From contig NZ_LR027880.1 of assembly GCF_900537995.1 (NCBI RefSeq), forward strand, positions 27,501-91,500: 64,000 nt of DNA, given 5' to 3'. Both the position numbers and the translations under genes were made by a program. Shown one piece after another: positions 1 through 64,000 of this stretch. Each line of letters begins with the position of its first letter. The stretch's first letter is position 1. The notes under the pieces were generated by a model, which was given only the letters and a program-made list of their open reading frames with translations, did not search any database and was not told the origin of the DNA. This DNA comes from Roseburia intestinalis L1-82. Its GTDB lineage: Bacteria; Bacillota; Clostridia; Lachnospirales; Lachnospiraceae.

Positions 1-2622
<2,622 letters not shown>

Positions 2623-2768
2623 ATAGCGAACGATGTTCGCATTGGAAGTTGCTTTGCAACTTCACAGTTGGTTGACGGAGTTCTGTATGAAGTTTTGAAG
2701 GTATCCACATACAATGCATATGATATAAATGACGTATCAAATACGTCGTTTTGTTATATATTTCATAT
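2623..2768 (+). other. 23S-tRNA spacer with processing hairpins and no 5S gene
   Basis: This 146-base spacer separates 23S from tRNA-Asn. It contains small hairpins GCGAA/TTCGC (2626-2640) and GAAGTTGC/GCAACTTC (2645-2663), suitable for rRNA 3' processing. A third hairpin GACGTAT/ATACGTC (2731-2747), followed by GTTTTG, could be a weak terminator. A 5S gene (about 117 nt) would barely fit, and none of its conserved sequence is recognisable. Confidence 0.6.
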
Positions 2769-2841
2769 TCCTCGATAGCTCAGTTGGTAGAGCACGCGGC
2801 TGTTAACCGCGCTGTCGTAGGTTCGAGTCCTACTCGGGGAG
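2769..2841 (+). tRNA. tRNA-Asn (GTT)
   Basis: Full cloverleaf: acceptor TCCTCGA pairs with TCGGGGA (one T-G), D-stem GCTC/GAGC, anticodon stem CGCGG/CCGCG with loop CTGTTAA (anticodon GTT), T-arm GTAGG-TTCGAGT-CCTAC. The discriminator is G; the CCA is not encoded. First of three tandem tRNAs behind the rRNA operon. Confidence 0.97.
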
Positions 2842-2889
2842 TTTTTTTATCCGGTAAATCATAGTTTTTGTTAATACGGATGATACTCC

Positions 2890-2961
2890 GGCTCCGTGGT
2901 CAAGCGGTTAAGACATCGCCCTTTCACGGCGGTAACACGGGTTCGATTCCCGTCGGAGTCA
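2890..2961 (+). tRNA. tRNA-Glu (TTC)
   Basis: Acceptor GGCTCCG pairs with CGGAGTC, anticodon loop CTTTCAC gives TTC, and the T-arm contains GGTTCGATTCC. Discriminator A. It lies 48 nt after tRNA-Asn and 15 nt before tRNA-Cys, so the three are probably co-transcribed. Confidence 0.97.
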
Positions 2962-2976
2962 TTAAAAATATTATAT

Positions 2977-3047
2977 GGCGACATAGCCAAGCGGTAAGGC
3001 ACGGGTCTGCAACACCCTTATCATCGGTTCGATTCCGATTGTCGCCT
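2977..3047 (+). tRNA. tRNA-Cys (GCA), copy 1
   Basis: Acceptor GGCGACA pairs with TGTCGCC, anticodon loop CTGCAAC gives GCA, T-arm ATCGG-TTCGATT-CCGAT, discriminator T. It closes the tRNA cluster and is followed directly by an intrinsic terminator. A second tRNA-Cys with a different acceptor stem lies at 26415. Confidence 0.97.
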
Positions 3048-3059
3048 CTGAAAATAGAA

Positions 3060-3085
3060 GGCTTTAGGTTTTTCCTAAAGTCTTT
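3060..3085 (+). terminator. Intrinsic terminator of the rRNA-tRNA operon
   Basis: Inverted repeat GGCTTTAGG/CCTAAAGTC with a TTTTT loop, followed by TTTT. It sits 12 nt after tRNA-Cys. Confidence 0.8.
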
Positions 3086-3145
3086 TGTTGTATTCGTAAT
3101 TAGAAAGAAACAAAAAAGGCAATAAAAAGTATAAATTTACAAAAA

Positions 3146-3227
3146 TTGACTTTTTAAAATCTATTTTTTGTGATATTCTAGTATATATTTTAAAAATATT
3201 ACATGGGGAAGAGGCAGAATATTCTGC
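3146..3227 (+). promoter_or_regulatory. Probable promoter/leader of the chemotaxis receptor gene
   Basis: An AT-rich stretch holds a TTGACT (3146-3151), but its distance to TATTCT (3174-3179) is 22 nt, too long for a standard pair. The TATTCT is preceded by TG one base upstream, so an extended -10 promoter is possible. Downstream is a perfect 14-bp palindrome GCAGAATATTCTGC (3214-3227), a candidate operator or small hairpin. No flagellar-sigma motif was recognised. Confidence 0.35.
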
Positions 3228-3244
3228 TCGAAAGGGTTAGTATT

Positions 3245-5392
3245 ATGGCCAATAAGAAGATGAAAACAGCTGTGAAAAGTGTAAAAAAGCAAAGGACAAA
3301 AAAAGCTTTAAAACGCACAAAAGTGCAAAGCATGGAGAATAAAAAAGGTGTATTGTTCAGTATACGTGCGAAGATTTTTTTATGTTTTCTGGTACCGATT
3401 CTGTTTTTAATTTTGGTTGGGGTATTTTCTTATAAAAAAGCAGCCGCAGGTATGTATGATACATTCCGGGATTCCAATGAACAGACCATTAATATGGCAA
3501 ACCAATATCTAGACGTAAGTAACTCGTTTATTGAAGCTGAAGCATTAAAGTATGCATTCCAATCGGATCTGGGAAAATACATGATAGGGTTGTATGAAAC
3601 AGATGCGGTTCAGAGAAAAACGGTTATTAACAGCGTTGGATCAAGTATTCGTGCGTCTCAGGCAGGAAATGACTTTATCAGTAATATACATATTGTGACA
3701 GAAGAAGATGTCCAGATGTTATCCACAAAGGCAGGCGGAACAGTGATGGGTATCTACAAAGATTATAAGAATGAAATGCTGGGATATTCTGATAATGGAA
3801 AAAAAATACCGGAATGGGTTGATTACCATAATACATTAGATGATACACTTGGTTTAAAACAGTCAGATTATATTATGGCATATCAGACGACACCACAGTC
3901 AGGTAAAGGATTTATCGTTATCGATATCAAGGCATCTGCAATTAAACAGTTCCTTGACAGTCTTGACATGGGGGAAGGCAGCATTATTGGTTTTGTAACC
4001 CAGTCGGGAAGAGAGATTATTTCAGAAAAACTTCCGGATGGTCAGGAAAGTACAAGAGCAGATGGAGAAACTGTATTTTATGGACAGGATTTCTTTAATA
4101 ATCTTGAAGATCAGCAGACCACGAAAGAAGTCAGCATAAACGGAAAAAGTTATCTGTTCTTTTACAGCAGGATGGAGCGTACAAATGCTGCTGTATGTGC
4201 ACTTGTACCAATGGAGATCGTTAATGGACAGGCAGATGATATCCGCAATGTGACGATTGCAGTCGTACTGATTGCGTGCGTTGTTGCAGTGCTGATTGGC
4301 ATTATCATCAGTACCGGAATCCAGAAAAATATGAAACGCATTTCCGGCAGACTTGAAGAGGTTGCAGAGGGAAATCTTACAACAAAAGTCAGCGTAAAAG
4401 GTCATGATGAATTTAATAACCTTGCAGTGGTTGCAAATCATATGATTAATAATAATAAAAAGCTTGTCCAAAAGGTAAGCGGAGCAACCGATACATTAGA
4501 GTCATCGGCACAGGAAGTACGTCAGGCATCGAATGTTATGAAAGATTATTCCGTGAATATCATTCAGGCAATTGATGAGATCAATGATGGTATTACAAAA
4601 CAGTCCGAACATGCAGAGGAATGTGTAAGAAAAACAGATACGCTTTCTGAAGAGATCCAGAATGTCAGCAGTATTGCAGGTCAGGTTGAAGGATTGGTTT
4701 CTGAAGCTGAAAATATGATCAATCATGGTATGCAGATGGTTCAGACTCTGGGCGAACGAGCAACAAAGACAACAGATGTAACAATCAAAGTTGAGACCAG
4801 TATTGAGGAGCTCAAAAAAGAATCTGAGATTATCAACGAGTTTGTAGAGACAATTACAGATATTTCAGAACAGACAAATCTGCTTTCCTTAAATGCTTCC
4901 ATCGAAGCTGCAAGAGCAGGAGAAGCAGGAAGAGGATTTGCAGTGGTTGCAGAGGAAATCAGGAAACTTGCAGATCATTCTGCAGAGGCAGCCGGAGAAA
5001 TTCAGAACAATGTAACTCATATCACAGATCAGACTGTAAACAGCGTAGAAAATGCAAAACAGGCACGGGATATGGTTGCACTTCAGACAGAGGCAGTGCA
5101 GGAAGTAGTTGGAGTGTTTGATGATATGAACCAATGCATGCAGAAACTGTTTGATGCGTTAAAAGAAATCGTATCCAGTACAGAGCAGGCGGATAAAGAG
5201 CGTGAAGATACTCTGGCAGCAGTAAAGAATATTTCGGATATTATTGCAGAAACAGCAGAGGGAACAAAACTGGTTCAGAGTGTTGCTGCAAAACTGCAGG
5301 AGAATGTAGATACCATGAATCAGACGGCTCAGTCACTGGGTGATAATATGAATGATCTGAAATCGGAGATTTCTGTATTTAAAACAGAATAA
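3245..5392 (+). CDS. Methyl-accepting chemotaxis protein
   Basis: A transmembrane chemoreceptor that relays ligand signals to CheA/CheW at the cell pole. The 715-residue chain has a basic N-terminus, membrane segment 1 (about 43-63), an extracellular sensory region of about 270 residues (probably double-Cache type), membrane segment 2 (about 335-356), a HAMP linker, then the cytoplasmic signalling coiled coil with the hallmark hairpin tip [20 protein letters not shown] (starting near 541). The ATG at 3245 is preferred over one 14 codons upstream because it follows AAAGGG at good spacing, while the upstream ATG has no ribosome site. It is a single-gene unit; no chemotaxis or flagellar neighbours are in the window. 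The ligand cannot be told. Confidence 0.95.
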
Positions 5393-5467
5393 TAAATAAG
5401 TAGAACATCAATTAAAAAGGTCAAATGACAAAGTGAATTCCGGTTTGTCAAAGTAAATGTCTGGTTG

Positions 5468-5510
5468 ATCCCTGTCCGCATGTCGGACGGGGATTTTCCT
5501 GTTTTTTTTG
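5468..5510 (+). terminator. Terminator downstream of the chemoreceptor gene
   Basis: ATCCCTGTCCG and CGGACGGGGAT form an 11-bp stem (one G-T) with loop CATGT, followed by TTTCCTGTTTTTTTT. It lies between the chemoreceptor and the IS remnant. The string CCGGTTTGTCA occurs on both sides of it (5440 and 5556) and may belong to the IS end. Confidence 0.7.
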
Positions 5511-5572
5511 CCTTAGTAAATTCCACCCGTATGAGTAGGCCTATGCAGCTGTGTCCCGGTTTGTCATGTCAG

Positions 5573-5881
5573 TTAAAAGAATTCATCTTTGGAGAGAAAG
5601 CAGTGGTGCTGTTCATCCCAAAGAAGCTCTGTGTCAGAGCCTTTCCAGTAGTCCCATGGACCGTTGGAATAGCCAAATCTGATGCGAAAAGCCTGCAGGT
5701 AGTTCAGGGGCATTCCGTCAGAATTCATGTAGTTCCATGGATTTGATTCGACTTCATTGCCTTTATGAACCCACTTTCGGAGACACCGTCGTTCTCTTAG
5801 CGTCATGGGAACGGCTTCTTCCATCTCCTGTAAGGCGACTAAATTAACCTGGTAATCAATGGAATCCTTATCTACTCTCAT
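5573..5881 (-). CDS. Small protein coupled to the IS30-type transposase
   Basis: A 102-residue protein rich in Trp and charged residues, with no motif I recognise. Its ATG lies inside the last codons of the transposase gene (14-base overlap), and GAGGG, also inside that gene, provides the ribosome site. It is therefore translationally coupled and is probably the second ORF of the same insertion sequence. Whether it has a role in transposition or is a passenger cannot be decided from sequence. Confidence 0.55.
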   Translation of the reverse strand: MRVDKDSIDYQVNLVALQEMEEAVPMTLRERRCLRKWVHKGNEVESNPWNYMNSDGMPLNYLQAFRIRFGYSNGPWDYWKGSDTELLWDEQHHCFLSKDEFF

Positions 5882-7076
5882 GGCTGCCCTCTTTGTGAAA
5901 AATGGATCGATTGAGTGTCACGTCCTGGGGAGGAACTTTGTGGCACCCAAGAAGATCCAGAATCTCCTGTCCATAGAGAAAAGAAAATACATCATAAGGG
6001 CATTTATTTCCCAGACTTTCCCGGCTGTAAGAGTTGATATGATCCATCATGAGACGGATATCCTCCTGCGAATAGGGAGCAAGGTCAGTTCTTTTCGGAA
6101 GAAAACAGCGTATAAATTCATGGTTACGTTCCGCAGAGCCCTTTTGATAAGGAGCGCTCGGATCACAATAAAAAATACGGGAGCGCAGATTTCCCTGCCG
6201 GTCGTATTCGATTGCTTTCGGATTTGAAAATTCGGTGCCGTTATCTGCAAGACAGACTTTAAACAGTGAGCAGAAACGGTCCGGACGCAGTTCAAAGTAA
6301 AGCCGTTCAAAGATATCGATCACGGACTGGGAATCATTGTGATCACGGAGAAAAGCAAGCATAAGTTCTGCTTTTACGAAGTGAATGGTAAGAAGGACCT
6401 TGTTGCCCTTTTTCCCTTCCACAGGATCCAGCTGGGTGATAGCGAGATCAGGATATTCCAGAAGATATCCCTTAAAGTCCTCGTAAGTGCGTCCAATCAG
6501 GCAGGCTTTGTCGACTTTCAGGTGGCACTCCACTTTGCGCGCATTGTAGCGTACTTTCCTTGGAAGATCGATATTCATGGCTGAGATGATGCGTGCATCG
6601 ATCAGCCGGTAAATGGTTCTTTCACTTACCGTAAGATAATCCGCATTGGTTGCGCAGATGTGATGTGGAGACTGGTTTTGACGGATCAGAGGAGAAATGA
6701 ATTCATCAAGATAACGGATCTCATCTTCGGAATAAGAAAGACCGGTGCGGGATTCCGAAAGAATATCACGGTATTCCCGGTGGGCAAAGTCAGCTATATA
6801 TAGCCGTTTTTCCAGACTACATACAGAGCGTTTTCCACAGCCGTTACAGACATAGGGCGGCTTTAGAAGACGTCTGCAGGTTTTTTTTTCGAAATCCTTA
6901 CAGAAAGCATTGCACATGGAACAGCGCCTGCATAAGGTATACTTTCTGGAAGCATGGCATTCTGTGCAGATATGGGATTTCAGACAGGAAACACGTTTGA
7001 CGCAAGCGTTATAGGTAAGATGATAAGCCCCCACTTTACGGTACTGGAGATGGTTTCGAACCTCCTTTGAAATTGT
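5868..7076 (-). pseudogene. IS30-family transposase, N-terminus lost
   Basis: DDE transposase of the IS30 type. Coordinates include in-frame sequence upstream of the first usable start (GTG at 7034): the reading frame is homologous back to about 7076, giving TISKEVRNHLQYRKVG, the end of the N-terminal helix-turn-helix. It then stops at the junction with the relaxase gene. A Cys-rich zinc-like region follows (residues about 16-70 from the GTG). The catalytic core has D203 (QLDPVEG), D264 (ADNGTEF) and E302 (KGSAERN). The catalytic triad is intact, but most of the DNA-binding domain (some 40-60 residues) is missing, so the protein is probably inactive. Confidence 0.8.
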
Positions 7077-7992
7077 AATAGGTCATCAGCAGATCGTTCA
7101 GCATGGGCGGCTGCGGCTTGGAGAGTTCTTCCTTAACCGCTTTCAGCCATTTCAGCAAAGAGGCGATTTTATTCTTTGCTTCCCGCAGCATGGCGTTGGT
7201 TTTGCGAACCCAGCGGTTGAAGTCGCCCTTGTCGGTACGGATGCCCTTCGCTTCCATCGCGCGGACAGGCGGTCCCTCGTGGACGGTAGGAATCTGCTCG
7301 ATGCCTTGCCGCTCATAGCTGCGGTGGTCGATCCGGCAATCCAAACCTTTCTCCGCAAACTTCTGATTGCACAGATCAGCCCACGCCTGCCGCCATTCTT
7401 CCAACGTCTCTGGCTTGCCCCAATCGGTGGTTGGCACAGCGTTGAACACATAGTTTCCTGCTTCGTCCCGGATGCGATCCCCATGCTCGTCCAGCAGATA
7501 TTCCCGCCGCTGCTTGTTGCCCCATCTGCCGTGTTCGTCCAAAGGACGAATGGGACACATGACATGAAAGTGCGGATTGGAAATGCTGGCGTCCTCTTTG
7601 TCTGGCGAGTGAACGGCAAAGTCCACCATCATGCCCCGGCTCACAAAATTCTCCAACAAAAATTGCCTTGCCAGAGCGATGTTCTCCTGCATGGAAAACT
7701 CGTTCTGCAAGGCAATGTCAAAGCTGTACGCAAGCTGCGCTTTCTTTCCGCGCTCGGCTTTCTCCACGGCGTTCCAGAGTGTTTCATGGTCTGCATACTC
7801 TGGCGGCGCATGGGACGGCAGCAGGATTTCCGAGCAGATCACGCCGCCTTTGCGGGTGTAGTCGCTGATCTCGACGTAGTATTCGCTGTGCAGCTTTTCC
7901 CCGGCACGGTAGGCGGCAGACGCAATAGCGGATTGCCCTGCGCCGCGCTTGATCTGCGTTACATGAAAATGGAATAGCGCGATACTCAGCAC
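7036..7992 (-). pseudogene. mobA: MobA/MobL (MobQ-type) relaxase, C-terminus lost
   Basis: The relaxase nicks oriT and leads the DNA strand during mobilisation. Visible: the N-terminal beta strand with HFHVTQIKRGAGQSAIASAAYRAGEKL, and the metal-binding His motif NPHFHVMCPIRPL followed by WGNKQRREYLLD. The 318-residue frame ends abnormally: after DLLMTYYN it enters IS30 sequence and stops, whereas family members continue for another 100 or more residues. The nicking domain is complete, the tail is gone. The GTG start overlaps the end of the DUF3847 gene by 7 nt. A matching nic site lies about 540 bp upstream. Confidence 0.85.
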
Positions 7993-8303
7993 CCCTCTTT
8001 CTGTTCAGTCCGGTTGTGTTCGTTGACCGCTTCCATGAGCAGACATTTGACCTCCGGCAGGTCAAATGTCTTTTCGGCAAAGGCATAAAACTCAGCGCGT
8101 GTCAACAGCTTCGTCAGCGGAGCGATGCTTTCCATATCCGCACTGCGGACGATCAGGTTGTGTGCGCGTTTGGTTCGGTCGCCGCGCTCATAGTAGGCGA
8201 TTCGGTTTTCCAGACGCTGCTTCTTGTGCTGCTCCTGTGCAAGCTGCTGCTCAATTTTTTCTTTCTCGGCATTCAGCTCGGCAAGGTTTTTCTGTTTAGG
8301 CAT
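7986..8303 (-). CDS. DUF3847 family mobilisation-associated protein
   Basis: A 105-residue protein. Residues 5-40 are a Lys/Glu/Gln-rich coiled coil, followed by RSADMESIAPLTKLLTRAEFYAF. This pattern belongs to the DUF3847 family, which is regularly found directly upstream of MobA/MobL relaxases in Firmicute mobile elements. An excellent ribosome site (AAGGAGGT, 6 nt before ATG) fixes the start, and the stop overlaps the relaxase start. By position it may be an accessory oriT-binding protein; that role is inference. Confidence 0.75.
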   Translation of the reverse strand: MPKQKNLAELNAEKEKIEQQLAQEQHKKQRLENRIAYYERGDRTKRAHNLIVRSADMESIAPLTKLLTRAEFYAFAEKTFDLPEVKCLLMEAVNEHNRTEQKEGC

Positions 8304-8506
8304 TGTGTGACCTCCTTCGAAATTAGTGAAATAGTTGTTCAGACTTTGCGGCGGAAATTGTCTGCGTCAGCAGATTGTTTCCGCTGCGAAGTGGGCAGGG
8401 ATAGATGCGCAAGCATCGCAAGGGGTGCAGCCACTTGTACGGAGCAACGCGACGCAAAACAGCCCGGACACGCAACTGTCTGGGCGATAGGCTCCGCAGG
8501 ACGCAC

Positions 8507-8556
8507 ATACTCCCGTCAGGAGAGTATAGAAGTGCGCCCTTAGTCCCGGTGGGACT
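8507..8556 (+). other. Probable origin of transfer (oriT) with MobQ-type nic region
   Basis: GAAGTGCGCCCT at 8529-8540 closely matches the conserved nic region of the IncQ/pGO1-type (MobQ) transfer origins, whose consensus contains AAGTGCGCCCT. As in those origins, an inverted repeat (ATACTC 8507-8512 / GAGTAT 8522-8527) lies just 5' of it. A second short hairpin AGTCCC-GGT-GGGACT (8542-8556) follows. The site is intergenic, upstream of the DUF3847-mobA pair and downstream of the small HTH gene, which is the usual position. Identification rests on recalled consensus, not on a search. Confidence 0.75.
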
Positions 8557-8576
8557 TTCGGGATATTCTCGGTTCG

Positions 8577-8795
8577 TCAGCTTTTCTTTCGCTGCCAGAC
8601 GATCTCATACCCCAGCGCATCGGCAAGCTGAACGGCTTCAACATAGCGCAGGGACTCCCGTTGGAGCTTATTGGATAGGTTGGATACGCTGTCAGACCAG
8701 CCGTGTTCGTCATGCAACAGATCGACCACCTCCTGCATGGTCATTCCCTGACGGACGATGTACGACTTGCTCTCATTTCTCAGATTGGATTTCAT
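8577..8795 (-). CDS. Small helix-turn-helix-like protein of the mobile element
   Basis: 72 residues: MTMQEVVDLLHDEHGWSDSVSNLSNKLQRESLRYVEAVQLADALGYEIVW reads as an XRE-like five-helix fold, with recognition helix SVSNLSNKLQRE. It is probably a DNA-binding regulator of the mobilisation or replication genes. The ATG at 8795 follows GGAGGT with an 8-nt gap; a TTG one codon upstream is less likely. That ribosome site lies inside an upstream 61-codon frame. Confidence 0.65.
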   Translation of the reverse strand: MKSNLRNESKSYIVRQGMTMQEVVDLLHDEHGWSDSVSNLSNKLQRESLRYVEAVQLADALGYEIVWQRKKS

Positions 8796-8958
8796 CAATT
8801 TTTACCTCCATAATTTCGTGTAGTGTGGTTTCGTATCGGTGATGCTGGTGTGCGGGGAGATGAAAAATCTGCCATGCCGCAAATCCGCTCAAATTTCCGT
8901 TTGTGATGCCCTGTACGCAGCAGCCCCCTATCGGCTTCATCGTTCTGCGAGAGGTCAT
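8773..8958 (-). CDS. Possible 61-residue protein overlapping the HTH gene
   Basis: An open frame whose end (HEIMEVKIDEIQSEK) overlaps the HTH gene start by 23 nt and contains its ribosome site, an arrangement typical of coupled genes. Its own ATG has no ribosome site, and I recognise no family. The remainder of the interval up to 9216 holds no other credible gene, only a direct repeat GTACATACGTAC (9143-9154 and 9228-9239). Weakly supported. Confidence 0.3.
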   Translation of the reverse strand: MTSRRTMKPIGGCCVQGITNGNLSGFAAWQIFHLPAHQHHRYETTLHEIMEVKIDEIQSEK

Positions 8959-9216
8959 GCGGAACGGCAGGATATGCCGCAGTCCGGTGCAGCAGCTTCA
9001 CGCTTTGGTAAATCACCGGGCGGTGCATTGCATTCGGCTTGCGGTGAAAATTTCCATGAATTTCACAAGGATTGACTTCAATGTGCCGTTTTTGGCATCC
9101 TACCGGCACTCTGTAGATAGCGGAATTACGGCATTTTGCTGTGTACATACGTACCGGCGGTGCAGGGCAGGCAGCATTTCACGGCATGGGCAGACTTGTT
9201 CACGATTGGGTGCGCG

Positions 9217-10575
9217 TCAGCTTTCCGGTACATACGTACATAGCGATTTGCCCCAATTCTCAGATATACGGGGACTGATCAGCGGCTCGATGCCCAGATA
9301 CCCCCACACTCTGCGCCCGGTGGCATTCGTGACGGTGTTCGTATGCTCCAGATTGTACGTTTTTAGATTCCGCATCAGAAAATCACTGAACGAGCGCTGC
9401 CGAATGGGTGTCAGCCCATTCTCATCACACCAGATTCCATAAATGGCATACAGCTCCTTGGAGGTGACGGACATATCCGCTTTCAGCCGTATATAGCCGG
9501 TGGACTCCATAAAGTCGATGGCGTTGTTCGCGTCGCGCTTGACATACTTCCGGTTGTTCAGCGTCCGGAGACTTTCCGTGAAACGGAAGTTGTTTGCCGC
9601 CAGCCGCTGTAAGCCCTCAAATGCCCAGAGAAAAATGCCCTCGATCTCAAGTTTCATCTTCTCGGCAATGTCGGGATCATCCACACGATCAGCAGGCTTC
9701 TCTTTTGTGGTCAGGATCAGTTGACGGCGGTAAAAACCGTTGCTGCGGTCGTAGAGGGATTGCAAATCGCCGTTGGAGAACGCCAGTAGGCGGGCGTACA
9801 TCCACCCCTGATAGCTCTGGACGCTTTTGCGTTCCAAATCCATCTTGCCCTGTGCGGTAACAATGGATTTGACATAGTTGGTCTGCTTCAGCACCTCCAT
9901 TTTCATATCGTCATCCACAAGAAGATGAATGTGTTCCAGATCGGCGCGGGCAAACCGGTTGTCGGAAATTTTGGCGATGCTGCCGTCTTTCATATTGCAG
10001 CCAAACAGACGCGCCAGCACAGGACCGATCTGCGATTTTCCCTCGCCGCCCTCGCCCTTGAGGATCATCATGCGCTGCCCTTTGGTGCTGGGAATGAGGC
10101 AATAGCCGATATACTCCTGAAAGGTTGGGATGTCCTCCGGGTAGAGTAGGTCGGAAAGAAACCGAAGCCAGACAACCGGCTTTCCTGCCTGCGGATTGTA
10201 GTCGATGGGAAACCGGCTGCGCACGATCTCAGACCGTCCCGCAAGAAAGCTGCCGTCGATGCGGAGCGTCCCGTTCTGCACATGAATCTCATCCGGCTTC
10301 GGCGGGAAGCTCTCTGCATGAGCCGCCAGCTTCATGATCTCCACGATATTGGAAATGGTGCGCGGAATGTTCTTTGCGGCGTAGCACTCCAACTCGGCGT
10401 AGATTTTTTCTTTCAGCAGCAGCGGGTCTGTCAGCCGTCCGTCCGGTGTGAAAAATGCGTTGTCCGCATAGATGAGCTTGTTCTTTGACAGAAATTCCCG
10501 GCAAAAAGCCGCCTCATTAACATCCTTGCCATCGAACCATGCTGGAAAATCCAACCCGGCATACTTCTTGTTCAC
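9217..10575 (-). CDS. Plasmid/phage-type D5 (DUF5906) primase-helicase
   Basis: A superfamily-3 helicase of the type that drives replication of phages, plasmids and integrative elements. In the 452 residues, the Walker A GEGGEGKS is at 174-181, a Walker B HLLVDDD follows about 40 residues later, and the C-terminal part resembles a winged helix (TSKELYAIYGIWCDENG). The start is GTG with GGGAGGG ahead. It overlaps the stop of the CHC2 primase gene (GTGA), so the two act as a primase-helicase unit. The end contains one copy of the GTACATACGTAC repeat. Complete length, probably intact. Confidence 0.85.
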   Translation of the reverse strand: MNKKYAGLDFPAWFDGKDVNEAAFCREFLSKNKLIYADNAFFTPDGRLTDPLLLKEKIYAELECYAAKNIPRTISNIVEIMKLAAHAESFPPKPDEIHVQNGTLRIDGSFLAGRSEIVRSRFPIDYNPQAGKPVVWLRFLSDLLYPEDIPTFQEYIGYCLIPSTKGQRMMILKGEGGEGKSQIGPVLARLFGCNMKDGSIAKISDNRFARADLEHIHLLVDDDMKMEVLKQTNYVKSIVTAQGKMDLERKSVQSYQGWMYARLLAFSNGDLQSLYDRSNGFYRRQLILTTKEKPADRVDDPDIAEKMKLEIEGIFLWAFEGLQRLAANNFRFTESLRTLNNRKYVKRDANNAIDFMESTGYIRLKADMSVTSKELYAIYGIWCDENGLTPIRQRSFSDFLMRNLKTYNLEHTNTVTNATGRRVWGYLGIEPLISPRISENWGKSLCTYVPES

Positions 10576-11057
10576 GCTGCATCCCTCCCATTGATTTTTT
10601 CCTTGAGCTTGTCCAACCGACCGTCTACAAGCAGATAATTGACAACTTCGGCACGTTCATAGGAATCCCCGAAAGCAAGAATATCCAAGTAATATTCCGC
10701 CTCGTCCAGCTTGTGACAGGCTTCCTCAAATCGTTCATCCGGTGCTTCTGCTTTCTGTCTGCGTTTTTCAAGAACTTCCTTTGTCGGCGGCTGGTTTGCA
10801 TCAACGCCGAAGTCTGCCGCAAGACGCTGGGCGGCTTCGTAAAGCGGCAGATCAAAAAAGTTCGCGGCAAAGTCGATCACATCCCCATGTGCGCCGCAGG
10901 CAAAACAATAAAAGTGGTCGTCTGCCACATACAGGCTGGGATGCCGGTCGTTGTGAAACGGGCAGAGGGCTTTGCCCTGCCGGTTGATAGATACCCCGTA
11001 CCGTTCCGCAGCTTCCCGACAGTTCACGCCATATTTGACGTTTTGAAAAAGGTTCAT
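10572..11057 (-). CDS. CHC2 zinc-finger DNA primase-like protein
   Basis: A 161-residue protein with the DnaG-type zinc finger C32-PF-H35 ... C51-FA-C54 (CPFHNDRHPSLYV...FYCFACGAHGDVIDF), but no TOPRIM catalytic domain, so it is a stand-alone zinc-binding primase module. ATG at 11057 is chosen because GGAGGATACAGC precedes it; a frame extending nine codons upstream has no ribosome site. It is the first gene of the two-gene replication operon with the D5 helicase. Confidence 0.85.
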   Translation of the reverse strand: MNLFQNVKYGVNCREAAERYGVSINRQGKALCPFHNDRHPSLYVADDHFYCFACGAHGDVIDFAANFFDLPLYEAAQRLAADFGVDANQPPTKEVLEKRRQKAEAPDERFEEACHKLDEAEYYLDILAFGDSYERAEVVNYLLVDGRLDKLKEKINGRDAA

Positions 11058-11187
11058 GCTGTATCCTCCGTAAAATAGATTCAAGAGGCTGTTTCTTCAC
11101 CTCTCTGTCTGTTTTATGTTCAGATTCTTTGCGGACAGGCGGATGGCATGACAAGTTCATTTCAAAAAACATGACAGGAGTAAGCGC

Positions 11188-12309
11188 ATGGCTACACCAA
11201 TCATTGACCACAATCTGCTGACGCTGGACTACTGGCAGGACAGTGTGACCTACGAGGGCAAAACCGTACCCGGCGGCACCATTGGCTGTGAAGCTCTGAA
11301 CATCCCGGATACGCTGAGGGAAAAGCTGGCACAGGCAAGTATTCCCTTGCAGAAGATCGTCGCGGCAATCAAAGAGAACAATCTGACTGCCGAGTTGCTT
11401 CGTCCTGCCAAGGGCAGTGTTCTGCATATGATACAGCTTGCGAAGGATACACCGCCGTTTTCCCGTGCCGACGCTGCTTATTACAACGGGCGTGTGGAGC
11501 ATATCTTCTCGGAGGAAGGGATTCAGAATACCCTTGCCTATGTGCAGGCTGCCGCCGTGGTTGGGCTGCTGGCCACCTTCAACGAACAGTTCAGGCAGGG
11601 CGTTGGCATAACGAAGATCATCACCCTTGCGGAGGAACTCCCCGCCACCATTCTCAACTACAAAAGTGGTATGACGGCGTTTGCAGACGAGCTGCATAAG
11701 GGGAAACGGACTCCGGACGGCTATGCGCAGGTGTTTGGCAGGATATTCTCCGGACAGCCGAAGCTGTCGCTGGATGACAAGTCATGGCAGGCATTTTCCA
11801 ACACAACAATTCAATATGTATCTTCCGTCCGCTCCGCGCAAGACGCGCCGCAGCTCATGCGCCGGATGCACTATATGTCTTTTGTGTCTATGTTCCGCTC
11901 CGATCTGTACGAGGGTCTATGCGTCGGACACGCGCCGAGAAAATGCGCCGTCTGCGGGAAATGGTTCCTGACTACCGACGCAAGATATGCCAAGTACTGT
12001 GACGGTCTGGCTCCCGGAGACAAACGCGGGCGCACCTGCCGTCAAGTCGGGAATCTTCGTGGACGGGAGCAGCGGGAGCTTGCCGCCGACCATCCTATCA
12101 AGAAAATCTATACAAAGCGGTTTAACACGATCACGCAGTATCTTGGCCGCGGTACGCTGGACGAGCAGACCGCCGCCGCAATGAAAGCACTGGCAAAAAG
12201 CAAGCTGGAAAAGGCCCTGCAAGACAGTGGCTATGCGCAGGGCGGCTATGCCGCCGAGATGGAGCAGGCGGCTCTGCTGGCGGAAGTGAAAGAAACGATA
12301 GAGCGGTAA
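11188..12309 (+). CDS. DUF6076-type protein of mobile elements
   Basis: A 373-residue soluble protein. The N-terminal 220 residues are mostly helical. The middle carries a treble-clef or zinc-ribbon-like site CAVCGKWFLTTDARYAKYCDG with a further Cys in GRTCRQVG, and the rest is a basic helical tail ending in KETIER. It resembles proteins labelled DUF6076 in Firmicute integrative elements; the function is unknown. GGAG lies 9 nt ahead of the ATG. It is transcribed away from the primase operon, and its stop is 30 nt before the sigma-like gene. Confidence 0.65.
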   Translation: MATPIIDHNLLTLDYWQDSVTYEGKTVPGGTIGCEALNIPDTLREKLAQASIPLQKIVAAIKENNLTAELLRPAKGSVLHMIQLAKDTPPFSRADAAYYNGRVEHIFSEEGIQNTLAYVQAAAVVGLLATFNEQFRQGVGITKIITLAEELPATILNYKSGMTAFADELHKGKRTPDGYAQVFGRIFSGQPKLSLDDKSWQAFSNTTIQYVSSVRSAQDAPQLMRRMHYMSFVSMFRSDLYEGLCVGHAPRKCAVCGKWFLTTDARYAKYCDGLAPGDKRGRTCRQVGNLRGREQRELAADHPIKKIYTKRFNTITQYLGRGTLDEQTAAAMKALAKSKLEKALQDSGYAQGGYAAEMEQAALLAEVKETIER

Positions 12310-12339
12310 TGGAACGCCATAGCGGTGGGAGGTGCAGAC

Positions 12340-13229
12340 ATGGAGGATAACCGTGACAAACTGATACCGGCACAGCTTGCGGGCTACACATGGGAGCTGT
12401 CCGGAAAAGAGATTTATCCTACTTTTCCTTCTTCCTGCACCACTTTGAAAAGCAGCTGAATGGCGTGATCTACCGTTTTCTTACCCGCAACGGATATGAC
12501 CGCTATGACCCGGCGCGGTTTCTGGACTACAAGCTGGAAGTTTTGCAAATGCTGCTATACTGTCTGCCAAAGTTCGACCCGGAGCAGAAAACGGAGTTTT
12601 TGAAATATGCGAAGCACTATATCCGGGACGGACTGCTGTTCTGCCGCATGATAGGCGAAGCCGGTTCCTTTGCCAGTCTTGCAGAGTACCGACGTGTACG
12701 CCAGATCGGCGCAATCTATAACAATTCGGGTAAGAGACGCGCGGAGGTAGTTTCCGCGTTTGCCGCTCAAAGCGGGTACAAGGACGATAGCGTATCCGCA
12801 GATGAGCTGCTGACCATTGCCCAGCGCAACCGCAGCATTGTTTCCCTCTACCGCACGGAGCAGGACGAGGACGGCGAAGAAACCGGCGAGGATGTGACGC
12901 GCGACGATAGCTGGAACTACGCCGAAATCCTATGGAACGGAATACAGGCAAAGGCGGTCACGGCAGCGTTTGAGCAGCTTTCCTACAAAGAGCAATGGTA
13001 TCTGGAAAAGCGGAACGCCATCTGCATGACCTGCGGGCGCGTCAGCCCCTTGTCCACGCAGTCCACCTTTGAAGATTTAGCGGTGGATTTTGAAGGAACG
13101 ACAGCCAGCGGTGCGGAGCGATTCTATCGGCGCACACTGGATAAGCTGCGGCTGAAGCTGCTGGAAAGCGGTGTGATCCATACCGTGACGCTGAAACAGA
13201 CCGAGCGCCGCAAAAGGAACAAAAAATAG
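12340..13229 (+). pseudogene. Sigma-factor-like gene of the mobile element, frameshifted near the start
   Basis: The true start is ATG at 12340 (GGGAGGTG 6 nt upstream), giving MEDNRDKLIPAQLAGYTWELSGKE before the frame shifts and stops at 12459. Homologous sequence resumes in the next frame (LSYFSFFLHHFEKQLNGVIYRFL...) to 13229. One missing base near 12411 (GAGATTTATCC where GAGTATTTATCC would be expected) explains it. The C-terminal part (LSYKEQWYLEKRNAICMTCGRVSP...FYRRTLDKLRLKLLESG) resembles a region-4 helix-turn-helix. Translation could restart at 12390. Its 3' third recurs at 18637. Confidence 0.6.
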
Positions 13230-13768
13230 CCGCCGCTGTCTACCTGTATCAGGCGGACAGCGACGGCGAATGGGGCGAAATTCGGTTCGATTTTGAAAAC
13301 GGCACAGCGGAGGTCGTAAAGCTGGCGGATTGGGATACGATGAAGTCCAACGTTTTCGCAAAAACGGCGCTCCGGTTTGTTCAGAGCTTACCGGAAGCAA
13401 GACTGCTGAAAGATGCCGTTGTGCCGTTTGAGATGGGGATTTCGGAAAAACCAGCTCTTCCGACGAGCACGGCAAAAGCAACGAAGATCAATCCCGCACA
13501 CACAATTTCTCTGCGGCAGACGGAGTGTCGGAAAACAGGTGAAACGATTACCGCCGCTGTCTACGAATATTTGGTGGACAACGACGGCGAATGGGGCGAG
13601 CTGCGGTTTGACTTTGAGAACGGCACAGCCGAGATAGTAAAACTGGCAGATTGGGACACAGTGAAATCTAACGTCTTTGCAAAAATGGCGATCCGGTACA
13701 TACAGGGATTACCGGAAGCGAGACTGCTGAAATCTGTGGTCGTGCCGTTTTGGAAAGGCAGGGCATAA
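13205..13768 (+). CDS. Tandemly duplicated small-domain protein, start codon uncertain
   Basis: The frame encodes two copies of one ~70-residue unit: AAVYLYQADSDGEWGEIRFDFENGTAEVVKLADWDTMKSNVF... (about 13229-13440) and AAVYEYLVDNDGEWGELRFDFENGTAEIVKLADWDTVKSNVF... (about 13550-13755), joined by a Thr/Lys-rich linker. A third copy at 18822 begins with ATG CCG CAA; here the equivalent codon is GCG (13205), so the ancestral start is lost. The first ATG (13340) would cut off half of unit 1 and has no ribosome site. It overlaps the end of the sigma-like gene by 25 nt. Family unknown. Confidence 0.5.
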   Translation, partial: APQKEQKIAAAVYLYQADSDGEWGEIRFDFENGTAEVVKLADWDTMKSNVFAKTALRFVQSLPEARLLKDAVVPFEMGISEKPALPTSTAKATKINPAHTISLRQTECRKTGETITAAVYEYLVDNDGEWGELRFDFENGTAEIVKLADWDTVKSNVFAKMAIRYIQGLPEARLLKSVVVPFWKGRA

Positions 13769-15085
13769 TTACCCGCAGAGCATGACCTTTACACAGAACA
13801 GGCCGTCCTGATAGGTAACCGTACTCACCCCGCCGGATTTTTCTGCGATGTGACGGACAGACTGAAGTCCGACGCCGTCTCCTTTTCGCTTGGAGGACTG
13901 GAATATGCCACCTTTTTCGCGGATGACTCCGTCATAGGTGTTTTCAACCTGAATCAGGGCCAGACTGTTTCCATGCAGATAGGCGGTCAGCTCGATTCTG
14001 CGTCTGGCAGGTGCAGTACGCAGGCTGGCTTCCAGCGCATTTTCCAGCAGATTAGAGAGAACCAGACACAGATTGATTTCGTCTACAGGAAGACATTCCG
14101 GCAGATCGAGCTGCACGGAAAATGGGATCTGCTCCCGCTTCGCAAGTGCGCAGTAATGCCCGACCACGCCGTCTGCCGCCCGGTTTTCACAGAAATGCAG
14201 CTCCAGACTCGGGATTCTGGAAACTGCGCCGGAAAGATAGGCTTTGATCTTTTCAAGATTCCCTTCTTCTGCAAGGGCGGCGAGCTGACATAGCTGGTGA
14301 CGCAGATCGTGCCGCGCCTGCCGTGCTTCCTCAATGGCAGCTTTCAGGCTTTCGTAGTGCTGCTGCTGCATGGAAAGCAGCTGGTTCTCCTGCTGCAATC
14401 TCACATTCCGGTTGATGCTGATCGCCATCAGAAGAAAGATTGCGTTGAAGAAAAGCATCAAAAACAAAAGTGCGATGCTGATCACAAAATACCCCTGCAA
14501 AACACGTCCGGTATAGAGCGTGTCCGCATACTTGGGGATCATAAACAGATTCAGCGCAATGAACACCAGCGGCAGCACCCAGAACACATACCAGGTCTGC
14601 GCAAAATTTTCGTCCTCGACCATCCTCCGCACGCTGTGCGTCGCAGGATAATAGGCGATGGCGGCAAACAGCCAGCAGATCGCATGATAGCAAATCACGG
14701 CCCGCAGACAGAACCATGGCGCAGCCTGCGCCTGCGGCAAACCGGCCAGCATAGCGGCGTTGATCGCCCGGCAAAGGCTGTTGATACAGGCAAATACCGC
14801 ACAGACGGACAACGCAACCGTTCCGGATTTCCAAAGCGTGATCCGGAGCGTTTTTATGTAGATCACGGCTGCGAGCAAGGTCAGCCCCGCAAGCACCGGC
14901 GCAGTCGGCATACGGCGCGCATAGCACACCATGCCTCCGGCGGCACAAAGCAGCGCAAGCAGCGGGGCAAGCCACAAAACAAGCTTTGACAGCGGCTGCT
15001 TTAAACTGGATTTTACCGGGAAGCAGGCAAGCAGCATGCCGGGAATCACCACGCCGAGTTCCAGAATTGGACGCAGCAGCTCCAT
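13769..15085 (-). CDS. Sensor histidine kinase, AgrC/GHKL type
   Basis: A 438-residue membrane kinase: about six hydrophobic segments in residues 1-205, a coiled coil (NVRLQQENQLLSMQQQHYESLKAAIEEA), then the atypical H-box ARHDLRHQL and the GHKL ATPase domain with N-box LCLVLSNLLENALEAS and G-box GDGVGLQSV. It phosphorylates the LytTR regulator whose gene it overlaps by one base (TAATG). ATG at 15085 is preferred over a longer frame because it gives this coupling and a natural hydrophobic N-terminus. The signal is unknown; no AgrD-like peptide gene was seen nearby. Confidence 0.9.
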   Translation of the reverse strand: MELLRPILELGVVIPGMLLACFPVKSSLKQPLSKLVLWLAPLLALLCAAGGMVCYARRMPTAPVLAGLTLLAAVIYIKTLRITLWKSGTVALSVCAVFACINSLCRAINAAMLAGLPQAQAAPWFCLRAVICYHAICWLFAAIAYYPATHSVRRMVEDENFAQTWYVFWVLPLVFIALNLFMIPKYADTLYTGRVLQGYFVISIALLFLMLFFNAIFLLMAISINRNVRLQQENQLLSMQQQHYESLKAAIEEARQARHDLRHQLCQLAALAEEGNLEKIKAYLSGAVSRIPSLELHFCENRAADGVVGHYCALAKREQIPFSVQLDLPECLPVDEINLCLVLSNLLENALEASLRTAPARRRIELTAYLHGNSLALIQVENTYDGVIREKGGIFQSSKRKGDGVGLQSVRHIAEKSGGVSTVTYQDGLFCVKVMLCG

Positions 15086-15807
15086 TATACCATCCGCCCC
15101 CTTTGAAGCAGGAATTCCATAAGCGCCTGCCGGGCGCTTTTCAGAAGGTCCTGACTGACAAATACGCGGCTTCCGTCCGCCATGCGGAAGGCGGCACCTT
15201 CCAGCTCCTTCGCGTGTTCCAGATTCACGATCACTCCGCGCCCGCACACAAAAAAGCGTGTGTCATCCTTTAGTGGGGCGATGAACGTCTTGAAGGGTTG
15301 GCGTGTGGCAAGCGTCTTTTGAACCGTCGTATGGACGTAGATCAAGTGGGCGAAGTGTTCTGCGTAGACGATGTCCTGATAGCGCAGATGGATCTCGCTT
15401 CCCTCCACCTTTAGCTCCATATATTTGTCCGGCTGCGGTATGCGGGCAAGCAGCTCGTCCGTCAGCGCGTCGATGTCCGCTTCGGTAAAGGGCTTGACCA
15501 GATAGTGCAGCGCCCGTACCTGAAAGCCCTCCAGCGCATGGTCGGTCGAGGTCGTGATAAAAACCAGCAGGCAGTCCGTGTCGGTTTTCCGCAGCTTCTT
15601 TGCCGCCTCCATGCCCGTCATGCCATCCATATAAATATCCAGAAATGCGGCAGTAAAGGGCGCTTTCCTTGCCGCTTCCAGAAATATCTCGCCGCTTTCG
15701 TATTCCAGAATATCCGCCTGTACGTTTCTCCGCTGAAGCTGCCACTCCAGCCGGCCTTTCAGCAGTGTGCGTTCCGCGGCAAGATCATCAACAATCGCAA
15801 TTCTCAT
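15085..15807 (-). CDS. Response regulator, LytTR family
   Basis: 240 residues. The receiver domain has acidic D7/D8, phospho-acceptor D57 (FLDIYMDGMTG) and K105 (YLVKPF). Residues about 130-240 form a LytTR DNA-binding domain (YMELKVEGSEIHLRYQDIVYAE...FFVCGRGVIVNLEHAKELEG). It pairs with the downstream kinase. A TATAAT-like element for it lies at 15843-15848 on the minus strand. It is divergent from the pseudo-receiver/lipoprotein genes, whose promoter has a direct repeat of the kind LytTR proteins bind. Confidence 0.92.
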   Translation of the reverse strand: MRIAIVDDLAAERTLLKGRLEWQLQRRNVQADILEYESGEIFLEAARKAPFTAAFLDIYMDGMTGMEAAKKLRKTDTDCLLVFITTSTDHALEGFQVRALHYLVKPFTEADIDALTDELLARIPQPDKYMELKVEGSEIHLRYQDIVYAEHFAHLIYVHTTVQKTLATRQPFKTFIAPLKDDTRFFVCGRGVIVNLEHAKELEGAAFRMADGSRVFVSQDLLKSARQALMEFLLQRGRMV

Positions 15808-15887
15808 GCAGGGTCCTCTCCTTGTGCTTAAATTCCAAGATAATTATATCACAGCTTGTCGAGGATGACTAAGAACTGCTGTCGGAA

Positions 15888-15951
15888 TTCGTGCCAAAAT
15901 CGACCCTTTCGTGCTACGGCGCTTGAAAAAACCGAATGGCCTTTTTATACT
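15888..15951 (+). promoter_or_regulatory. Promoter with upstream direct repeats (candidate LytTR site)
   Basis: TTGAAA (15923-15928), a 17-nt spacer and TATACT (15946-15951) form a good sigma-A promoter for the pseudo-receiver/lipoprotein unit. Just upstream, TTCGTGC occurs twice (15888-15894 and 15908-15914) with a 20-bp period, ending 8 nt before the -35. Two short direct repeats about two helical turns apart next to a -35 are the usual layout of LytTR-regulator sites. Confidence 0.6.
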
Positions 15952-15997
15952 GAGCGCAAGCAAGATGCTAAATCGGATGAAGGAAGGAGTGAGATCT

Positions 15998-16357
15998 GTG
16001 TATCGTATTGCAGTGTTGGCAGAACAGGAAGCAGAGCGGCAGCGCTACGCCGAGCAAATTACCCGGTTTTGTGAAGCGAAGGGGCTGTTTCCGCAGGTCA
16101 TGCAATATGACGATCAGGAACATTTTTTTGAAATAGCGCAGAAAGCTGATCTAACCAATGCCGTCATTGCACTTTCCGGGGTGGCAGGGTTGAATGCGGC
16201 GGAGCACCTTCGGTCCTTATGCCCCGCATGCCGGATGATATGGTGCAGTGACCTGGATTTCTCTCTTCATGCCTTCCGGCTGCGGGCCGATTATTTCCTG
16301 ATGAAGCCGGTTTCCGAAGAAGCATTCCAGCGAGGACTTAATGCCTGGATTGAATAA
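15998..16357 (+). CDS. Stand-alone pseudo-receiver domain protein
   Basis: About 119 residues with receiver-domain ordering but no output domain. The C-terminal FRLRADYFLMKPVSEEAF carries the conserved Lys (K103), and NAAEHLRSL matches the helix after the phosphorylation loop. The phospho-acceptor Asp is replaced (VIALSGVAGLNAAEHLR, Ala58 in place of Asp), and the N-terminal acidic pair is reduced to AEQE. It cannot be phosphorylated in the normal way. GTG at 15998 is chosen because AAGGAGT lies 7 nt ahead; ATG at 15977 has no ribosome site. It could act as a partner or sink in the neighbouring LytTR circuit (inference). Confidence 0.65.
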   Translation: MYRIAVLAEQEAERQRYAEQITRFCEAKGLFPQVMQYDDQEHFFEIAQKADLTNAVIALSGVAGLNAAEHLRSLCPACRMIWCSDLDFSLHAFRLRADYFLMKPVSEEAFQRGLNAWIE

Positions 16358-16407
16358 ACGGGCATCGAACCAAACCGGGACAATAAGCACAAAAATGGAG
16401 GATATCA

Positions 16408-18471
16408 ATGAAAAGGAAAAAGTTACAATGTTCTGTACCAACCCTTATGCTGGCAGGTGTGTTGTGCCTGACATTGGCAGCCTGCGGTGCGAAGCAGTCT
16501 TCCGACATGCCTGCATCGAATACAGACTCCGCGGTAAGCACTGCCCTGCCGGTAAAGGCCATGAATGCCAAACGTGTTGACGAAAACCCATATATGGCAA
16601 AGAGCGACGCCAACATTCACCACGACGGCTACAATACCGACTCTACGGATGAAGTCCTGCCACTCGGCATCTATCCGGAGATCAATGTTTCCTATGAAAA
16701 AACCAACGCGAACGCTTCGCCTGCCATTTACTTTGACAGCTACGGCCACGCAGTCGTTCCGCTTCTCGGCGGCATCGCCATCCGCGATCTGAACGCGGAG
16801 GAAACCACGACGCTGGGCTATTTCTCCCCAAAGCAGCATGACGGCGGCGGTTACGTCATCCAGAGCTCCTATACGTTCATGGACTCAGAAAACCGCATCG
16901 TCTGCCCAACCAGCAACAATCATGTGCTGATGCTGCGGGCAACCGATGAAGCAGGAAACGTCCTGCCTGAATTTGAAAAGGTACTGGACATTGACATCAA
17001 GGCGGCAGCCGAGGCTGCGCTCGGCAAGGAGCTGACGCAGAATCTTCTGTCCGTGGTCTTTGACTACGATGGAAACCTCTGGTTTGCAACCGGCGGCTTC
17101 CGCATCTACCCGGAGCGTGAGCAGCAGGGTGTGCTGGGCTATATCGCGCGCCCCGCCATCGATGCAATTCTCAATGGCGAGCAGGCTGACCTCTCCGACG
17201 CGGTCTTTGTTTATGAGCTTACCCCCGGCGAGGGCGCGGAAAACGGCATTGCCGCCTCCAAGGACGGAGCGGTCATCCTGACAAACCAGAACTGCTATCT
17301 GCTGCGCGCGAATAACGGCGTTGATGCCGTCTGGTGCACACCGTATGAGAGCGTCGGCGCAAAAGTCAGCGGCGAAGGCGACAAGACCACCGGCGGCGGT
17401 CTTGCCTGGGGCGGCGGCTGCTCTCCGTCGCTGACGCCGGAGCTTGTGATGTTCACCGACAACGCGGACCCCGTCAAGCTGCTGGCGCTCGATATGAAGA
17501 CCGGTGAGATCGTTGCAAGTCTGCCGGTGCTGGATGAGCTGCCCGATGGCTATCAGGTGGCGGTTGAAAACTCTGCCATCGTCTATGACGACAGTGAGGG
17601 CACCGTCAGCACTATCGTGTGCAACTGGTTCGGCGCAGGCAGCGCAGGCCTTGCCGATCCAAACAGTGACTCTTCCATCCAGAGCTACGCCAACATCTAT
17701 GACACAAACTGGCTGACGAAGGGCAACAGCATGATTGCTCCCGGTGTGGAGCGTGTCGATACGGTTAAAACCGATTCCGGCTATGAGATGAAGAGTATCT
17801 GGTCTCGAAATGACCTGAGCGATACATCGATTCTCAAACTTTCCACCGCGACGGGCTATATCTACGGCTATGTGCAGGATCTGGAAAGCGGCATGTGGCA
17901 ATACATCATTCTGGACTTTGAGACCGGCGAGACCATCTTTACGATGGATGTTTCCAACAAGTTTGGCTACAACAATATGGCCATCGGGATGTACGCCGGA
18001 AACAGCGGCAACGCGCTCTACTGCCCGACGGGCTATCTGGAGCTGCTGTGCTTGCAGGACCGCTTCGTCTATCTTCCCGAAATGCCGTACCGCAAGGTCG
18101 ATCTCGATAAGGTCGCGCGGAACGTGCTGTCGCAGGCACAGTTTGAACAGGACGGCGGCGAGGGAGCGGTTGCAAGTTGGCGCAACACCGTGACAGTCGA
18201 AAACGTCCACCCCAACACGACGGTCTCGTTCCGAATGAACAATCTTTCCGGAAGCACTGCCGAGCTGAAGCTCTATGCCTACGGTGCGGACGGAACGTTG
18301 GTGGAGGTCAGCAATGAACTGTGGTCGATCACGGATGAAGCAGGCAGTGCCGTGGATAAGCTTTCTGACGGCACACTGTATGAGCTGCGTGTGAGCGTCG
18401 CAGACGGCGGCGCGTTCGACCTGAGCGAGACGGAAAAGGAAATCAAAATTTCCGTTGTACTTGCAAAGTAA
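16408..18471 (+). CDS. Secreted lipoprotein with predicted beta-propeller fold
   Basis: 687 residues with a lipoprotein signal (LTLAAC, lipidated C26). The mature part has repeated strand motifs typical of propellers or SMP-30-like proteins: GNLWFATGGFRIYP, ASKDGAVILTNQNCYLLRA, PVKLLALDMKTGEIVASLP, TGYIYGYVQDLESGMWQYIILDFETGETIFTM. A C-terminal ~100-residue beta domain follows (NTVTVENVHPNTTVSFRMNNLSGSTAELKLYAYG). I do not recognise a named family or catalytic motif. GGAGG lies 7 nt upstream. It probably shares the promoter at 15923 with the pseudo-receiver. Codon use is GC-rich, like the rest of the block. Confidence 0.75.
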   Translation: MKRKKLQCSVPTLMLAGVLCLTLAACGAKQSSDMPASNTDSAVSTALPVKAMNAKRVDENPYMAKSDANIHHDGYNTDSTDEVLPLGIYPEINVSYEKTNANASPAIYFDSYGHAVVPLLGGIAIRDLNAEETTTLGYFSPKQHDGGGYVIQSSYTFMDSENRIVCPTSNNHVLMLRATDEAGNVLPEFEKVLDIDIKAAAEAALGKELTQNLLSVVFDYDGNLWFATGGFRIYPEREQQGVLGYIARPAIDAILNGEQADLSDAVFVYELTPGEGAENGIAASKDGAVILTNQNCYLLRANNGVDAVWCTPYESVGAKVSGEGDKTTGGGLAWGGGCSPSLTPELVMFTDNADPVKLLALDMKTGEIVASLPVLDELPDGYQVAVENSAIVYDDSEGTVSTIVCNWFGAGSAGLADPNSDSSIQSYANIYDTNWLTKGNSMIAPGVERVDTVKTDSGYEMKSIWSRNDLSDTSILKLSTATGYIYGYVQDLESGMWQYIILDFETGETIFTMDVSNKFGYNNMAIGMYAGNSGNALYCPTGYLELLCLQDRFVYLPEMPYRKVDLDKVARNVLSQAQFEQDGGEGAVASWRNTVTVENVHPNTTVSFRMNNLSGSTAELKLYAYGADGTLVEVSNELWSITDEAGSAVDKLSDGTLYELRVSVADGGAFDLSETEKEIKISVVLAK

Positions 18472-18524
18472 GACTCAAGGAAAGCTGTCAAAAAACTACA
18501 AAATCACCCCCGTTTCTGATTGAT

Positions 18525-18581
18525 ATGCTCCCTTTATGAGGGACAGTGAAATAAAAACACTGTCAATCACGAAGGGAGCAT
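18525..18581. repeat. Nested inverted repeat upstream of a duplicated fragment
   Basis: Outer arms ATGCTCCCTT (18525-18534) and AAGGGAGCAT (18572-18581); inner arms GACAGTG (18542-18548) and CACTGTC (18558-18564) around an A-rich loop. No T-run follows. Four bases after it an ATG (18586) opens MSRRKTSRSEQLSAAKASA, which is cut off by a stop at the join with the duplicated sigma-like fragment. It looks like the leader of a gene truncated by rearrangement. Confidence 0.5.
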
Positions 18582-18636
18582 TGTTCATGTCAAGAAGGAA
18601 AACCAGCAGATCAGAGCAACTGTCGGCGGCGAAAGC

Positions 18637-19048
18637 CTCTGCATGACCTGTGGACGCGTCAGCCCTTTGTCCATGCAGTCTACCTTTGAGGACTTGGCGG
18701 TGGATTTCGAGGGTACAACCGCCAGTGGCGCGAAGCGATTCTACCGGCGTACGCTTGACAAGCTGTGCCTGAAGCTGCTTGAAAGCAGGCTTGTCCATAC
18801 CGTGACGCTGAAGCAGACCGAATGCCGCAAAAGGAACAAAAAATAGCCGCCGCTGTCTACCTATATCAGGTAGACAATGACGGCGAATGGGGAGAGATCA
18901 GATTTGACTTTGCAACCGGCACAGCGGAGATCGTCTGGGGCAGAGTTGGATACGGTAAAGTCCAATGTCTTTGCAAGGACGGCGATTCGGTACATCTATG
19001 GCTTGCCGGAGGTGCGGCTGCTGAAAGAGGCTGTTGTGATGTTTGATT
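18637..19048 (+). pseudogene. Duplicated fragment: 3' end of the sigma-like gene plus the small-domain gene
   Basis: From CTCTGCATGACCTG onward this is a diverged copy of 13030-13440. The first frame (CMTCGRVSPLSMQSTFEDLAVDFEGTTASGAKRFYRRTLDKLCLKLLES) ends at 18846 exactly as the full gene does. Overlapping it, ATG 18822 starts MPQKEQKIAAAVYLYQVDNDGEWGEIRFDF, which is then shifted out of frame near 18935 (an indel where KLADWD is expected). The original frame resumes as KSNVFARTAIRYIYGLPEVRLLKEAVVMFD and ends at 19048. Neither part is likely functional. Confidence 0.75.
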
Positions 19049-19169
19049 AAGCATTGTGATCATAAAAATTTACAATTTTTATTCAAGCAATCGCCTGATT
19101 TATTTTGTGAAGTCTGATATCTTATTATAAGAAACACTGGATAATGCACAGAAATGAGGGGATTGTGTT

Positions 19170-19568
19170 TTGCGGGAAGAAAAGAAAGCCGAAAAGAGAC
19201 AGGAGCTTGTAGGCGTCTGCCTTGACTGCTTTGTCGAAAAGGGGCTGACCCTTGCCACGACAAAGAACCTCTGTAAGGCGGCAAAGCTGCAAAACGGCGG
19301 CATCTACTATTACTTCTCCACCAAAGAGGAAATCGTTCTTGCCTGCGCCGAGGAAGCGATCAGTCGAATTGAAAAAGCCGCGTTTGCCATCGTGCTTGAA
19401 GATATTAGTGACATCAAAAGCATGATGGATCATCTCGGTGAGCTGGCGGATAAAATGTCGCCTACCATGCGCTTTCTGGTCAGCGTATGTGTGTCGCGCG
19501 AATACGGAGAAAAGGTAAAGCCTTCCCTTGTGCGGCTTGCGGAAAGAAAGGGGCGGAATAATCGATAG
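19170..19568 (+). pseudogene. TetR-family regulator, C-terminally truncated
   Basis: The N-terminal TetR helix-turn-helix is clear: residues ~8-55, TTKNLCKAAKLQNGGIYYYFSTKEEIV. The chain ends at 132 residues with an abrupt basic tail (RLAERKGRNNR), whereas the family runs to about 190; most of the ligand-binding and dimer core is absent. The start is TTG at 19170 with GAGGGG ahead. It lies 103 bp upstream of the DUF1254 gene and may once have repressed it. A truncated but DNA-binding product cannot be excluded. Confidence 0.65.
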
Positions 19569-19671
19569 TTTACCATAAAGAGAAAATCACAAACGACTTT
19601 ATAGTCAATCCATACGCACAAACCCTTTCGAGGAGATGACCAAAAACAGAAGAGAATCATAGGAGGACAAC

Positions 19672-21045
19672 ATGAAAAAGATACTTGCAATTCTACTATC
19701 GCTGCTTTCCTGCGGGTTTCTTTCCGCCTGCTCTGCCGAAAAAACGCAGCCGGATACACCGGATACTGAAACCGTGTGGGAAATGGTCAGTGAGGCATAC
19801 ATCTATGCGTTCCCGCTGGTGCTGACCGACGCAACCAAAACATTATCGACCAATACGGACGGGACCATGACTGGCCGTGCGCCCATCAATCAGTTCAACC
19901 ATGCAAAAAAGCTGGCGGACGCCTCTTTCCGCACCGTCGTGACGCCGAACGTCGATACCGTCTATTCGCAGGCATGGCTTGACATCAGCACAGAGCCTAT
20001 GGTCTACGTCCTGCCGGAAACGGATCGCTTCTGCAATGTGCAGCTTCTGGATGCGTGGACGAACACCGCCGCCGTGCTGGACAAGGCGGGTGCTTATGCC
20101 ATTGCGCTTCCCGGCTGGGAGGGCGAGCTGCCCGACGGTGTGACGCGCGTGGACGTGCCCACCGCAACGATGTGGTCGATCACCCGCACGGTGCTGTCCG
20201 GGAACGAGGACCTGCCCAATGTCTATGCTATTCAGGAGCAGATGCAGCTCCTGCCGCTTTCGGCTTATGTACAGGGAGGCGAGTATGCCGCACCGCAGGG
20301 AGCTTATAAAGAGGAAAATGACTTTGTTCCCGTGAACAAGGTGCTTTCCATGACGCCAGCAGAGTTTTTCAATACGGCTAACGCTCTGATGCAGGTCAAC
20401 CCGCCCGCCGATGCGGATAAGGAACTGCTGAAGAAACTCTCCGCCATCAACGTGGGCGCGGGTAAGACCTTCGACGCCGCTCTCCTGGGCGAAGGAGCTG
20501 CCGAGCGCTGGACGCAGATGCTTCAGGGGCTTCGCGCCACGCTCGCCGCCGACGGCGCGAAGTATGCGCAGAAACTCGGCCAGTGGGTCTATTACGGCAA
20601 GCCCATCGGCGACTTCGGCACGGAGTATACCTACCGCGCGATGGTAGCGCTGGTGGGGCTTGGCGCCAACACCGTGGACGTGGCAATCTATCCCAAGACA
20701 GCGGTGGATGAGACCGGCGCAGCGCTGACCGGAGAAAAGAAGTATACACTCCACTTTGAAACCCTTCCTCCCACGCTGGAGGGCGGCTTCTGGTCCGTGA
20801 CCGCCTACGGAGAGGATGATTTCCTCATTGACAATTCCATCGACCGCTACTGCATCAACGACCGCTCCGACTTCAAGCTGAATGCGGACGGCACATTGGA
20901 TATTATCCTGTCCAAGGATGCACCGGAAGACACCTCTAACTGGCTGCCTGTTTCCGACGGGGAATTTCATCTGTTCATGCGGATCTATGTACCGGATATG
21001 ACAGCACTGGATAGCTGGCAGCCACCTGTTATCCGCGAACAATAA
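19672..21045 (+). CDS. DUF1254/DUF1214 domain lipoprotein
   Basis: 457 residues with a lipoprotein signal (FLSAC, lipidated C20). Residues ~40-170 are the DUF1254 domain (EAYIYAFPLVLTDATK...FRTVVTPNVDTVYSQAWLDISTEPMVYVLP) and ~330-440 the DUF1214 domain (LEGGFWSVTAYGEDDFLIDN...NWLPVSDGEFHLFMRIYVP). The biochemical role of this family is not established. AGGAGG stands 6 nt before the ATG. It forms a tight pair with the alkyl sulfatase 14 nt downstream, so a shared surface pathway is likely. Complete length. Confidence 0.9.
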   Translation: MKKILAILLSLLSCGFLSACSAEKTQPDTPDTETVWEMVSEAYIYAFPLVLTDATKTLSTNTDGTMTGRAPINQFNHAKKLADASFRTVVTPNVDTVYSQAWLDISTEPMVYVLPETDRFCNVQLLDAWTNTAAVLDKAGAYAIALPGWEGELPDGVTRVDVPTATMWSITRTVLSGNEDLPNVYAIQEQMQLLPLSAYVQGGEYAAPQGAYKEENDFVPVNKVLSMTPAEFFNTANALMQVNPPADADKELLKKLSAINVGAGKTFDAALLGEGAAERWTQMLQGLRATLAADGAKYAQKLGQWVYYGKPIGDFGTEYTYRAMVALVGLGANTVDVAIYPKTAVDETGAALTGEKKYTLHFETLPPTLEGGFWSVTAYGEDDFLIDNSIDRYCINDRSDFKLNADGTLDIILSKDAPEDTSNWLPVSDGEFHLFMRIYVPDMTALDSWQPPVIREQ

Positions 21046-21059
21046 GGAGATGGAAAAGA

Positions 21060-23111
21060 ATGGCTATGAAACGTATTGCAGCAATGCTTCTTACATTGGT
21101 ACTATTGCTGTCCTGCGTCGGCTGTGCGCAGGATGGGCGCAAAGAGCCGGGCGCGGAAAAGGCAGACCTGGGTCTGACTGCCGATGTCAAGCCCGCCACA
21201 GACTTTACGGCAAAGGCAAATGCCGCCATCTACGATGAACTTGACTTCGATGATAAGCAGGAATATGAATTCGCCACCCGTGGACTGATCGACGCGCCGG
21301 AAACACTGGAACTAAAGGACGAGGATGGGAAGATCCTCTGGAGTCAGGAAGCCTATGCGTTCCTGGACGATTACGAAAAAGCGCCTGACAGCGTAAATCC
21401 AAGTCTCTGGGAGAACACGAAAAATAACCACGCTTATGGCCTTTTTGAAGTGACGGATGGCATCTATCAGGTCCGCGGCTATGACATGGCAAACCTCACC
21501 GTTGTCAAGGGCGATACCGGCTGGATCGTCTTTGATACGCTGATGAGCGTGGAGTGCAGTCAGGCTGCCATGCAGCTGATCGAAAAGAATCTTGGTAAAT
21601 TCCCGGTCAAGGCCGTCATCATCTCTCATTCCCACGTCGACCATTTTGGCGGCATCGCCGGCGTGATGGCGAAAGAGGATAAGGCAGACGAGACACTTTC
21701 TATTGAAGATCAGCTCGCCAGCGGCAAGATCCCCGTGATCACGCCTGTGGGCTTCACGGAGCACTCCGTGAAGGAAAATGTCTACGCCGGTAAGGGTATG
21801 GGCCGCCGCAGCAATTATCAGTATGGCATCCTTCTGACCCCCGGCGTGACCGGCAAGCTGGCGCAGGGCATCGGCATGGGACAGTCCACCGGAACGGTCT
21901 CGTTCATGACGCCCAGCTATGAAATCACGCAGTCTGGCGAAAAGCTGACGATCGACGGTGTGGAGCTGGAGTTCCAGCTCACGCCGGGTACGGAAGCACC
22001 CGCCGAAATGAACACGTGGCTGCCCCAGTACAAGGCGCTGTGGATGGCGGAAAACTGCACCGGCACGCTCCACAATCTCTACACGCTGCGCGGCGCGGAG
22101 GTGCGCGACGGCGCGGCATGGGCAAGCTATATCACCGAGGCCATTTCCCTTTACGGCAAGGACGCGGAGGTCACCTTCCAGTCCCACAACTGGCCGCACT
22201 GGGGAAACAACGTGGTGAACGACTACATGGTCAACACGGCTGCCGTGTATAAGTTCATCAACGACCAGACTCTGACCTATATCAATCAGGGCTACACCAG
22301 CGATGAGATCTCCAACATGATCGAGCTGCCGGAGGCACTCAATAAAATCTGGTACACCCGCCAGTACTACGGGACGGTCGCCCACAACGCCCAGGCGGTC
22401 TACCAGAAGTTCATGGGCTGGTATGACAGCAACCCTGTCAACCTGAACCCCCTCATGCCAAGCGACAGCGCAAAAAAATGGGTGGAGTACCTGGGGGATG
22501 TTGACAATGTCCTGCAAATGGCAAAGGCGGATTTTGACAAGGGTGAATATCAGTGGGTCGCCGAGGTCACAAATACCATCGTCTTTGCCGACCCGACGAA
22601 CACCGATGCACGGCTTCTGTGCGCCGATGCACTGGAGCAGCTGGGGTATCAGGCGGAGTCCGGTCCGTGGCGCAACGAATATCTGACCGCCGCGCAGGAG
22701 CTGCGCCATGGAAACGCCAATTTCACCGCTTCCACCAAATCTACCGGCGACATGGTCAAGGCCCTCTCCGCGCCCATGCTGTTTGACTATATGGCCATTG
22801 TCATGGACAAGCAGGCGCTGGCTGACCGCGACTTCACCATGAACGTGATCCTGCCTGACGTGGGCGAACAGCACATGCTCCGCGTGAAGAATGGTGTGCT
22901 GCTGGTCTATGCGGATACATTGTCTGATGATGCGGACGTGTCTATTACCTGCCCGAAGAATGCGCTGTTTGCGATCCTGACTAACAATCAGGAAACGGTT
23001 ACACAGGTCGTCAAGGTCGAGGGCAGCGCAGAGCTGCTGACGCTGATGATGGAGAATATGAACCAGTTCCCGATCACCGGAGCCAACCCCTTCAACATCA
23101 TCGAGCCGTAA
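21060..23111 (+). CDS. Lipid-anchored alkyl sulfatase (SdsA/BDS1 type, metallo-beta-lactamase fold)
   Basis: Hydrolyses primary alkyl sulfate esters with a two-zinc centre. 683 residues: lipoprotein signal (LSCVGC, C22); MBL-fold domain with HSHVDHFGG (190-198); the family segment MAENCTGTLHNLYTLRGAEVRDGAAWASYI; QSHNWPHWGN, carrying a further metal ligand; a helical dimerisation region; and a C-terminal SCP2-like domain (FDYMAIVMDKQALADRDFTMNVILPDVGEQHMLRVKNGVLLVY). It is anchored outside the cell, unlike many periplasmic homologues. AAGGAG precedes ATG 21060. The natural substrate here (dietary surfactant, sulfated lipid or sterol) is unknown. Confidence 0.9.
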   Translation: MAMKRIAAMLLTLVLLLSCVGCAQDGRKEPGAEKADLGLTADVKPATDFTAKANAAIYDELDFDDKQEYEFATRGLIDAPETLELKDEDGKILWSQEAYAFLDDYEKAPDSVNPSLWENTKNNHAYGLFEVTDGIYQVRGYDMANLTVVKGDTGWIVFDTLMSVECSQAAMQLIEKNLGKFPVKAVIISHSHVDHFGGIAGVMAKEDKADETLSIEDQLASGKIPVITPVGFTEHSVKENVYAGKGMGRRSNYQYGILLTPGVTGKLAQGIGMGQSTGTVSFMTPSYEITQSGEKLTIDGVELEFQLTPGTEAPAEMNTWLPQYKALWMAENCTGTLHNLYTLRGAEVRDGAAWASYITEAISLYGKDAEVTFQSHNWPHWGNNVVNDYMVNTAAVYKFINDQTLTYINQGYTSDEISNMIELPEALNKIWYTRQYYGTVAHNAQAVYQKFMGWYDSNPVNLNPLMPSDSAKKWVEYLGDVDNVLQMAKADFDKGEYQWVAEVTNTIVFADPTNTDARLLCADALEQLGYQAESGPWRNEYLTAAQELRHGNANFTASTKSTGDMVKALSAPMLFDYMAIVMDKQALADRDFTMNVILPDVGEQHMLRVKNGVLLVYADTLSDDADVSITCPKNALFAILTNNQETVTQVVKVEGSAELLTLMMENMNQFPITGANPFNIIEP

Positions 23112-23118
23112 CGGCTTC

Positions 23119-23221
23119 GCGGGGCGGTCCGTGGGAAGACCGCCCCGCTCGAGAGAAAACAGCGAGATGCTTTCAACGAAAATCAAAAGCTGTCTGTTTC
23201 TGTTGGAAACAGACAGCTTTT
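23119..23221 (+). terminator. Two strong hairpins after the alkyl sulfatase gene
   Basis: First stem GCGGGGCGGTC/GACCGCCCCGC (23119-23129 and 23138-23148), not followed by T residues. Second stem AAAAGCTGTCTGTTTC/GAAACAGACAGCTTTT (23185-23200 and 23206-23221), a perfect 16-bp inverted repeat ending in T residues that could terminate in both directions. Base composition drops to AT-rich right after, so these probably mark the right side of the GC-rich block. Confidence 0.65.
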
Positions 23222-23416
23222 GCAACCTTACGGTTGCCCTGCACACCCGAATCTGTCAGCCAACAGTAAAAATTAGAATTACTTCCTTATCACTGTTAAG
23301 CCAAATTTTCGGGGTTTTTCTGCAACAGAATAGGCACTTTTACGGACTATATATATGACAGAAAAAATGGATATCCCAAATAACTGTCATGAAACCAGGA
23401 TCCCATGGAGAAAGTA

Positions 23417-23483
23417 GTGCGAAAAATAAGCTTGATAGCTTATTTTTCGCACGGCTATTTGTTTCTGAGCAAAAACAAATAGC
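23417..23483 (+). promoter_or_regulatory. Tandem hairpins in the leader of the ECF sigma gene
   Basis: Perfect 16-bp inverted repeat GTGCGAAAAATAAGCT/AGCTTATTTTTCGCAC (23417-23452, loop TGAT), followed by GCTATTTGTTT/AAACAAATAGC (23454-23483) and a short TTT. The second could be an attenuator. The rest of 23222-23553 shows nothing I can name. Confidence 0.45.
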
Positions 23484-23553
23484 TTTGATTGCAGATGAAA
23501 ATTTGAGATTCTCATCGTATCTTCACAACAAGTTGCTCAGAAATGAGGATTTT

Positions 23554-24066
23554 ATGAAAAATGATATGAAGCTTGTGCGGCGGGCAAAACGCGGAGATGT
23601 GGATGCATTTGCCGAATTATATGCCGGAATATATAAGGATATGTATCGATTTGCATTGTACACACTCCGAAATACGAGCGATGCGGAAGATGCGGTAAGC
23701 GATGCTGTTACGGATGCGTTTGCATCGATCCGGAAACTGCGCAGTGAAGAGGCATTTAAGAGCTGGATATTTCGGATTTTATCCAATAAATGCAAGGATA
23801 AACTGCGTGAATACGCGGGTAAAAATGAGACCGGGATGGAAGATATAGAGGAACTCGCGCTTGATACCGGATCGGAGATGACAGAATGTATCCAGGTGAG
23901 GAAGCTGTTTTTTGAACTGGCAGATGAGGAGCGGCTGATCATCAGTATGCACCAGTTCGCAGGCTATACAAGCCGTGAGATCGCTGCAATATTACATATG
24001 AATGAAAATACCGTGCGCTCGAAGGAAAGCCGGGCATTAAAAAAAATGGGTGAGTGGTTACAATAA
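23554..24066 (+). CDS. ECF-type RNA polymerase sigma factor
   Basis: 171 residues. Region 2 (AFAELYAGIYKDMYRFALYTLRNTSDAEDAVSDAVTDAFASIRKLRSEEAFKSWIFRILSNKCKDKLRE) and region 4 (DEERLIISMHQFAGYTSREIAAILHMNENTVRSKESRALKKMGEWL) are complete. ATG at 23554 is chosen because it begins the conserved domain and follows a modest GAGG. It is 63 nt upstream of a membrane-anchored propeller protein, in the sigma/anti-sigma arrangement. Confidence 0.92.
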   Translation: MKNDMKLVRRAKRGDVDAFAELYAGIYKDMYRFALYTLRNTSDAEDAVSDAVTDAFASIRKLRSEEAFKSWIFRILSNKCKDKLREYAGKNETGMEDIEELALDTGSEMTECIQVRKLFFELADEERLIISMHQFAGYTSREIAAILHMNENTVRSKESRALKKMGEWLQ

Positions 24067-24129
24067 ATTGCTATCAGTAGTTAATGAGGTAGTGAAAAAG
24101 GGATTTTTCATTACAGAATGGAGGTGCCT

Positions 24130-26325
24130 ATGTCAGAAAAAGAAATTTTAGATAAAATAGAAAAATCTGCCGCACAGGAAAAAATTCCAGAGAGTATTGA
24201 ACCGGAGCAGATCAAAAGAAAATTAAAGGAGAACCAGAAAAACAAGGTAAAACGGAGAAGCGGGATCACTTATTACGGGGCTGTAGCAGCGGCGGCACTT
24301 GTGCTTGTCATTGGCGCAGCAGGAGGAATCCATGCGGTTACCGGGGGCGGCACAGGGCTTATGACGGCGCCGGTGGGTATAGAAAAAGCGGCATCCGGGC
24401 AAAAGTCAGATGAAGGATCAGAAGGCAGCAGCGAATTAAAAGATGGAGCGACTGCAGGCGTAGAGAAAAATGCACAAAAAAAAGATGCAGGATCTTTGTA
24501 TACAGTCGCAAAAAATTATGGAGAGGTCTATGATGCAATTTGCTCTGGCAGTGGTCAGGAAAAGGAAGCAGATGGAATAGCGGTTGCGGAGGGAGATAGT
24601 TCTAACTCTGGTGATGCAGCGACATATATTATGGATGACACATCAGATACCGTGGATGCGGCTGTAGACGGAGTGGAAGAAATCGGTGGTACACAGATGA
24701 TAAAGGGCGCAGGAGCACAGGAGGGACAGACAGCGGCAGATATATCATCAGATACGGCAAAACAGCGGTATTCCGGGACAAATCTGCAGAAAGAAGGCGT
24801 GGATGAGAGCGATTTTGTCAAAACAGATGGTTCTTATATTTACACGGTAAGCCACAATGAAATATTGATTACGGATATCCGGAAAAAAGCATTAAAACAG
24901 ATCGGAAAAATACAGATTTCTGAAACTTCATCCGACCGTGTGCTTGAGATGTATGTGGATGGTGATATTTTAAGCGTGATCGTGGAAAGTGAAGATTCCG
25001 GACTGGAAATGCAGGCAGATGATACAGAAAATTATACGGAAGACTGCTTTTATTATTTTAGTGAGGGAACACAGACACAAGTTCTTACCTATGATATCAG
25101 TGATCCGGAAAAGCCTGTAAAAACCGGGTGTGTGACGCAGGATGGAAGGTATCAGACATCAAGAAAGATCGGAAATATCATTTATCTTTTTACCAATAAA
25201 AGAATCAGTATGCCACAACAGACAAAAGAAGAAGCCGTTACGGAAGAAAATGTAAGTGGATGGATTCCGTTAGTCAATGATAAGGCGGTAGATGCAGAAG
25301 ATATTTACGTGGACAATGGCGGTGGAGGAAGCAACAGTCTGCTGATATCCTCAGTAAATGTGAAAAATCCGGATCAGGTTCTGGATAATACCATGATTTT
25401 AAGTCAGTATGTGGATATCTATGTGAGTGAAAGTGCGTTTTATGTGTATCAGATAAAAGGTTCCTGGAATGATGCGGTAACACAGATTGCAAAATTTGGG
25501 CTTGCTGATGGAAAAATGAATGCCGTTGGAGCAGTTTCTGCGAATGGAAGAGTTACAGATACATTTGCGGTCAATGAATGCGAGGGAAAATTAAGAGTGT
25601 TAACGTCCGGTCAGAATGCGGTGAGTGGAGAAGCAGAAAATAATCTGTATCTGTTTGATGAAAATCTGAATCTTACCGGAAAAATTGAAGGTCTTGCGCA
25701 GGGAGAAGAAATCTATGCGGCGCGTTATCTGGGGAATATGGCTTATTTTGTTACTTATCGCAATACAGATCCGCTCTTTGCAGTGGATTTGTCGGATGAC
25801 AAAAATCCCAAGGTACTCGGTGAATTAAAGATCAGTGGATTTTCAGAGTATCTGCATTTCTGGGGAGAAGATAAACTGGTCGGGATCGGATATGAGACGG
25901 ATGAAAAAACAGGGGAACATACAGGTATCAAGATTACAATGTTTGACATTTCAGATTCTTCCAGTTTAAAAGAGATGAACAGTCTCGTATTAAAAGATTA
26001 TAATTACAGTGAGGCACTCTATAATTATAAATGTGTGCTTGCGGATGCGGAGGAAAATCTGCTTGGATTTGCACTGCAGTCCTATGGGGATGAGGAGAGT
26101 GCCGCATATCTTTTACTTTCATGGAATGGAGAAAAATTTGAAACATTGCTGTCGCAGAATCTGACCGATCAGGCTGGAAAGCAGGATGCATCAAAAGGTG
26201 CAGACACTTCTGCGTACCGGGGAATCTATGTTGGAGATATGTTTTATATTGTCAGTACAGAAACAATCACGTCTTATGACAGAACACAGGAATATTGTGT
26301 GAAAAAAAGCATAAGTTTTAAGTAG
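24130..26325 (+). CDS. Membrane-anchored beta-propeller protein (COG4880 type), probable anti-sigma partner
   Basis: 731 residues: a charged cytoplasmic N-terminus (about 1-45, IEPEQIKRKLKENQKNKVKRR), one membrane segment (about 46-66), a low-complexity Ser/Asp/Gly-rich stalk, then a large extracytoplasmic propeller opening with the family signature NLQKEGVDESDFVKTDGSYIYTVSHNEILITDIR. ATG at 24130 is used because GGAGGT lies 4-9 nt upstream; the earlier ATG at 24118 overlaps that site. The short cytoplasmic tail plus coupling to the ECF gene suggests it senses an external cue and restrains the sigma factor. That role is inference. Confidence 0.85.
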   Translation: MSEKEILDKIEKSAAQEKIPESIEPEQIKRKLKENQKNKVKRRSGITYYGAVAAAALVLVIGAAGGIHAVTGGGTGLMTAPVGIEKAASGQKSDEGSEGSSELKDGATAGVEKNAQKKDAGSLYTVAKNYGEVYDAICSGSGQEKEADGIAVAEGDSSNSGDAATYIMDDTSDTVDAAVDGVEEIGGTQMIKGAGAQEGQTAADISSDTAKQRYSGTNLQKEGVDESDFVKTDGSYIYTVSHNEILITDIRKKALKQIGKIQISETSSDRVLEMYVDGDILSVIVESEDSGLEMQADDTENYTEDCFYYFSEGTQTQVLTYDISDPEKPVKTGCVTQDGRYQTSRKIGNIIYLFTNKRISMPQQTKEEAVTEENVSGWIPLVNDKAVDAEDIYVDNGGGGSNSLLISSVNVKNPDQVLDNTMILSQYVDIYVSESAFYVYQIKGSWNDAVTQIAKFGLADGKMNAVGAVSANGRVTDTFAVNECEGKLRVLTSGQNAVSGEAENNLYLFDENLNLTGKIEGLAQGEEIYAARYLGNMAYFVTYRNTDPLFAVDLSDDKNPKVLGELKISGFSEYLHFWGEDKLVGIGYETDEKTGEHTGIKITMFDISDSSSLKEMNSLVLKDYNYSEALYNYKCVLADAEENLLGFALQSYGDEESAAYLLLSWNGEKFETLLSQNLTDQAGKQDASKGADTSAYRGIYVGDMFYIVSTETITSYDRTQEYCVKKSISFK

Positions 26326-26351
26326 GAAGATGAAAAAATTTAAAATCTGTC

Positions 26352-26380
26352 TTGACGCAGAGGAACTGTTTTGTTAAAAT
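26352..26380 (+). promoter_or_regulatory. Promoter of the second tRNA-Cys gene
   Basis: TTGACG (26352-26357), 17-nt spacer, TAAAAT (26375-26380), placed 35 nt before the tRNA. Confidence 0.7.
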
Positions 26381-26414
26381 CGTTACAGAACTTCTGCGAC
26401 AGGCAGATGAATAT

Positions 26415-26485
26415 GGCGCGGTAGCCAAGCGGTAAGGCTCCGGTCTGCAACACCGTCATCACCGGTTCGAATCCGGTCCGTGCCT
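26415..26485 (+). tRNA. tRNA-Cys (GCA), copy 2
   Basis: Acceptor GGCGCGG pairs with CCGTGCC (one G-T), anticodon loop CTGCAAC (GCA), T-arm ACCGG-TTCGAAT-CCGGT, discriminator T. It is a solitary tRNA with its own promoter and terminator; acceptor and T-stem differ from copy 1 at 2977. Confidence 0.96.
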
Positions 26486-26490
26486 TTCAA

Positions 26491-26526
26491 AACCTCGAAA
26501 ATATTTATTTTCGAGGTTTTTGTTTT
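26491..26526 (+). terminator. Terminator of the second tRNA-Cys gene
   Basis: AACCTCGAAAAT/ATTTTCGAGGTT around a short AT loop, followed by TTTGTTTT. Confidence 0.85.
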
Positions 26527-26616
26527 ATACATATCAAATGAACGATGAGCAAATATCTGGTTGTTGATAAAGATATGTGCAAGTTGGAAATGTAGTGGAT
26601 ACAGATGGAGAAAAAA

Positions 26617-27438
26617 ATGCTGACTGAAGTTTTTTATTTACACGAAAAAGGATCTCTTGCGGATGCAAGACTTTGTACCTATATACTCGATGATTCTGAT
26701 TCGATTGCGATTGAGAAACGTCCGATGATGCTCATCTGTCCGGGAGGCGGTTACGAGCACACGTCTGACCGGGAAGCAGAGCCGCTCGCCATGCATTTTC
26801 TGAGTATTGGCTATCATGTGGCAGTGCTGCGCTATTCGGTGGCACCGGCAGTTTATCCGACGGCCCTGTTAGAGGCAACGGCGTCCATGAAGCTGATTCA
26901 TGAACATGCGAAGGAGTGGTATGTGGACACAGATAAGATCGTGGTGCAGGGATCTTCTGCAGGCGGACACCTTGCAGCATGCCTTGCGATGTTCTGGCAT
27001 ACAAAGTGGCTGGCAGAGATGGCGGGTGTAACAAACGATATATTAAAACCTGCAGCAATGCTTTTAAATTACCCGGTTATTACTTCCGGAGAATATGCAC
27101 ACCGGGGATCTTTTAAACAGCTTCTCGGCGGCAATGAGACAGAAGAAATGTTAGAATTGCTTTCTCTTGAAAAACAGGTGACAGAGTATACACCGCCGGC
27201 ATTTATCTGGCATACTTACACAGATCAGTCAGTCCCGGTGCAAAATTCCCTGCTTTTGATCGAGGCAATGAAAAAATATGAGATACCGGTGGAATTTCAT
27301 ATGTATCCGGTCGGGAAACATGGACTCAGTACCTGCAGCAGGCTCACAGCAATGCGGGATGGTACAGGAATCCAGCAGGAGTGCGGGAGCTGGCTTCTTT
27401 TGGCAAAGAGGTGGCTGATCGCACTCCGGGATGAGTAA
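26617..27438 (+). CDS. Alpha/beta-hydrolase esterase
   Basis: 273 residues of the hormone-sensitive-lipase/acetyl-esterase type. The oxyanion segment is CPGGGY (41-46), the nucleophile elbow GSSAGG (S114), the probable acid is in YTDQSVP and the catalytic His in VGKHGLS. There is no signal peptide, so it is cytoplasmic. ATG at 26617 is preferred because GGAG at 26607-26610 is well spaced; an ATG four codons upstream overlaps it. Such enzymes often remove acetyl groups from sugars, but no glycan genes adjoin. Convergent with tyrS, 4 nt apart. Confidence 0.85.
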   Translation: MLTEVFYLHEKGSLADARLCTYILDDSDSIAIEKRPMMLICPGGGYEHTSDREAEPLAMHFLSIGYHVAVLRYSVAPAVYPTALLEATASMKLIHEHAKEWYVDTDKIVVQGSSAGGHLAACLAMFWHTKWLAEMAGVTNDILKPAAMLLNYPVITSGEYAHRGSFKQLLGGNETEEMLELLSLEKQVTEYTPPAFIWHTYTDQSVPVQNSLLLIEAMKKYEIPVEFHMYPVGKHGLSTCSRLTAMRDGTGIQQECGSWLLLAKRWLIALRDE

Positions 27439-27442
27439 AAAA

Positions 27443-28669
27443 TTATTTTAAAACAATCTTTACAAATTTCTTTTTACCACGTTTTACGACAAGTCCGTCA
27501 GCACCGAAAGCGTCAGCTCCGTAAGTGGTCTGGATATCAGTTACTTTTTCGTCAGCAACGGATACACCGCCCTGCTGTACGGCACGTCTTGCGTCGGAGC
27601 GGGATGGAGCAAGCTCAGCTTTTACTAAGAGAGCAAGGATATCTAAATCGCCGTCTGCAAAGTCAGCAGCAGTCAGCTCTAAGGTCGGCATGTGGGCAGA
27701 GTCGCCACCGCCCGCGAATAAAGCGTGGGATGCTTCTTTTGCTTTGTTTGCTTCTTCCTCGCCGTGAACCAGTTTGGTCAGCTCGAAGGCAAGAATCTCT
27801 TTTGCCTGGTTTAACTGTGCGCCTTCCCAGCTTTCCATTGCGTCGATCTCCTCTAATGGAAGGAAAGTCAGCATACGGATGCATTTTAATACGTCCGCAT
27901 CAGAGACGTTTCTCCAGTACTGGAAGAAGTCGAATGGGGAAGTCTTGTTCGGATCAAGCCATACAGCACCGGACTGTGTTTTACCCATTTTTTTGCCTTC
28001 GGAATTTAAAAGAAGGTTGATGGTCATCGCGTAAGCGTCTTTTCCGAGTTTTCTACGGATCAGCTCGGTACCGCCTAACATGTTGCTCCACTGGTCATCA
28101 CCGCCGAACTCCATGTTACAGCCGTATTTCTGGTATAAGGTGTAGAAGTCGTAGCTCTGCATGATCATGTAGTTAAACTCTAAGAAACTTAACCCTTTTT
28201 CCATACGCTGTTTGTAGCATTCTGCGGTCAGCATACGGTTAACGGAGAAATGAGCGCCGACTTCACGCAGTACGTCAATGTAATTTAAGTCCATCAGCCA
28301 GTCTGCGTTGTTTACCATAAGTGCTTTTCCATCGGAAAAATCGATGAAACGGCTCATCTGTTTCTTGAAGCAGTCACAGTTGTGCTGGATCGTCTCCGGT
28401 GTCATCATCTGGCGCATGTCGGTACGGCCGGATGGATCCCCGATCATGGCAGTTCCGCCGCCGATTAAGGCGATTGGTTTGTTGCCTGCCATCTGGAGAC
28501 GTTTCATTAAGCATAATGCCATGAAGTGTCCTACATGAAGGCTGTCTGCGGTCGGGTCAAAACCAATGTAAAAAGTAGCTTTTCCGTTGTTGATCAGATC
28601 TTTGATCTCTGCTTCGTCAGTTACCTGGGCGATCAGGCCTCTGGCAACTAATTCATCGTATAATGTCAT
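27443..28669 (-). CDS. tyrS: Tyrosyl-tRNA synthetase
   Basis: Charges tRNA-Tyr with tyrosine. 408 residues, normal for the bacterial class I enzyme. [15 protein letters not shown] is the HIGH-type motif (near residue 46), [11 protein letters not shown] the KMSKS-type loop, and [24 protein letters not shown] the tyrosine pocket. The C-terminal ~65 residues form an S4 RNA-binding domain ([20 protein letters not shown]). It is preceded by a T-box leader, so expression rises when tRNA-Tyr is uncharged. Confidence 0.97.
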
Positions 28670-28702
28670 AATTATAAATCCTCCTGAAAATAAAATTGCA
28701 TT

Positions 28703-29000
28703 AAAAAATCCCCGTCCCTAAAAAGGACGAGGAAAAAACTCGTGTTACCACCTTTGTTCGCAGGCAATTCACATTGTCTGCCTCATCGAGTGTCCGACAA
28801 CACTCAGGCGCTTGTAACGTGCGCCGCTACGTCACAGCCTACTATCGCATCCTTAGAAATACGAATTTGGTGTGAAGCTCGGGGATGTATTCGAAATAAG
28901 TTTTCCGTGCACCTCTCATCGACCGGTTGCTTTCTGTCCGTTCCGCTTATTTTTACTTCTTCCCGTCAAAGCTGTTGTTCTGCTTCAATTAACGCCATTA
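28703..29000 (-). promoter_or_regulatory. T-box leader controlling tyrS
   Basis: Read on the minus strand: a Stem I region with pairing strand AAATAAG near 28950 and its partner CTTATTT near 28897; directly after it CGAATACATCC, where TAC at 28889-28887 is the likely tyrosine specifier codon. Next is the T-box core AAAGGTGGTAACACG (28741-28755), then the terminator CCTCGTCC/GGGACGGGG followed by TTTTTT (28703-28732). Binding of uncharged tRNA-Tyr would favour the antiterminator. The boundaries of Stems II and III are not resolved. Confidence 0.92.
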
Positions 29001-29026
29001 TAGACGCGGTGCGTCGGATTTGTCAA
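28997..29026 (-). promoter_or_regulatory. Promoter of the T-box/tyrS unit
   Basis: On the minus strand, consensus TTGACA (29026-29021), an 18-nt spacer and consensus TATAAT (29002-28997). Confidence 0.88.
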
Positions 29027-29248
29027 GAAAATATTTTTTTAAAGACTGCGACCTTTTATCTTTTTCATGCGTCTAATCTATGTAAAGGTTCAGTGGTCAG
29101 AATGTTGCCACGGAATCATGCAAAGAGCATGAAAACATTGTATACTCAGAGGTAAAAAACGACATGGGATATGCAATGACATGCCTTCTATGAGCTCAGA
29201 AGAAACAACAGAATATACAGGATATTTAAGCCGGCGGAAAGGAAAGTT

Positions 29249-29737
29249 ATGAAAAAAGAAGAATTGGGAGAGCTGATCATCGCATCCGAGGATATGATGT
29301 ATCATGTGGCAAAAACGCTTCTGTACCGTGATGCGGACTGCGCAGATGCGATCCAGGAGACGATCGTGAAAGCATTTTCCAAACTGCATACATTAAAATC
29401 GGATGTCTATGCGAAGACATGGCTGACAAGGATTCTCATCAATGAATGTTATACCGTGATGAGGAAAGAGAAGAAAGTGGTGTCGCTTGAGGATTATCAG
29501 ATGGAGGAGCGTGCGGCAGAGACAAAAGATTATTCGGAATTATATGAGGCGATCAGCCGTCTGTCAGAGGATGCGAGGCTTTCTGTCACACTGTATTACA
29601 TGGAGGGGTACAGTGTGCGGGAGATAGCGGGGATCTTAGGTGTGACAGAGAGCGCCGTAAAGAACCGTCTGTCGCGTGCGAGGGCGAAACTGAAAAACGA
29701 ATTGGAACAGGAAAACAGTTACGGAATGGAGAGTTGA
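29249..29737 (+). CDS. ECF-type RNA polymerase sigma factor (second pair)
   Basis: 162 residues with complete region 2 (HVAKTLLYRDADCADAIQETIVKAFSKLHTLKSDVYAKTWLTRILINECYTVMRKEKK) and region 4 (LSEDARLSVTLYYMEGYSVREIAGILGVTESAVKNRLSRARAKLKNELE). GGAAAGG precedes the ATG. It is followed 2 nt later by a membrane protein that is its likely anti-sigma factor. Its sequence is closer to the SigV/SigW style than to the sigma at 23554; the two are not recent duplicates. Confidence 0.93.
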   Translation: MKKEELGELIIASEDMMYHVAKTLLYRDADCADAIQETIVKAFSKLHTLKSDVYAKTWLTRILINECYTVMRKEKKVVSLEDYQMEERAAETKDYSELYEAISRLSEDARLSVTLYYMEGYSVREIAGILGVTESAVKNRLSRARAKLKNELEQENSYGMES

Positions 29738-29739
29738 GT

Positions 29740-31170
29740 ATGAATATTGAAAATATGGAACAGGAATTTCCGAAAATGCCACAGAGCATGCGGGACATGA
29801 TAGAAAAAGAAGTGGAAAAACAGGTAAAAGTGACACCGCAGAGAGGTTATTTTTCCCTGAAAAAAGCGGTAGTGGCGTCACTGGCGGCAACGTTTGTACT
29901 TGGAACGACGATTTTTGCGGGTACAAAATTATATCGCATGAGCAGCAGTCCGCAGGGTAATTACGGTATGACGACTAAAATTGAAAAAACGGATGCGACA
30001 GAAAATACAGAAAAAATAGATCCGGCACCGCAGCTTGCAATGAAATTATCTTATCTGCCGGATGGAATGACAGAGACGGAAGAAGGAAAATACAGCTATG
30101 AACAGACACCGGGGCAGGGAGGTATCTCGATTGTATTTTATCAGATGGATACCGGTGATGAGGCATTTTGGATGCAGGATCATTATGTGACGGAAAGTGA
30201 AAATATACAGGTTGGAAACCACGATGGTGTCTATGAAAAAATGCAGAATATTGTGGGTGATGACTCTGCATTTGACCAGATGATCTATGTAACTTATCCG
30301 GAATATCATTATGTCATGCAGATGTATGTCGGTCATGATGTGACAAAAGAGGAGGCCTGCAAGGTTGCAGAGGGCATTATTTTAGCACCGTCGGAGGAAC
30401 TTGCGGATGGCACGGTGATAAGTCCATATAACTGGAGCGATTATGAGGATGCTATGGCGGAGAATAGCGGTGAGGATGAGGCGTTAAAGACGACAGTCAC
30501 TGCGGAGGAGATGAAAAATCTGCATAAGATCGGCGAGGAATTTGCTGTGACGGGAGAAGCTGATGGAGAATCACAGAATCTGCGGATCAAAGTGACAGAT
30601 GTGAAAGTGACGGATGATGTCGCAATCCTTGATCCGGTTTTTATGGATCGTGATATGCTGGACGTGGATGAAAATGGAAAACTTCTTCCGGATACGATTT
30701 CTTACATCAAAGCCGGAGACGGCATCAATACGCTCGATGAGGTCATAAGCAGCAGGGAGGTACCACGGAAACTGGTATACGTTACATTAGAGTATACCAA
30801 TGCCGGGGAAACAGAATTGACGGATGTTTTATTCTTTAGTTCGGTCATGAAGATAAGGGAAGAAAACGAAGTTTACGAGATCTGCGGCGGGGAACAGCCA
30901 AAAGAGGGGGATGCATGGGATACAGTCCAGGCGGACAGCAGCAGTTTAGAGTATGGTGAAGAGATGGCATATTACGATGTGACCGGCGGAGAGAGGGGAA
31001 ATAATTATTTTGGCAGCATCAAAGCCGGGGAGACAAAGATATTGCATGTGGGGTTTGTTGTGGATGAAGATGCACTGCCGTATCTTTATCTGAATACCGG
31101 TACTTCCGGCAGCAGTTATACATTTACGGAGCAGGATTTAGCGCAGGGGCTGGTGGATATCCGGCAGTAA
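29740..31170 (+). CDS. Single-pass membrane protein, probable anti-sigma factor
   Basis: 476 residues: cytoplasmic N-terminus of about 45 residues (MRDMIEKEVEKQVKVTPQRGYFSLKK), one membrane helix (AVVASLAATFVLGTTIFAG), and a large external part with a DUF4367/MucB-like beta region (LSYLPDGMTETEEGKYSYEQ) and a C-terminal immunoglobulin-like region (YVTLEYTNAGETELTDVLFFSSVMKI). ATG at 29740 lies 2 nt after the sigma stop with GGAGAG ahead. The function is inferred from this coupling and topology. Confidence 0.75.
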   Translation: MNIENMEQEFPKMPQSMRDMIEKEVEKQVKVTPQRGYFSLKKAVVASLAATFVLGTTIFAGTKLYRMSSSPQGNYGMTTKIEKTDATENTEKIDPAPQLAMKLSYLPDGMTETEEGKYSYEQTPGQGGISIVFYQMDTGDEAFWMQDHYVTESENIQVGNHDGVYEKMQNIVGDDSAFDQMIYVTYPEYHYVMQMYVGHDVTKEEACKVAEGIILAPSEELADGTVISPYNWSDYEDAMAENSGEDEALKTTVTAEEMKNLHKIGEEFAVTGEADGESQNLRIKVTDVKVTDDVAILDPVFMDRDMLDVDENGKLLPDTISYIKAGDGINTLDEVISSREVPRKLVYVTLEYTNAGETELTDVLFFSSVMKIREENEVYEICGGEQPKEGDAWDTVQADSSSLEYGEEMAYYDVTGGERGNNYFGSIKAGETKILHVGFVVDEDALPYLYLNTGTSGSSYTFTEQDLAQGLVDIRQ

Positions 31171-31197
31171 AAAGGGAACAGTGGTAAAAAGGAAAGT

Positions 31198-31243
31198 GCA
31201 CCCGGAAATCGGATTGTAGGAGCGGTTTTTCGGGTGCCTTTTC
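31198..31243 (+). terminator. Terminator of the second sigma/anti-sigma operon
   Basis: GCACCCG...CGGGTGC stem, extended by AAA/TTT, followed by CTTTTCG. The stretch to 31380 holds nothing further that I can name. Confidence 0.65.
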
Positions 31244-31380
31244 GTGTAATGATTGAAAGCCTGTAAAATGCATGATAATATAAAATAATCGGAAATCGGA
31301 TATGATTAGAAAGGATCAGCCAGCGAAAAGGAAATTTAAAGTGCAAACCGTAATAATCTATAGACTGGCAGAGTGGTAGA

Positions 31381-32211
31381 ATGGATAAAAAGGTAGTATT
31401 TCTTGATGTAGACGGAACAATGGTCAACGAAAAAGGCGAGATCCCGGAGTCTGCACAGTACGCAGTCCGGACGGCGCAGGCAAACGGCCACCGGATGGTG
31501 GTATGCAGCGGACGCAGCCGTTTTCAGATCTATGACGCACTGTTAGAACTTGGATTTTCCGGGATCGTCGGCGGAGCCGGAGCCTTTGTGGAGGACGAGG
31601 GAAAAGAGTTTTATCATGCATATATTGATGAGGAACACAGAAAAAGCAGTTTTGATTATTTAGAGAGCAATGGATTTTTATTCTGTTACCAGGCGGATGA
31701 CGGTGTGGTGTTGAACCAGAGAAGCTGCGACGGCATGTTAAAGGTTTACCGGGATGCCGGAATGAGTAAAGAGCGCTTAGACCGCCTGATCGGACGGATG
31801 CACCTGACCGAGGAGCCATGGAAAAACGAAAAAAATGAGAAGATCATTTATTACGGCGCACCGTTTCCGGTCGCAAAGGTTCATGCGGACATGGAACCAT
31901 ATTTTGATGCAGTGGCGATTAGTCTGGACGGAATGGGTGATTTTGCGGGCGAGATCGGGATCAATGGCATTAACAAGGCAACAGGCATGGAGCGGTATCT
32001 GAACCATGTCGGCATTTCACGGGAAAACTGTATTGCGATCGGTGACGGACCGAACGACCTTCAGATGATGGAGTACGCCGGGATCAGCGTAGCGATGGGA
32101 AATGCGCGGGATGAGGTAAAGCGGCTGGCAGACATGGTGACGGATCATATTGATGAGGATGGAATTTTGCATGCGTTTGAGCGCCTTGGACTGATAAACG
32201 ATTGTATTTGA
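31381..32211 (+). CDS. HAD-superfamily Cof-type sugar phosphatase
   Basis: 276 residues, class IIB HAD fold. Motif I is FLDVDGTMV (D9 nucleophile, D11), motif II CSGR, motif III a Lys in GINKATGM, and motif IV IGDGPNDLQMM. The cap between motifs II and III is of the Cof/YwpJ size. The family dephosphorylates sugar phosphates or cofactors such as FMN; the substrate cannot be read from sequence. It stands alone, with a weak ribosome site. Confidence 0.92.
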   Translation: MDKKVVFLDVDGTMVNEKGEIPESAQYAVRTAQANGHRMVVCSGRSRFQIYDALLELGFSGIVGGAGAFVEDEGKEFYHAYIDEEHRKSSFDYLESNGFLFCYQADDGVVLNQRSCDGMLKVYRDAGMSKERLDRLIGRMHLTEEPWKNEKNEKIIYYGAPFPVAKVHADMEPYFDAVAISLDGMGDFAGEIGINGINKATGMERYLNHVGISRENCIAIGDGPNDLQMMEYAGISVAMGNARDEVKRLADMVTDHIDEDGILHAFERLGLINDCI

Positions 32212-32286
32212 TGGAAAATGATGATACCATGAAATGGTGCAGGAAAAACCACGAATGGGATCGTGATGAGAGATCGGAGGAGCCCT

Positions 32287-33126
32287 ATGGATAAAAAATC
32301 AGTTCGGGCAGTTGCAGTCACTATTTTTTCCGGGGTATTATTTTTGGAGAGCATGTTTGCAGGCGGAGTCGCAAGCGAGGAGACAGGAAAAGTCTTAGAC
32401 GGCATGCGGGGACTGCGCAGAGTGAATAATGTGCATTATCTGGTAACGAACAGTTATTCCGGGAGCCAGGACATTGTGCAGCAGACGCAGGAGATCTGGG
32501 CTGACCTGTTAGATGAAACCTGGGCAGCGGAGTATAAGAATACGGATGCCGATGGTGCCATGACGTTTTTAAAGGAATTTTGTGATGGGGTTACGGTCAA
32601 TTCTTACCAGGCAGGAGTCTGGAGCCAATGGAATGGCTACAGTACGACGACGGACATTCCAAATTATCAGGCACTTACGAATCCTGGCTACCGTGAGGAG
32701 GACGTTGTTTCTGCGGAATGTGTAGATTTAGATGACGGGGCGACGCAGATCATTTTTTCATTATCAGGGCAGCAGTTGAAAGAAAAAAGAGATCAGGCGC
32801 TTGATCTTATAGAACCGGCTGGTATGGAGGTGGAAGACGATACGGAGCAGATGGATAAGATGTCCGTCTATTACCAACAGTATCAGAAAACAGGCTATCA
32901 GAATGAGCGGATCGCATATACCATTAATAAATCCGGTGTTCTGACAGGAATGGAATACAGTTTTGATGTGAAACGGCCAAAAGTTGTGATAAAGGGTGGC
33001 GAGCAGAAGCTTGAAGGGGAAGAGGAATACGCAATGGGAGTGAAGATAGAGGTGCTTTCCTATAATCAGGCGAATATTCCGAAAGTGATCCGAAAGTGTG
33101 CAGCAGATGCCGGATATGACAGGTGA
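32287..33126 (+). CDS. Secreted protein of unknown function
   Basis: 279 residues with a signal peptide (SVRAVAVTIFSGVLFLESMFAGGVA) and no lipobox. The mature part begins with GKVLDGMRGLRRVNNVHYLVTNSY and has a mixed alpha/beta pattern with a C-terminal KRPKVVIKGGEQKLEGEEEYAMGVKIEVLSYN. It resembles small lipoprotein-like sensory or storage domains, but I do not recognise a family. ATG at 32287 follows GGAGGAG at 5-6 nt. Confidence 0.6.
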   Translation: MDKKSVRAVAVTIFSGVLFLESMFAGGVASEETGKVLDGMRGLRRVNNVHYLVTNSYSGSQDIVQQTQEIWADLLDETWAAEYKNTDADGAMTFLKEFCDGVTVNSYQAGVWSQWNGYSTTTDIPNYQALTNPGYREEDVVSAECVDLDDGATQIIFSLSGQQLKEKRDQALDLIEPAGMEVEDDTEQMDKMSVYYQQYQKTGYQNERIAYTINKSGVLTGMEYSFDVKRPKVVIKGGEQKLEGEEEYAMGVKIEVLSYNQANIPKVIRKCAADAGYDR

Positions 33127-33224
33127 AGGCTGATGGAGATATAGATGATTTTCATTTATAACGGAAGAATGTGCATTCTAATGTTGGAAACAACAGAGTG
33201 ATTTGATTGTTGAAAAGTGTGCAA

Positions 33225-33308
33225 TGTTAACTTGATGAAAATAAAAAGTTGACATTACACTCTTTTTTGAGTAATATTGTTAACTATAAGATGAGCGGAG
33301 GTTAACAA
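33225..33308 (+). promoter_or_regulatory. bioY promoter with two BirA operators
   Basis: Promoter TTGACA (33249-33254), 17-nt spacer, TAATAT (33272-33277). BirA box 1 is TGTTAAC (33225-33231), N16, GTTGACA (33248-33254), overlapping the -35. Box 2 is TTGTTAAC (33277-33284), N16, GTTAACAA (33301-33308), overlapping the -10 edge, the start site and the ribosome site GGAGG. Biotin-loaded BirA would thus block both RNA polymerase binding and escape. Confidence 0.9.
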
Positions 33309-33310
33309 AA

Positions 33311-33868
33311 ATGAAAACGAAGGGCGTAATTTACTGTGGATTATTTACTGCACTGATTGCAGTCGGGGCATTTATCAAAATTCCGATACCGGTCGTGCCA
33401 TTTACCCTGCAGTACCTGTTTACGATGCTGGCAGGTCTGCTGCTTGGTTCAAGACTGGGAACGGTGTCTGTACTTTCGTACATGCTGCTTGGGCTGGCTG
33501 GTCTTCCAATTTTTTCGGAGGGCGGCGGACTGTGGTATGTGTTTAAACCCAGTTTTGGATATATCATCGGATTTGCAGTGGGTACATTTGTGACTGGATG
33601 GATTGCGGAACATATGGAAAAAAAGACCATTGCACGGTACCTTCTGGCAAATCTGGCAGGACTGTTTTGTGTCTATGCAGTCGGTATGATTTATTACTAT
33701 ATCATCTGTAATTTTGTGATTAATACGCCGATTGCGGCAGGACCACTGTTTTTGTACTGCTTTGTTTTAGCGGTGCCGGGGGACATTGCCTTAAGTATTC
33801 TTGGGGCAGTGGTGGCAAAGCGTGTCAGACCGGTGCTTGCTTATGAGACAGTGCGGGCAAGATCTTAA
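33311..33868 (+). CDS. bioY: Biotin transporter, substrate-binding S component
   Basis: Membrane protein that binds biotin for uptake, alone or with an ECF energy module. 185 residues, six hydrophobic segments, with the family features FIKIPIPVVPFTLQYLFTMLAGLLLGSRLG and GGLWYVFKPSFGYIIGF. First gene of the biotin cluster, directly under the BirA-controlled promoter. No EcfA/EcfT genes are in the window. Confidence 0.95.
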   Translation: MKTKGVIYCGLFTALIAVGAFIKIPIPVVPFTLQYLFTMLAGLLLGSRLGTVSVLSYMLLGLAGLPIFSEGGGLWYVFKPSFGYIIGFAVGTFVTGWIAEHMEKKTIARYLLANLAGLFCVYAVGMIYYYIICNFVINTPIAAGPLFLYCFVLAVPGDIALSILGAVVAKRVRPVLAYETVRARS

Positions 33869-33962
33869 AGATGTTGCAGCAGATATGGTTCATGAGATAC
33901 AAATACATGGATCTGCGTTGGGATTATGCGCAGTATCCGAAAGATAAGCGGGAGAAAAAGAA

Positions 33963-34958
33963 ATGAATGCACTTACATTAGCGGAAGAAATTATTAACGG
34001 AAGAAGAATCACAAGGGAAGATGACCTTTCATTTTTCCTGACCTGTGATCTTGGGGAGCTCTGTGAGGGAGCAGATAAGATCAGGGAAGCACGGATTGGG
34101 GATAAAGTAGATCTGTGTTCAATTATCAACGGGCGCAGCGGAAGATGCCCGGAGGACTGTAAATACTGTGCGCAGTCGGCACACCATCATACAAACTGTG
34201 AGGAGTATGATTTCCTTCCGGAGGAAGATATTCTGGCAGCATGCAAAATGAATGAGCGGGAAGGCGTTGATCGTTTTTCTATCGTTACAGCGGGAAGAGC
34301 ACTGACGGGAGAGGAATTTGACAAGGCGATCCATGCATATGAGACGATGAAAAAAGAGTGTAAGATCGATCTGTGTGCCTCCATGGGATTTCTTTCTGCA
34401 GAACAGCTGTACAGACTGCACGAGGCGGGGGTTACCAGCTATCATCACAACATAGAGACATCCAGACGTAATTTTCCAAATATCTGCACAACACATACCT
34501 ATGACATGAAGATCGAAACATTGAAAAAAGTAAAGGCAGAGGGAATGTGCGCCTGCTCCGGCGGAATCATCGGCATGGGAGAAACGTGGGAGGACAGACT
34601 GGATATGGCGGTCAGTCTTGCAGAACTTGGCATCGACTCGATTCCGATCAATGCGCTGATGCCGATACCGGGAACACCGTTAGAAGGTCTGCCAAGACTG
34701 TCTGAGGCTGATATTTTGCGCACGATCGCATTTTTCCGCTATATCAACCCGGATGCCAATATCCGTCTTGCTGCGGGAAGGGCACTTTTGACAAACGATG
34801 GGGAAATTGCATTCCAGGCAGGGGCATCCGCATCCATTACCGGAAACATGCTGACAACGGTGGCATGCGCAACGATCCGCAGCGACAGACGGATGTTAGA
34901 AGATTTAGGCCGTGATGTGACACCGGAGTACTGGAAAGAAGAAAAGTCAGAGGCATAG
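33963..34958 (+). CDS. bioB: Biotin synthase
   Basis: Radical-SAM enzyme that inserts sulfur into dethiobiotin to make biotin. 331 residues; the SAM-cluster motif C62-PED-C66-KY-C69 and its surroundings GRCPEDCKYCAQS are exact. Later family motifs include HHNIETS, GGIIGMGE, IPINALMPIPGTPLE and AGRALLTND. GAGAAAAAG precedes the ATG. Follows bioY by 94 nt and is probably co-transcribed. Confidence 0.96.
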   Translation: MNALTLAEEIINGRRITREDDLSFFLTCDLGELCEGADKIREARIGDKVDLCSIINGRSGRCPEDCKYCAQSAHHHTNCEEYDFLPEEDILAACKMNEREGVDRFSIVTAGRALTGEEFDKAIHAYETMKKECKIDLCASMGFLSAEQLYRLHEAGVTSYHHNIETSRRNFPNICTTHTYDMKIETLKKVKAEGMCACSGGIIGMGETWEDRLDMAVSLAELGIDSIPINALMPIPGTPLEGLPRLSEADILRTIAFFRYINPDANIRLAAGRALLTNDGEIAFQAGASASITGNMLTTVACATIRSDRRMLEDLGRDVTPEYWKEEKSEA

Positions 34959-35028
34959 TAAGAATCGTCATATGGAAAAGAAATGTCCTTGTTATGTGGA
35001 AGGAAAGAATACAGAAAAGAGGATGGAT

Positions 35029-35712
35029 ATGAGCAAAGCTTTATTTATCACGGGTACCGGGACGGATATCGGAAAAACTTATGTGACCGGGCTGATCGTA
35101 AAAAAGCTGGCAGAAGAGGGAAAGTCAGCTGCCTATTATAAAGCTGCAATGAGTGGAAATGACCACAGGGCAGACGGATCACTGATCCCGGGAGATGCCC
35201 TGTTTGTGCAGAAAATGTCGGGTATTACACAGACGCTTGAGGAGATGTGCCCTTATGTATATGAACATGCATATTCGCCGCACCTTGCCTCACGGATCGA
35301 GGGACATCCGGTGGAGATGGCTGTGGTAAAAGATGGATACAAGGCCGTATGTGATAAATATGATTATGTGACTGTGGAGGGCAGCGGCGGTATTTTGTGC
35401 CCGATCTGTTTTGATGAGGCAAAGATCCAGCTTGAAGATGTGGTGTCGGAGCTTGGACTTTCCAGTATCCTGATCGCAGATGCCGGGCTTGGCACGATCA
35501 ATAGTGTTGTGCTGACGGCAGAGTATATGAAGGCACATCATTTGCCGTTAAAGGGAATCATATTCAACCATTATCATCCGGGGGATGTGATGGAGGACGA
35601 TAACATCTTTATGTGCGAATATATGACCGGACTGCTGACACTTGCGAAGGTACAGGACGGGGACACGGAGCTTAAGATGGATGTGGAAGCACTTGCGGGA
35701 TTATATGAGTAA
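35029..35712 (+). CDS. bioD: Dethiobiotin synthetase
   Basis: ATP-dependent carboxylation and ring closure of diaminopelargonic acid to dethiobiotin. About 227 residues with P-loop GTGTDIGKTY near the start, YKAAMSG (substrate Lys) and VEGSGGILCP. ATG at 35029 follows GAGG; an upstream in-frame extension of 19 codons lacks family similarity. 70 nt after bioB. Confidence 0.94.
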   Translation: MSKALFITGTGTDIGKTYVTGLIVKKLAEEGKSAAYYKAAMSGNDHRADGSLIPGDALFVQKMSGITQTLEEMCPYVYEHAYSPHLASRIEGHPVEMAVVKDGYKAVCDKYDYVTVEGSGGILCPICFDEAKIQLEDVVSELGLSSILIADAGLGTINSVVLTAEYMKAHHLPLKGIIFNHYHPGDVMEDDNIFMCEYMTGLLTLAKVQDGDTELKMDVEALAGLYE

Positions 35713-35793
35713 AGTTGATATGTATGAAATTTTGCAGCTATCTGGCAGCAGACTGTTAAGTAGTTGAGAACAGAATAAAAGAGGAGTAAAAAT

Positions 35794-36984
35794 ATGATCT
35801 GGTATCCTTACGAACAGATGAAAACAATGCGGGAACCTTATAAAATTTTAGATGCCGAGGGTGTTTATCTTTATACGAAAGATCAGAAACTGATCGATTC
35901 GGTATCGTCCTGGTGGTGTATGATCCATGGCTATAAACACCCGGAACTGACGGCTGCCATCAAAGAACAGGCAGATCATTTCTGCCATGTCATGCTTGGC
36001 GGACTGACACATGAGCCGGTGCAGAAGCTTTCGGATAAGTTGCAGGAGTATTTGCCGGGAGATTTGGATTACTGCTTTTTCTCGGATTCCGGAAGTGTTG
36101 CGGTGGAAGTCTCCTTAAAGATGGCATTACAGTACAATACAAATCAGGGCAGAAAACGTCCGCTTGTGCTTGCATTAGAGCATGCTTACCACGGGGATAC
36201 GTTTAAGGCGATGGAAGTGGGGGATGATGAGGATTATCATTTCGCATTTGAAGAAAAAACGGGTGTGGTTCATATACCGACCGAAATCGCGGCACTGGAG
36301 GAGGCATTTGAGAAATATCATGACGAATTGAACTGTTTTATCGTGGAACCGCTGCTGCAGGGCGCAGGCGGAATGCGGATGTATGATATTTCTTTCCTGA
36401 AACGCGCACGCGAATTGTGTGATGCGTATGATGTACTTTTGATCTTTGATGAGGTTGCAACGGGATTTGGAAGAACCGGCAACCGTTTTGTGGCTGATCT
36501 GGTACTGCCGGATATCTTAGTGCTCGGAAAGGCACTGACCGGAGGTTATATCGGTCATGCGGTGACAGTGGCAAACCACAAGGTATTTGATGCATTTTAC
36601 AGCGATAATGACCGTCATGCACTGATGCACGGACCGACCTTTATGGGAAATGCACTTGCCTGTGCCGTGGCACTCAAAGGGATTGAGATTTTTGAACGTG
36701 AAAATTATATGGGAAAAATCAAACGCATTGAAGAAATTTCACACCGTGAGATGGACGGATTTACGGATCCGAGGATCAGAGAAGTGCGTATTATGGGCGG
36801 CTGTACCTGTGTGGAAGTGCACGATGGAGCAGCCCTTGAAGGATTCCAGCAGTTTGCATATGAGAGAGGAGTCTTTTGCCGTCCGTTCTTAAAGTACATG
36901 TATTCCATGGTTCCTTACATTATAGAGGAAGAGGAACTGGTTCAGATTTTTGATGTGATGAAAGCATGGTTTCGCAGAGGTTAA
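35794..36984 (+). CDS. bioA: Adenosylmethionine-8-amino-7-oxononanoate aminotransferase
   Basis: PLP enzyme that converts KAPA to diaminopelargonic acid using S-adenosylmethionine as amino donor. 396 residues, slightly short. The BioA-specific SSWWCMIHGYKHPEL is at the N-terminus, then FSDSGSVAVEVSLKMA, FDEVATGFGRTG, and the PLP lysine in LVLGKALTGGYIGH. It ends the cluster. With BioB and BioD it covers the last three steps; KAPA synthase (BioF) and pimeloyl-supplying enzymes are not in the window. Confidence 0.95.
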   Translation: MIWYPYEQMKTMREPYKILDAEGVYLYTKDQKLIDSVSSWWCMIHGYKHPELTAAIKEQADHFCHVMLGGLTHEPVQKLSDKLQEYLPGDLDYCFFSDSGSVAVEVSLKMALQYNTNQGRKRPLVLALEHAYHGDTFKAMEVGDDEDYHFAFEEKTGVVHIPTEIAALEEAFEKYHDELNCFIVEPLLQGAGGMRMYDISFLKRARELCDAYDVLLIFDEVATGFGRTGNRFVADLVLPDILVLGKALTGGYIGHAVTVANHKVFDAFYSDNDRHALMHGPTFMGNALACAVALKGIEIFERENYMGKIKRIEEISHREMDGFTDPRIREVRIMGGCTCVEVHDGAALEGFQQFAYERGVFCRPFLKYMYSMVPYIIEEEELVQIFDVMKAWFRRG

Positions 36985-37068
36985 AGCAGGTACTTGACAT
37001 TAGACAGACAACTGTTAACATAGAATTAATCACTGTATGAAAAATCTGCATGATAAGGAGAAAAGACT

Positions 37069-37284
37069 ATGTTAACAGCACTGTTTATTATTTTAATGTT
37101 TGCCGTATTTGGAAAATTGATCCTGTTTGCTTTCAAGGCATCCTGGGGGATCTTAAAAGTTTTACTTACGATCATTATCTTCCCGTTGTTTTTGATCGGG
37201 TTATTTGTTTCAGGACTGGTTTATATTGCACTGATACTGCTTGTAATCGCAGGAATTGTGTCGGTGGTCAAATCGTTGACATAA
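37069..37284 (+). CDS. Small two-helix membrane protein
   Basis: 71 residues, almost entirely hydrophobic with few charges (LTALFIILMFAVFGKLILFAFKASWGILKVLLTIIIFPLFLIGLFVSGLVYIALILLVIAGIVSVVKSLT), forming two or three membrane helices. AAGGAG stands 9 nt before the ATG. No family recognised; such proteins occur widely in Lachnospiraceae. Its stop is 3 nt from the convergent oxidoreductase gene. Confidence 0.65.
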   Translation: MLTALFIILMFAVFGKLILFAFKASWGILKVLLTIIIFPLFLIGLFVSGLVYIALILLVIAGIVSVVKSLT

Positions 37285-37287
37285 AAA

Positions 37288-39669
37288 TTACAATAGCGGA
37301 TGTTCGGCACATGCTGCCAGACGTTCATAGCGTCTGTCGACTTCTGCCTGAATCTGGTCTGCAACCGATTTATATTCTTCGGTGGCAAGATGTTTCGTGC
37401 GCCCCATCATGGAAAACCATTCCGTGACGGGGATTTTTTTATGCGATTTTTTTGGATCATAGCTCAGTGATGTGATGCCGCGTTCGATTTCATAGAGCGG
37501 AAAATAACAGCAGTCTACGGCGGCAGCAATGACTTTTCGTTCTGTGTCCGGACGGTCATTCCAGTTGAGCGGGCAGGCGGAGAGCGCTTTTACATAGGCG
37601 GTGCCGAATTCCCTTGCATAGGCAGCTGCTTTTGCAGCCTTTTTGATAAAATCATGTGGGTTCGACTCGGCGACGGTTGCCACATAGGGGAGGTGGGCCG
37701 CAGCCATGATCTGGGGCATGTCTTTGTGGAAAAAGGTCTTTCCGTACTGTGTTTTTCCGAGGTGGGAGGTGGAGCTTTTCGCACCCATCGGGGTAGAGTA
37801 GGAAAGCTGGTAACCGGTGTTCATATATCCGCCGTTGTCATATTCAAATAAGAGCAGATGATGTCCGCGCAGTGCCGTTCCGAGTGCAGAACCCATGCCG
37901 ATATCCATGCCGCCGTCACCACTTGCCATGATAAATGTGATCTCGCCTTTGGGATATTCCCCGCGTTTTTGCCGTTCCTCAAATACTTCCACCAGACCGC
38001 TTAAAGTAGCAGCTCCATTTTGAAACAGGTTGTGGATATATGGGATGCGGAATGCCGTTTTTGGGTAGGCAGTGGTTGTCACCATGCCGCAGCCGGTCTG
38101 GAACAGAAAGACCACATTTCCTTCGATCCCTTTTAACAGCAGATTTAAGTTGACCGGTATACCGCAGCCGGGACAGGTTCCGATTCCCGGGGCGATCCGC
38201 TTGGGCATGGCGGTGGCGTCTTTGATCAATCCACCTTTTACAAGCATTTTTCCGGTTGCAGGATCGAAAGTGCAGGTTGTGACACCGGGGGACTGGCGAT
38301 CTTTGGTGAGGGGTGCATAATACTGTGGCTGTGGGCAATTTTCTGTCGTACCCGGTGTGATTCCATAGTAATCAAAAGCCCTGGCATCAGGCGAAAGTCC
38401 CTCACGAAACAGTGCAACAGCATCCTCCACAAAAAAATCCTTCCCGCCAAGTCCGTAAATGCGGGTCAGTACCCGGATCGGGTGTGTGGAATCCGTGATA
38501 TCCTGCAGGGCGGCGCGCAGTTCTAAGGACATATTTCCGCCGCCGGCGCCGTAGCTGTCCTGACGGTCTGCGGCAACGATCGTCTTTGCATGCATACAGA
38601 GATGGCGTAATTCGTCAGATGGAAATGGACGAAGCACATTTAATGTGACAACGCCAGCGCGGATGCCCTCTTTGCGCAGCGTATCTGCTGCAACTGTGGC
38701 GGGGTGAAAAGAGGAACCGAGCAGAAAAAGGATAATATCTGCATCTTCACACAGATATCCGCGGCAAAAAGTATGCATTCTTCCGGAGAGGGAGGCGAAC
38801 TCATCAAACAGCATGGGAAGTTTTTTTCGTGTTTCTTCCATGGCGAGAAAAAGCTGATATTTGTTGTTGATAATGTCCGGTTCATTCATATAGGAGCCGA
38901 CAGAGACCGGGTGATTCAGGTCGAGTACACTGTAAAAACGATTCTCCCCGGTGGAGTCATTTCCGGCAAAAGCGGAGATTTCGGGATTGTCACAGGAGAG
39001 TTTTTTCCCGATAAAGTGCTGTACGGTTTCATCTTCAGAAAAGACCATGCATTTTTGTTTCTGATGGCTGGTAAAGAAACCGTCAAAGGCAACGACAACC
39101 GGGAGATTCACTTTTTCGGCAAGTTTTAAGGCAATCAGATTGAAGTCGTAGACCATCTGCGGGTCATCCGCAAACAGAATGATCCAGCCGGTATTTAAAA
39201 GATACATGATATCGCTGTGATCACCTTTGATGCACAGAGGGCCGGAGACGGTACGGCAGGCGACATTCATGACCATCGGCATGCGTGTGCCGGACTGAAC
39301 CGGAAATTGCTCTAAGGCATAGAGCAGACCGTTGGCGCTGGTGGCATTAAATACGCGTCCGCCGCCCGCCGAAGCACCGTAACAGATACCGGCGGCACTG
39401 TGTTCTCCCTCGGCGGCGATCAGCCGGATGTTGTGCTCGCCTCTTGCACCCGAAAGATCGAGATTTTCCGCAATCTGTGTGGAGGGGGTGATCGGATAAT
39501 ATCCCATGATATGATAATTGATCTGCTTTGCTGCGTAGGCGGCAAGCTCATTTCCACTTTCGTAAAGTTTGCGCTGGGCAGCGGTTTTCTTTACGAAAGC
39601 CTGTGTTGATGATTGCTGCTGATCCGATGATGGAAAAGCCTGTGTTGTTGATTGTTGCTGATCTGACAT
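37288..39669 (-). CDS. 2-oxoacid:ferredoxin oxidoreductase, fused alpha-beta subunit
   Basis: CoA-dependent oxidative decarboxylation of a 2-oxoacid with ferredoxin reduction. 793 residues: the alpha domain (about 30-440) opens with YHIMGYYPITPSTQIAENLD; the beta domain (about 480-793) has GIGTCPGCG, the TPP/Mg motif GDGGMDIGM...YDNGGYMNTG and the stretch SYSTPMGAKSSTSHLGK. The subunits are more often separate genes; the fusion is intact here. The N-terminus carries a short repeated peptide (SDQQQSTTQAF/SDQQQSSTQAF). Its ATG shares one base with the upstream gamma/delta gene stop (TAATG). The substrate (pyruvate, 2-oxoglutarate or branched-chain oxoacid) cannot be fixed. Confidence 0.85.
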   Translation of the reverse strand: MSDQQQSTTQAFPSSDQQQSSTQAFVKKTAAQRKLYESGNELAAYAAKQINYHIMGYYPITPSTQIAENLDLSGARGEHNIRLIAAEGEHSAAGICYGASAGGGRVFNATSANGLLYALEQFPVQSGTRMPMVMNVACRTVSGPLCIKGDHSDIMYLLNTGWIILFADDPQMVYDFNLIALKLAEKVNLPVVVAFDGFFTSHQKQKCMVFSEDETVQHFIGKKLSCDNPEISAFAGNDSTGENRFYSVLDLNHPVSVGSYMNEPDIINNKYQLFLAMEETRKKLPMLFDEFASLSGRMHTFCRGYLCEDADIILFLLGSSFHPATVAADTLRKEGIRAGVVTLNVLRPFPSDELRHLCMHAKTIVAADRQDSYGAGGGNMSLELRAALQDITDSTHPIRVLTRIYGLGGKDFFVEDAVALFREGLSPDARAFDYYGITPGTTENCPQPQYYAPLTKDRQSPGVTTCTFDPATGKMLVKGGLIKDATAMPKRIAPGIGTCPGCGIPVNLNLLLKGIEGNVVFLFQTGCGMVTTTAYPKTAFRIPYIHNLFQNGAATLSGLVEVFEERQKRGEYPKGEITFIMASGDGGMDIGMGSALGTALRGHHLLLFEYDNGGYMNTGYQLSYSTPMGAKSSTSHLGKTQYGKTFFHKDMPQIMAAAHLPYVATVAESNPHDFIKKAAKAAAYAREFGTAYVKALSACPLNWNDRPDTERKVIAAAVDCCYFPLYEIERGITSLSYDPKKSHKKIPVTEWFSMMGRTKHLATEEYKSVADQIQAEVDRRYERLAACAEHPLL

Positions 39670-40790
39670 TATACGATACCTCCGTCAATACGTTTTTCAT
39701 CAAGATAAGAATCACTGGTGATCCAGGAATTTGCGCCGGTCTTCTGGTACCGGACAGAGTCTGGCAGCAGATCCTGATCCGGCATGGAATGCGGCTTGTC
39801 CGGGTAATCTTTTTCTTCTGCTTTTACCAGAGCGTGAGTCGGACAGACATCCACACAGCGGAGACAGCCTTTGCAGTGTCTGTAATCAAGTCCCTGGTTG
39901 ACCATTGCCTCTTTCCCCTTATAAGTTCCCGGTGCAAACTGAAATACCATATCCGGACAGGTAGAATCACAGAGTCCGCAGTTGATGCACCGATCCTGCA
40001 AAAAGAGAGGAATATAACCTTCGCGGGAGGGGGAGAGGTCATTTGATACCGTGCTGCCGGGGCGTGTATTGATCCCGCCGATCGGGGCGTTTTTGTAGCC
40101 CCAGATATAAGTTTCTTTTGCGAGAGAAGGGGAAGCAGTTCTGTCAGGAATCTTTTTTTCAGCTGTTTTTTCATACCCCATTTTTAAACCCTGCAGATTT
40201 GCCCCGATCAGTGCCGGATATTTTTTCCCAATAGTATTTTTGCAGAGTGTTTCAATGGAATCCATCGGGATAAAAGGACACGCTCTGGTGATCGCACCGA
40301 GCATAACCATGTTAATGCGGGATCTGGATTCCATGGCGATGGAGAGTGCGTCCAGACAATACAGCGTTCCAGTTGGAATATTGTATTTTTCTGCCGCTTC
40401 ATCACAGGATAAAGGTGTATTTAAAACAATTTTTGTGTCGGCGGAAATCCCGTCTAATACTGGGTAAGTCCCGATCAGCCCTTCGTGAAAAATGCCAAGT
40501 ACATGCGGTTGTAATACCGGGCTGTTGATGCGCAGTGGATGGGAAGCGGGACTCCAGCGGATATAGGATTTTACCGGTGAACCTCGTTTTTCAGATCCGT
40601 AGCTGGAAAAACTTAAGGAGTTTAAGGAAAGGTATAAGGCACCGAGTTCGCCGAGCATTTTTCCGCAGAGATTTGCGCCGAGACCGCCGATGCTCTCTAA
40701 CCGTATTTCAAAATAACCGTATTCATTTGTAACCGGAAGTGTAACTGGGGTGTACATCATATGCTCCATTCTTGCGCTATATTCACGCAT
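39669..40790 (-). CDS. 2-oxoacid:ferredoxin oxidoreductase, fused gamma-ferredoxin subunit
   Basis: 373 residues. The N-terminal gamma domain (about 20-190) has the usual GIGGLGAN-like start (ESIGGLGANLCGKMLGELG) and YGSEKRGSPVKSYIRWS. The C-terminal domain binds two [4Fe-4S] clusters through CINCGLCDSTCPD and CKGCLRCVDVCPT. It passes electrons from the alpha-beta subunit to ferredoxin. The exact start is uncertain: ATG 40790 has no clear ribosome site and internal ATGs follow within 12 codons. First gene of the two-gene operon. Confidence 0.87.
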   Translation of the reverse strand: MREYSARMEHMMYTPVTLPVTNEYGYFEIRLESIGGLGANLCGKMLGELGALYLSLNSLSFSSYGSEKRGSPVKSYIRWSPASHPLRINSPVLQPHVLGIFHEGLIGTYPVLDGISADTKIVLNTPLSCDEAAEKYNIPTGTLYCLDALSIAMESRSRINMVMLGAITRACPFIPMDSIETLCKNTIGKKYPALIGANLQGLKMGYEKTAEKKIPDRTASPSLAKETYIWGYKNAPIGGINTRPGSTVSNDLSPSREGYIPLFLQDRCINCGLCDSTCPDMVFQFAPGTYKGKEAMVNQGLDYRHCKGCLRCVDVCPTHALVKAEEKDYPDKPHSMPDQDLLPDSVRYQKTGANSWITSDSYLDEKRIDGGIV

Positions 40791-40818
40791 TTTATTGATT
40801 CACTCATATACAAAAGTT

Positions 40819-40851
40819 TGATTTTACATAGCAAATGTGATTTTACATAGC
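40819..40851. repeat. 14-bp direct repeat in a divergent promoter region
   Basis: TGATTTTACATAGC occurs at 40819-40832 and 40838-40851 (19-bp period), between the divergent oxidoreductase and permease genes. On the minus strand it overlaps a possible promoter (TTGCTA, 18 nt, TATATG). Candidate operator; spacing does not fit PhoP boxes. Confidence 0.45.
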
Positions 40852-40909
40852 TATGTGTCTGTTATTTTATAGTGTGTACAGAAGCAGACGAATCATGCGC
40901 TTTTTTTTG

Positions 40910-40938
40910 TTTACATCCGGGGGGAAAGTGATTAGAAT
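40910..40938 (+). promoter_or_regulatory. Promoter of the SLC13-type permease gene
   Basis: TTTACA (40910-40915), 17-nt spacer, TAGAAT (40933-40938). The predicted start of transcription near 40945 favours translation from ATG 40972 rather than 40954. Confidence 0.65.
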
Positions 40939-40971
40939 AGACAGGTAGGTTTTATGGGTGGTGTCATATAT

Positions 40972-42099
40972 ATGAAAGAGAAAATCATAGCATTTGTAAA
41001 AAAAGAAACAGTGCTGGTCGTTGCAGCCATTTTAGCTGTAATATCCGCTTTTTTTGTGCATCCGGATCAGGCATATATCGATTATATTGATTTTCGCGTG
41101 CTTGGGATCCTGCTCTCGCTGATGATCATTATGGCGGGCGTGCAGAATAATGGAATCTTTGATGAGATCGGGCGGTGGCTTCTTGCGCATACGAAAAATA
41201 CGGCGCAGCTGGCATTTGTTCTTGTTTTTCTGTGTTTCTTTTCAAGCATGGTCATTACCAATGATGTTGCGCTTTTGACGTTTGTTCCGTTTGCACTTCT
41301 CACGCTGCAAAAATGCGGGCAGGAGCGTCTTATGGTGCCGGTCATCGTGCTTCAGACCATAGCGGCGAACCTTGGAAGTATGCTGACTCCGATTGGAAAT
41401 CCGCAGAATTTGTATTTATATAATCTCTCAGAAATGAATGCTGGGGAGTTTCTTGTCTTGATGCTTCCGTATACGGTTGTTTCCGGTGTGCTGCTTGCCC
41501 TGACGATTTTCGTTTTAAGTGCAAGAAAAAGAAAAATCAGATTGACAGACTGTCATTTTTCGGAAGAAAAAAAGGAAATGAACAAAAAACTGACCGGCAT
41601 GTATGCGGTTTTATTCCTTATGGCGCTTTTGGTCGTGGCAAGGATCCTGCCGTATTATATTTTGCTTGCGGCGGTAGCTGTGTCTGTGTTTTTATCAGAT
41701 AGAAAAGTACTGGGGCAGGTGGATTACTGCCTGATCTTTACGTTTATCGCTTTCTTTATTTTTACAGGAAATATCGGACGGCTGCCGGCGTTTCAGGAAG
41801 TACTGCATTCATTGGTTAACGGAAGGGAACTTCTGGTGGGAATTGCCACAAGCCAGGTGATCAGCAATGTTCCGGCGGCACTGTTATTGTCCGGTTTTTC
41901 GGGTGATTTAAAGCAGCTTTTGCTTGGTGTAAATTTAGGGGGACTTGGCACACTGATCGCCTCCATGGCGAGCCTGATCTCCTATAAAATATATGCGCAT
42001 AATTATAACCGCACGAAGGGGTATTATCTGTTGTGGTTTCATCTGGCAAATATCATTTTTCTCGCGGTACTTGTGCTGCTTGCGCTGGGAATGCGGTAA
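40972..42099 (+). CDS. SLC13/ArsB-superfamily anion permease
   Basis: 375 residues, about ten membrane segments. Two pseudo-symmetric ion-transporter halves are recognisable: the first with FFSSMVITNDVALLTFVPF and LGSMLTPIGNPQNL, the second with ATSQVISNVPAALLLSGF. The T-P-I-G-N-P-Q-N and S-N-V-P-A motifs are typical of citrate/dicarboxylate and arsenite-type carriers. The substrate is unknown; proximity to 2-oxoacid oxidoreductase suggests an organic acid (inference). ATG at 40972 follows GGGTGGTG. Confidence 0.75.
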   Translation: MKEKIIAFVKKETVLVVAAILAVISAFFVHPDQAYIDYIDFRVLGILLSLMIIMAGVQNNGIFDEIGRWLLAHTKNTAQLAFVLVFLCFFSSMVITNDVALLTFVPFALLTLQKCGQERLMVPVIVLQTIAANLGSMLTPIGNPQNLYLYNLSEMNAGEFLVLMLPYTVVSGVLLALTIFVLSARKRKIRLTDCHFSEEKKEMNKKLTGMYAVLFLMALLVVARILPYYILLAAVAVSVFLSDRKVLGQVDYCLIFTFIAFFIFTGNIGRLPAFQEVLHSLVNGRELLVGIATSQVISNVPAALLLSGFSGDLKQLLLGVNLGGLGTLIASMASLISYKIYAHNYNRTKGYYLLWFHLANIIFLAVLVLLALGMR

Positions 42100-42117
42100 A
42101 ATGGGAGGGAGAATAAA

Positions 42118-42972
42118 ATGCAGGAAAAACAATTAGATAAAGAAAGTATGAAGGGAACCATCTATGTGCTGCTCTCTGCAGTATGTTTCAGCACCGGAGG
42201 TGTTCTGATAAAGTCGATTCCGTGGAGTTCCATCACGATCCAGGGAATCCGCAGTATTTTTTCATTTATGCTGATCGCATCATATATGGTCATCACAAAA
42301 CGAAAGTTTGTATGGAACAAAACGGTGTTGTTTGGAGCCGTCTGCAATACGGCTATGGCTTTAACGTTTGTTTCAGCAACAAAGATGACAACGGCGGCAA
42401 ATGCGATCGTGCTTCAGTTTACAGAACCAATCTTTGTGATTCTGCTGATGTGGGCATTATATAAGAAGAAACCGAAAAAAGCGGCAGTGGTGGCATGTGC
42501 GGTCGTGTTTGCCGGTATCTTATGCTTCTTTTTAGATTCCCTGAGCGCCGGGGGAATGGCGGGAAATCTGCTTGCGGTATTTTCGGGATTTACCTATGCG
42601 CTGGTTATGATGATGAAAGGTTTTCCGGGAGCTGATTTTGAATCGTCATTGCTGGCATCCCATGTGATCAGCCTTAGCATCGGACTGCCTTCGTTTTTGG
42701 GGGAGACCGATCATTCTGCGAAGGCATGGATCTGTATTATCCTTCTCGGTGTGATCCAGTTTGGCTTATCCTACATCTTTTTATCGAGGGGCTTGGATCG
42801 TGTTTCGCCGGTCACGGCATCCTTAACTTCTACATTAGAGCCGATCTTAAATCCAATTTTAGTTGCGATCTTCTGCGGTGAGACAATCGGGCGCACGGCA
42901 GTCATTGGCGCAGTGCTTGTGATCGGAGCGGCAGCCTGCTATAACGTTTATGAGGCGGCGCATAAGGATTAA
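42118..42972 (+). CDS. EamA-family (DMT) transporter
   Basis: 284 residues, ten predicted membrane helices made of two EamA repeats (GTIYVLLSAVCFSTGGVLIKSIPWSSITIQGIRSIF... and GNLLAVFSGFTYALVMMMKGFPG...), ending with the typical PVTASLTSTLEPILNPILVAIFCGETIGRTAVIGAVLVIGAA. The family exports or imports metabolites such as amino acids. GGAGGG precedes the ATG. 18 nt after the permease gene, so one operon. Confidence 0.88.
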   Translation: MQEKQLDKESMKGTIYVLLSAVCFSTGGVLIKSIPWSSITIQGIRSIFSFMLIASYMVITKRKFVWNKTVLFGAVCNTAMALTFVSATKMTTAANAIVLQFTEPIFVILLMWALYKKKPKKAAVVACAVVFAGILCFFLDSLSAGGMAGNLLAVFSGFTYALVMMMKGFPGADFESSLLASHVISLSIGLPSFLGETDHSAKAWICIILLGVIQFGLSYIFLSRGLDRVSPVTASLTSTLEPILNPILVAIFCGETIGRTAVIGAVLVIGAAACYNVYEAAHKD

Positions 42973-43007
42973 AGGAATTCCGGCATCAAAATATATGATG
43001 TTAAAAC

Positions 43008-43141
43008 CAAATAGTGCTTCACAACATGGCGGCTGACAAATTGCGCAAAGCCGAGAATGCTTTTCTTATTTTCGGACAACGGAACAAAACAGGCACGGCT
43101 TTGCGCAATTTGTCAATCAATAAACCTGAACGCACTATTTG
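43008..43141. repeat. Nested inverted-repeat element of 134 bp
   Basis: Outer arms CAAATAGTGC (43008-43017) and GCACTATTTG (43132-43141); inner 19-bp arms GACAAATTGCGCAAAGCCG (43035-43053) and the exact complement (43096-43114) around a 42-nt core. All arms pair perfectly, giving a long two-step hairpin. There is no coding frame and no T-run. No target duplication is visible. It lies between the EamA gene and that operon's terminator, so it is transcribed. Confidence 0.65.
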
Positions 43142-43165
43142 TGCCAACAACATTATAAGGTATAT

Positions 43166-43200
43166 TACAGAATCACAAAAACGTGGTTCTGTATTTTTTT
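43166..43200 (+). terminator. Terminator of the permease-EamA operon
   Basis: TACAGAATCAC/GTGGTTCTGTA stem of 11 bp (one T-G), then TTTTTTT (43194-43200). The T-run merges into the first PhoP-like repeat of the next promoter. Confidence 0.85.
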
Positions 43201-43252
43201 ACCCATTTTTTACATAAACCCCCACACCCATTTTACAATATCCGCTTAGGAT
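43198..43252 (+). promoter_or_regulatory. Predicted PhoP-box promoter of the GDPD-to-ppk operon
   Basis: TTTACC (43198), TTTACA (43209) and TTTACA (43232): steps of 11 and 23 bp. The same steps occur in the pstS promoter (49282 to 49293 to 49316). A -10-like TAGGAT begins at 43247, 15 nt after the last repeat, as in pstS (15) and nptA (16). It predicts phosphate-starvation control of this operon. Confidence 0.7.
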
Positions 43253-43342
43253 ATAGGGTAAAGATGAGAGAAATAAAAGAATCGATGCCGGACAGGCGGA
43301 TTTAGTGCGCAGATGGAAGAAACCGGCAGGAATGGAGAAGAG

Positions 43343-44140
43343 ATGGAAAGAACACTCGTGTGGGGACACCGCGGTGCGAGCGGTTATGCACCGGAAAATA
43401 CAATGGCAGCTTTTGAGAAAGCGGTAGAGCTTGGCGCAGATGGAATTGAACTGGATGTGCAGCTCACAAAAGACGGAGAACTTGTTGTCATCCACGATGA
43501 AACGATCGACCGTGTGAGTGATGGAAGCGGCTGGGTAAAAGATTATACCTACGCGAAGCTGATCAAACATAATTTTAACCGTACACATCCGGAGTATGAA
43601 CATGCACAGATACCCACGTTAGAGGAAGTCTATGCGTTGATAAAACCGACAGATCTGACCATTAATGTGGAAATCAAGACCGGAGTCGTGTTTTATCCGG
43701 AAATTGAGGAGCGTGTGTTAGATCTCACAGAGCGGATGGGACTCATGGAACGTGTGATTTTTTCCTCCTTTAATCACTATACCATACAAAAGATCAAAGA
43801 GATCAATCCGGAAGCAGAGACAGGAATGCTTTACTGCGATGGAATCATCAATCCGGTTAGTTACGCTTCGTATGTTGTGGGAGCAGATGCACTGCACCCG
43901 GCACTTTACAACATTCAGTATGAAGGATTTATGGAAGAGTGCAGGAGGCAGAAAAAGAAAGTCCATGTATGGACTGTAAATGAGGAAAAATATATGCGGC
44001 TCGTCTGTGCGGCGCGTGCCGATGCAATGATCACAAATTATCCGGACCGCGGCAAAAAAATTGCGGAAGAGTACAGTGATGGGAAATTGACACCGGAGCT
44101 GGTGAAATTGTTGAGGCATAAAGAAATGGCGGCGTTATGA
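43343..44140 (+). CDS. Glycerophosphodiester phosphodiesterase
   Basis: Splits deacylated phospholipids to glycerol-3-phosphate and alcohol. About 265 residues, TIM barrel of the GDPD family: WGHRGASGYAPENTMAAF (catalytic His and Arg), GADGIELDVQLTKDGELVVIHDETIDR (metal-binding Glu/Asp and second His), VEIKTG, and C-terminal VHVWTVNEE. No signal peptide, so cytoplasmic. ATG at 43343 is used because GGAG lies 6 nt ahead. First gene of a five-gene overlapping operon. Confidence 0.95.
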   Translation: MERTLVWGHRGASGYAPENTMAAFEKAVELGADGIELDVQLTKDGELVVIHDETIDRVSDGSGWVKDYTYAKLIKHNFNRTHPEYEHAQIPTLEEVYALIKPTDLTINVEIKTGVVFYPEIEERVLDLTERMGLMERVIFSSFNHYTIQKIKEINPEAETGMLYCDGIINPVSYASYVVGADALHPALYNIQYEGFMEECRRQKKKVHVWTVNEEKYMRLVCAARADAMITNYPDRGKKIAEEYSDGKLTPELVKLLRHKEMAAL

Positions 44141-45138
44141 ATGCGGCAGGCAGTCTGTATTTTGCAGACGAAGGGTATCTGACCTGGCAGAAAAATCTGG
44201 TGGAACCGTACCTGAAGCAATGCCAGAAGTATGCTTATTTTCACAGTTATGACGGGGCGGCCATTTTTTATCAGCAATATCTGGCAGCGGGGGCGGATAC
44301 CTGTATTGTGATCTCACATGGATTCAGCGAGTTTGCAGAAAAATATAACGAGGTTATTTATTATTTTCTGCAGCAGGGCTGTTCCGTTTATATCTTAGAA
44401 CACCGCGGGCACGGCTATTCAGAACGTGAGGTTTCGGATGACCAGAAAGTATATATCCGTGATTTTGAAGATTATATCAAAGATTTAGACTGCTTTATGA
44501 AAAAAATGAATTACCGGATGGAGCGGCACCGCATCTTATTTGCACATTCCATGGGAGGTGCGGTCGCGGCGCGTTATATCGAGGAACATCCGAAAGTATT
44601 TGAACGTGCGATCCTTTCTTCACCGATGTTTCGGATGCAGACCGGAAAGTATCCGTGGTGGGTGGCAAAAATGACAGCTGATTTTTATGTGAGAACCAAA
44701 AGAGGTGAACGTTATGCAGCGGGACAGACAGGGTTTGACAGCAGGCCGGATTTTGAACACAGCAGCTGTATTTCAAGAGAGCGCTATGATTATATTTTTG
44801 AAAAGAGGCTGAAAAATTCCAGATATCAGACCAATGGCAGTACTTATGGATGGCTTTTGGCAGCGATGCGTGCAACAGAAACGCTGATGCGGAAAAAGAA
44901 TCTGGAGCGGATTAAAATTCCGATTTTGATCTTTATAGCAGGGAATGACCAAATGGTGGATAATCGTGCGATCGCAGTTTTTGAAAATCGTGTGGAGACG
45001 GCAGCGCTTGTCTGCATGCCGGCTTCCAAACATGAAATTTTTAATGCGGACTATCAGACCAGGTGCAGATATTATCAGGAGATCTTTGATTTTATCCTGC
45101 AAAACAGGAGGGAAAAACATGAAACAGAAATTAAATAA
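44137..45138 (+). CDS. Lysophospholipase/monoacylglycerol-lipase-like hydrolase
   Basis: 333 residues, alpha/beta hydrolase of the PldB type: oxyanion region ISHGFSEFAEKY, EHRGHGYSER, nucleophile elbow AHSMGGAVA, acid in FIAGNDQMVDN and His in ASKHEIFNA. Likely removes acyl chains from lysophospholipids, producing the glycerophosphodiesters used by the enzyme encoded just upstream (4-nt ATGA overlap). Cytoplasmic. Confidence 0.9.
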   Translation: MNAAGSLYFADEGYLTWQKNLVEPYLKQCQKYAYFHSYDGAAIFYQQYLAAGADTCIVISHGFSEFAEKYNEVIYYFLQQGCSVYILEHRGHGYSEREVSDDQKVYIRDFEDYIKDLDCFMKKMNYRMERHRILFAHSMGGAVAARYIEEHPKVFERAILSSPMFRMQTGKYPWWVAKMTADFYVRTKRGERYAAGQTGFDSRPDFEHSSCISRERYDYIFEKRLKNSRYQTNGSTYGWLLAAMRATETLMRKKNLERIKIPILIFIAGNDQMVDNRAIAVFENRVETAALVCMPASKHEIFNADYQTRCRYYQEIFDFILQNRREKHETEIK

Positions 45139-46495
45139 ACTTGAAAAATACTGGGTAATGTACGATGTAGGCAACTCTGCCTTTGCGCTTTTAGTGTCCA
45201 CGATCATACCGATCTATTTTAAAAACATGGCAGCCGGAAATGGCATATCCGCTTCGGACTCCACCGCATATTTAAGCTATGCGATCTCTATTTCCACTTT
45301 GATCGTGGCAATATTAGGGCCGGTGCTCGGAACGGTTGCAGATGGAAAGAACCGGAAAAAACCTTTATTTACGCTGTTTATGCTGATCGGTGTTCTTGGG
45401 TGTGCCGCACTTGCACTTCCGAAAAGTGCCATTTTATTTCTGGTTGTATTTGTGATCACCAAAGTCGGGTTTTCCGGCAGCCTTATTTTTTATGATTCTA
45501 TGCTCGTGGATGTGACGACGGATGAGCGCATGGATGACGTGTCATCCCAGGGATACGCATGGGGATATATAGGAAGCTGTGTGCCTTTTGTTGTCAGTCT
45601 GGCATTGATTTTTGGAGCGGATTATATTGGAATCAGCGGTACGGTAGCGACAGCAGGAGCATTTATCATCAATGCCTTATGGTGGGCAGTTGTCACAATC
45701 CCGCTCTTAAAAAATTATAAGCAGAATTATTATGTGGAGACAAAAGTAAACGGAGTAAAAGAAACCATAAAAAGATTGGGGACTGTATGTGGTGAGATCA
45801 AAAAGGACAAAAAAGTGTTTCTCTTTCTCGTTGCATTTTTCTTCTATATAGATGGTGTATACACGATCATTGAAATGGCAACTTCTTACGGAAAGGATGT
45901 TGGAATCAGTGATACAAGTCTTCTTCTTGCACTGCTTCTGACACAGATCGTCGCATTTCCCTGTGCCATTATCTTTGGAAAACTGGCACAGAAATTTGAA
46001 ACAGCCCGTCTGATCGCGGTTTGTATCGGAGCATACTTTTTGGTTGCAGTCTATGCACTTTGGCTGGATGCGGCATGGAAATTCTGGGTAATGGCAACGT
46101 TTGTGGGTGTATTTCAGGGAGCGATCCAGGCATTGTCGCGATCTTATTTTGCAAAGATCATTCCGAAGGAAAAATCAAGTGAGTATTTTGGGATTTTCGA
46201 TATTTTTGGAAAAGGAGCATCTTTTATGGGAACGATGCTCATGGGTATTTCCACACAGATTTTCCACACTTCAAAAGCGGGTGTTATCGTGATCGCGTCA
46301 ATGTTTGTGATCGGGTTTGTTATTTTTAAGATCCAGTCACAGACAATGCAGAGAGGGGAAAAACGTTCTTTGGCGGTAAGCAGGACCTGGGATGAGTTCG
46401 AAGCGGAAACGGAAAATGATTATGATGACTATGACTATGGATATGAGGATGATTACGAAATAGGAGATATGGATTTTGCCGAAGAAAGATTCTAA
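45119..46495 (+). CDS. MFS transporter, UMF1 (Atg22-like) family
   Basis: 458 residues, twelve predicted membrane helices, with the family opening KYWVMYDVGNSAFALLVSTIIPIYFK and the loop DGKNRKKPLF. The C-terminal tail is strikingly acidic and Tyr-rich (about 25 residues of D/E/Y). ATG at 45119 lies 20 nt inside the lipase gene with CAGGAGGG ahead. In this operon it may take up glycerophosphodiesters or another lipid breakdown product; this is inference, since the family's substrates are poorly known. Confidence 0.88.
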   Translation: MKQKLNKLEKYWVMYDVGNSAFALLVSTIIPIYFKNMAAGNGISASDSTAYLSYAISISTLIVAILGPVLGTVADGKNRKKPLFTLFMLIGVLGCAALALPKSAILFLVVFVITKVGFSGSLIFYDSMLVDVTTDERMDDVSSQGYAWGYIGSCVPFVVSLALIFGADYIGISGTVATAGAFIINALWWAVVTIPLLKNYKQNYYVETKVNGVKETIKRLGTVCGEIKKDKKVFLFLVAFFFYIDGVYTIIEMATSYGKDVGISDTSLLLALLLTQIVAFPCAIIFGKLAQKFETARLIAVCIGAYFLVAVYALWLDAAWKFWVMATFVGVFQGAIQALSRSYFAKIIPKEKSSEYFGIFDIFGKGASFMGTMLMGISTQIFHTSKAGVIVIASMFVIGFVIFKIQSQTMQRGEKRSLAVSRTWDEFEAETENDYDDYDYGYEDDYEIGDMDFAEERF

Positions 46496-47171
46496 AAATC
46501 AGAAAAAAAGCATAGGAATAAAAGAGACTTTAGCGGGAGCAGATACTTCGCTCATGGAAAAACAATTAAAAGAACAGATCGAAGCACCTATGGTACGGCT
46601 TTCTTATACTTATGCGATGGATGTGGTGCAGGCAAAATTAAAAATGATCAATGCGGACCTGACGGAGCAGTTTGACCGTCAGGTTATTCGTAGTATGACA
46701 GGCCGGATCAAACAGACGGACAGCATTGCAAAAAAGCTGATGCGAAAAGGAAGAGAAGTAACATTTCAGGCAGCAGTGACCACTTTAAACGATATCGCAG
46801 GCATCCGTGTTGTCTGTTTTTTCTGTGATGATATATACCGCGTGGCGGATTATATAAAAAAGCAAAAGGATATTACCCTGATCAAAGAGAAGGATTATGT
46901 AAAAAATCCCAAAAAGAGCGGTTATCAGAGTATTCATCTGATTGTGGAGGTCCCGGTTACCTATTTAGAGAAAACAACAAAGATCCGGGTGGAGATTCAG
47001 ATCCGGTCATTTGCAATGGACTACTGGGCTGAGCTTGACAATCAGATGTGTTATAAGAAGAGCGCAGGACAGATTGAAAATGTGGAGCGTGAAACAAAAG
47101 ATTACTCGGATGTGATTGCAAAAGTTGACAATCAGATGTTAGAACTGCGCAGACAGATTGAAAAGATGTAA
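46476..47171 (+). CDS. Small alarmone synthetase (RelQ/YjbM type)
   Basis: Makes (p)ppGpp from ATP and GDP/GTP. 231 residues, with only the synthetase domain of RelA/SpoT: GIRVVCFFCDDIYRVADYI, KNPKKSGYQSIHLIV and VEIQIRSFAMDYWAELDNQMCYKK, followed by a C-terminal helix. There is no hydrolase domain. The start is TTG at 46476, well spaced from AGGAG and 20 nt inside the transporter gene; an ATG at 46554 is a less likely alternative. Sits 21 nt before ppk1. Confidence 0.9.
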   Translation: MPKKDSKNQKKSIGIKETLAGADTSLMEKQLKEQIEAPMVRLSYTYAMDVVQAKLKMINADLTEQFDRQVIRSMTGRIKQTDSIAKKLMRKGREVTFQAAVTTLNDIAGIRVVCFFCDDIYRVADYIKKQKDITLIKEKDYVKNPKKSGYQSIHLIVEVPVTYLEKTTKIRVEIQIRSFAMDYWAELDNQMCYKKSAGQIENVERETKDYSDVIAKVDNQMLELRRQIEKM

Positions 47172-47192
47172 AAAGCAACGGAGGAAAAGAGG

Positions 47193-49262
47193 ATGGCAGA
47201 AAAAAAACAAAAATATTTGGAAAACAGGGAATTATCATGGTTAAAATTTAATGAGCGTGTGCTGGAGGAGGCAGCGGATCCATTCGTGCCGCTGTGTGAG
47301 CGCATGTCTTTCTTATCTATTTTTCAGAGCAATCTGGATGAATTTTTTATGGTGAGAGTCGGATCACTTCACGATCAGATGCATGTGGATAAAACAGCAC
47401 ATGATAACAAAACAAAAATGACAGCAAAGGAACAGCTTGCGGCAATTTTTGATGCGGCAAGAATCTTATCGGAACAGAAAGATCTGGTGTACAGGAATTA
47501 TATGCAGCTTTTGAAAGCGGAGGGGGTAGAACTCTTAAGTTTTGCAGATATGCAGCCGGACGATAAAGTTTTTCTGGAGCATTATTTTAAGGAGGCGCTG
47601 ATGCCTTTGTTATCCCCACAGGTAATTGGAAAAAAACAGCCATTTCCATTTTTGAAAAATAAGGAAATCTATGCAGTTGTTGTGCTTGGAACAAAAAATG
47701 GAGAAAAGCTTGGAATTATCCCATGCAGCAATGAAGTGTTTGAACGCCTGATCAAAGTTCCTTCAGGAAAAGAGCGCTATATGCTGGTGGAAGAACTGAT
47801 CCTTCATTTTCTGCCACTGGTGTTTGAACGGTATACAGTAAAAAGCAAATCACTGATCCGTATCATCCGCAATGCGGACATTGATGTGGATGAAGCGTTT
47901 TATGATGAGGATCTTGACTACCGGGATTCCATGGAGAAACTGATCCGCACCAGACGCAGACTCTGCCCGGTAAAACTGGAACACAGCCGGGTGCTGGATG
48001 TGACGATCATTGAAAATCTGCGCAAAGAACTTGGAATTGGAGCAGACCAGGTTTACTTTTCGGAGGCACCATTAGAGTTATCATTTTTTTCGCAAATCCA
48101 GGATTCTCTGAGAGAAAAAAGAGAACTGTTTTTTGAAAAGAGAGTGCCGCAGCAGCCGGCATGCATCCGCAATGATCTGCCTGTGATCGACCAGATCGAA
48201 GAAAAAGACTGGTTTTTAAGTTTTCCATATGAGAGCATGAAGCCTTTTATAAGACTTTTGAAAGAAGCTGGCGAGGATGAGAGAGTTGTATCCATCCGCA
48301 TGACACTTTATCGTGTGGCAAAAAATTCACAGATCGTAGAGGCTTTAATCGATGCTGCCGAGAACGGAAAAGAAGTTGTTGTGCTGGTAGAATTGCGTGC
48401 CCGGTTTGATGAAGAAAATAATATTGAATGGTCAAGACGGTTAGAGGATGCAGGCTGCCGCATTATTTACGGTATCGACCATATCAAAGTGCATTCGAAA
48501 CTCTGTCAGATCACCTACAAAAAAGACGGCGAGATTCGTCATATCACGCAGATTGGAACCGGTAATTATAATGAAAAGACGGCGAAATTATACACAGATC
48601 TATCTGTTATGACTGCAAATGAAAAAATCGGCGAGGAGTCAGCAGAAGTTTTTCATGCTCTCTGTTTAGAGCAGCTCGTGGAGAAAACGAAATATCTTCT
48701 GGTGGCACCGAAGTGTCTGCAGAGTAAGATAATTGTAATGATCGATGAGGAAATCGCAAAAGCAAAAGCAGGAAAACCGGCTTATGTCGGAGCAAAAATG
48801 AATGCCCTGACAGATAAGGTCATCATTGACAAACTAGTCGAGGCATCAAAAGCCGGTGTAAAAATAGAACTGATCATCCGTGGAATCTGCTGCCTGATTC
48901 CGGGCGTGGAAGGATATACGGAAAATATCCGGGTGATCAGTATTGTCGGACGGTATTTAGAGCATTCCAGAATCTATCTGTTTGGAGCAGAGGAGGAAAC
49001 AGCAAAAGTTTACATTGCATCTGCAGATTTTATGACCAGAAATACAACAAAGCGTGTTGAGGTCGCAGCACCGGTCTGGGATAAGGCGATCAAAGAACGC
49101 ATTATGGATATGTTCCACCTGATGTTAAAAGACAATGTAAAAGCAAGGGAACTCGGCAGCGACGGCAATTATTCGAGGGTGACGGATTCGGATGTAAAGC
49201 TCAATTCACAGGAATACTTCTTTGCCATGAGCTACCAGCAGGCGGAAAATACGGAAAAGTAA
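47193..49262 (+). CDS. ppk1: Polyphosphate kinase
   Basis: Reversibly polymerises the gamma phosphate of ATP into polyphosphate. 689 residues, the usual length: N-domain ENRELSWLKFNERVLEEAADP and FLSIFQSNLDEFFMVRV; head domain; then two phospholipase-D-like catalytic domains with the phospho-His in DHIKVHSKLCQITYK, GTGNYNEKTAKLYTD, RGICCLIPG and YLEHSRIYLFG. GGAGG lies ahead. Last gene of the Pho-linked operon, next to the alarmone synthetase. Confidence 0.96.
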   Translation: MAEKKQKYLENRELSWLKFNERVLEEAADPFVPLCERMSFLSIFQSNLDEFFMVRVGSLHDQMHVDKTAHDNKTKMTAKEQLAAIFDAARILSEQKDLVYRNYMQLLKAEGVELLSFADMQPDDKVFLEHYFKEALMPLLSPQVIGKKQPFPFLKNKEIYAVVVLGTKNGEKLGIIPCSNEVFERLIKVPSGKERYMLVEELILHFLPLVFERYTVKSKSLIRIIRNADIDVDEAFYDEDLDYRDSMEKLIRTRRRLCPVKLEHSRVLDVTIIENLRKELGIGADQVYFSEAPLELSFFSQIQDSLREKRELFFEKRVPQQPACIRNDLPVIDQIEEKDWFLSFPYESMKPFIRLLKEAGEDERVVSIRMTLYRVAKNSQIVEALIDAAENGKEVVVLVELRARFDEENNIEWSRRLEDAGCRIIYGIDHIKVHSKLCQITYKKDGEIRHITQIGTGNYNEKTAKLYTDLSVMTANEKIGEESAEVFHALCLEQLVEKTKYLLVAPKCLQSKIIVMIDEEIAKAKAGKPAYVGAKMNALTDKVIIDKLVEASKAGVKIELIIRGICCLIPGVEGYTENIRVISIVGRYLEHSRIYLFGAEEETAKVYIASADFMTRNTTKRVEVAAPVWDKAIKERIMDMFHLMLKDNVKARELGSDGNYSRVTDSDVKLNSQEYFFAMSYQQAENTEK

Positions 49263-49270
49263 GCGAAACA

Positions 49271-49336
49271 TTTACCATTATTTTACATACATTTTACCAA
49301 ACCTCTCTCATGTATTTTACATAAGTGCATTAAAGT
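49271..49336 (+). promoter_or_regulatory. PhoP-box promoter of pstS
   Basis: TTTACC (49271), TTTACA (49282) and TTTACC (49293) at exact 11-bp steps, and TTTACA (49316) next to a -10-like TAAAGT (49331-49336). This is the direct-repeat pattern bound by PhoP in Firmicutes. Confidence 0.85.
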
Positions 49337-49413
49337 AAAAACTGTCAAAAGGAAATGAAAAGAAAACAGCAGGATGGACGCCCTGCAAATTGAAAAAAGA
49401 GAGGATTAAGAAA

Positions 49414-50421
49414 ATGAAAAAGAAAGTAATGTGTATGTTATTAACAGGTATGATGGCAGCCAGCATGATCGCAGGCTGTGGTAACAGTGGAAATGCAAGT
49501 GCAAATGCCGGAGCAGATACAAATACAGATGCAAGTGCAGATGCAGCGGACAGTTCAGCAGATCAGTCAGCAGATGTTACACCAGATACGACAGCTGCAA
49601 ATTCAGCATCAGCAGCAACCGGAGATTTTGACAACAGCGAGTACATCAACGTTGTATCCCGTGAGGATGGTTCCGGTACAAGAGGAGCATTCATCGAGCT
49701 GTTCGGTGTGGAAGAGAAAAATGATGCCGGTGAGAAAATTGATAATACAACCGATGAAGCAATCATCACAAACAGTACCGACGTTATGTTAACAACAGTT
49801 TCAGGTGATGAATACTCCATCGGATATGTATCACTTGGTTCCCTAAACGACAGTGTAAAAGCAGTTTCCATCGATGGAGCAGAAGCTACCGTAGATAATA
49901 TCAAGAGCGGAGATTACACGATCGCAAGACCATTTAATATTGCAACCAAAGGAACACCAAGCGATGTGGCACAGGATTTTATCAACTTTATCATGAGTGC
50001 AGACGGACAGGCAGTTATTTCTGATAATAAATACATCCCGGTAGATGACGGTGCAGCAGCATTCGAGTCAAACGGCGCAAGCGGAAAAGTTGTTGTAGCA
50101 GGATCTTCTTCCGTAACACCTGTTATGGAAAAATTAAAAGAGGCATATGTCGCAGTCAACAGCGGTGCAGAGATCGAGATCCAGGAGAGCGATTCCACCA
50201 CAGGTATGACAGCAGCTATGGATGGAACCTGTGATATCGGTATGGCTTCCCGTGAATTAAAAGATTCTGAGACAGAGGGCGGCTTAACAGCAGCCGTGAT
50301 CGCAATGGATGGTATCGCAGTCATCGTAAACAACGACAACCCGACTACAGATCTTTCCAAAGATACAGTCAAAGGCATCTACACAGGCGAAATCACATCC
50401 TGGGATGGCGTTACAGAGTAA
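49414..50421 (+). CDS. pstS: Phosphate-binding lipoprotein PstS, circularly permuted
   Basis: Binds phosphate outside the cell for the PstCAB importer. 335 residues, lipoprotein signal (MIAGC, C22) and an Asp/Ala/Ser-rich linker to about 75. Residues 76-210 correspond to the second half of ordinary PstS (INVVSREDGSGTRGAF, SIGYVSLGSLNDSVKAVSIDG, ARPFNIATKGTPSDVAQDFINFI, YIPV). Residues 223-335 correspond to the first half (GKVVVAGSSSVTPVMEKLKEAY, GTCDIGMASRELKD, IAMDGIAVIVNNDNP, VKGIYTGEITSWDGV). Both phosphate-binding loops are present, in swapped order. ATG 49414 is chosen by GAGG and by signal peptide. Confidence 0.9.
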   Translation: MKKKVMCMLLTGMMAASMIAGCGNSGNASANAGADTNTDASADAADSSADQSADVTPDTTAANSASAATGDFDNSEYINVVSREDGSGTRGAFIELFGVEEKNDAGEKIDNTTDEAIITNSTDVMLTTVSGDEYSIGYVSLGSLNDSVKAVSIDGAEATVDNIKSGDYTIARPFNIATKGTPSDVAQDFINFIMSADGQAVISDNKYIPVDDGAAAFESNGASGKVVVAGSSSVTPVMEKLKEAYVAVNSGAEIEIQESDSTTGMTAAMDGTCDIGMASRELKDSETEGGLTAAVIAMDGIAVIVNNDNPTTDLSKDTVKGIYTGEITSWDGVTE

Positions 50422-50475
50422 TACAGACAGATACAAACAACATATTTCATAGAATTCCTTATTATAAAACATCAG

Positions 50476-50514
50476 GTAAAGACCGGGAGAGACAGTTACT
50501 CTGCCGGTCTTTAC
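50476..50514 (+). terminator. Hairpin between pstS and pstC
   Basis: GTAAAGACCGG/CCGGTCTTTAC, 11-bp perfect stem with an extended top, no T-run. It probably stabilises the pstS message or attenuates transcription, which keeps the binding protein in excess over the permease. Confidence 0.7.
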
Positions 50515-50556
50515 ATAAATAACGTACATAACTTTTTATCAGTCTGGAGAAAAATA

Positions 50557-51411
50557 ATGAATCATATCAAAGAAAAAGTAATGGAAGGCGTTTTCCTCTT
50601 TACGGCAGTCATATCCATTATCGCGGTAGCCTTAATCTGTGTGTTCTTGTTTGCAAACGGATTTCCGGCAATGCAGAAAATCGGTGTATGGCAGTTTTTG
50701 TCGGGAAAAGTATGGAAACCGACCAATAATATATTCGGAATCTTTCCGATGATCTTAGGAAGTATTTATGTAACCGGAGGAGCACTTTTAATCGGAGTCC
50801 CGGTTGGAATACTGATGTCAATCTTTATGGCCCGCTTCTGTCCGGAAAAACTGTACCGCATTTTAAAACCGATCGTGGATCTCTTAGCAGGCATCCCTTC
50901 TATTGTATATGGATTTTTCGGTCTGGTCGTATTGGTGCCGTTTATCAGAGAACATTTTAAAGGAAATGGAAACAGTATCTTAACCGCTTCGATCCTGCTT
51001 GGAATCATGATCCTGCCGACCATTATCGGTGTGTCAGAGTCTGCGATCCGTGCGGTGGAAAACAGCTATTACGAGGGGGCACTTGCACTTGGAGCAACCC
51101 ATGAGAGAAGTGTTTTTACCGTGATCGTTCCGGCAGCAAAATCCGGTATCATGGCAGCAGTCGTGCTCGGTGTCGGACGTGCAATCGGTGAGACGATGGC
51201 AGTTATGATGGTAGCCGGAAACCAGGCGCGGGTTCCATCGAGTATTTTTAAAGGTGTCCGTACCTTAACGGCAAATATTGTAATGGAAATGGGATACGCA
51301 ACGGATCTTCACAGAGAAGCACTGATCGCAACCGGTGTGGTACTGTTTGTGTTTATCCTCATCATCAATGTCTCTTTCTCTATTTTAAAAAGACGCACAA
51401 AGGACAATTAG
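50557..51411 (+). CDS. pstC: Phosphate ABC transporter permease PstC
   Basis: 284 residues, six membrane helices. The ABC-permease EAA loop is visible as AVENSYYEGALALGATHERSVFTVIVPAAKSGIMAAVVLGVGRAIGETMAV; LAGIPSIVYGFFGL is typical of Pst permeases. GGAG precedes the ATG. With PstA it forms the membrane channel. Confidence 0.95.
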   Translation: MNHIKEKVMEGVFLFTAVISIIAVALICVFLFANGFPAMQKIGVWQFLSGKVWKPTNNIFGIFPMILGSIYVTGGALLIGVPVGILMSIFMARFCPEKLYRILKPIVDLLAGIPSIVYGFFGLVVLVPFIREHFKGNGNSILTASILLGIMILPTIIGVSESAIRAVENSYYEGALALGATHERSVFTVIVPAAKSGIMAAVVLGVGRAIGETMAVMMVAGNQARVPSSIFKGVRTLTANIVMEMGYATDLHREALIATGVVLFVFILIINVSFSILKRRTKDN

Positions 51412-51426
51412 AAAGGGGAGATTAAG

Positions 51427-52320
51427 ATGGAAAAACATATGGAAACTGAGATTGCTGCGATCAATCAGCAGTCTTTCAAAGATAAGATCAAATCATATAC
51501 GAAACATCCGGGCTCATTCTTATTGCTGCTTTTAGTGCTTGTCGCAGCAGTGCTGACTGTGGGTGTCCTGGTATTTCTGGTGGGTTATATTTTAATCCGC
51601 GGTATCCCGTATTTAAAAACATCGCTGTTTGCATGGACTTATAATTCGGATAATGTGTCGATGCTCCCGGCGATGATCAACACACTGTTTATGACGGTGC
51701 TGGCGCTTTTGTTATCCGTACCGTTTGGTGTGGGCGCAGCGATCTACCTCGTGGAATACGCAAAAAAGGGAAACAAGTTAGTCGGGATCATCCGTGTGAC
51801 GGCGGAGACACTTTCCGGTATTCCTTCTATTATTTATGGACTCTTTGGTATGTTGTTTTTCGTGACAGCATTAAAATGGGGCTACTCAATGATGGCAGGT
51901 GCAGCGACGCTTGCAATCATGGTACTCCCGGTCATCATGAGAACGACGGAGGAAGCACTTCTTTGCGTACCGGATTCATTCCGTGAGGGGAGTTTCGGAC
52001 TCGGCGCAGGAAAACTGCGTACCATATTTAAAATTGTGCTTCCGAGTGCGATCCCGGGTATTTTATCCGGCATTATCTTAGCGATCGGGCGAATCGTCGG
52101 AGAGACGGCGGCACTCATTTATACATCAGGTACAGTTGCAAACCTTGCAGGATTTTTTGATTCCGGCCGTACCTTAGCGATCCACATGTATTCGTTATCG
52201 CGTGAGGGTATGCATACCAATGAGGCATATGCGACGGCGGTTGTACTTCTTATCGTGGTACTGATCATCAACGGGGTATCCTCCCTGATCGCAAAAAAAT
52301 TTGAAGCGCCGAAACAGTAG
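51427..52320 (+). CDS. pstA: Phosphate ABC transporter permease PstA
   Basis: 297 residues with an N-terminal cytoplasmic stretch, six helices, [14 protein letters not shown] and the EAA loop [50 protein letters not shown]. The strong GGGGAG ahead of 51427 fixes the start. 15 nt after pstC and 14 nt before pstB. Confidence 0.95.
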
Positions 52321-52334
52321 AATGGAGAAAAAAA

Positions 52335-53087
52335 ATGGCAGAAAAATTTAAAATTTCAAACCTGGATTTATATTATGGTGATTTTCATGCACTAAAAAAT
52401 ATCAATATGTCGATCGCATCGAACGAGATTACAGCATTTATCGGACCGAGCGGCTGCGGAAAATCCACCTTTTTGAAGAGTTTAAACAGAATGAACGATC
52501 TGGTCGAGGGATGTAAGATCACCGGCAGTGTTCTTTTGGATGGAGAGGATATTTACAACGGCATGGATGTCAACATTTTAAGAAAACGTGTCGGAATGGT
52601 ATTCCAGAAACCGAATCCGTTTCCAATGAGTATCTATGACAATATCGCATATGGACCAAGAACACACGGTATCCGCTCCAAGGCAAAGTTGGATGAGATC
52701 GTGGAGAAATCCCTGCGGGATGCGGCGATCTGGGATGAGGTAAAGGATCGTCTGAAAAAAAGTGCGCTCGGCATGTCCGGTGGACAGCAGCAGAGACTTT
52801 GTATCGCAAGGGCACTTGCTGTTAACCCGGAAGTCATCTTAATGGATGAGCCGACCTCAGCACTTGACCCGATCTCAACATCAAAGATCGAGGATCTTGT
52901 CATTGAACTGAAAAAACAGTACACGATTATTATGGTAACACATAACATGCAGCAGGCAGTCCGTGTCTCGGATAAGACCGTATTTTTCCTGTTAGGGGAA
53001 GTGATCGAGTCGGGTGAGACAGAGCGGTTATTCTCCGTGCCGCAGGATAAGCGGACAGAGGATTACATCACCGGACGTTTTGGATGA
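52335..53087 (+). CDS. pstB: Phosphate ABC transporter ATP-binding protein PstB
   Basis: Powers phosphate import. 250 residues, Walker [11 protein letters not shown]-loop [20 protein letters not shown] (characteristic of PstB), signature [15 protein letters not shown], Walker [14 protein letters not shown] and switch His MVTHNMQQA. Complete. Confidence 0.97.
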
Positions 53088-53179
53088 TACTGCGGGCTGG
53101 GTCAGCCATGACATACAGAAAAAAGTGTAGAAATGTAGAGCAATCTATAACAGGAAAAGAAAGAGGGAAGTGGAAAATC

Positions 53180-53836
53180 ATGAGAAACAGATTTGACAGA
53201 CAGCTTCAGGTATTGAACGATGAATTGATTGAGATGGGAAGCCTGATCGAGCAGGCGATCGAGATGGCATGTTCGGCACTGGTCAGACAGGATGTGGAGA
53301 AAGCGCAGAAAGCGATCAGCTTTGATGAGGAGATCGACCATCAGGAGCGCGATATTGAAAGCCTCTGCATGAAATTATTATTGCAGCAGCAGCCGGTGGC
53401 AAAAGATCTCCGCCTGATCTCAGCAGCACTGAAAATGATCACGGATATGGAGCGTATCGGGGATCATGCATCCGATATTTCGGAAATGACAATCTTAATG
53501 GCGGACGCTGCTTATGAAACCGGGGATCCGATCAATCTTGACCTGATCAAGGAAATGGCAAAAGAAACAACTGACATGGTCATCAAGAGTGTGGATGCAT
53601 TCGTGCAGAAAGACATGGATATGGCACACTGGGTCATCAAAGAAGATGATGTGGTGGATGATCTGTTCAACCAGTTCAAACAGCAGCTCATCAAAAAGAT
53701 CAATGAGAATGTAAAAAATGGGGAGCAGGCAACGGATATGCTGATGGTTGCAAAATATTTTGAGCGTATCGGAGACCATGCGACCAATATTGCGGAGTGG
53801 GTGATCTATTCCATTACCGGACAGCATGAAAATTAA
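53180..53836 (+). CDS. phoU: Phosphate-signalling protein PhoU
   Basis: 218 residues, two three-helix bundles with the metal-binding motifs DMERIGDHASDISE and YFERIGDHATNIAEW. It couples PstB activity to PhoR so that PhoR is silenced when phosphate is plentiful. ATG at 53180 begins the conserved MRNRFDRQL; longer upstream frames have no similarity. 92 nt after pstB. Confidence 0.95.
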   Translation: MRNRFDRQLQVLNDELIEMGSLIEQAIEMACSALVRQDVEKAQKAISFDEEIDHQERDIESLCMKLLLQQQPVAKDLRLISAALKMITDMERIGDHASDISEMTILMADAAYETGDPINLDLIKEMAKETTDMVIKSVDAFVQKDMDMAHWVIKEDDVVDDLFNQFKQQLIKKINENVKNGEQATDMLMVAKYFERIGDHATNIAEWVIYSITGQHEN

Positions 53837-53868
53837 AAATAGACAAAAATAAATGGTTTCTTTGAGAT

Positions 53869-53923
53869 TTTACATAGATTTTACATAAAGTTGACGGCGA
53901 ATTTACATACTCCTTTTTATGCT
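53869..53923 (+). promoter_or_regulatory. PhoP-box promoter of the Na/Pi cotransporter-phoPR operon
   Basis: TTTACA (53869), TTTACA (53880), TTGACG (53891) and TTTACA (53902) at exact 11-bp steps, followed by a -10-like TATGCT (53918-53923), 16 nt after the last repeat begins. It predicts autoregulation of phoPR by phosphate starvation. Confidence 0.87.
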
Positions 53924-54014
53924 AATTGCAAAATGACGAAAAATGCTGTATAAATAAATTATATGTCAAAAAAACGTAAAGAATAAGAAAAGCGGCATAC
54001 AAAAGGAGATTGAG

Positions 54015-55775
54015 ATGGATATTTTTGGAGTACTGACCCTCATTGGTGGATTGGCACTGTTCCTGTACGGAATGAATGTAATGGGTGCCGGACTGGAGAA
54101 GATGTCAGGAGGTAAATTAGAGAAGATATTAGAGACTCTGACATCAAACCCGATCAAGGCAGTGTTGCTTGGTGCAGGTGTAACCGCAGTGATCCAGTCG
54201 TCATCGGCGACGACGGTTATGGTGGTTGGTTTTGTGAACTCCGGTATTATGAAGCTGTCACAGGCAGTCGGCATCATTATGGGTGCAAATATCGGAACAA
54301 CGGTAACGTCATGGCTTTTGAGCTTAAGTGGACTGCAGGGGGATAACTTTTTTATCCAGATGTTAAAACCATCCTCCTTCTCACCGATCCTTGCAATGAT
54401 CGGTATCATACTTTGTATGTCGAAAAAGAGCGACAAGAAAAAAGATATCGGTGAGATCTTACTTGGATTTGCAGTATTAATGTACGGTATGGAGAGCATG
54501 AGCGGGGCGGTAGAACCGCTTGCAGATGTGCCGGAATTTACGAATATCTTAACGATGTTCCACAATCCGTTCCTTGGTGTATTGGCAGGAGCTGTACTTA
54601 CTGCGATCATACAGAGTTCCTCTGCATCGGTCGGAATTTTACAGGCACTGTCTGTAACAGGAGCATTTACCTATGGCTCTGTGATCCCAATCATCATGGG
54701 ACAGAATATCGGTACCTGTGTGACGGCAATGATTTCAGCAATCGGGGCAAACAGAGGTGCAAAGAGAACGGCATTCGTGCATCTTTATTTTAATGTGATC
54801 GGTACGATCCTGTTTCTGGTATTGTTTTATACAGGCAATGCGCTGATCGGATTTGAGTTTACCAATGAAGTCGTTGGAGCAGCGGGAATCGCAATGATCC
54901 ACACCATATTTAATGTGTTCGCAACCCTGGTTTTACTGCCGTTTACAAAGGGATTAGAGAAGCTGGCTTACTTGACGATCCCGAAAACAGCAGAGGAACA
55001 GAATCAGAAAGAGGATGTATTTGTTATTTTAGACGACCGTTTCTTAAACAGCCCTGCATTTGCGATTGAGCAGTGCCATTCTCTTGCCAATCAGATGGCA
55101 AAGATCACACACGAAGGATTTTTAGAGGCGATGACCGTATTGGATGAGTACTCCGAAGAAAAAATCGAGGATGTCATTGCAAAAGAAAATATTGTAGATA
55201 CCTATGATGATAAACTCAGTGCATACTTAACGAAGTTAAGCAGCCAGAATTTATCTTATAAAGACAGTCTGAAGGTAACATCCTTGCTTCACTGTCTGAC
55301 AGATTTTGAGCGAATTTCCGACCATTCCATCAACGTGGTGGAAAATGCACAGCAGATGTATAAAGAGGGCGCTGTATTTTCCAAGAAAGCAAAGGAAGAA
55401 ATGAAGATATACAGCACAGCACTCCGTGATATCTTAGAGCGTACCACAAACGCATTTGTGGATGGTGATGAGGCACTTGCGCGTACGGTAGAACCGTTAG
55501 AAGAAGTCATTGATGAGTTAAACAAGACAGTAAAGAAAAACCATATGAAGCGTCTTAGAAAAGGGAAATGTACCATTGAGCTTGGTCTTGTATTGTCAGA
55601 TCTTGCAATGAACTATGAGCGTGTTGCAGACCATTGTTCGAATATCGCGGTATATATGATGCAGTTAGAGGATACCCAGTTAGAGGAACACAGTTTTACC
55701 GAGCAGCTGGATGCAGAGGAGAGCGCAGAGTTTACAAAACAGTTAAACGAGTTCGAGAAGATATATCAGATTTAA
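54015..55775 (+). CDS. Na+/phosphate cotransporter with PhoU-like tail
   Basis: 586 residues. Two inverted Na/Pi-cotransporter repeats with the QSSSAT-type motifs VIQSSSATTVMVVGFVNSG and IIQSSSASVGILQALSVTG, about eight to nine membrane segments to residue ~320. A cytoplasmic PhoU-like helical domain follows (DFERISDHSINVVENA, NYERVADHCSNIAVYM). Low-affinity phosphate uptake or export. AAGGAG lies 9 nt ahead. Heads the phoP-phoR operon. Confidence 0.93.
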   Translation: MDIFGVLTLIGGLALFLYGMNVMGAGLEKMSGGKLEKILETLTSNPIKAVLLGAGVTAVIQSSSATTVMVVGFVNSGIMKLSQAVGIIMGANIGTTVTSWLLSLSGLQGDNFFIQMLKPSSFSPILAMIGIILCMSKKSDKKKDIGEILLGFAVLMYGMESMSGAVEPLADVPEFTNILTMFHNPFLGVLAGAVLTAIIQSSSASVGILQALSVTGAFTYGSVIPIIMGQNIGTCVTAMISAIGANRGAKRTAFVHLYFNVIGTILFLVLFYTGNALIGFEFTNEVVGAAGIAMIHTIFNVFATLVLLPFTKGLEKLAYLTIPKTAEEQNQKEDVFVILDDRFLNSPAFAIEQCHSLANQMAKITHEGFLEAMTVLDEYSEEKIEDVIAKENIVDTYDDKLSAYLTKLSSQNLSYKDSLKVTSLLHCLTDFERISDHSINVVENAQQMYKEGAVFSKKAKEEMKIYSTALRDILERTTNAFVDGDEALARTVEPLEEVIDELNKTVKKNHMKRLRKGKCTIELGLVLSDLAMNYERVADHCSNIAVYMMQLEDTQLEEHSFTEQLDAEESAEFTKQLNEFEKIYQI

Positions 55776-55804
55776 GGGCGCAAAAATGGGGATTGAGGAA
55801 AAAT

Positions 55805-56476
55805 ATGGCAACGATCTATATAGTGGAAGACGATATTAATATTCGTGAAATTGAACGTTATGCGCTCAAAAACAGCGGTTATGAAGTGGAAGAATTTGAG
55901 GGCAGCGCATCATTTTTTAAGCGTCTGGAAAAAAATATCCCATCCCTGATCCTTTTAGATATCATGCTTCCGGGGGAAGACGGACTGGATATTTTAACAA
56001 GGATCCGGGCAGACAAGGCGACTGCGGATGTCCCGGTCATTATGGTAACGGCAAAGACAAGTGAGCTTGATAAGGTAAAGGGACTTGATCTTGGAGCAGA
56101 TGATTATATCACAAAGCCGTTTGGAGTCATGGAGCTGATCTCCCGTGTGAAAGCACTGCTTCGAAGAACAAGCCGCATAAATGAAGATTCACAGCTGATA
56201 CATGAAGATATCCTTATGGATATGGACAAACATGCCGTTACGGTTGCAGGGCAGCTGTGTGAGCTGACATTTAAAGAATTTGAATTGTTAAAGTACCTGA
56301 TGCTCAATCAGGGAATCGTTTTATCAAGAGACAAGATTATGGATCAGGTATGGGGATTTGAGTACGAAGGAGAGAGCCGTACCGTTGATATGCATATCAA
56401 AACACTGCGGCAGAAACTTGGAGCAGCAGGAGGCTGCATCAAGACCGTGCGGAATGTGGGGTACATGATCGAATGA
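55805..56476 (+). CDS. phoP: Response regulator PhoP/PhoB type
   Basis: 223 residues: receiver with acidic pair VEDD, phospho-acceptor in LILLDIMLPGEDG and YITKPFG; winged-helix OmpR/PhoB output domain (LTFKEFELLKYLMLNQGIVLSRDKIMDQVWGFEYEGESRTVDMHIKTLRQKLG). ATG at 55805 follows GAGG. The genomic setting among Pho-box genes identifies it as the phosphate regulator. Confidence 0.93.
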   Translation: MATIYIVEDDINIREIERYALKNSGYEVEEFEGSASFFKRLEKNIPSLILLDIMLPGEDGLDILTRIRADKATADVPVIMVTAKTSELDKVKGLDLGADDYITKPFGVMELISRVKALLRRTSRINEDSQLIHEDILMDMDKHAVTVAGQLCELTFKEFELLKYLMLNQGIVLSRDKIMDQVWGFEYEGESRTVDMHIKTLRQKLGAAGGCIKTVRNVGYMIE

Positions 56477-57786
56477 AAAAAAGAATTAATACCGGTTTTA
56501 TGTTGATTGCGGCAATCGCCATTGTGGTGACTGCCGTTTGTTCTATGTTTCTTTTTTATCAGATCCTGGAGGAACAGATATTTGATGATTTAAAGGCAAG
56601 TGCACATGTTGTCTCGGTGATCAGTCCGAATGAACTTTCGAAGGATATCACGTATTCCCTGGAAAATGACGGGCTGCGCATCACCTGCGTGGATACGGAT
56701 GGCACGGTCCTGTATGACAGTATGGAAGATGCGTCTTCTATGGAGAACCATAAGGAACGCCCGGAAATTGCGGAGGCCATAAAAAATGGCGAGGGAAAAT
56801 CAATCCGTGTCTCAGCTACGTCGTCAAAGCATACCTTTTATTATGCACTTAGAAAAGAAGATGGGAGCGTTGTGCGTGTTGCGAAAGAGAGCGGAAGTAT
56901 TTATCATCTGGTGTCTACGATGTCAGGACTGATCTTAGCGGTCGGCCTGATGGTATTTCTGATGTGTGTATTTTATTCTTACCGTCTGACACGGAGACTC
57001 ATGGCACCGATCGGGAAAATGGCAGATAATATTATCCTGGTGGATGAGACGGAAGTTTACGAGGAAATGCGCCCGTTTATTTCCATGATCAAAAAACAGC
57101 ATATGGATATTTTAAATCATGCGCAGATGCGTCAGGAGTTTACAGCCAACGTTTCCCATGAATTAAAGACGCCGTTGACTGCGATCTCCGGATATGCGGA
57201 ACTGATCGCAAGCGGAATGACGGGCGGGGAGGATACCGCGCATTTTGCAAATGAGATCCATAAGAGTGCAGAGCGTCTGCAGGCATTGATCAACGACATC
57301 ATAAAACTGTCGGAACTGGATGACAGTGATCTGAAACTTGAATTTGAGACGGTAGATCTGCATGACCTTGGGGAGCAGTGCATTCATTCCATGCAGATGC
57401 AGGCAGATAAAAATGAGGTGACGCTGCACTTAGAGGGGGCGTCTGTTCCAATGAGCGGAAACAAGACGCTGCTTGAGGAACTGCTTTTTAACCTGTGCAG
57501 TAATGCGGTGCGCTACAACAAAAAAGGCGGCAGTGTCACGATCGTGACTACGATCGAAAATACCAGACCGGTCCTGATCGTAAAAGATACCGGTATCGGA
57601 ATCCCGAAAGAACAGCAGGAACGCGTCTTTGAGCGTTTCTACCGTGTCGATAAGAGCCGGTCAAAATCCACCGGCGGCACAGGTCTGGGGCTTGCCATTG
57701 TAAAGCATATTGTCGCGCAGCATGATGCGCAGATGACGCTGACAAGTGAGGTTGGTGTGGGTACGGAGATCAAGATTGTATTTTAG
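56473..57786 (+). CDS. phoR: Sensor histidine kinase PhoR type
   Basis: 437 residues: two membrane segments (about 9-29 and 153-175) bracketing an external sensor domain, a HAMP-like linker, H-box FTANVSHELKTPLTAISGYAE, N-box LFNLCSNAVRYNKKGG, G1 DTGIGIP, F ERFYRVDKSRS, G2 GTGLGLAIVKHI. Overlaps phoP by 4 nt (ATGA). It phosphorylates PhoP under phosphate limitation, with PhoU and Pst as the inhibitory input. Confidence 0.94.
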   Translation: MKKRINTGFMLIAAIAIVVTAVCSMFLFYQILEEQIFDDLKASAHVVSVISPNELSKDITYSLENDGLRITCVDTDGTVLYDSMEDASSMENHKERPEIAEAIKNGEGKSIRVSATSSKHTFYYALRKEDGSVVRVAKESGSIYHLVSTMSGLILAVGLMVFLMCVFYSYRLTRRLMAPIGKMADNIILVDETEVYEEMRPFISMIKKQHMDILNHAQMRQEFTANVSHELKTPLTAISGYAELIASGMTGGEDTAHFANEIHKSAERLQALINDIIKLSELDDSDLKLEFETVDLHDLGEQCIHSMQMQADKNEVTLHLEGASVPMSGNKTLLEELLFNLCSNAVRYNKKGGSVTIVTTIENTRPVLIVKDTGIGIPKEQQERVFERFYRVDKSRSKSTGGTGLGLAIVKHIVAQHDAQMTLTSEVGVGTEIKIVF

Positions 57787-57867
57787 TGAAAAAAGTCTAA
57801 CCGAATCCTCAAATTTATGTTACAATAAAAAGATGCAAAAAATATACTATTGAGGAGCACAGCAATC

Positions 57868-60800
57868 ATGTTTTCCATATCAGACATTAAGCAGGAAGCA
57901 TATCCGGCAGCATACCGCCGGGGAAAGGAATTGTATGAGCGGGGACTCGTGCAGGAATTTTCCTATGACGTATACACGGAAGATGGCGTTCCAAAGGCAG
58001 AATTAATTGGAAGAGTAAAAGGAACAGTCGAGGATCACTACGATGTCCGGCTTGTGATAGATGAAGAATATGCGGAAGTTTCAGAGAGCCGCTGCAACTG
58101 TGAGGCGTTTTGCAACTATGAGGGCATCTGCAAGCACTGTGTTGCCGTTGCGCTTGCCTATGTGAACCGCAGACAGGCGAAAGATATCTTAAATGCAAAA
58201 CTTGGAGTAAGCGAGAAGACAGAGCAGAAGAACATCCGCACGGAAAAAGAGTTAAAAACGGATACTTCATTAAAAAATCTGTTAAACCGTTATTCCATGC
58301 GTGCAGGTTCCACCTATCTTTTACCGGAAAATATTTACGGCAAGGTGGAGTTAGAGCCTTATTTCAAGATGGAATACAGTTATGCCACGGTGGAATTTAA
58401 GATTGGAATGGAGCAGAAATATGTACTCAAAAATATTTCTGCATTTTTACACTCGATTAAAATCAATGAAAAAGTCCGTTACGGTAAAAAACTGGAGTTT
58501 TATCATCATCTGGATGCATTTACGGAATCTGCAAAACGTATGATTGCATTTATGGAACAGCAGGAGATGGATAAAAGACGTCAGAGCCAGTTCCATGCAT
58601 ATTATGCGTATACGGGCAGTTATGAACGCACGATGGAGTTAGACAGTGTGGGGATCGACCGTTTTTTTGAGGCAGTCGGGGATATGCCGTTTGAGGCAGA
58701 GGTAGGATTTTTACCGGAGGATACCTATACATTTTCACCGGAAGAAAAGCGTCCGAAGCTGGTTATCCGTCAGGGCGGTTCCGGTATCTTTCTGATGCTG
58801 GAAGATGATTCTGTGATCATCGGTGAAAAATATTTTTATTTCTATGACGCGGATATGATCTACCGCAGTCCGGCAGGAATGAAAGAAACGGTCGGAGAAT
58901 TTTTTGAATTTCTGCACCGCCAGACCGGAGGACAGACTTATATCGCTGCAGATGAGCTTGCCATGTTCTGCCGCGACCTGCTTCCATTACTGAAAAAATA
59001 TTTTAAAGTGGAAAAAGAGGCAGGATTTGATGAGAGCCTTTATGTGCCGCCGAAACCTGAGTTTGAACTTTATTTAGACAGACAGGATATGAATACGGTA
59101 GGTGCAAAACTGATGGCAGCTTACGGGGATGATAAATATAATGTCCTCGAGAAGATCGCACCGGGTGAAGTGCGCGATCTCGCAGAGGAACTCCGCATCA
59201 AAAATCTTGTGGAACCGTATTTCAATGAATATGCGCTGTCCCAGACAGTCTTTGTGCTGAAGAACAATGAGGAGATGTTGTATCAGTTAGTTTCAGGTGG
59301 ATTGAGAAGACTGGGTGAATTTATGACCATTTATACAACGGAAAATTTCCGCAATTTAAAGGTGGTATCTTCCCCGGCCGTTTCCGTGGGTATCTCGTTA
59401 AAAAGTGATCTTCTGGAATTAAAAATTCATTCCGATGAGATGTCACGGGAGGAACTTGCCTACCTGCTCTCAAAATATGACAGGAAAAAGAAGTATATCC
59501 GTTTGAAAAACGGCGACTTTTTAAATATTGAAGAGGACGGTTTAAGTACGTTGGCGGAAGTCAGCGAGGATCTGCGCCTGACGGAGACAAATCTCAAAAA
59601 AGGCACTTTAATTGTACCAAAATACCGCGCAATGTATCTGGACGCGGCATTAAAGAACAATCAGCTTCTCTCGATCGAGAAAAATAAAGAGTTCAAGGGC
59701 ATGGTCCGCAACATGAAGACGATCGAGGACAGTGACTATGAAGTGCCGGAAGCGCTGAATTCTATTATGAGAAGTTACCAGAAGAATGGATTCCTGTGGT
59801 TAAAGACGCTGCGTGAGAATGGATTCGGCGGTATTTTAGCCGATGATATGGGACTTGGAAAGACGCTTCAGGTCATCAGCCTTTTAACGGCAGAACAGCA
59901 AGAAATGCAGGCTGGGGAAAAGGAACTGCGCCGTTCCCTGATCGTGTGTCCGGCATCTCTGGTCTACAACTGGCAGAAAGAGATCACACGCTTTGCACCA
60001 CAGTTAAAAACAGTCATTGTTGCCGGAAGTGTACCGGATCGTGCGTCGATCATCCGTCACAGCAAAGAGGGAGAAATCCTTATTACTTCGTATGATCTGT
60101 TAAAACGTGATGCCGAAGTGTACCAGAAGTTTGTATTTGCGATTCAGGTCATCGATGAGGCACAGTATATCAAGAACCCGTCCACACAGGCGGCAAAAGG
60201 TGTCAAAAAGATCACTGCGGCATTCAAGCTGGCATTGACCGGAACACCGATCGAAAACAGACTCAGTGAGCTCTGGAGTATTTTTGATTATCTGATGCCG
60301 GGATTTTTGTATACCTATCAGAAGTTCCGGGAGGAGATCGAGCTTCCGATCGCTGTGAATCAGGATGCAAACAAGATGGAGCGTTTACAGCGCATGATCC
60401 GTCCGTTTATTTTAAGACGTCTGAAAGGGGATGTGTTAAAAGACCTTCCGGAGAAGATCGAAGAAAATGTATTCGCAAGACTCGATGGCGAACAGATGCA
60501 GTTATATGATGCTTATGCGACCAGGATGAAGGAAATGCTTAGCCAGCAGAATGAGAAAGAGTTCCATAAAGGCAGGATGCAGATCCTTTCCGAACTTACC
60601 AAACTGCGTCAGCTCTGCTGTGATCCGGGACTTTTACTGGAAGATTACCATGGAGAATCCGCAAAGACCGACATGTGTATGGAATTGATCGTAAACGCAG
60701 TCGGAGCAGGACACAAGATCCTTCTGTTCTCGCAGTTTACATCCATGTTAGACCGTCTGACAGAGCGCCTGAAAAAAGAAGGAATCGACTACTATCTTCT

Positions 60801-61167
60801 GACCGGTTCTGTAAATAAGGAAAAACGTATGCAGATGGTGGAAAGTTTTAATAACGATGATGTTCCGGTATTCTGTATCAGCTTAAAGGCGGGTGGAACC
60901 GGATTAAACCTTACCTCCGCGGACATCGTCATCCACTACGATCCGTGGTGGAATGTTGCCGTGCAGAACCAGGCGACAGACCGTGCGCACCGTATCGGAC
61001 AGAAGCATGTCGTGACGGTATACAAACTTGTGGCAGAGGGAACGATCGAGGAGAAGATCATCGATATCCAGGAGCGGAAAAAGAAACTTGCCGAGCAGGT
61101 GCTCGAGGGCGAAGGAATGGATTCTGCAAGCTTCACAAAAGAAGAGATTCTTGAATTGCTTGGCTGA
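57868..61167 (+). CDS. SWI2/SNF2-family helicase with SWIM zinc finger
   Basis: 1099 residues. The N-terminal SWIM finger is C-x-C-x(9)-C-x2-H type (SRCNCEAFCNYEGICKHCVAVALAY, about 75-100); a long middle domain is typical of bacterial SNF2 proteins. The C-terminal SF2 ATPase has GGILADDMGLGKTLQVI, DEAQYIKNP, LTGTPIENRLSELWSIFDYLMPG, FSQFTSMLDRL, SLKAGGTGLNLT and ATDRAHRIGQ. ATP-driven remodelling of DNA-protein complexes; it probably recycles RNA polymerase (as RapA does) or acts in repair. ATG at 57868 follows GAGGAG. Monocistronic. Confidence 0.93.
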   Translation: MFSISDIKQEAYPAAYRRGKELYERGLVQEFSYDVYTEDGVPKAELIGRVKGTVEDHYDVRLVIDEEYAEVSESRCNCEAFCNYEGICKHCVAVALAYVNRRQAKDILNAKLGVSEKTEQKNIRTEKELKTDTSLKNLLNRYSMRAGSTYLLPENIYGKVELEPYFKMEYSYATVEFKIGMEQKYVLKNISAFLHSIKINEKVRYGKKLEFYHHLDAFTESAKRMIAFMEQQEMDKRRQSQFHAYYAYTGSYERTMELDSVGIDRFFEAVGDMPFEAEVGFLPEDTYTFSPEEKRPKLVIRQGGSGIFLMLEDDSVIIGEKYFYFYDADMIYRSPAGMKETVGEFFEFLHRQTGGQTYIAADELAMFCRDLLPLLKKYFKVEKEAGFDESLYVPPKPEFELYLDRQDMNTVGAKLMAAYGDDKYNVLEKIAPGEVRDLAEELRIKNLVEPYFNEYALSQTVFVLKNNEEMLYQLVSGGLRRLGEFMTIYTTENFRNLKVVSSPAVSVGISLKSDLLELKIHSDEMSREELAYLLSKYDRKKKYIRLKNGDFLNIEEDGLSTLAEVSEDLRLTETNLKKGTLIVPKYRAMYLDAALKNNQLLSIEKNKEFKGMVRNMKTIEDSDYEVPEALNSIMRSYQKNGFLWLKTLRENGFGGILADDMGLGKTLQVISLLTAEQQEMQAGEKELRRSLIVCPASLVYNWQKEITRFAPQLKTVIVAGSVPDRASIIRHSKEGEILITSYDLLKRDAEVYQKFVFAIQVIDEAQYIKNPSTQAAKGVKKITAAFKLALTGTPIENRLSELWSIFDYLMPGFLYTYQKFREEIELPIAVNQDANKMERLQRMIRPFILRRLKGDVLKDLPEKIEENVFARLDGEQMQLYDAYATRMKEMLSQQNEKEFHKGRMQILSELTKLRQLCCDPGLLLEDYHGESAKTDMCMELIVNAVGAGHKILLFSQFTSMLDRLTERLKKEGIDYYLLTGSVNKEKRMQMVESFNNDDVPVFCISLKAGGTGLNLTSADIVIHYDPWWNVAVQNQATDRAHRIGQKHVVTVYKLVAEGTIEEKIIDIQERKKKLAEQVLEGEGMDSASFTKEEILELLG

Positions 61168-61217
61168 TTAAAAAAGCATGGGCTGCATAAGGTAATGTAT
61201 TTTTATTAAAACATTGA

Positions 61218-61246
61218 TTGACAAATCATGGTGCATAAGATATGAT
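61218..61246 (+). promoter_or_regulatory. Promoter of the riboswitch-mntP unit
   Basis: TTGACA (61218-61223), 17-nt spacer, TATGAT (61241-61246). Confidence 0.82.
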
Positions 61247-61252
61247 GTGAAA

Positions 61253-61497
61253 ACAGCGTTTGGCATAAGTGAAAAACTTATGATAAGCACAGGCTGGTTT
61301 GTAAGGGAAGCAGTCTGTGAAACCGTGAGGGAGTAGTTCGCGTGATCGCGTGGTTTGTCAACATACCGGTTTCTTTTGGTGGGCACACACGAAAAGAACC
61401 TGGCAAATCTTAAAGAATGAGACTCATGTATATTTTTGTAGGGATATCTGCGAGGATATCCGGTACAGGAATATACGTGGAGTCTCTTTTTTTGACA
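61253..61497 (+). promoter_or_regulatory. yybP-ykoY manganese riboswitch with terminator
   Basis: The leader contains the conserved core of the Mn2+-sensing yybP-ykoY class: GGGAGTAG (61329-61336), then GTCAACATACCGG (about 61357-61369), separated by a GC hairpin. It is followed by a long hairpin GAGACTC...GGAGTCTC with inner GGATATC/GATATCC, ending in TTTTTTT (61419-61497). Mn2+ binding would be expected to release termination and turn on the exporter downstream. Identification is by motif and by gene context; 5' limits are approximate. Confidence 0.82.
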
Positions 61498-61632
61498 TAT
61501 TTAACAGATAAATATTATCAGTAAAAACATGAGGGAAATTGGAAATCACTGCAGAAATGGCGCATACAGTACAAAATAACTGCGGAAATATCACGGAAAA
61601 TGTCTGATACAAAAAGAAAGCGGTGAAAAAAG

Positions 61633-62211
61633 ATGGCGATTTTTATTGAATTGTTTCTGATGGGAGTCGGGCTGTCCATGGATGCATTTGCAGTGTCGAT
61701 CTGCAAAGGACTCGGGATGCGAAAGGTCAACAAAAAACAGGCACTTGTGATCGGGTTATTTTTCGGAGGATTTCAGGCATTGATGCCATTTGTCGGATGG
61801 CTTTTAGGAAGTCAGTTTGAAAAGTATATCACAAGCATCGATCACTGGATCGCATTTATATTACTTGGAATTATTGGTGGAAAAATGATCGTGGAATCCG
61901 TGAAGCCGGATAAGGAAGACGATGAAGTAAAAGAAATGGATGCACCACTCGATTTAAAAGAGATGTTTGTACTTGCCGTTGCGACAAGTATTGATGCGCT
62001 TGCAGTCGGGATCACATTTGCGTTTTTGGATTACCCGATCGTAGAGGCGATCACGGTGATCGGAATCACTACCTTTGTTATTTCTATTGGTGGGGTTTAT
62101 GTCGGAAACTTTTTCGGAAACAAGTACGAAAAGAAAGCAGAGTTTGTTGGTGGACTGATCTTAGTTCTGCTCGGGGTGAGAATTCTTTTGACACATCTGG
62201 GTATTTTATAA
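61633..62211 (+). CDS. mntP: Manganese efflux pump MntP
   Basis: 192 residues, six membrane helices in two repeats, each with an acidic motif: GLSMDAFAVSICKGLG and ATSIDALAVGITFAFL. Exports excess Mn2+. Family and riboswitch agree. Followed 30 nt later by a cation exchanger. Confidence 0.93.
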   Translation: MAIFIELFLMGVGLSMDAFAVSICKGLGMRKVNKKQALVIGLFFGGFQALMPFVGWLLGSQFEKYITSIDHWIAFILLGIIGGKMIVESVKPDKEDDEVKEMDAPLDLKEMFVLAVATSIDALAVGITFAFLDYPIVEAITVIGITTFVISIGGVYVGNFFGNKYEKKAEFVGGLILVLLGVRILLTHLGIL

Positions 62212-62241
62212 ATAACAGGAAAAACGAAGGAGGAAATGTGT

Positions 62242-63198
62242 ATGGTGGCGATGATGCAGTCAATAGTTTTATTACTGGTGGGATTTGTTTTATTGATTAA
62301 AGGTGCAGATTTTTTTGTTGAGGGAAGTTCTTCCGTTGCAAGGACTCTGCGGATTCCGTCTATGATTGTCGGACTCACGATCGTTGCAATGGGGACGAGC
62401 CTGCCGGAACTTGCTGTTAGTGTAACAGCTTCCGTTGCCGGAAATAATGCATTGGCAGTCAGCAATGTGATTGGCTCTAACCTATTTAATTTAATGCTTG
62501 TATGCGGGGCATGTGCATTATTTGCACCGCTGATCGTACAGAAAGATACATTAAAAAAAGAAATACCAGTTTCTGTTCTGTGCGCGGTGTTTTTGTTTGT
62601 TCTGGGAATTTCCGGCATGGAGATAGGAAGAACAGATGGTGTGATATTGTTACTTCTTTTTATTGGATTTTTGGTATGGATGGTACGGTCAGCATTAAAA
62701 GCGCATGCGGCATCGGCAGAAGCAGAAGATCCTTCCGGTGAATATAAAATTTATCCTGCATGGAAATGTGCATTATATATTGTGGGTGGTGCAGTGGCTA
62801 TTAAATTTGGCGGGGATTTTGTTGTAGATGGTGCGTCAGCGATTGCCGTAAAAGCCGGGTTAAGCCAGAATCTGATTGGACTTACGATCGTTGCAATGGG
62901 AACCAGCCTGCCGGAATTTGTCACCTCTGTGGTAGCTGCAAGAAAAAATGAAGTTGATATGGCATTTGGAAATGTGATCGGATCAAATATTTTTAATATT
63001 CTGTTTATTCTGGGAGTGACAGCAGCGATAAGTCCGGTAGCGTTTATTATGGAAAATGTGGTGGACAGTATACTTTTGGTGCTGGTAAGCATTCTTGTAT
63101 GGGTGTTTGCATGGAGCAGGCTTCATATAGAGAAAAAAGAAGGTGTGGTGCTGCTTGCATTATATGCAGCATACCTGGTGTATATCTGTATGAGATAG
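62242..63198 (+). CDS. Ca2+/cation:H+ or Na+ antiporter (CaCA, YrbG-like)
   Basis: 318 residues, ten membrane helices in two inverted repeats. The duplicated alpha motifs read IVAMGTSLPELAVSVTASVAGNNALAVSNVIGSNLFNL and IVAMGTSLPEFVTSVVAARKNEVDMAFGNVIGSNIFNI. It probably exports Ca2+ in exchange for Na+ or H+. ATG at 62242 is used since AAGGAGG is 8 nt ahead; ATG 62236 would be too close. Likely co-transcribed with mntP. Confidence 0.92.
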   Translation: MVAMMQSIVLLLVGFVLLIKGADFFVEGSSSVARTLRIPSMIVGLTIVAMGTSLPELAVSVTASVAGNNALAVSNVIGSNLFNLMLVCGACALFAPLIVQKDTLKKEIPVSVLCAVFLFVLGISGMEIGRTDGVILLLLFIGFLVWMVRSALKAHAASAEAEDPSGEYKIYPAWKCALYIVGGAVAIKFGGDFVVDGASAIAVKAGLSQNLIGLTIVAMGTSLPEFVTSVVAARKNEVDMAFGNVIGSNIFNILFILGVTAAISPVAFIMENVVDSILLVLVSILVWVFAWSRLHIEKKEGVVLLALYAAYLVYICMR

Positions 63199-63204
63199 GT
63201 GGGC

Positions 63205-63349
63205 GTTACTGTTCACTCGCAAGCTTGACACTTGCTGTCAAGCTGTGCGCCAAAGACTATATCATGCCAGATTACAGCCCCATGCATCGAAGATGCATTT
63301 AAAATGGGCTGTAATCGTTACTGCTCACACAGTATGTGTGAACAGTAAC
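63205..63349. mobile_element. 145-bp MITE-like element with 8-bp target duplication
   Basis: Terminal inverted repeats GTTACTGTTCAC (63205-63216) and GTGAACAGTAAC (63338-63349) are flanked on both sides by AGGTGGGC (63197-63204 and 63350-63357), a perfect direct repeat of target-duplication size. Inside are three more perfect hairpins: AGCTTGACA/TGTCAAGCT, GATTACAGCCC/GGGCTGTAATC enclosing ATGCATC/GATGCAT, and GTTACTGCTCACAC/GTGTGAACAGTAAC, which competes with the terminal pairing. Non-coding. Inserted directly after the antiporter stop codon. Confidence 0.7.
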
Positions 63350-63473
63350 AGGTGGGCTTCAAAAGCAGAGTTTTGACAAATATGTTTATTGAAGAGTTCT
63401 GGGCAAAAGAGTATAATAAAAATATAATTGCCTGGGAGATTAACTAGATGAAAGTTTAGGGAGGTAACACAGT

Positions 63474-63860
63474 ATGGAGTTTTTTGATAAGTTAAGTGAG
63501 ACGATCGTGAGTGCGGGTAAGGATGTTGGGCAGAAGGCCAAGGATGTGTCTGAGATCGCAAAGTTAAAGATGGATATTAGATCCAAAGAGGATTTCGTGG
63601 AAAAACAGTATGCGGAACTTGGAAAAGCATATTATGAGAAACACAAAGATGAGGAAAATGCGGAAACCGAAGAAAAGACACCGGAACAGGAGCACTTTTT
63701 CCTGATTACGGAGGCACTCGGAGAGATCGAGCGTATGCGTGCAGAAGTATTTAAGCTTCAGGGAGCCACAGAATGTCCGAAATGTGGTGCCAAAATGCCG
63801 CAGGGAGCAGCGTTCTGCAGCAACTGCGGAACAAAGATGGACGATATGTTTGAGGAATAG
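63474..63860 (+). CDS. Zinc-ribbon protein with N-terminal coiled coil
   Basis: 128 residues: amphipathic and coiled N-terminal region (FDKLSETIVSAGKDVGQKAKDVSEIAKLKMDIRSKEDFVEKQYAELGKAYY), then a C-terminal zinc ribbon CPKCGAKMPQGAAFCSNCG. GGGAGG precedes the ATG. A common small protein in Clostridia, of unknown role. Confidence 0.85.
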   Translation: MEFFDKLSETIVSAGKDVGQKAKDVSEIAKLKMDIRSKEDFVEKQYAELGKAYYEKHKDEENAETEEKTPEQEHFFLITEALGEIERMRAEVFKLQGATECPKCGAKMPQGAAFCSNCGTKMDDMFEE

Positions 63861-63871
63861 GAGCCGGATGC

Positions 63872-64000
63872 GTGGAAAATCAGAATAAAGTCCGGGCAGA
63901 TCTGCGTCAGTTAAATCCTTTTTTCATGGTGGCGTTTGTGGGGATTATTTATCACCTGCGAATCCGGACGATGGCGGGAGATGATGTTTTCTTTTCACAG
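63872..64000 (+). CDS. Start of a membrane protein cut by the window end
   Basis: GTG at 63872, with AGGAG 8 nt upstream, opens 43 codons without a stop: ENQNKVRADLRQLNPFFMVAFVGIIYHLRIRTMAGDDVFFS. A short basic head, a hydrophobic segment and a GDD motif after it resemble polytopic glycosyltransferase-like (DUF6056-type) membrane proteins. Too short to be sure. Confidence 0.5.
   Translation, partial: MENQNKVRADLRQLNPFFMVAFVGIIYHLRIRTMAGDDVFFSQ

Follow-up and report, generated by a model that had tools for sequence, protein, structure and literature searches.

PstS is a classic substrate-binding protein. The pst locus of Roseburia intestinalis L1-82 opens with a pstS gene in which the motifs of the two protein halves appear in exchanged order, raising the question of whether this arrangement is genuine and, if so, how the protein folds, how the arrangement arose and whether the product still serves as a phosphate receptor.

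A PstS with exchanged halves

In the window, the 64,000-nucleotide stretch of DNA analysed here, the gene at 49414..50421 encodes a circularly permuted PstS, which is the sole PstS match of the genome and heads a standard pst operon. The features of the locus are as follows.

49271..49297, forward strand: three TTTAC repeats with an 11-bp period, PhoP/PnpR-box-like, upstream of pstS (0 mismatches)
49414..50421, forward strand: pstS, circularly permuted, 335 aa (profile matches, PDB alignment, model)
49639..50058, forward strand: PstS C-half, residues 76–215, placed first (SREDGSGTR, SIGYVSLG, RPFNIATKG)
50077..50418, forward strand: PstS N-half, residues 222–335, placed second (GSSSVTPVMEKL, DIGMASREL, ITSWDG)
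50557..51411, forward strand: pstC, of a PstC/PstA clade that in the sample accompanies permuted PstS alone
51427..52320, forward strand: pstA, in which the segment 67–78 includes five of the seven residues that mark the permuted clade
52335..53087, forward strand: pstB (ORF list, sequence reading)
53084..53836, forward strand: phoU (ORF as listed; the true start is probably further in)

The pstS reading frame comprises a signal peptide, a lipobox (IAGC), a low-complexity tether extending to about residue 70, the C-half, the join and the N-half. A search of the genome with TIGR02136 placed profile positions 161–295 at contig positions 77136–77543 and profile positions 36–164 at 77571–77933, two adjoining, in-frame stretches with the C-half first, and Pfam and NCBIfam searches concur. 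Against the protein, TIGR02136 scored 179 bits in two stretches, with both halves significant; the score falls below the curated cut-off of 206.6 because the halves, owing to their order, are scored apart. PF12849 scored 115 bits against a cut-off of 27, and the Pfam matches are PBP_like_2 and SBP_bac_11. Canonical PstS chains from the PDB align to the Roseburia protein as swapped stretches, and PDB 4h1x aligns colinearly over residues 76–333. By profile coordinates and PDB alignment, the canonical order (N-half before C-half) is absent from the protein. The swapped order proposed in the first-pass annotation is therefore confirmed, as are the reading frame with its start codon and the lipoprotein signal, and its motif positions were right to within a few residues. 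A TIGR02136 search of the single 4,493,348-base contig gave no second PstS; 11 other matches of the PstS protein query span only query residues 1–85, the signal peptide and tether, and were rejected as further copies.

The operon order is pstS-pstC-pstA-pstB-phoU, with names assigned by sequence reading and consistent with a comparison of relatives' loci, so the gene does lead a standard pst operon, as had been stated. Repeats resembling the PhoP boxes claimed ahead of pstS are also present: the TTTAC-repeat pattern, at up to one mismatch, has 3 matches in the window vs. 0.01 expected in shuffles. A second TTTAC set, two overlapping one-mismatch copies at 53869–53906, lies before a Na/Pi-cotransporter-like gene (54015–55775). 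Downstream of phoU are this cotransporter-like gene, a response regulator and a histidine-kinase-like gene (the kinase by sequence reading), and a ppk-like gene precedes the operon. A RelA_SpoT-domain protein (PF04607; 46476–47171) is encoded directly ahead of the ppk-like gene. Judged by gene content, the pst region with ppk, phoU, the TTTAC sets, regulator, kinase and cotransporter gene looks like a phosphate island.

Fold, pocket and tether

Superposition of a predicted structure on a canonical PstS had been proposed as a check. AlphaFold2 with the single sequence gave an unusable model (pLDDT 34); with 52 relatives, pLDDT was at least 90 in 247 of the 335 residues. This model matched 4h1x over 257/257 residues at 1.4 Å with 47% identity, and just 133–140 of its residues align in sequence order with canonical PstS structures. 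The prediction thus returned the permuted fold with high confidence.

We consider it very probable that this is a natural circular permutation of PstS that still captures phosphate outside the cell for a PstSCAB importer. In the proposed rearrangement, a short linker would connect the original N and C termini, which both lie in domain I, and the new termini would open in the domain II loop that canonically runs between the ITxW helix and the REDGSGTR strand. Domain I would be continuous and domain II split, with the two hinge crossings retained, so that the lipid anchor would pull on domain II. The earlier suggestion that the anchor moves to the other lobe holds as regards domain II, but the site it gave, the hinge side, needs correcting: the anchor would attach within domain II itself, in the loop preceding the SREDGSGTR strand. 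The domain boundaries, drawn by correspondence with PhoX, and the docking geometry of the permuted protein are putative, and docking to PstCA may have changed.

The pocket is conserved. Ligand roles were assigned by motif from PhoX, and 44/44 permuted representatives have the four REDGSGTR residues concerned (R, S, G and T) as well as the conserved Ser in each of the motifs GSSS, SDSTTG and MASREL. Among 32 canonical rows, the REDGSGTR positions are R in 28, S in 28, G in 28 and T in 27 (four rows are gapped), and the Ser of GSSS and of SDSTTG is found in 31 and 30, respectively. Since neither the pocket residues nor the two-lobe clamp has been lost, phosphate would be bound by lobe closure and passed to PstCA as in ordinary PstS.

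The linker between the half models is 8–9 residues long in 92 of 111 permuted ORFs. The median tether is 28 residues in permuted proteins (lipobox found in 105/111) vs. 15 in canonical ones (33/35). Eleven genomes, six of them close kin, allow the two tethers to be compared directly: in 10 the permuted one is the longer, by a single residue in the case of G324, and in G205 it is the shorter; G220 and G028 have no canonical value.

Distribution among genomes

With half order read from profile coordinates in whole-genome surveys, the permuted form proved widespread. A search of Lachnospiraceae, also proposed at the outset, found the order recurring in 32 of 100 genomes (one per genus), with a canonical PstS over the cut-off in 34 and both in 2. 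A class sample of Clostridia gave 18/98 permuted and 38 canonical over the cut-off; one genome (G267) has both orders by this measure, and two (G283 and G324) also hold a canonical-order copy just below it. Within the genus, 11 of 30 genomes carry the permuted form (one broken at a contig end), 15 a canonical one over the cut-off and one both, and 4 gave no PstS match. The permuted form is found in 23/118 Streptococcus genomes, in at least 15/98 Lactobacillales genomes (at least 11 with both halves listed, plus G414, G358, G398 and G430, confirmed at their loci) and in at least 6/149 genomes of a phylum sample. Two Streptococcus genomes (G486 and G503) have a permuted-PstS match spread over two reading frames. 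Among 16 named genomes selected for having a permuted PstS, only S. hillyeri has a canonical copy over the cut-off besides. Six Lactobacillales genomes carry permuted and canonical pst operons head to tail (L130–L135), the canonical operon having two pstB genes. The Roseburia protein is thus a member of a large Firmicutes group, neither unique nor structurally unseen, as a structure was deposited in 2012.

A match in Leptolinea (Chloroflexota; L072) was set aside as probable contamination: it lies on a 4.7 kb MAG contig and is nested among Clostridia. Weaker PstS-like matches have the N-then-C order (L143–L146) or one half only (L142, L147, L149, L150 and L151).

PstC and PstA are encoded directly downstream of pstS in 39 of the 44 permuted representatives. 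Three of the five exceptions are at contig ends, and in a fourth (L158) pstS sits behind other pst genes. The fifth (L100, genome G205) is a diverged permuted PstS beside a Na/Pi-cotransporter-like gene, with no pstCAB found adjacent; G205 carries a canonical pst operon (L099) as well.

Origin and permease partnership

Trees were built from 76 PstS rows (44 permuted and 32 canonical) with the halves put into one common order, after nine partial rows and permuted rows more than 74% identical to a kept one had been dropped. The two sets nearly separate, but the trees of all rows need two order changes, which would favour a permutation that arose more than once, or reverted, over a single origin. 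In the quick tree L118, a canonical-order row with a long branch and odd composition, is placed among the permuted rows; in the careful tree it lies with the canonical rows and canonical L120 is joined to permuted L148, both long, and a single split appears in only 8% of bootstrap trees. The rows responsible, however, all sit on long branches and are not the same ones in both trees. When five long rows are left out, the PstS tree has a single split (100/99), with the 4h1x gene in the same clade, and on the full set the AU test does not reject one permuted clade (p 0.437). The PstC and PstA trees also take one change: 71 operons (39 permuted and 32 canonical, the five permuted rows lacking PstC and PstA together being left out) show one split with SH-aLRT 100, and 66 rows without the five long ones give a split at 100/100. 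As the join length is also tight, we regard repeated origin or reversion as unlikely and a single origin as the better reading. The PstC/PstA tree also groups L118 (G283; canonical-order pstS at 5704) with canonical rows.

In the sample, permuted PstS pairs only with its own PstC/PstA clade, a pattern that shared descent alone would also give. This permease clade has seven diagnostic columns in PstC and seven in PstA. Five of the seven in PstA fall within residues 67–78, after the first membrane helix and presumably extracellular; the clustering (five of seven columns within 12 residues) was equalled by 7 of 20,000 random placements among conserved columns. A 16-row canonical clade showed no cluster of this type, and the diagnostic columns of PstC no comparable one. 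A reading of this signature in the PstA loop as an adaptation to docking is only suggestive, since the pattern was noticed post hoc and any clade will have residues peculiar to it.

The permuted pst operon of S. hillyeri (L087, 5848–9903) is nested among Clostridia, apart from the sample's other lactic acid bacteria. Its PstC/PstA has a Lachnospiraceae row as its sister (SH-aLRT 99), and the operon was probably acquired by later transfer.

The pneumococcal counterpart and function

The closest known counterpart is S. pneumoniae TIGR4 4h1x (SP_2084, "pstS 2"), which has the same half order and fold as Roseburia PstS and whose full gene (L093) belongs to the permuted set in both the PstS and the PstC/PstA trees. 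Unlike Roseburia, the pneumococcus also has a canonical PstS, and its permuted tether is 13 residues long vs. 54 in Roseburia. The Streptococcus genome G491 encodes a PstS with 100% identity to the 4h1x chain; its permuted pstS comes immediately after genes for a response-regulator-like protein and a histidine kinase, a position that its canonical pstS does not share. Zheng et al. 2016 (PMC4913102) place pnpRS immediately upstream of pst1 in the pneumococcus; PstS1 of that study is thus expected to be the permuted protein, and gene order suggests that its numbering and the PDB label "pstS 2" are crossed. The same study reports a pst1 transcript about 210-fold up at 10 µM phosphate, an initial uptake about two-fold lower at 200 µM without pst1-phoU1, no reduction of uptake in either single mutant at 1 mM phosphate, and a requirement of encapsulated cells for either pst1 or pst2. 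With pst1 taken as permuted by gene order, these whole-operon data indicate that the operon led by the permuted pstS encodes a functional phosphate importer and is induced. By analogy with the pneumococcal operon, Roseburia PstS would likewise be the receptor of a phosphate importer, and its pocket motifs predict phosphate specificity for the protein itself.

A permuted receptor for another ligand, such as another oxyanion or a phosphonate, could be read from one pocket column, the last Ser (MASREL), which is Ser in 44/44 permuted rows and Asp in 16/32 canonical ones. Yet Ser also stands there in 15/32 canonical rows, the remaining pocket motifs are common to both forms, the gene lies in a pst operon with phoU and TTTAC boxes, and PMC4913102 has pneumococcal pst1 regulated by phosphate and contributing to its uptake; we find another ligand improbable. 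Still less probable is a domain-swapped dimer, with halves pairing in trans to build the canonical clamp from two chains, as one chain of the model by itself adopts the 4h1x fold with high confidence. Least credible of all is an assembly error or a mis-joining of halves of two genes. Mosaic PstS proteins do exist in metagenome catalogues, but the Roseburia genome is a single 4.49 Mb contig with one PstS, and numerous independent genomes (the 32/100, 18/98, 11/30 and 23/118 given above) share this order with PDB 4h1x, which makes an artefact very unlikely and answers the concern raised with the first-pass annotation. We therefore retain a natural permutation serving phosphate uptake.

Six metagenome proteins with an N-C-N arrangement (P0106, P0122, P0123, P0124, P0135 and P0136) were considered as tandem intermediates and rejected, five of them looking like mosaics. 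P0106 and P0122 are 100% identical in their first part and 75% and 64% in later parts; P0123 and P0124 are 100% identical in the first part and 54% and 61% later; P0124 and P0135 are 98% identical in the middle and 66–67% in the flanks. Identity switches at conserved motifs, and P0136 has no near-identical part in common with the other five. These proteins are probably assembly chimeras, judging from these identity patterns; P0122 sits on a 15 kb contig, in view of which they may be products of real recombination.

Relation to known systems

Canonical PstS proteins (C. perfringens 4q8r/4gd5 and V. cholerae 1twy) have both halves, the pocket motifs and the operon role in common with the Roseburia protein, but their halves stand in reverse order and the anchor is on domain I. 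A precedent is TpMglB-2 of Treponema pallidum (Type Ic), likewise a naturally permuted lipoprotein receptor of an ABC importer, whose authors (PMC4990184) suggest permutation as an adaptation to anchoring. It has a sugar-binding Type I (Cluster B) fold in which only the first three strands have moved and an extra hinge crossing has been gained. The structural neighbours listed for the Roseburia model are phosphate-binding and other binding proteins, with no TpMglB-2, and do not place it in Type I/Cluster B. The two permutations are not homologous as events; relative to the precedent, the present case is new in belonging to another fold class and in concerning a nutrient receptor that is common. 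OpuAC of B. subtilis, a glycine-betaine-binding protein, is distant (about 11–12% identity, rmsd 4.5–4.9) and differs in ligand and family.

No paper on PstS permutation was found in the open-licence PMC literature, where 4h1x was found only as a deposited structure without an accompanying paper; PMC4913102 and PMC12421899 contain no word starting with "permut". Since the structure is deposited, the permuted order has been visible in public data.

One could go further and see the permutation as a functional innovation and no neutral accident. In that view, the move of the tether from domain I to domain II would have altered the way the receptor is presented at the membrane, PstA would have adjusted its first extracellular loop accordingly, and PstS, PstC and PstA would then have travelled together as one module across Clostridia and Lactobacillales, displacing canonical Pst in many lineages. 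We offer this tentatively and think it rather unlikely as a whole.

The PstS chain is rewired in 32 of the 100 genera sampled from the family, apparently undescribed in the open literature searched, and because the TIGR02136 cut-off misses the Roseburia protein, such receptors may be under-called. The occurrence of one or the other form within a genus, together with side-by-side operons, constitutes a natural paired experiment on whether the tethered lobe, or domain order, makes a difference to ligand capture and docking.
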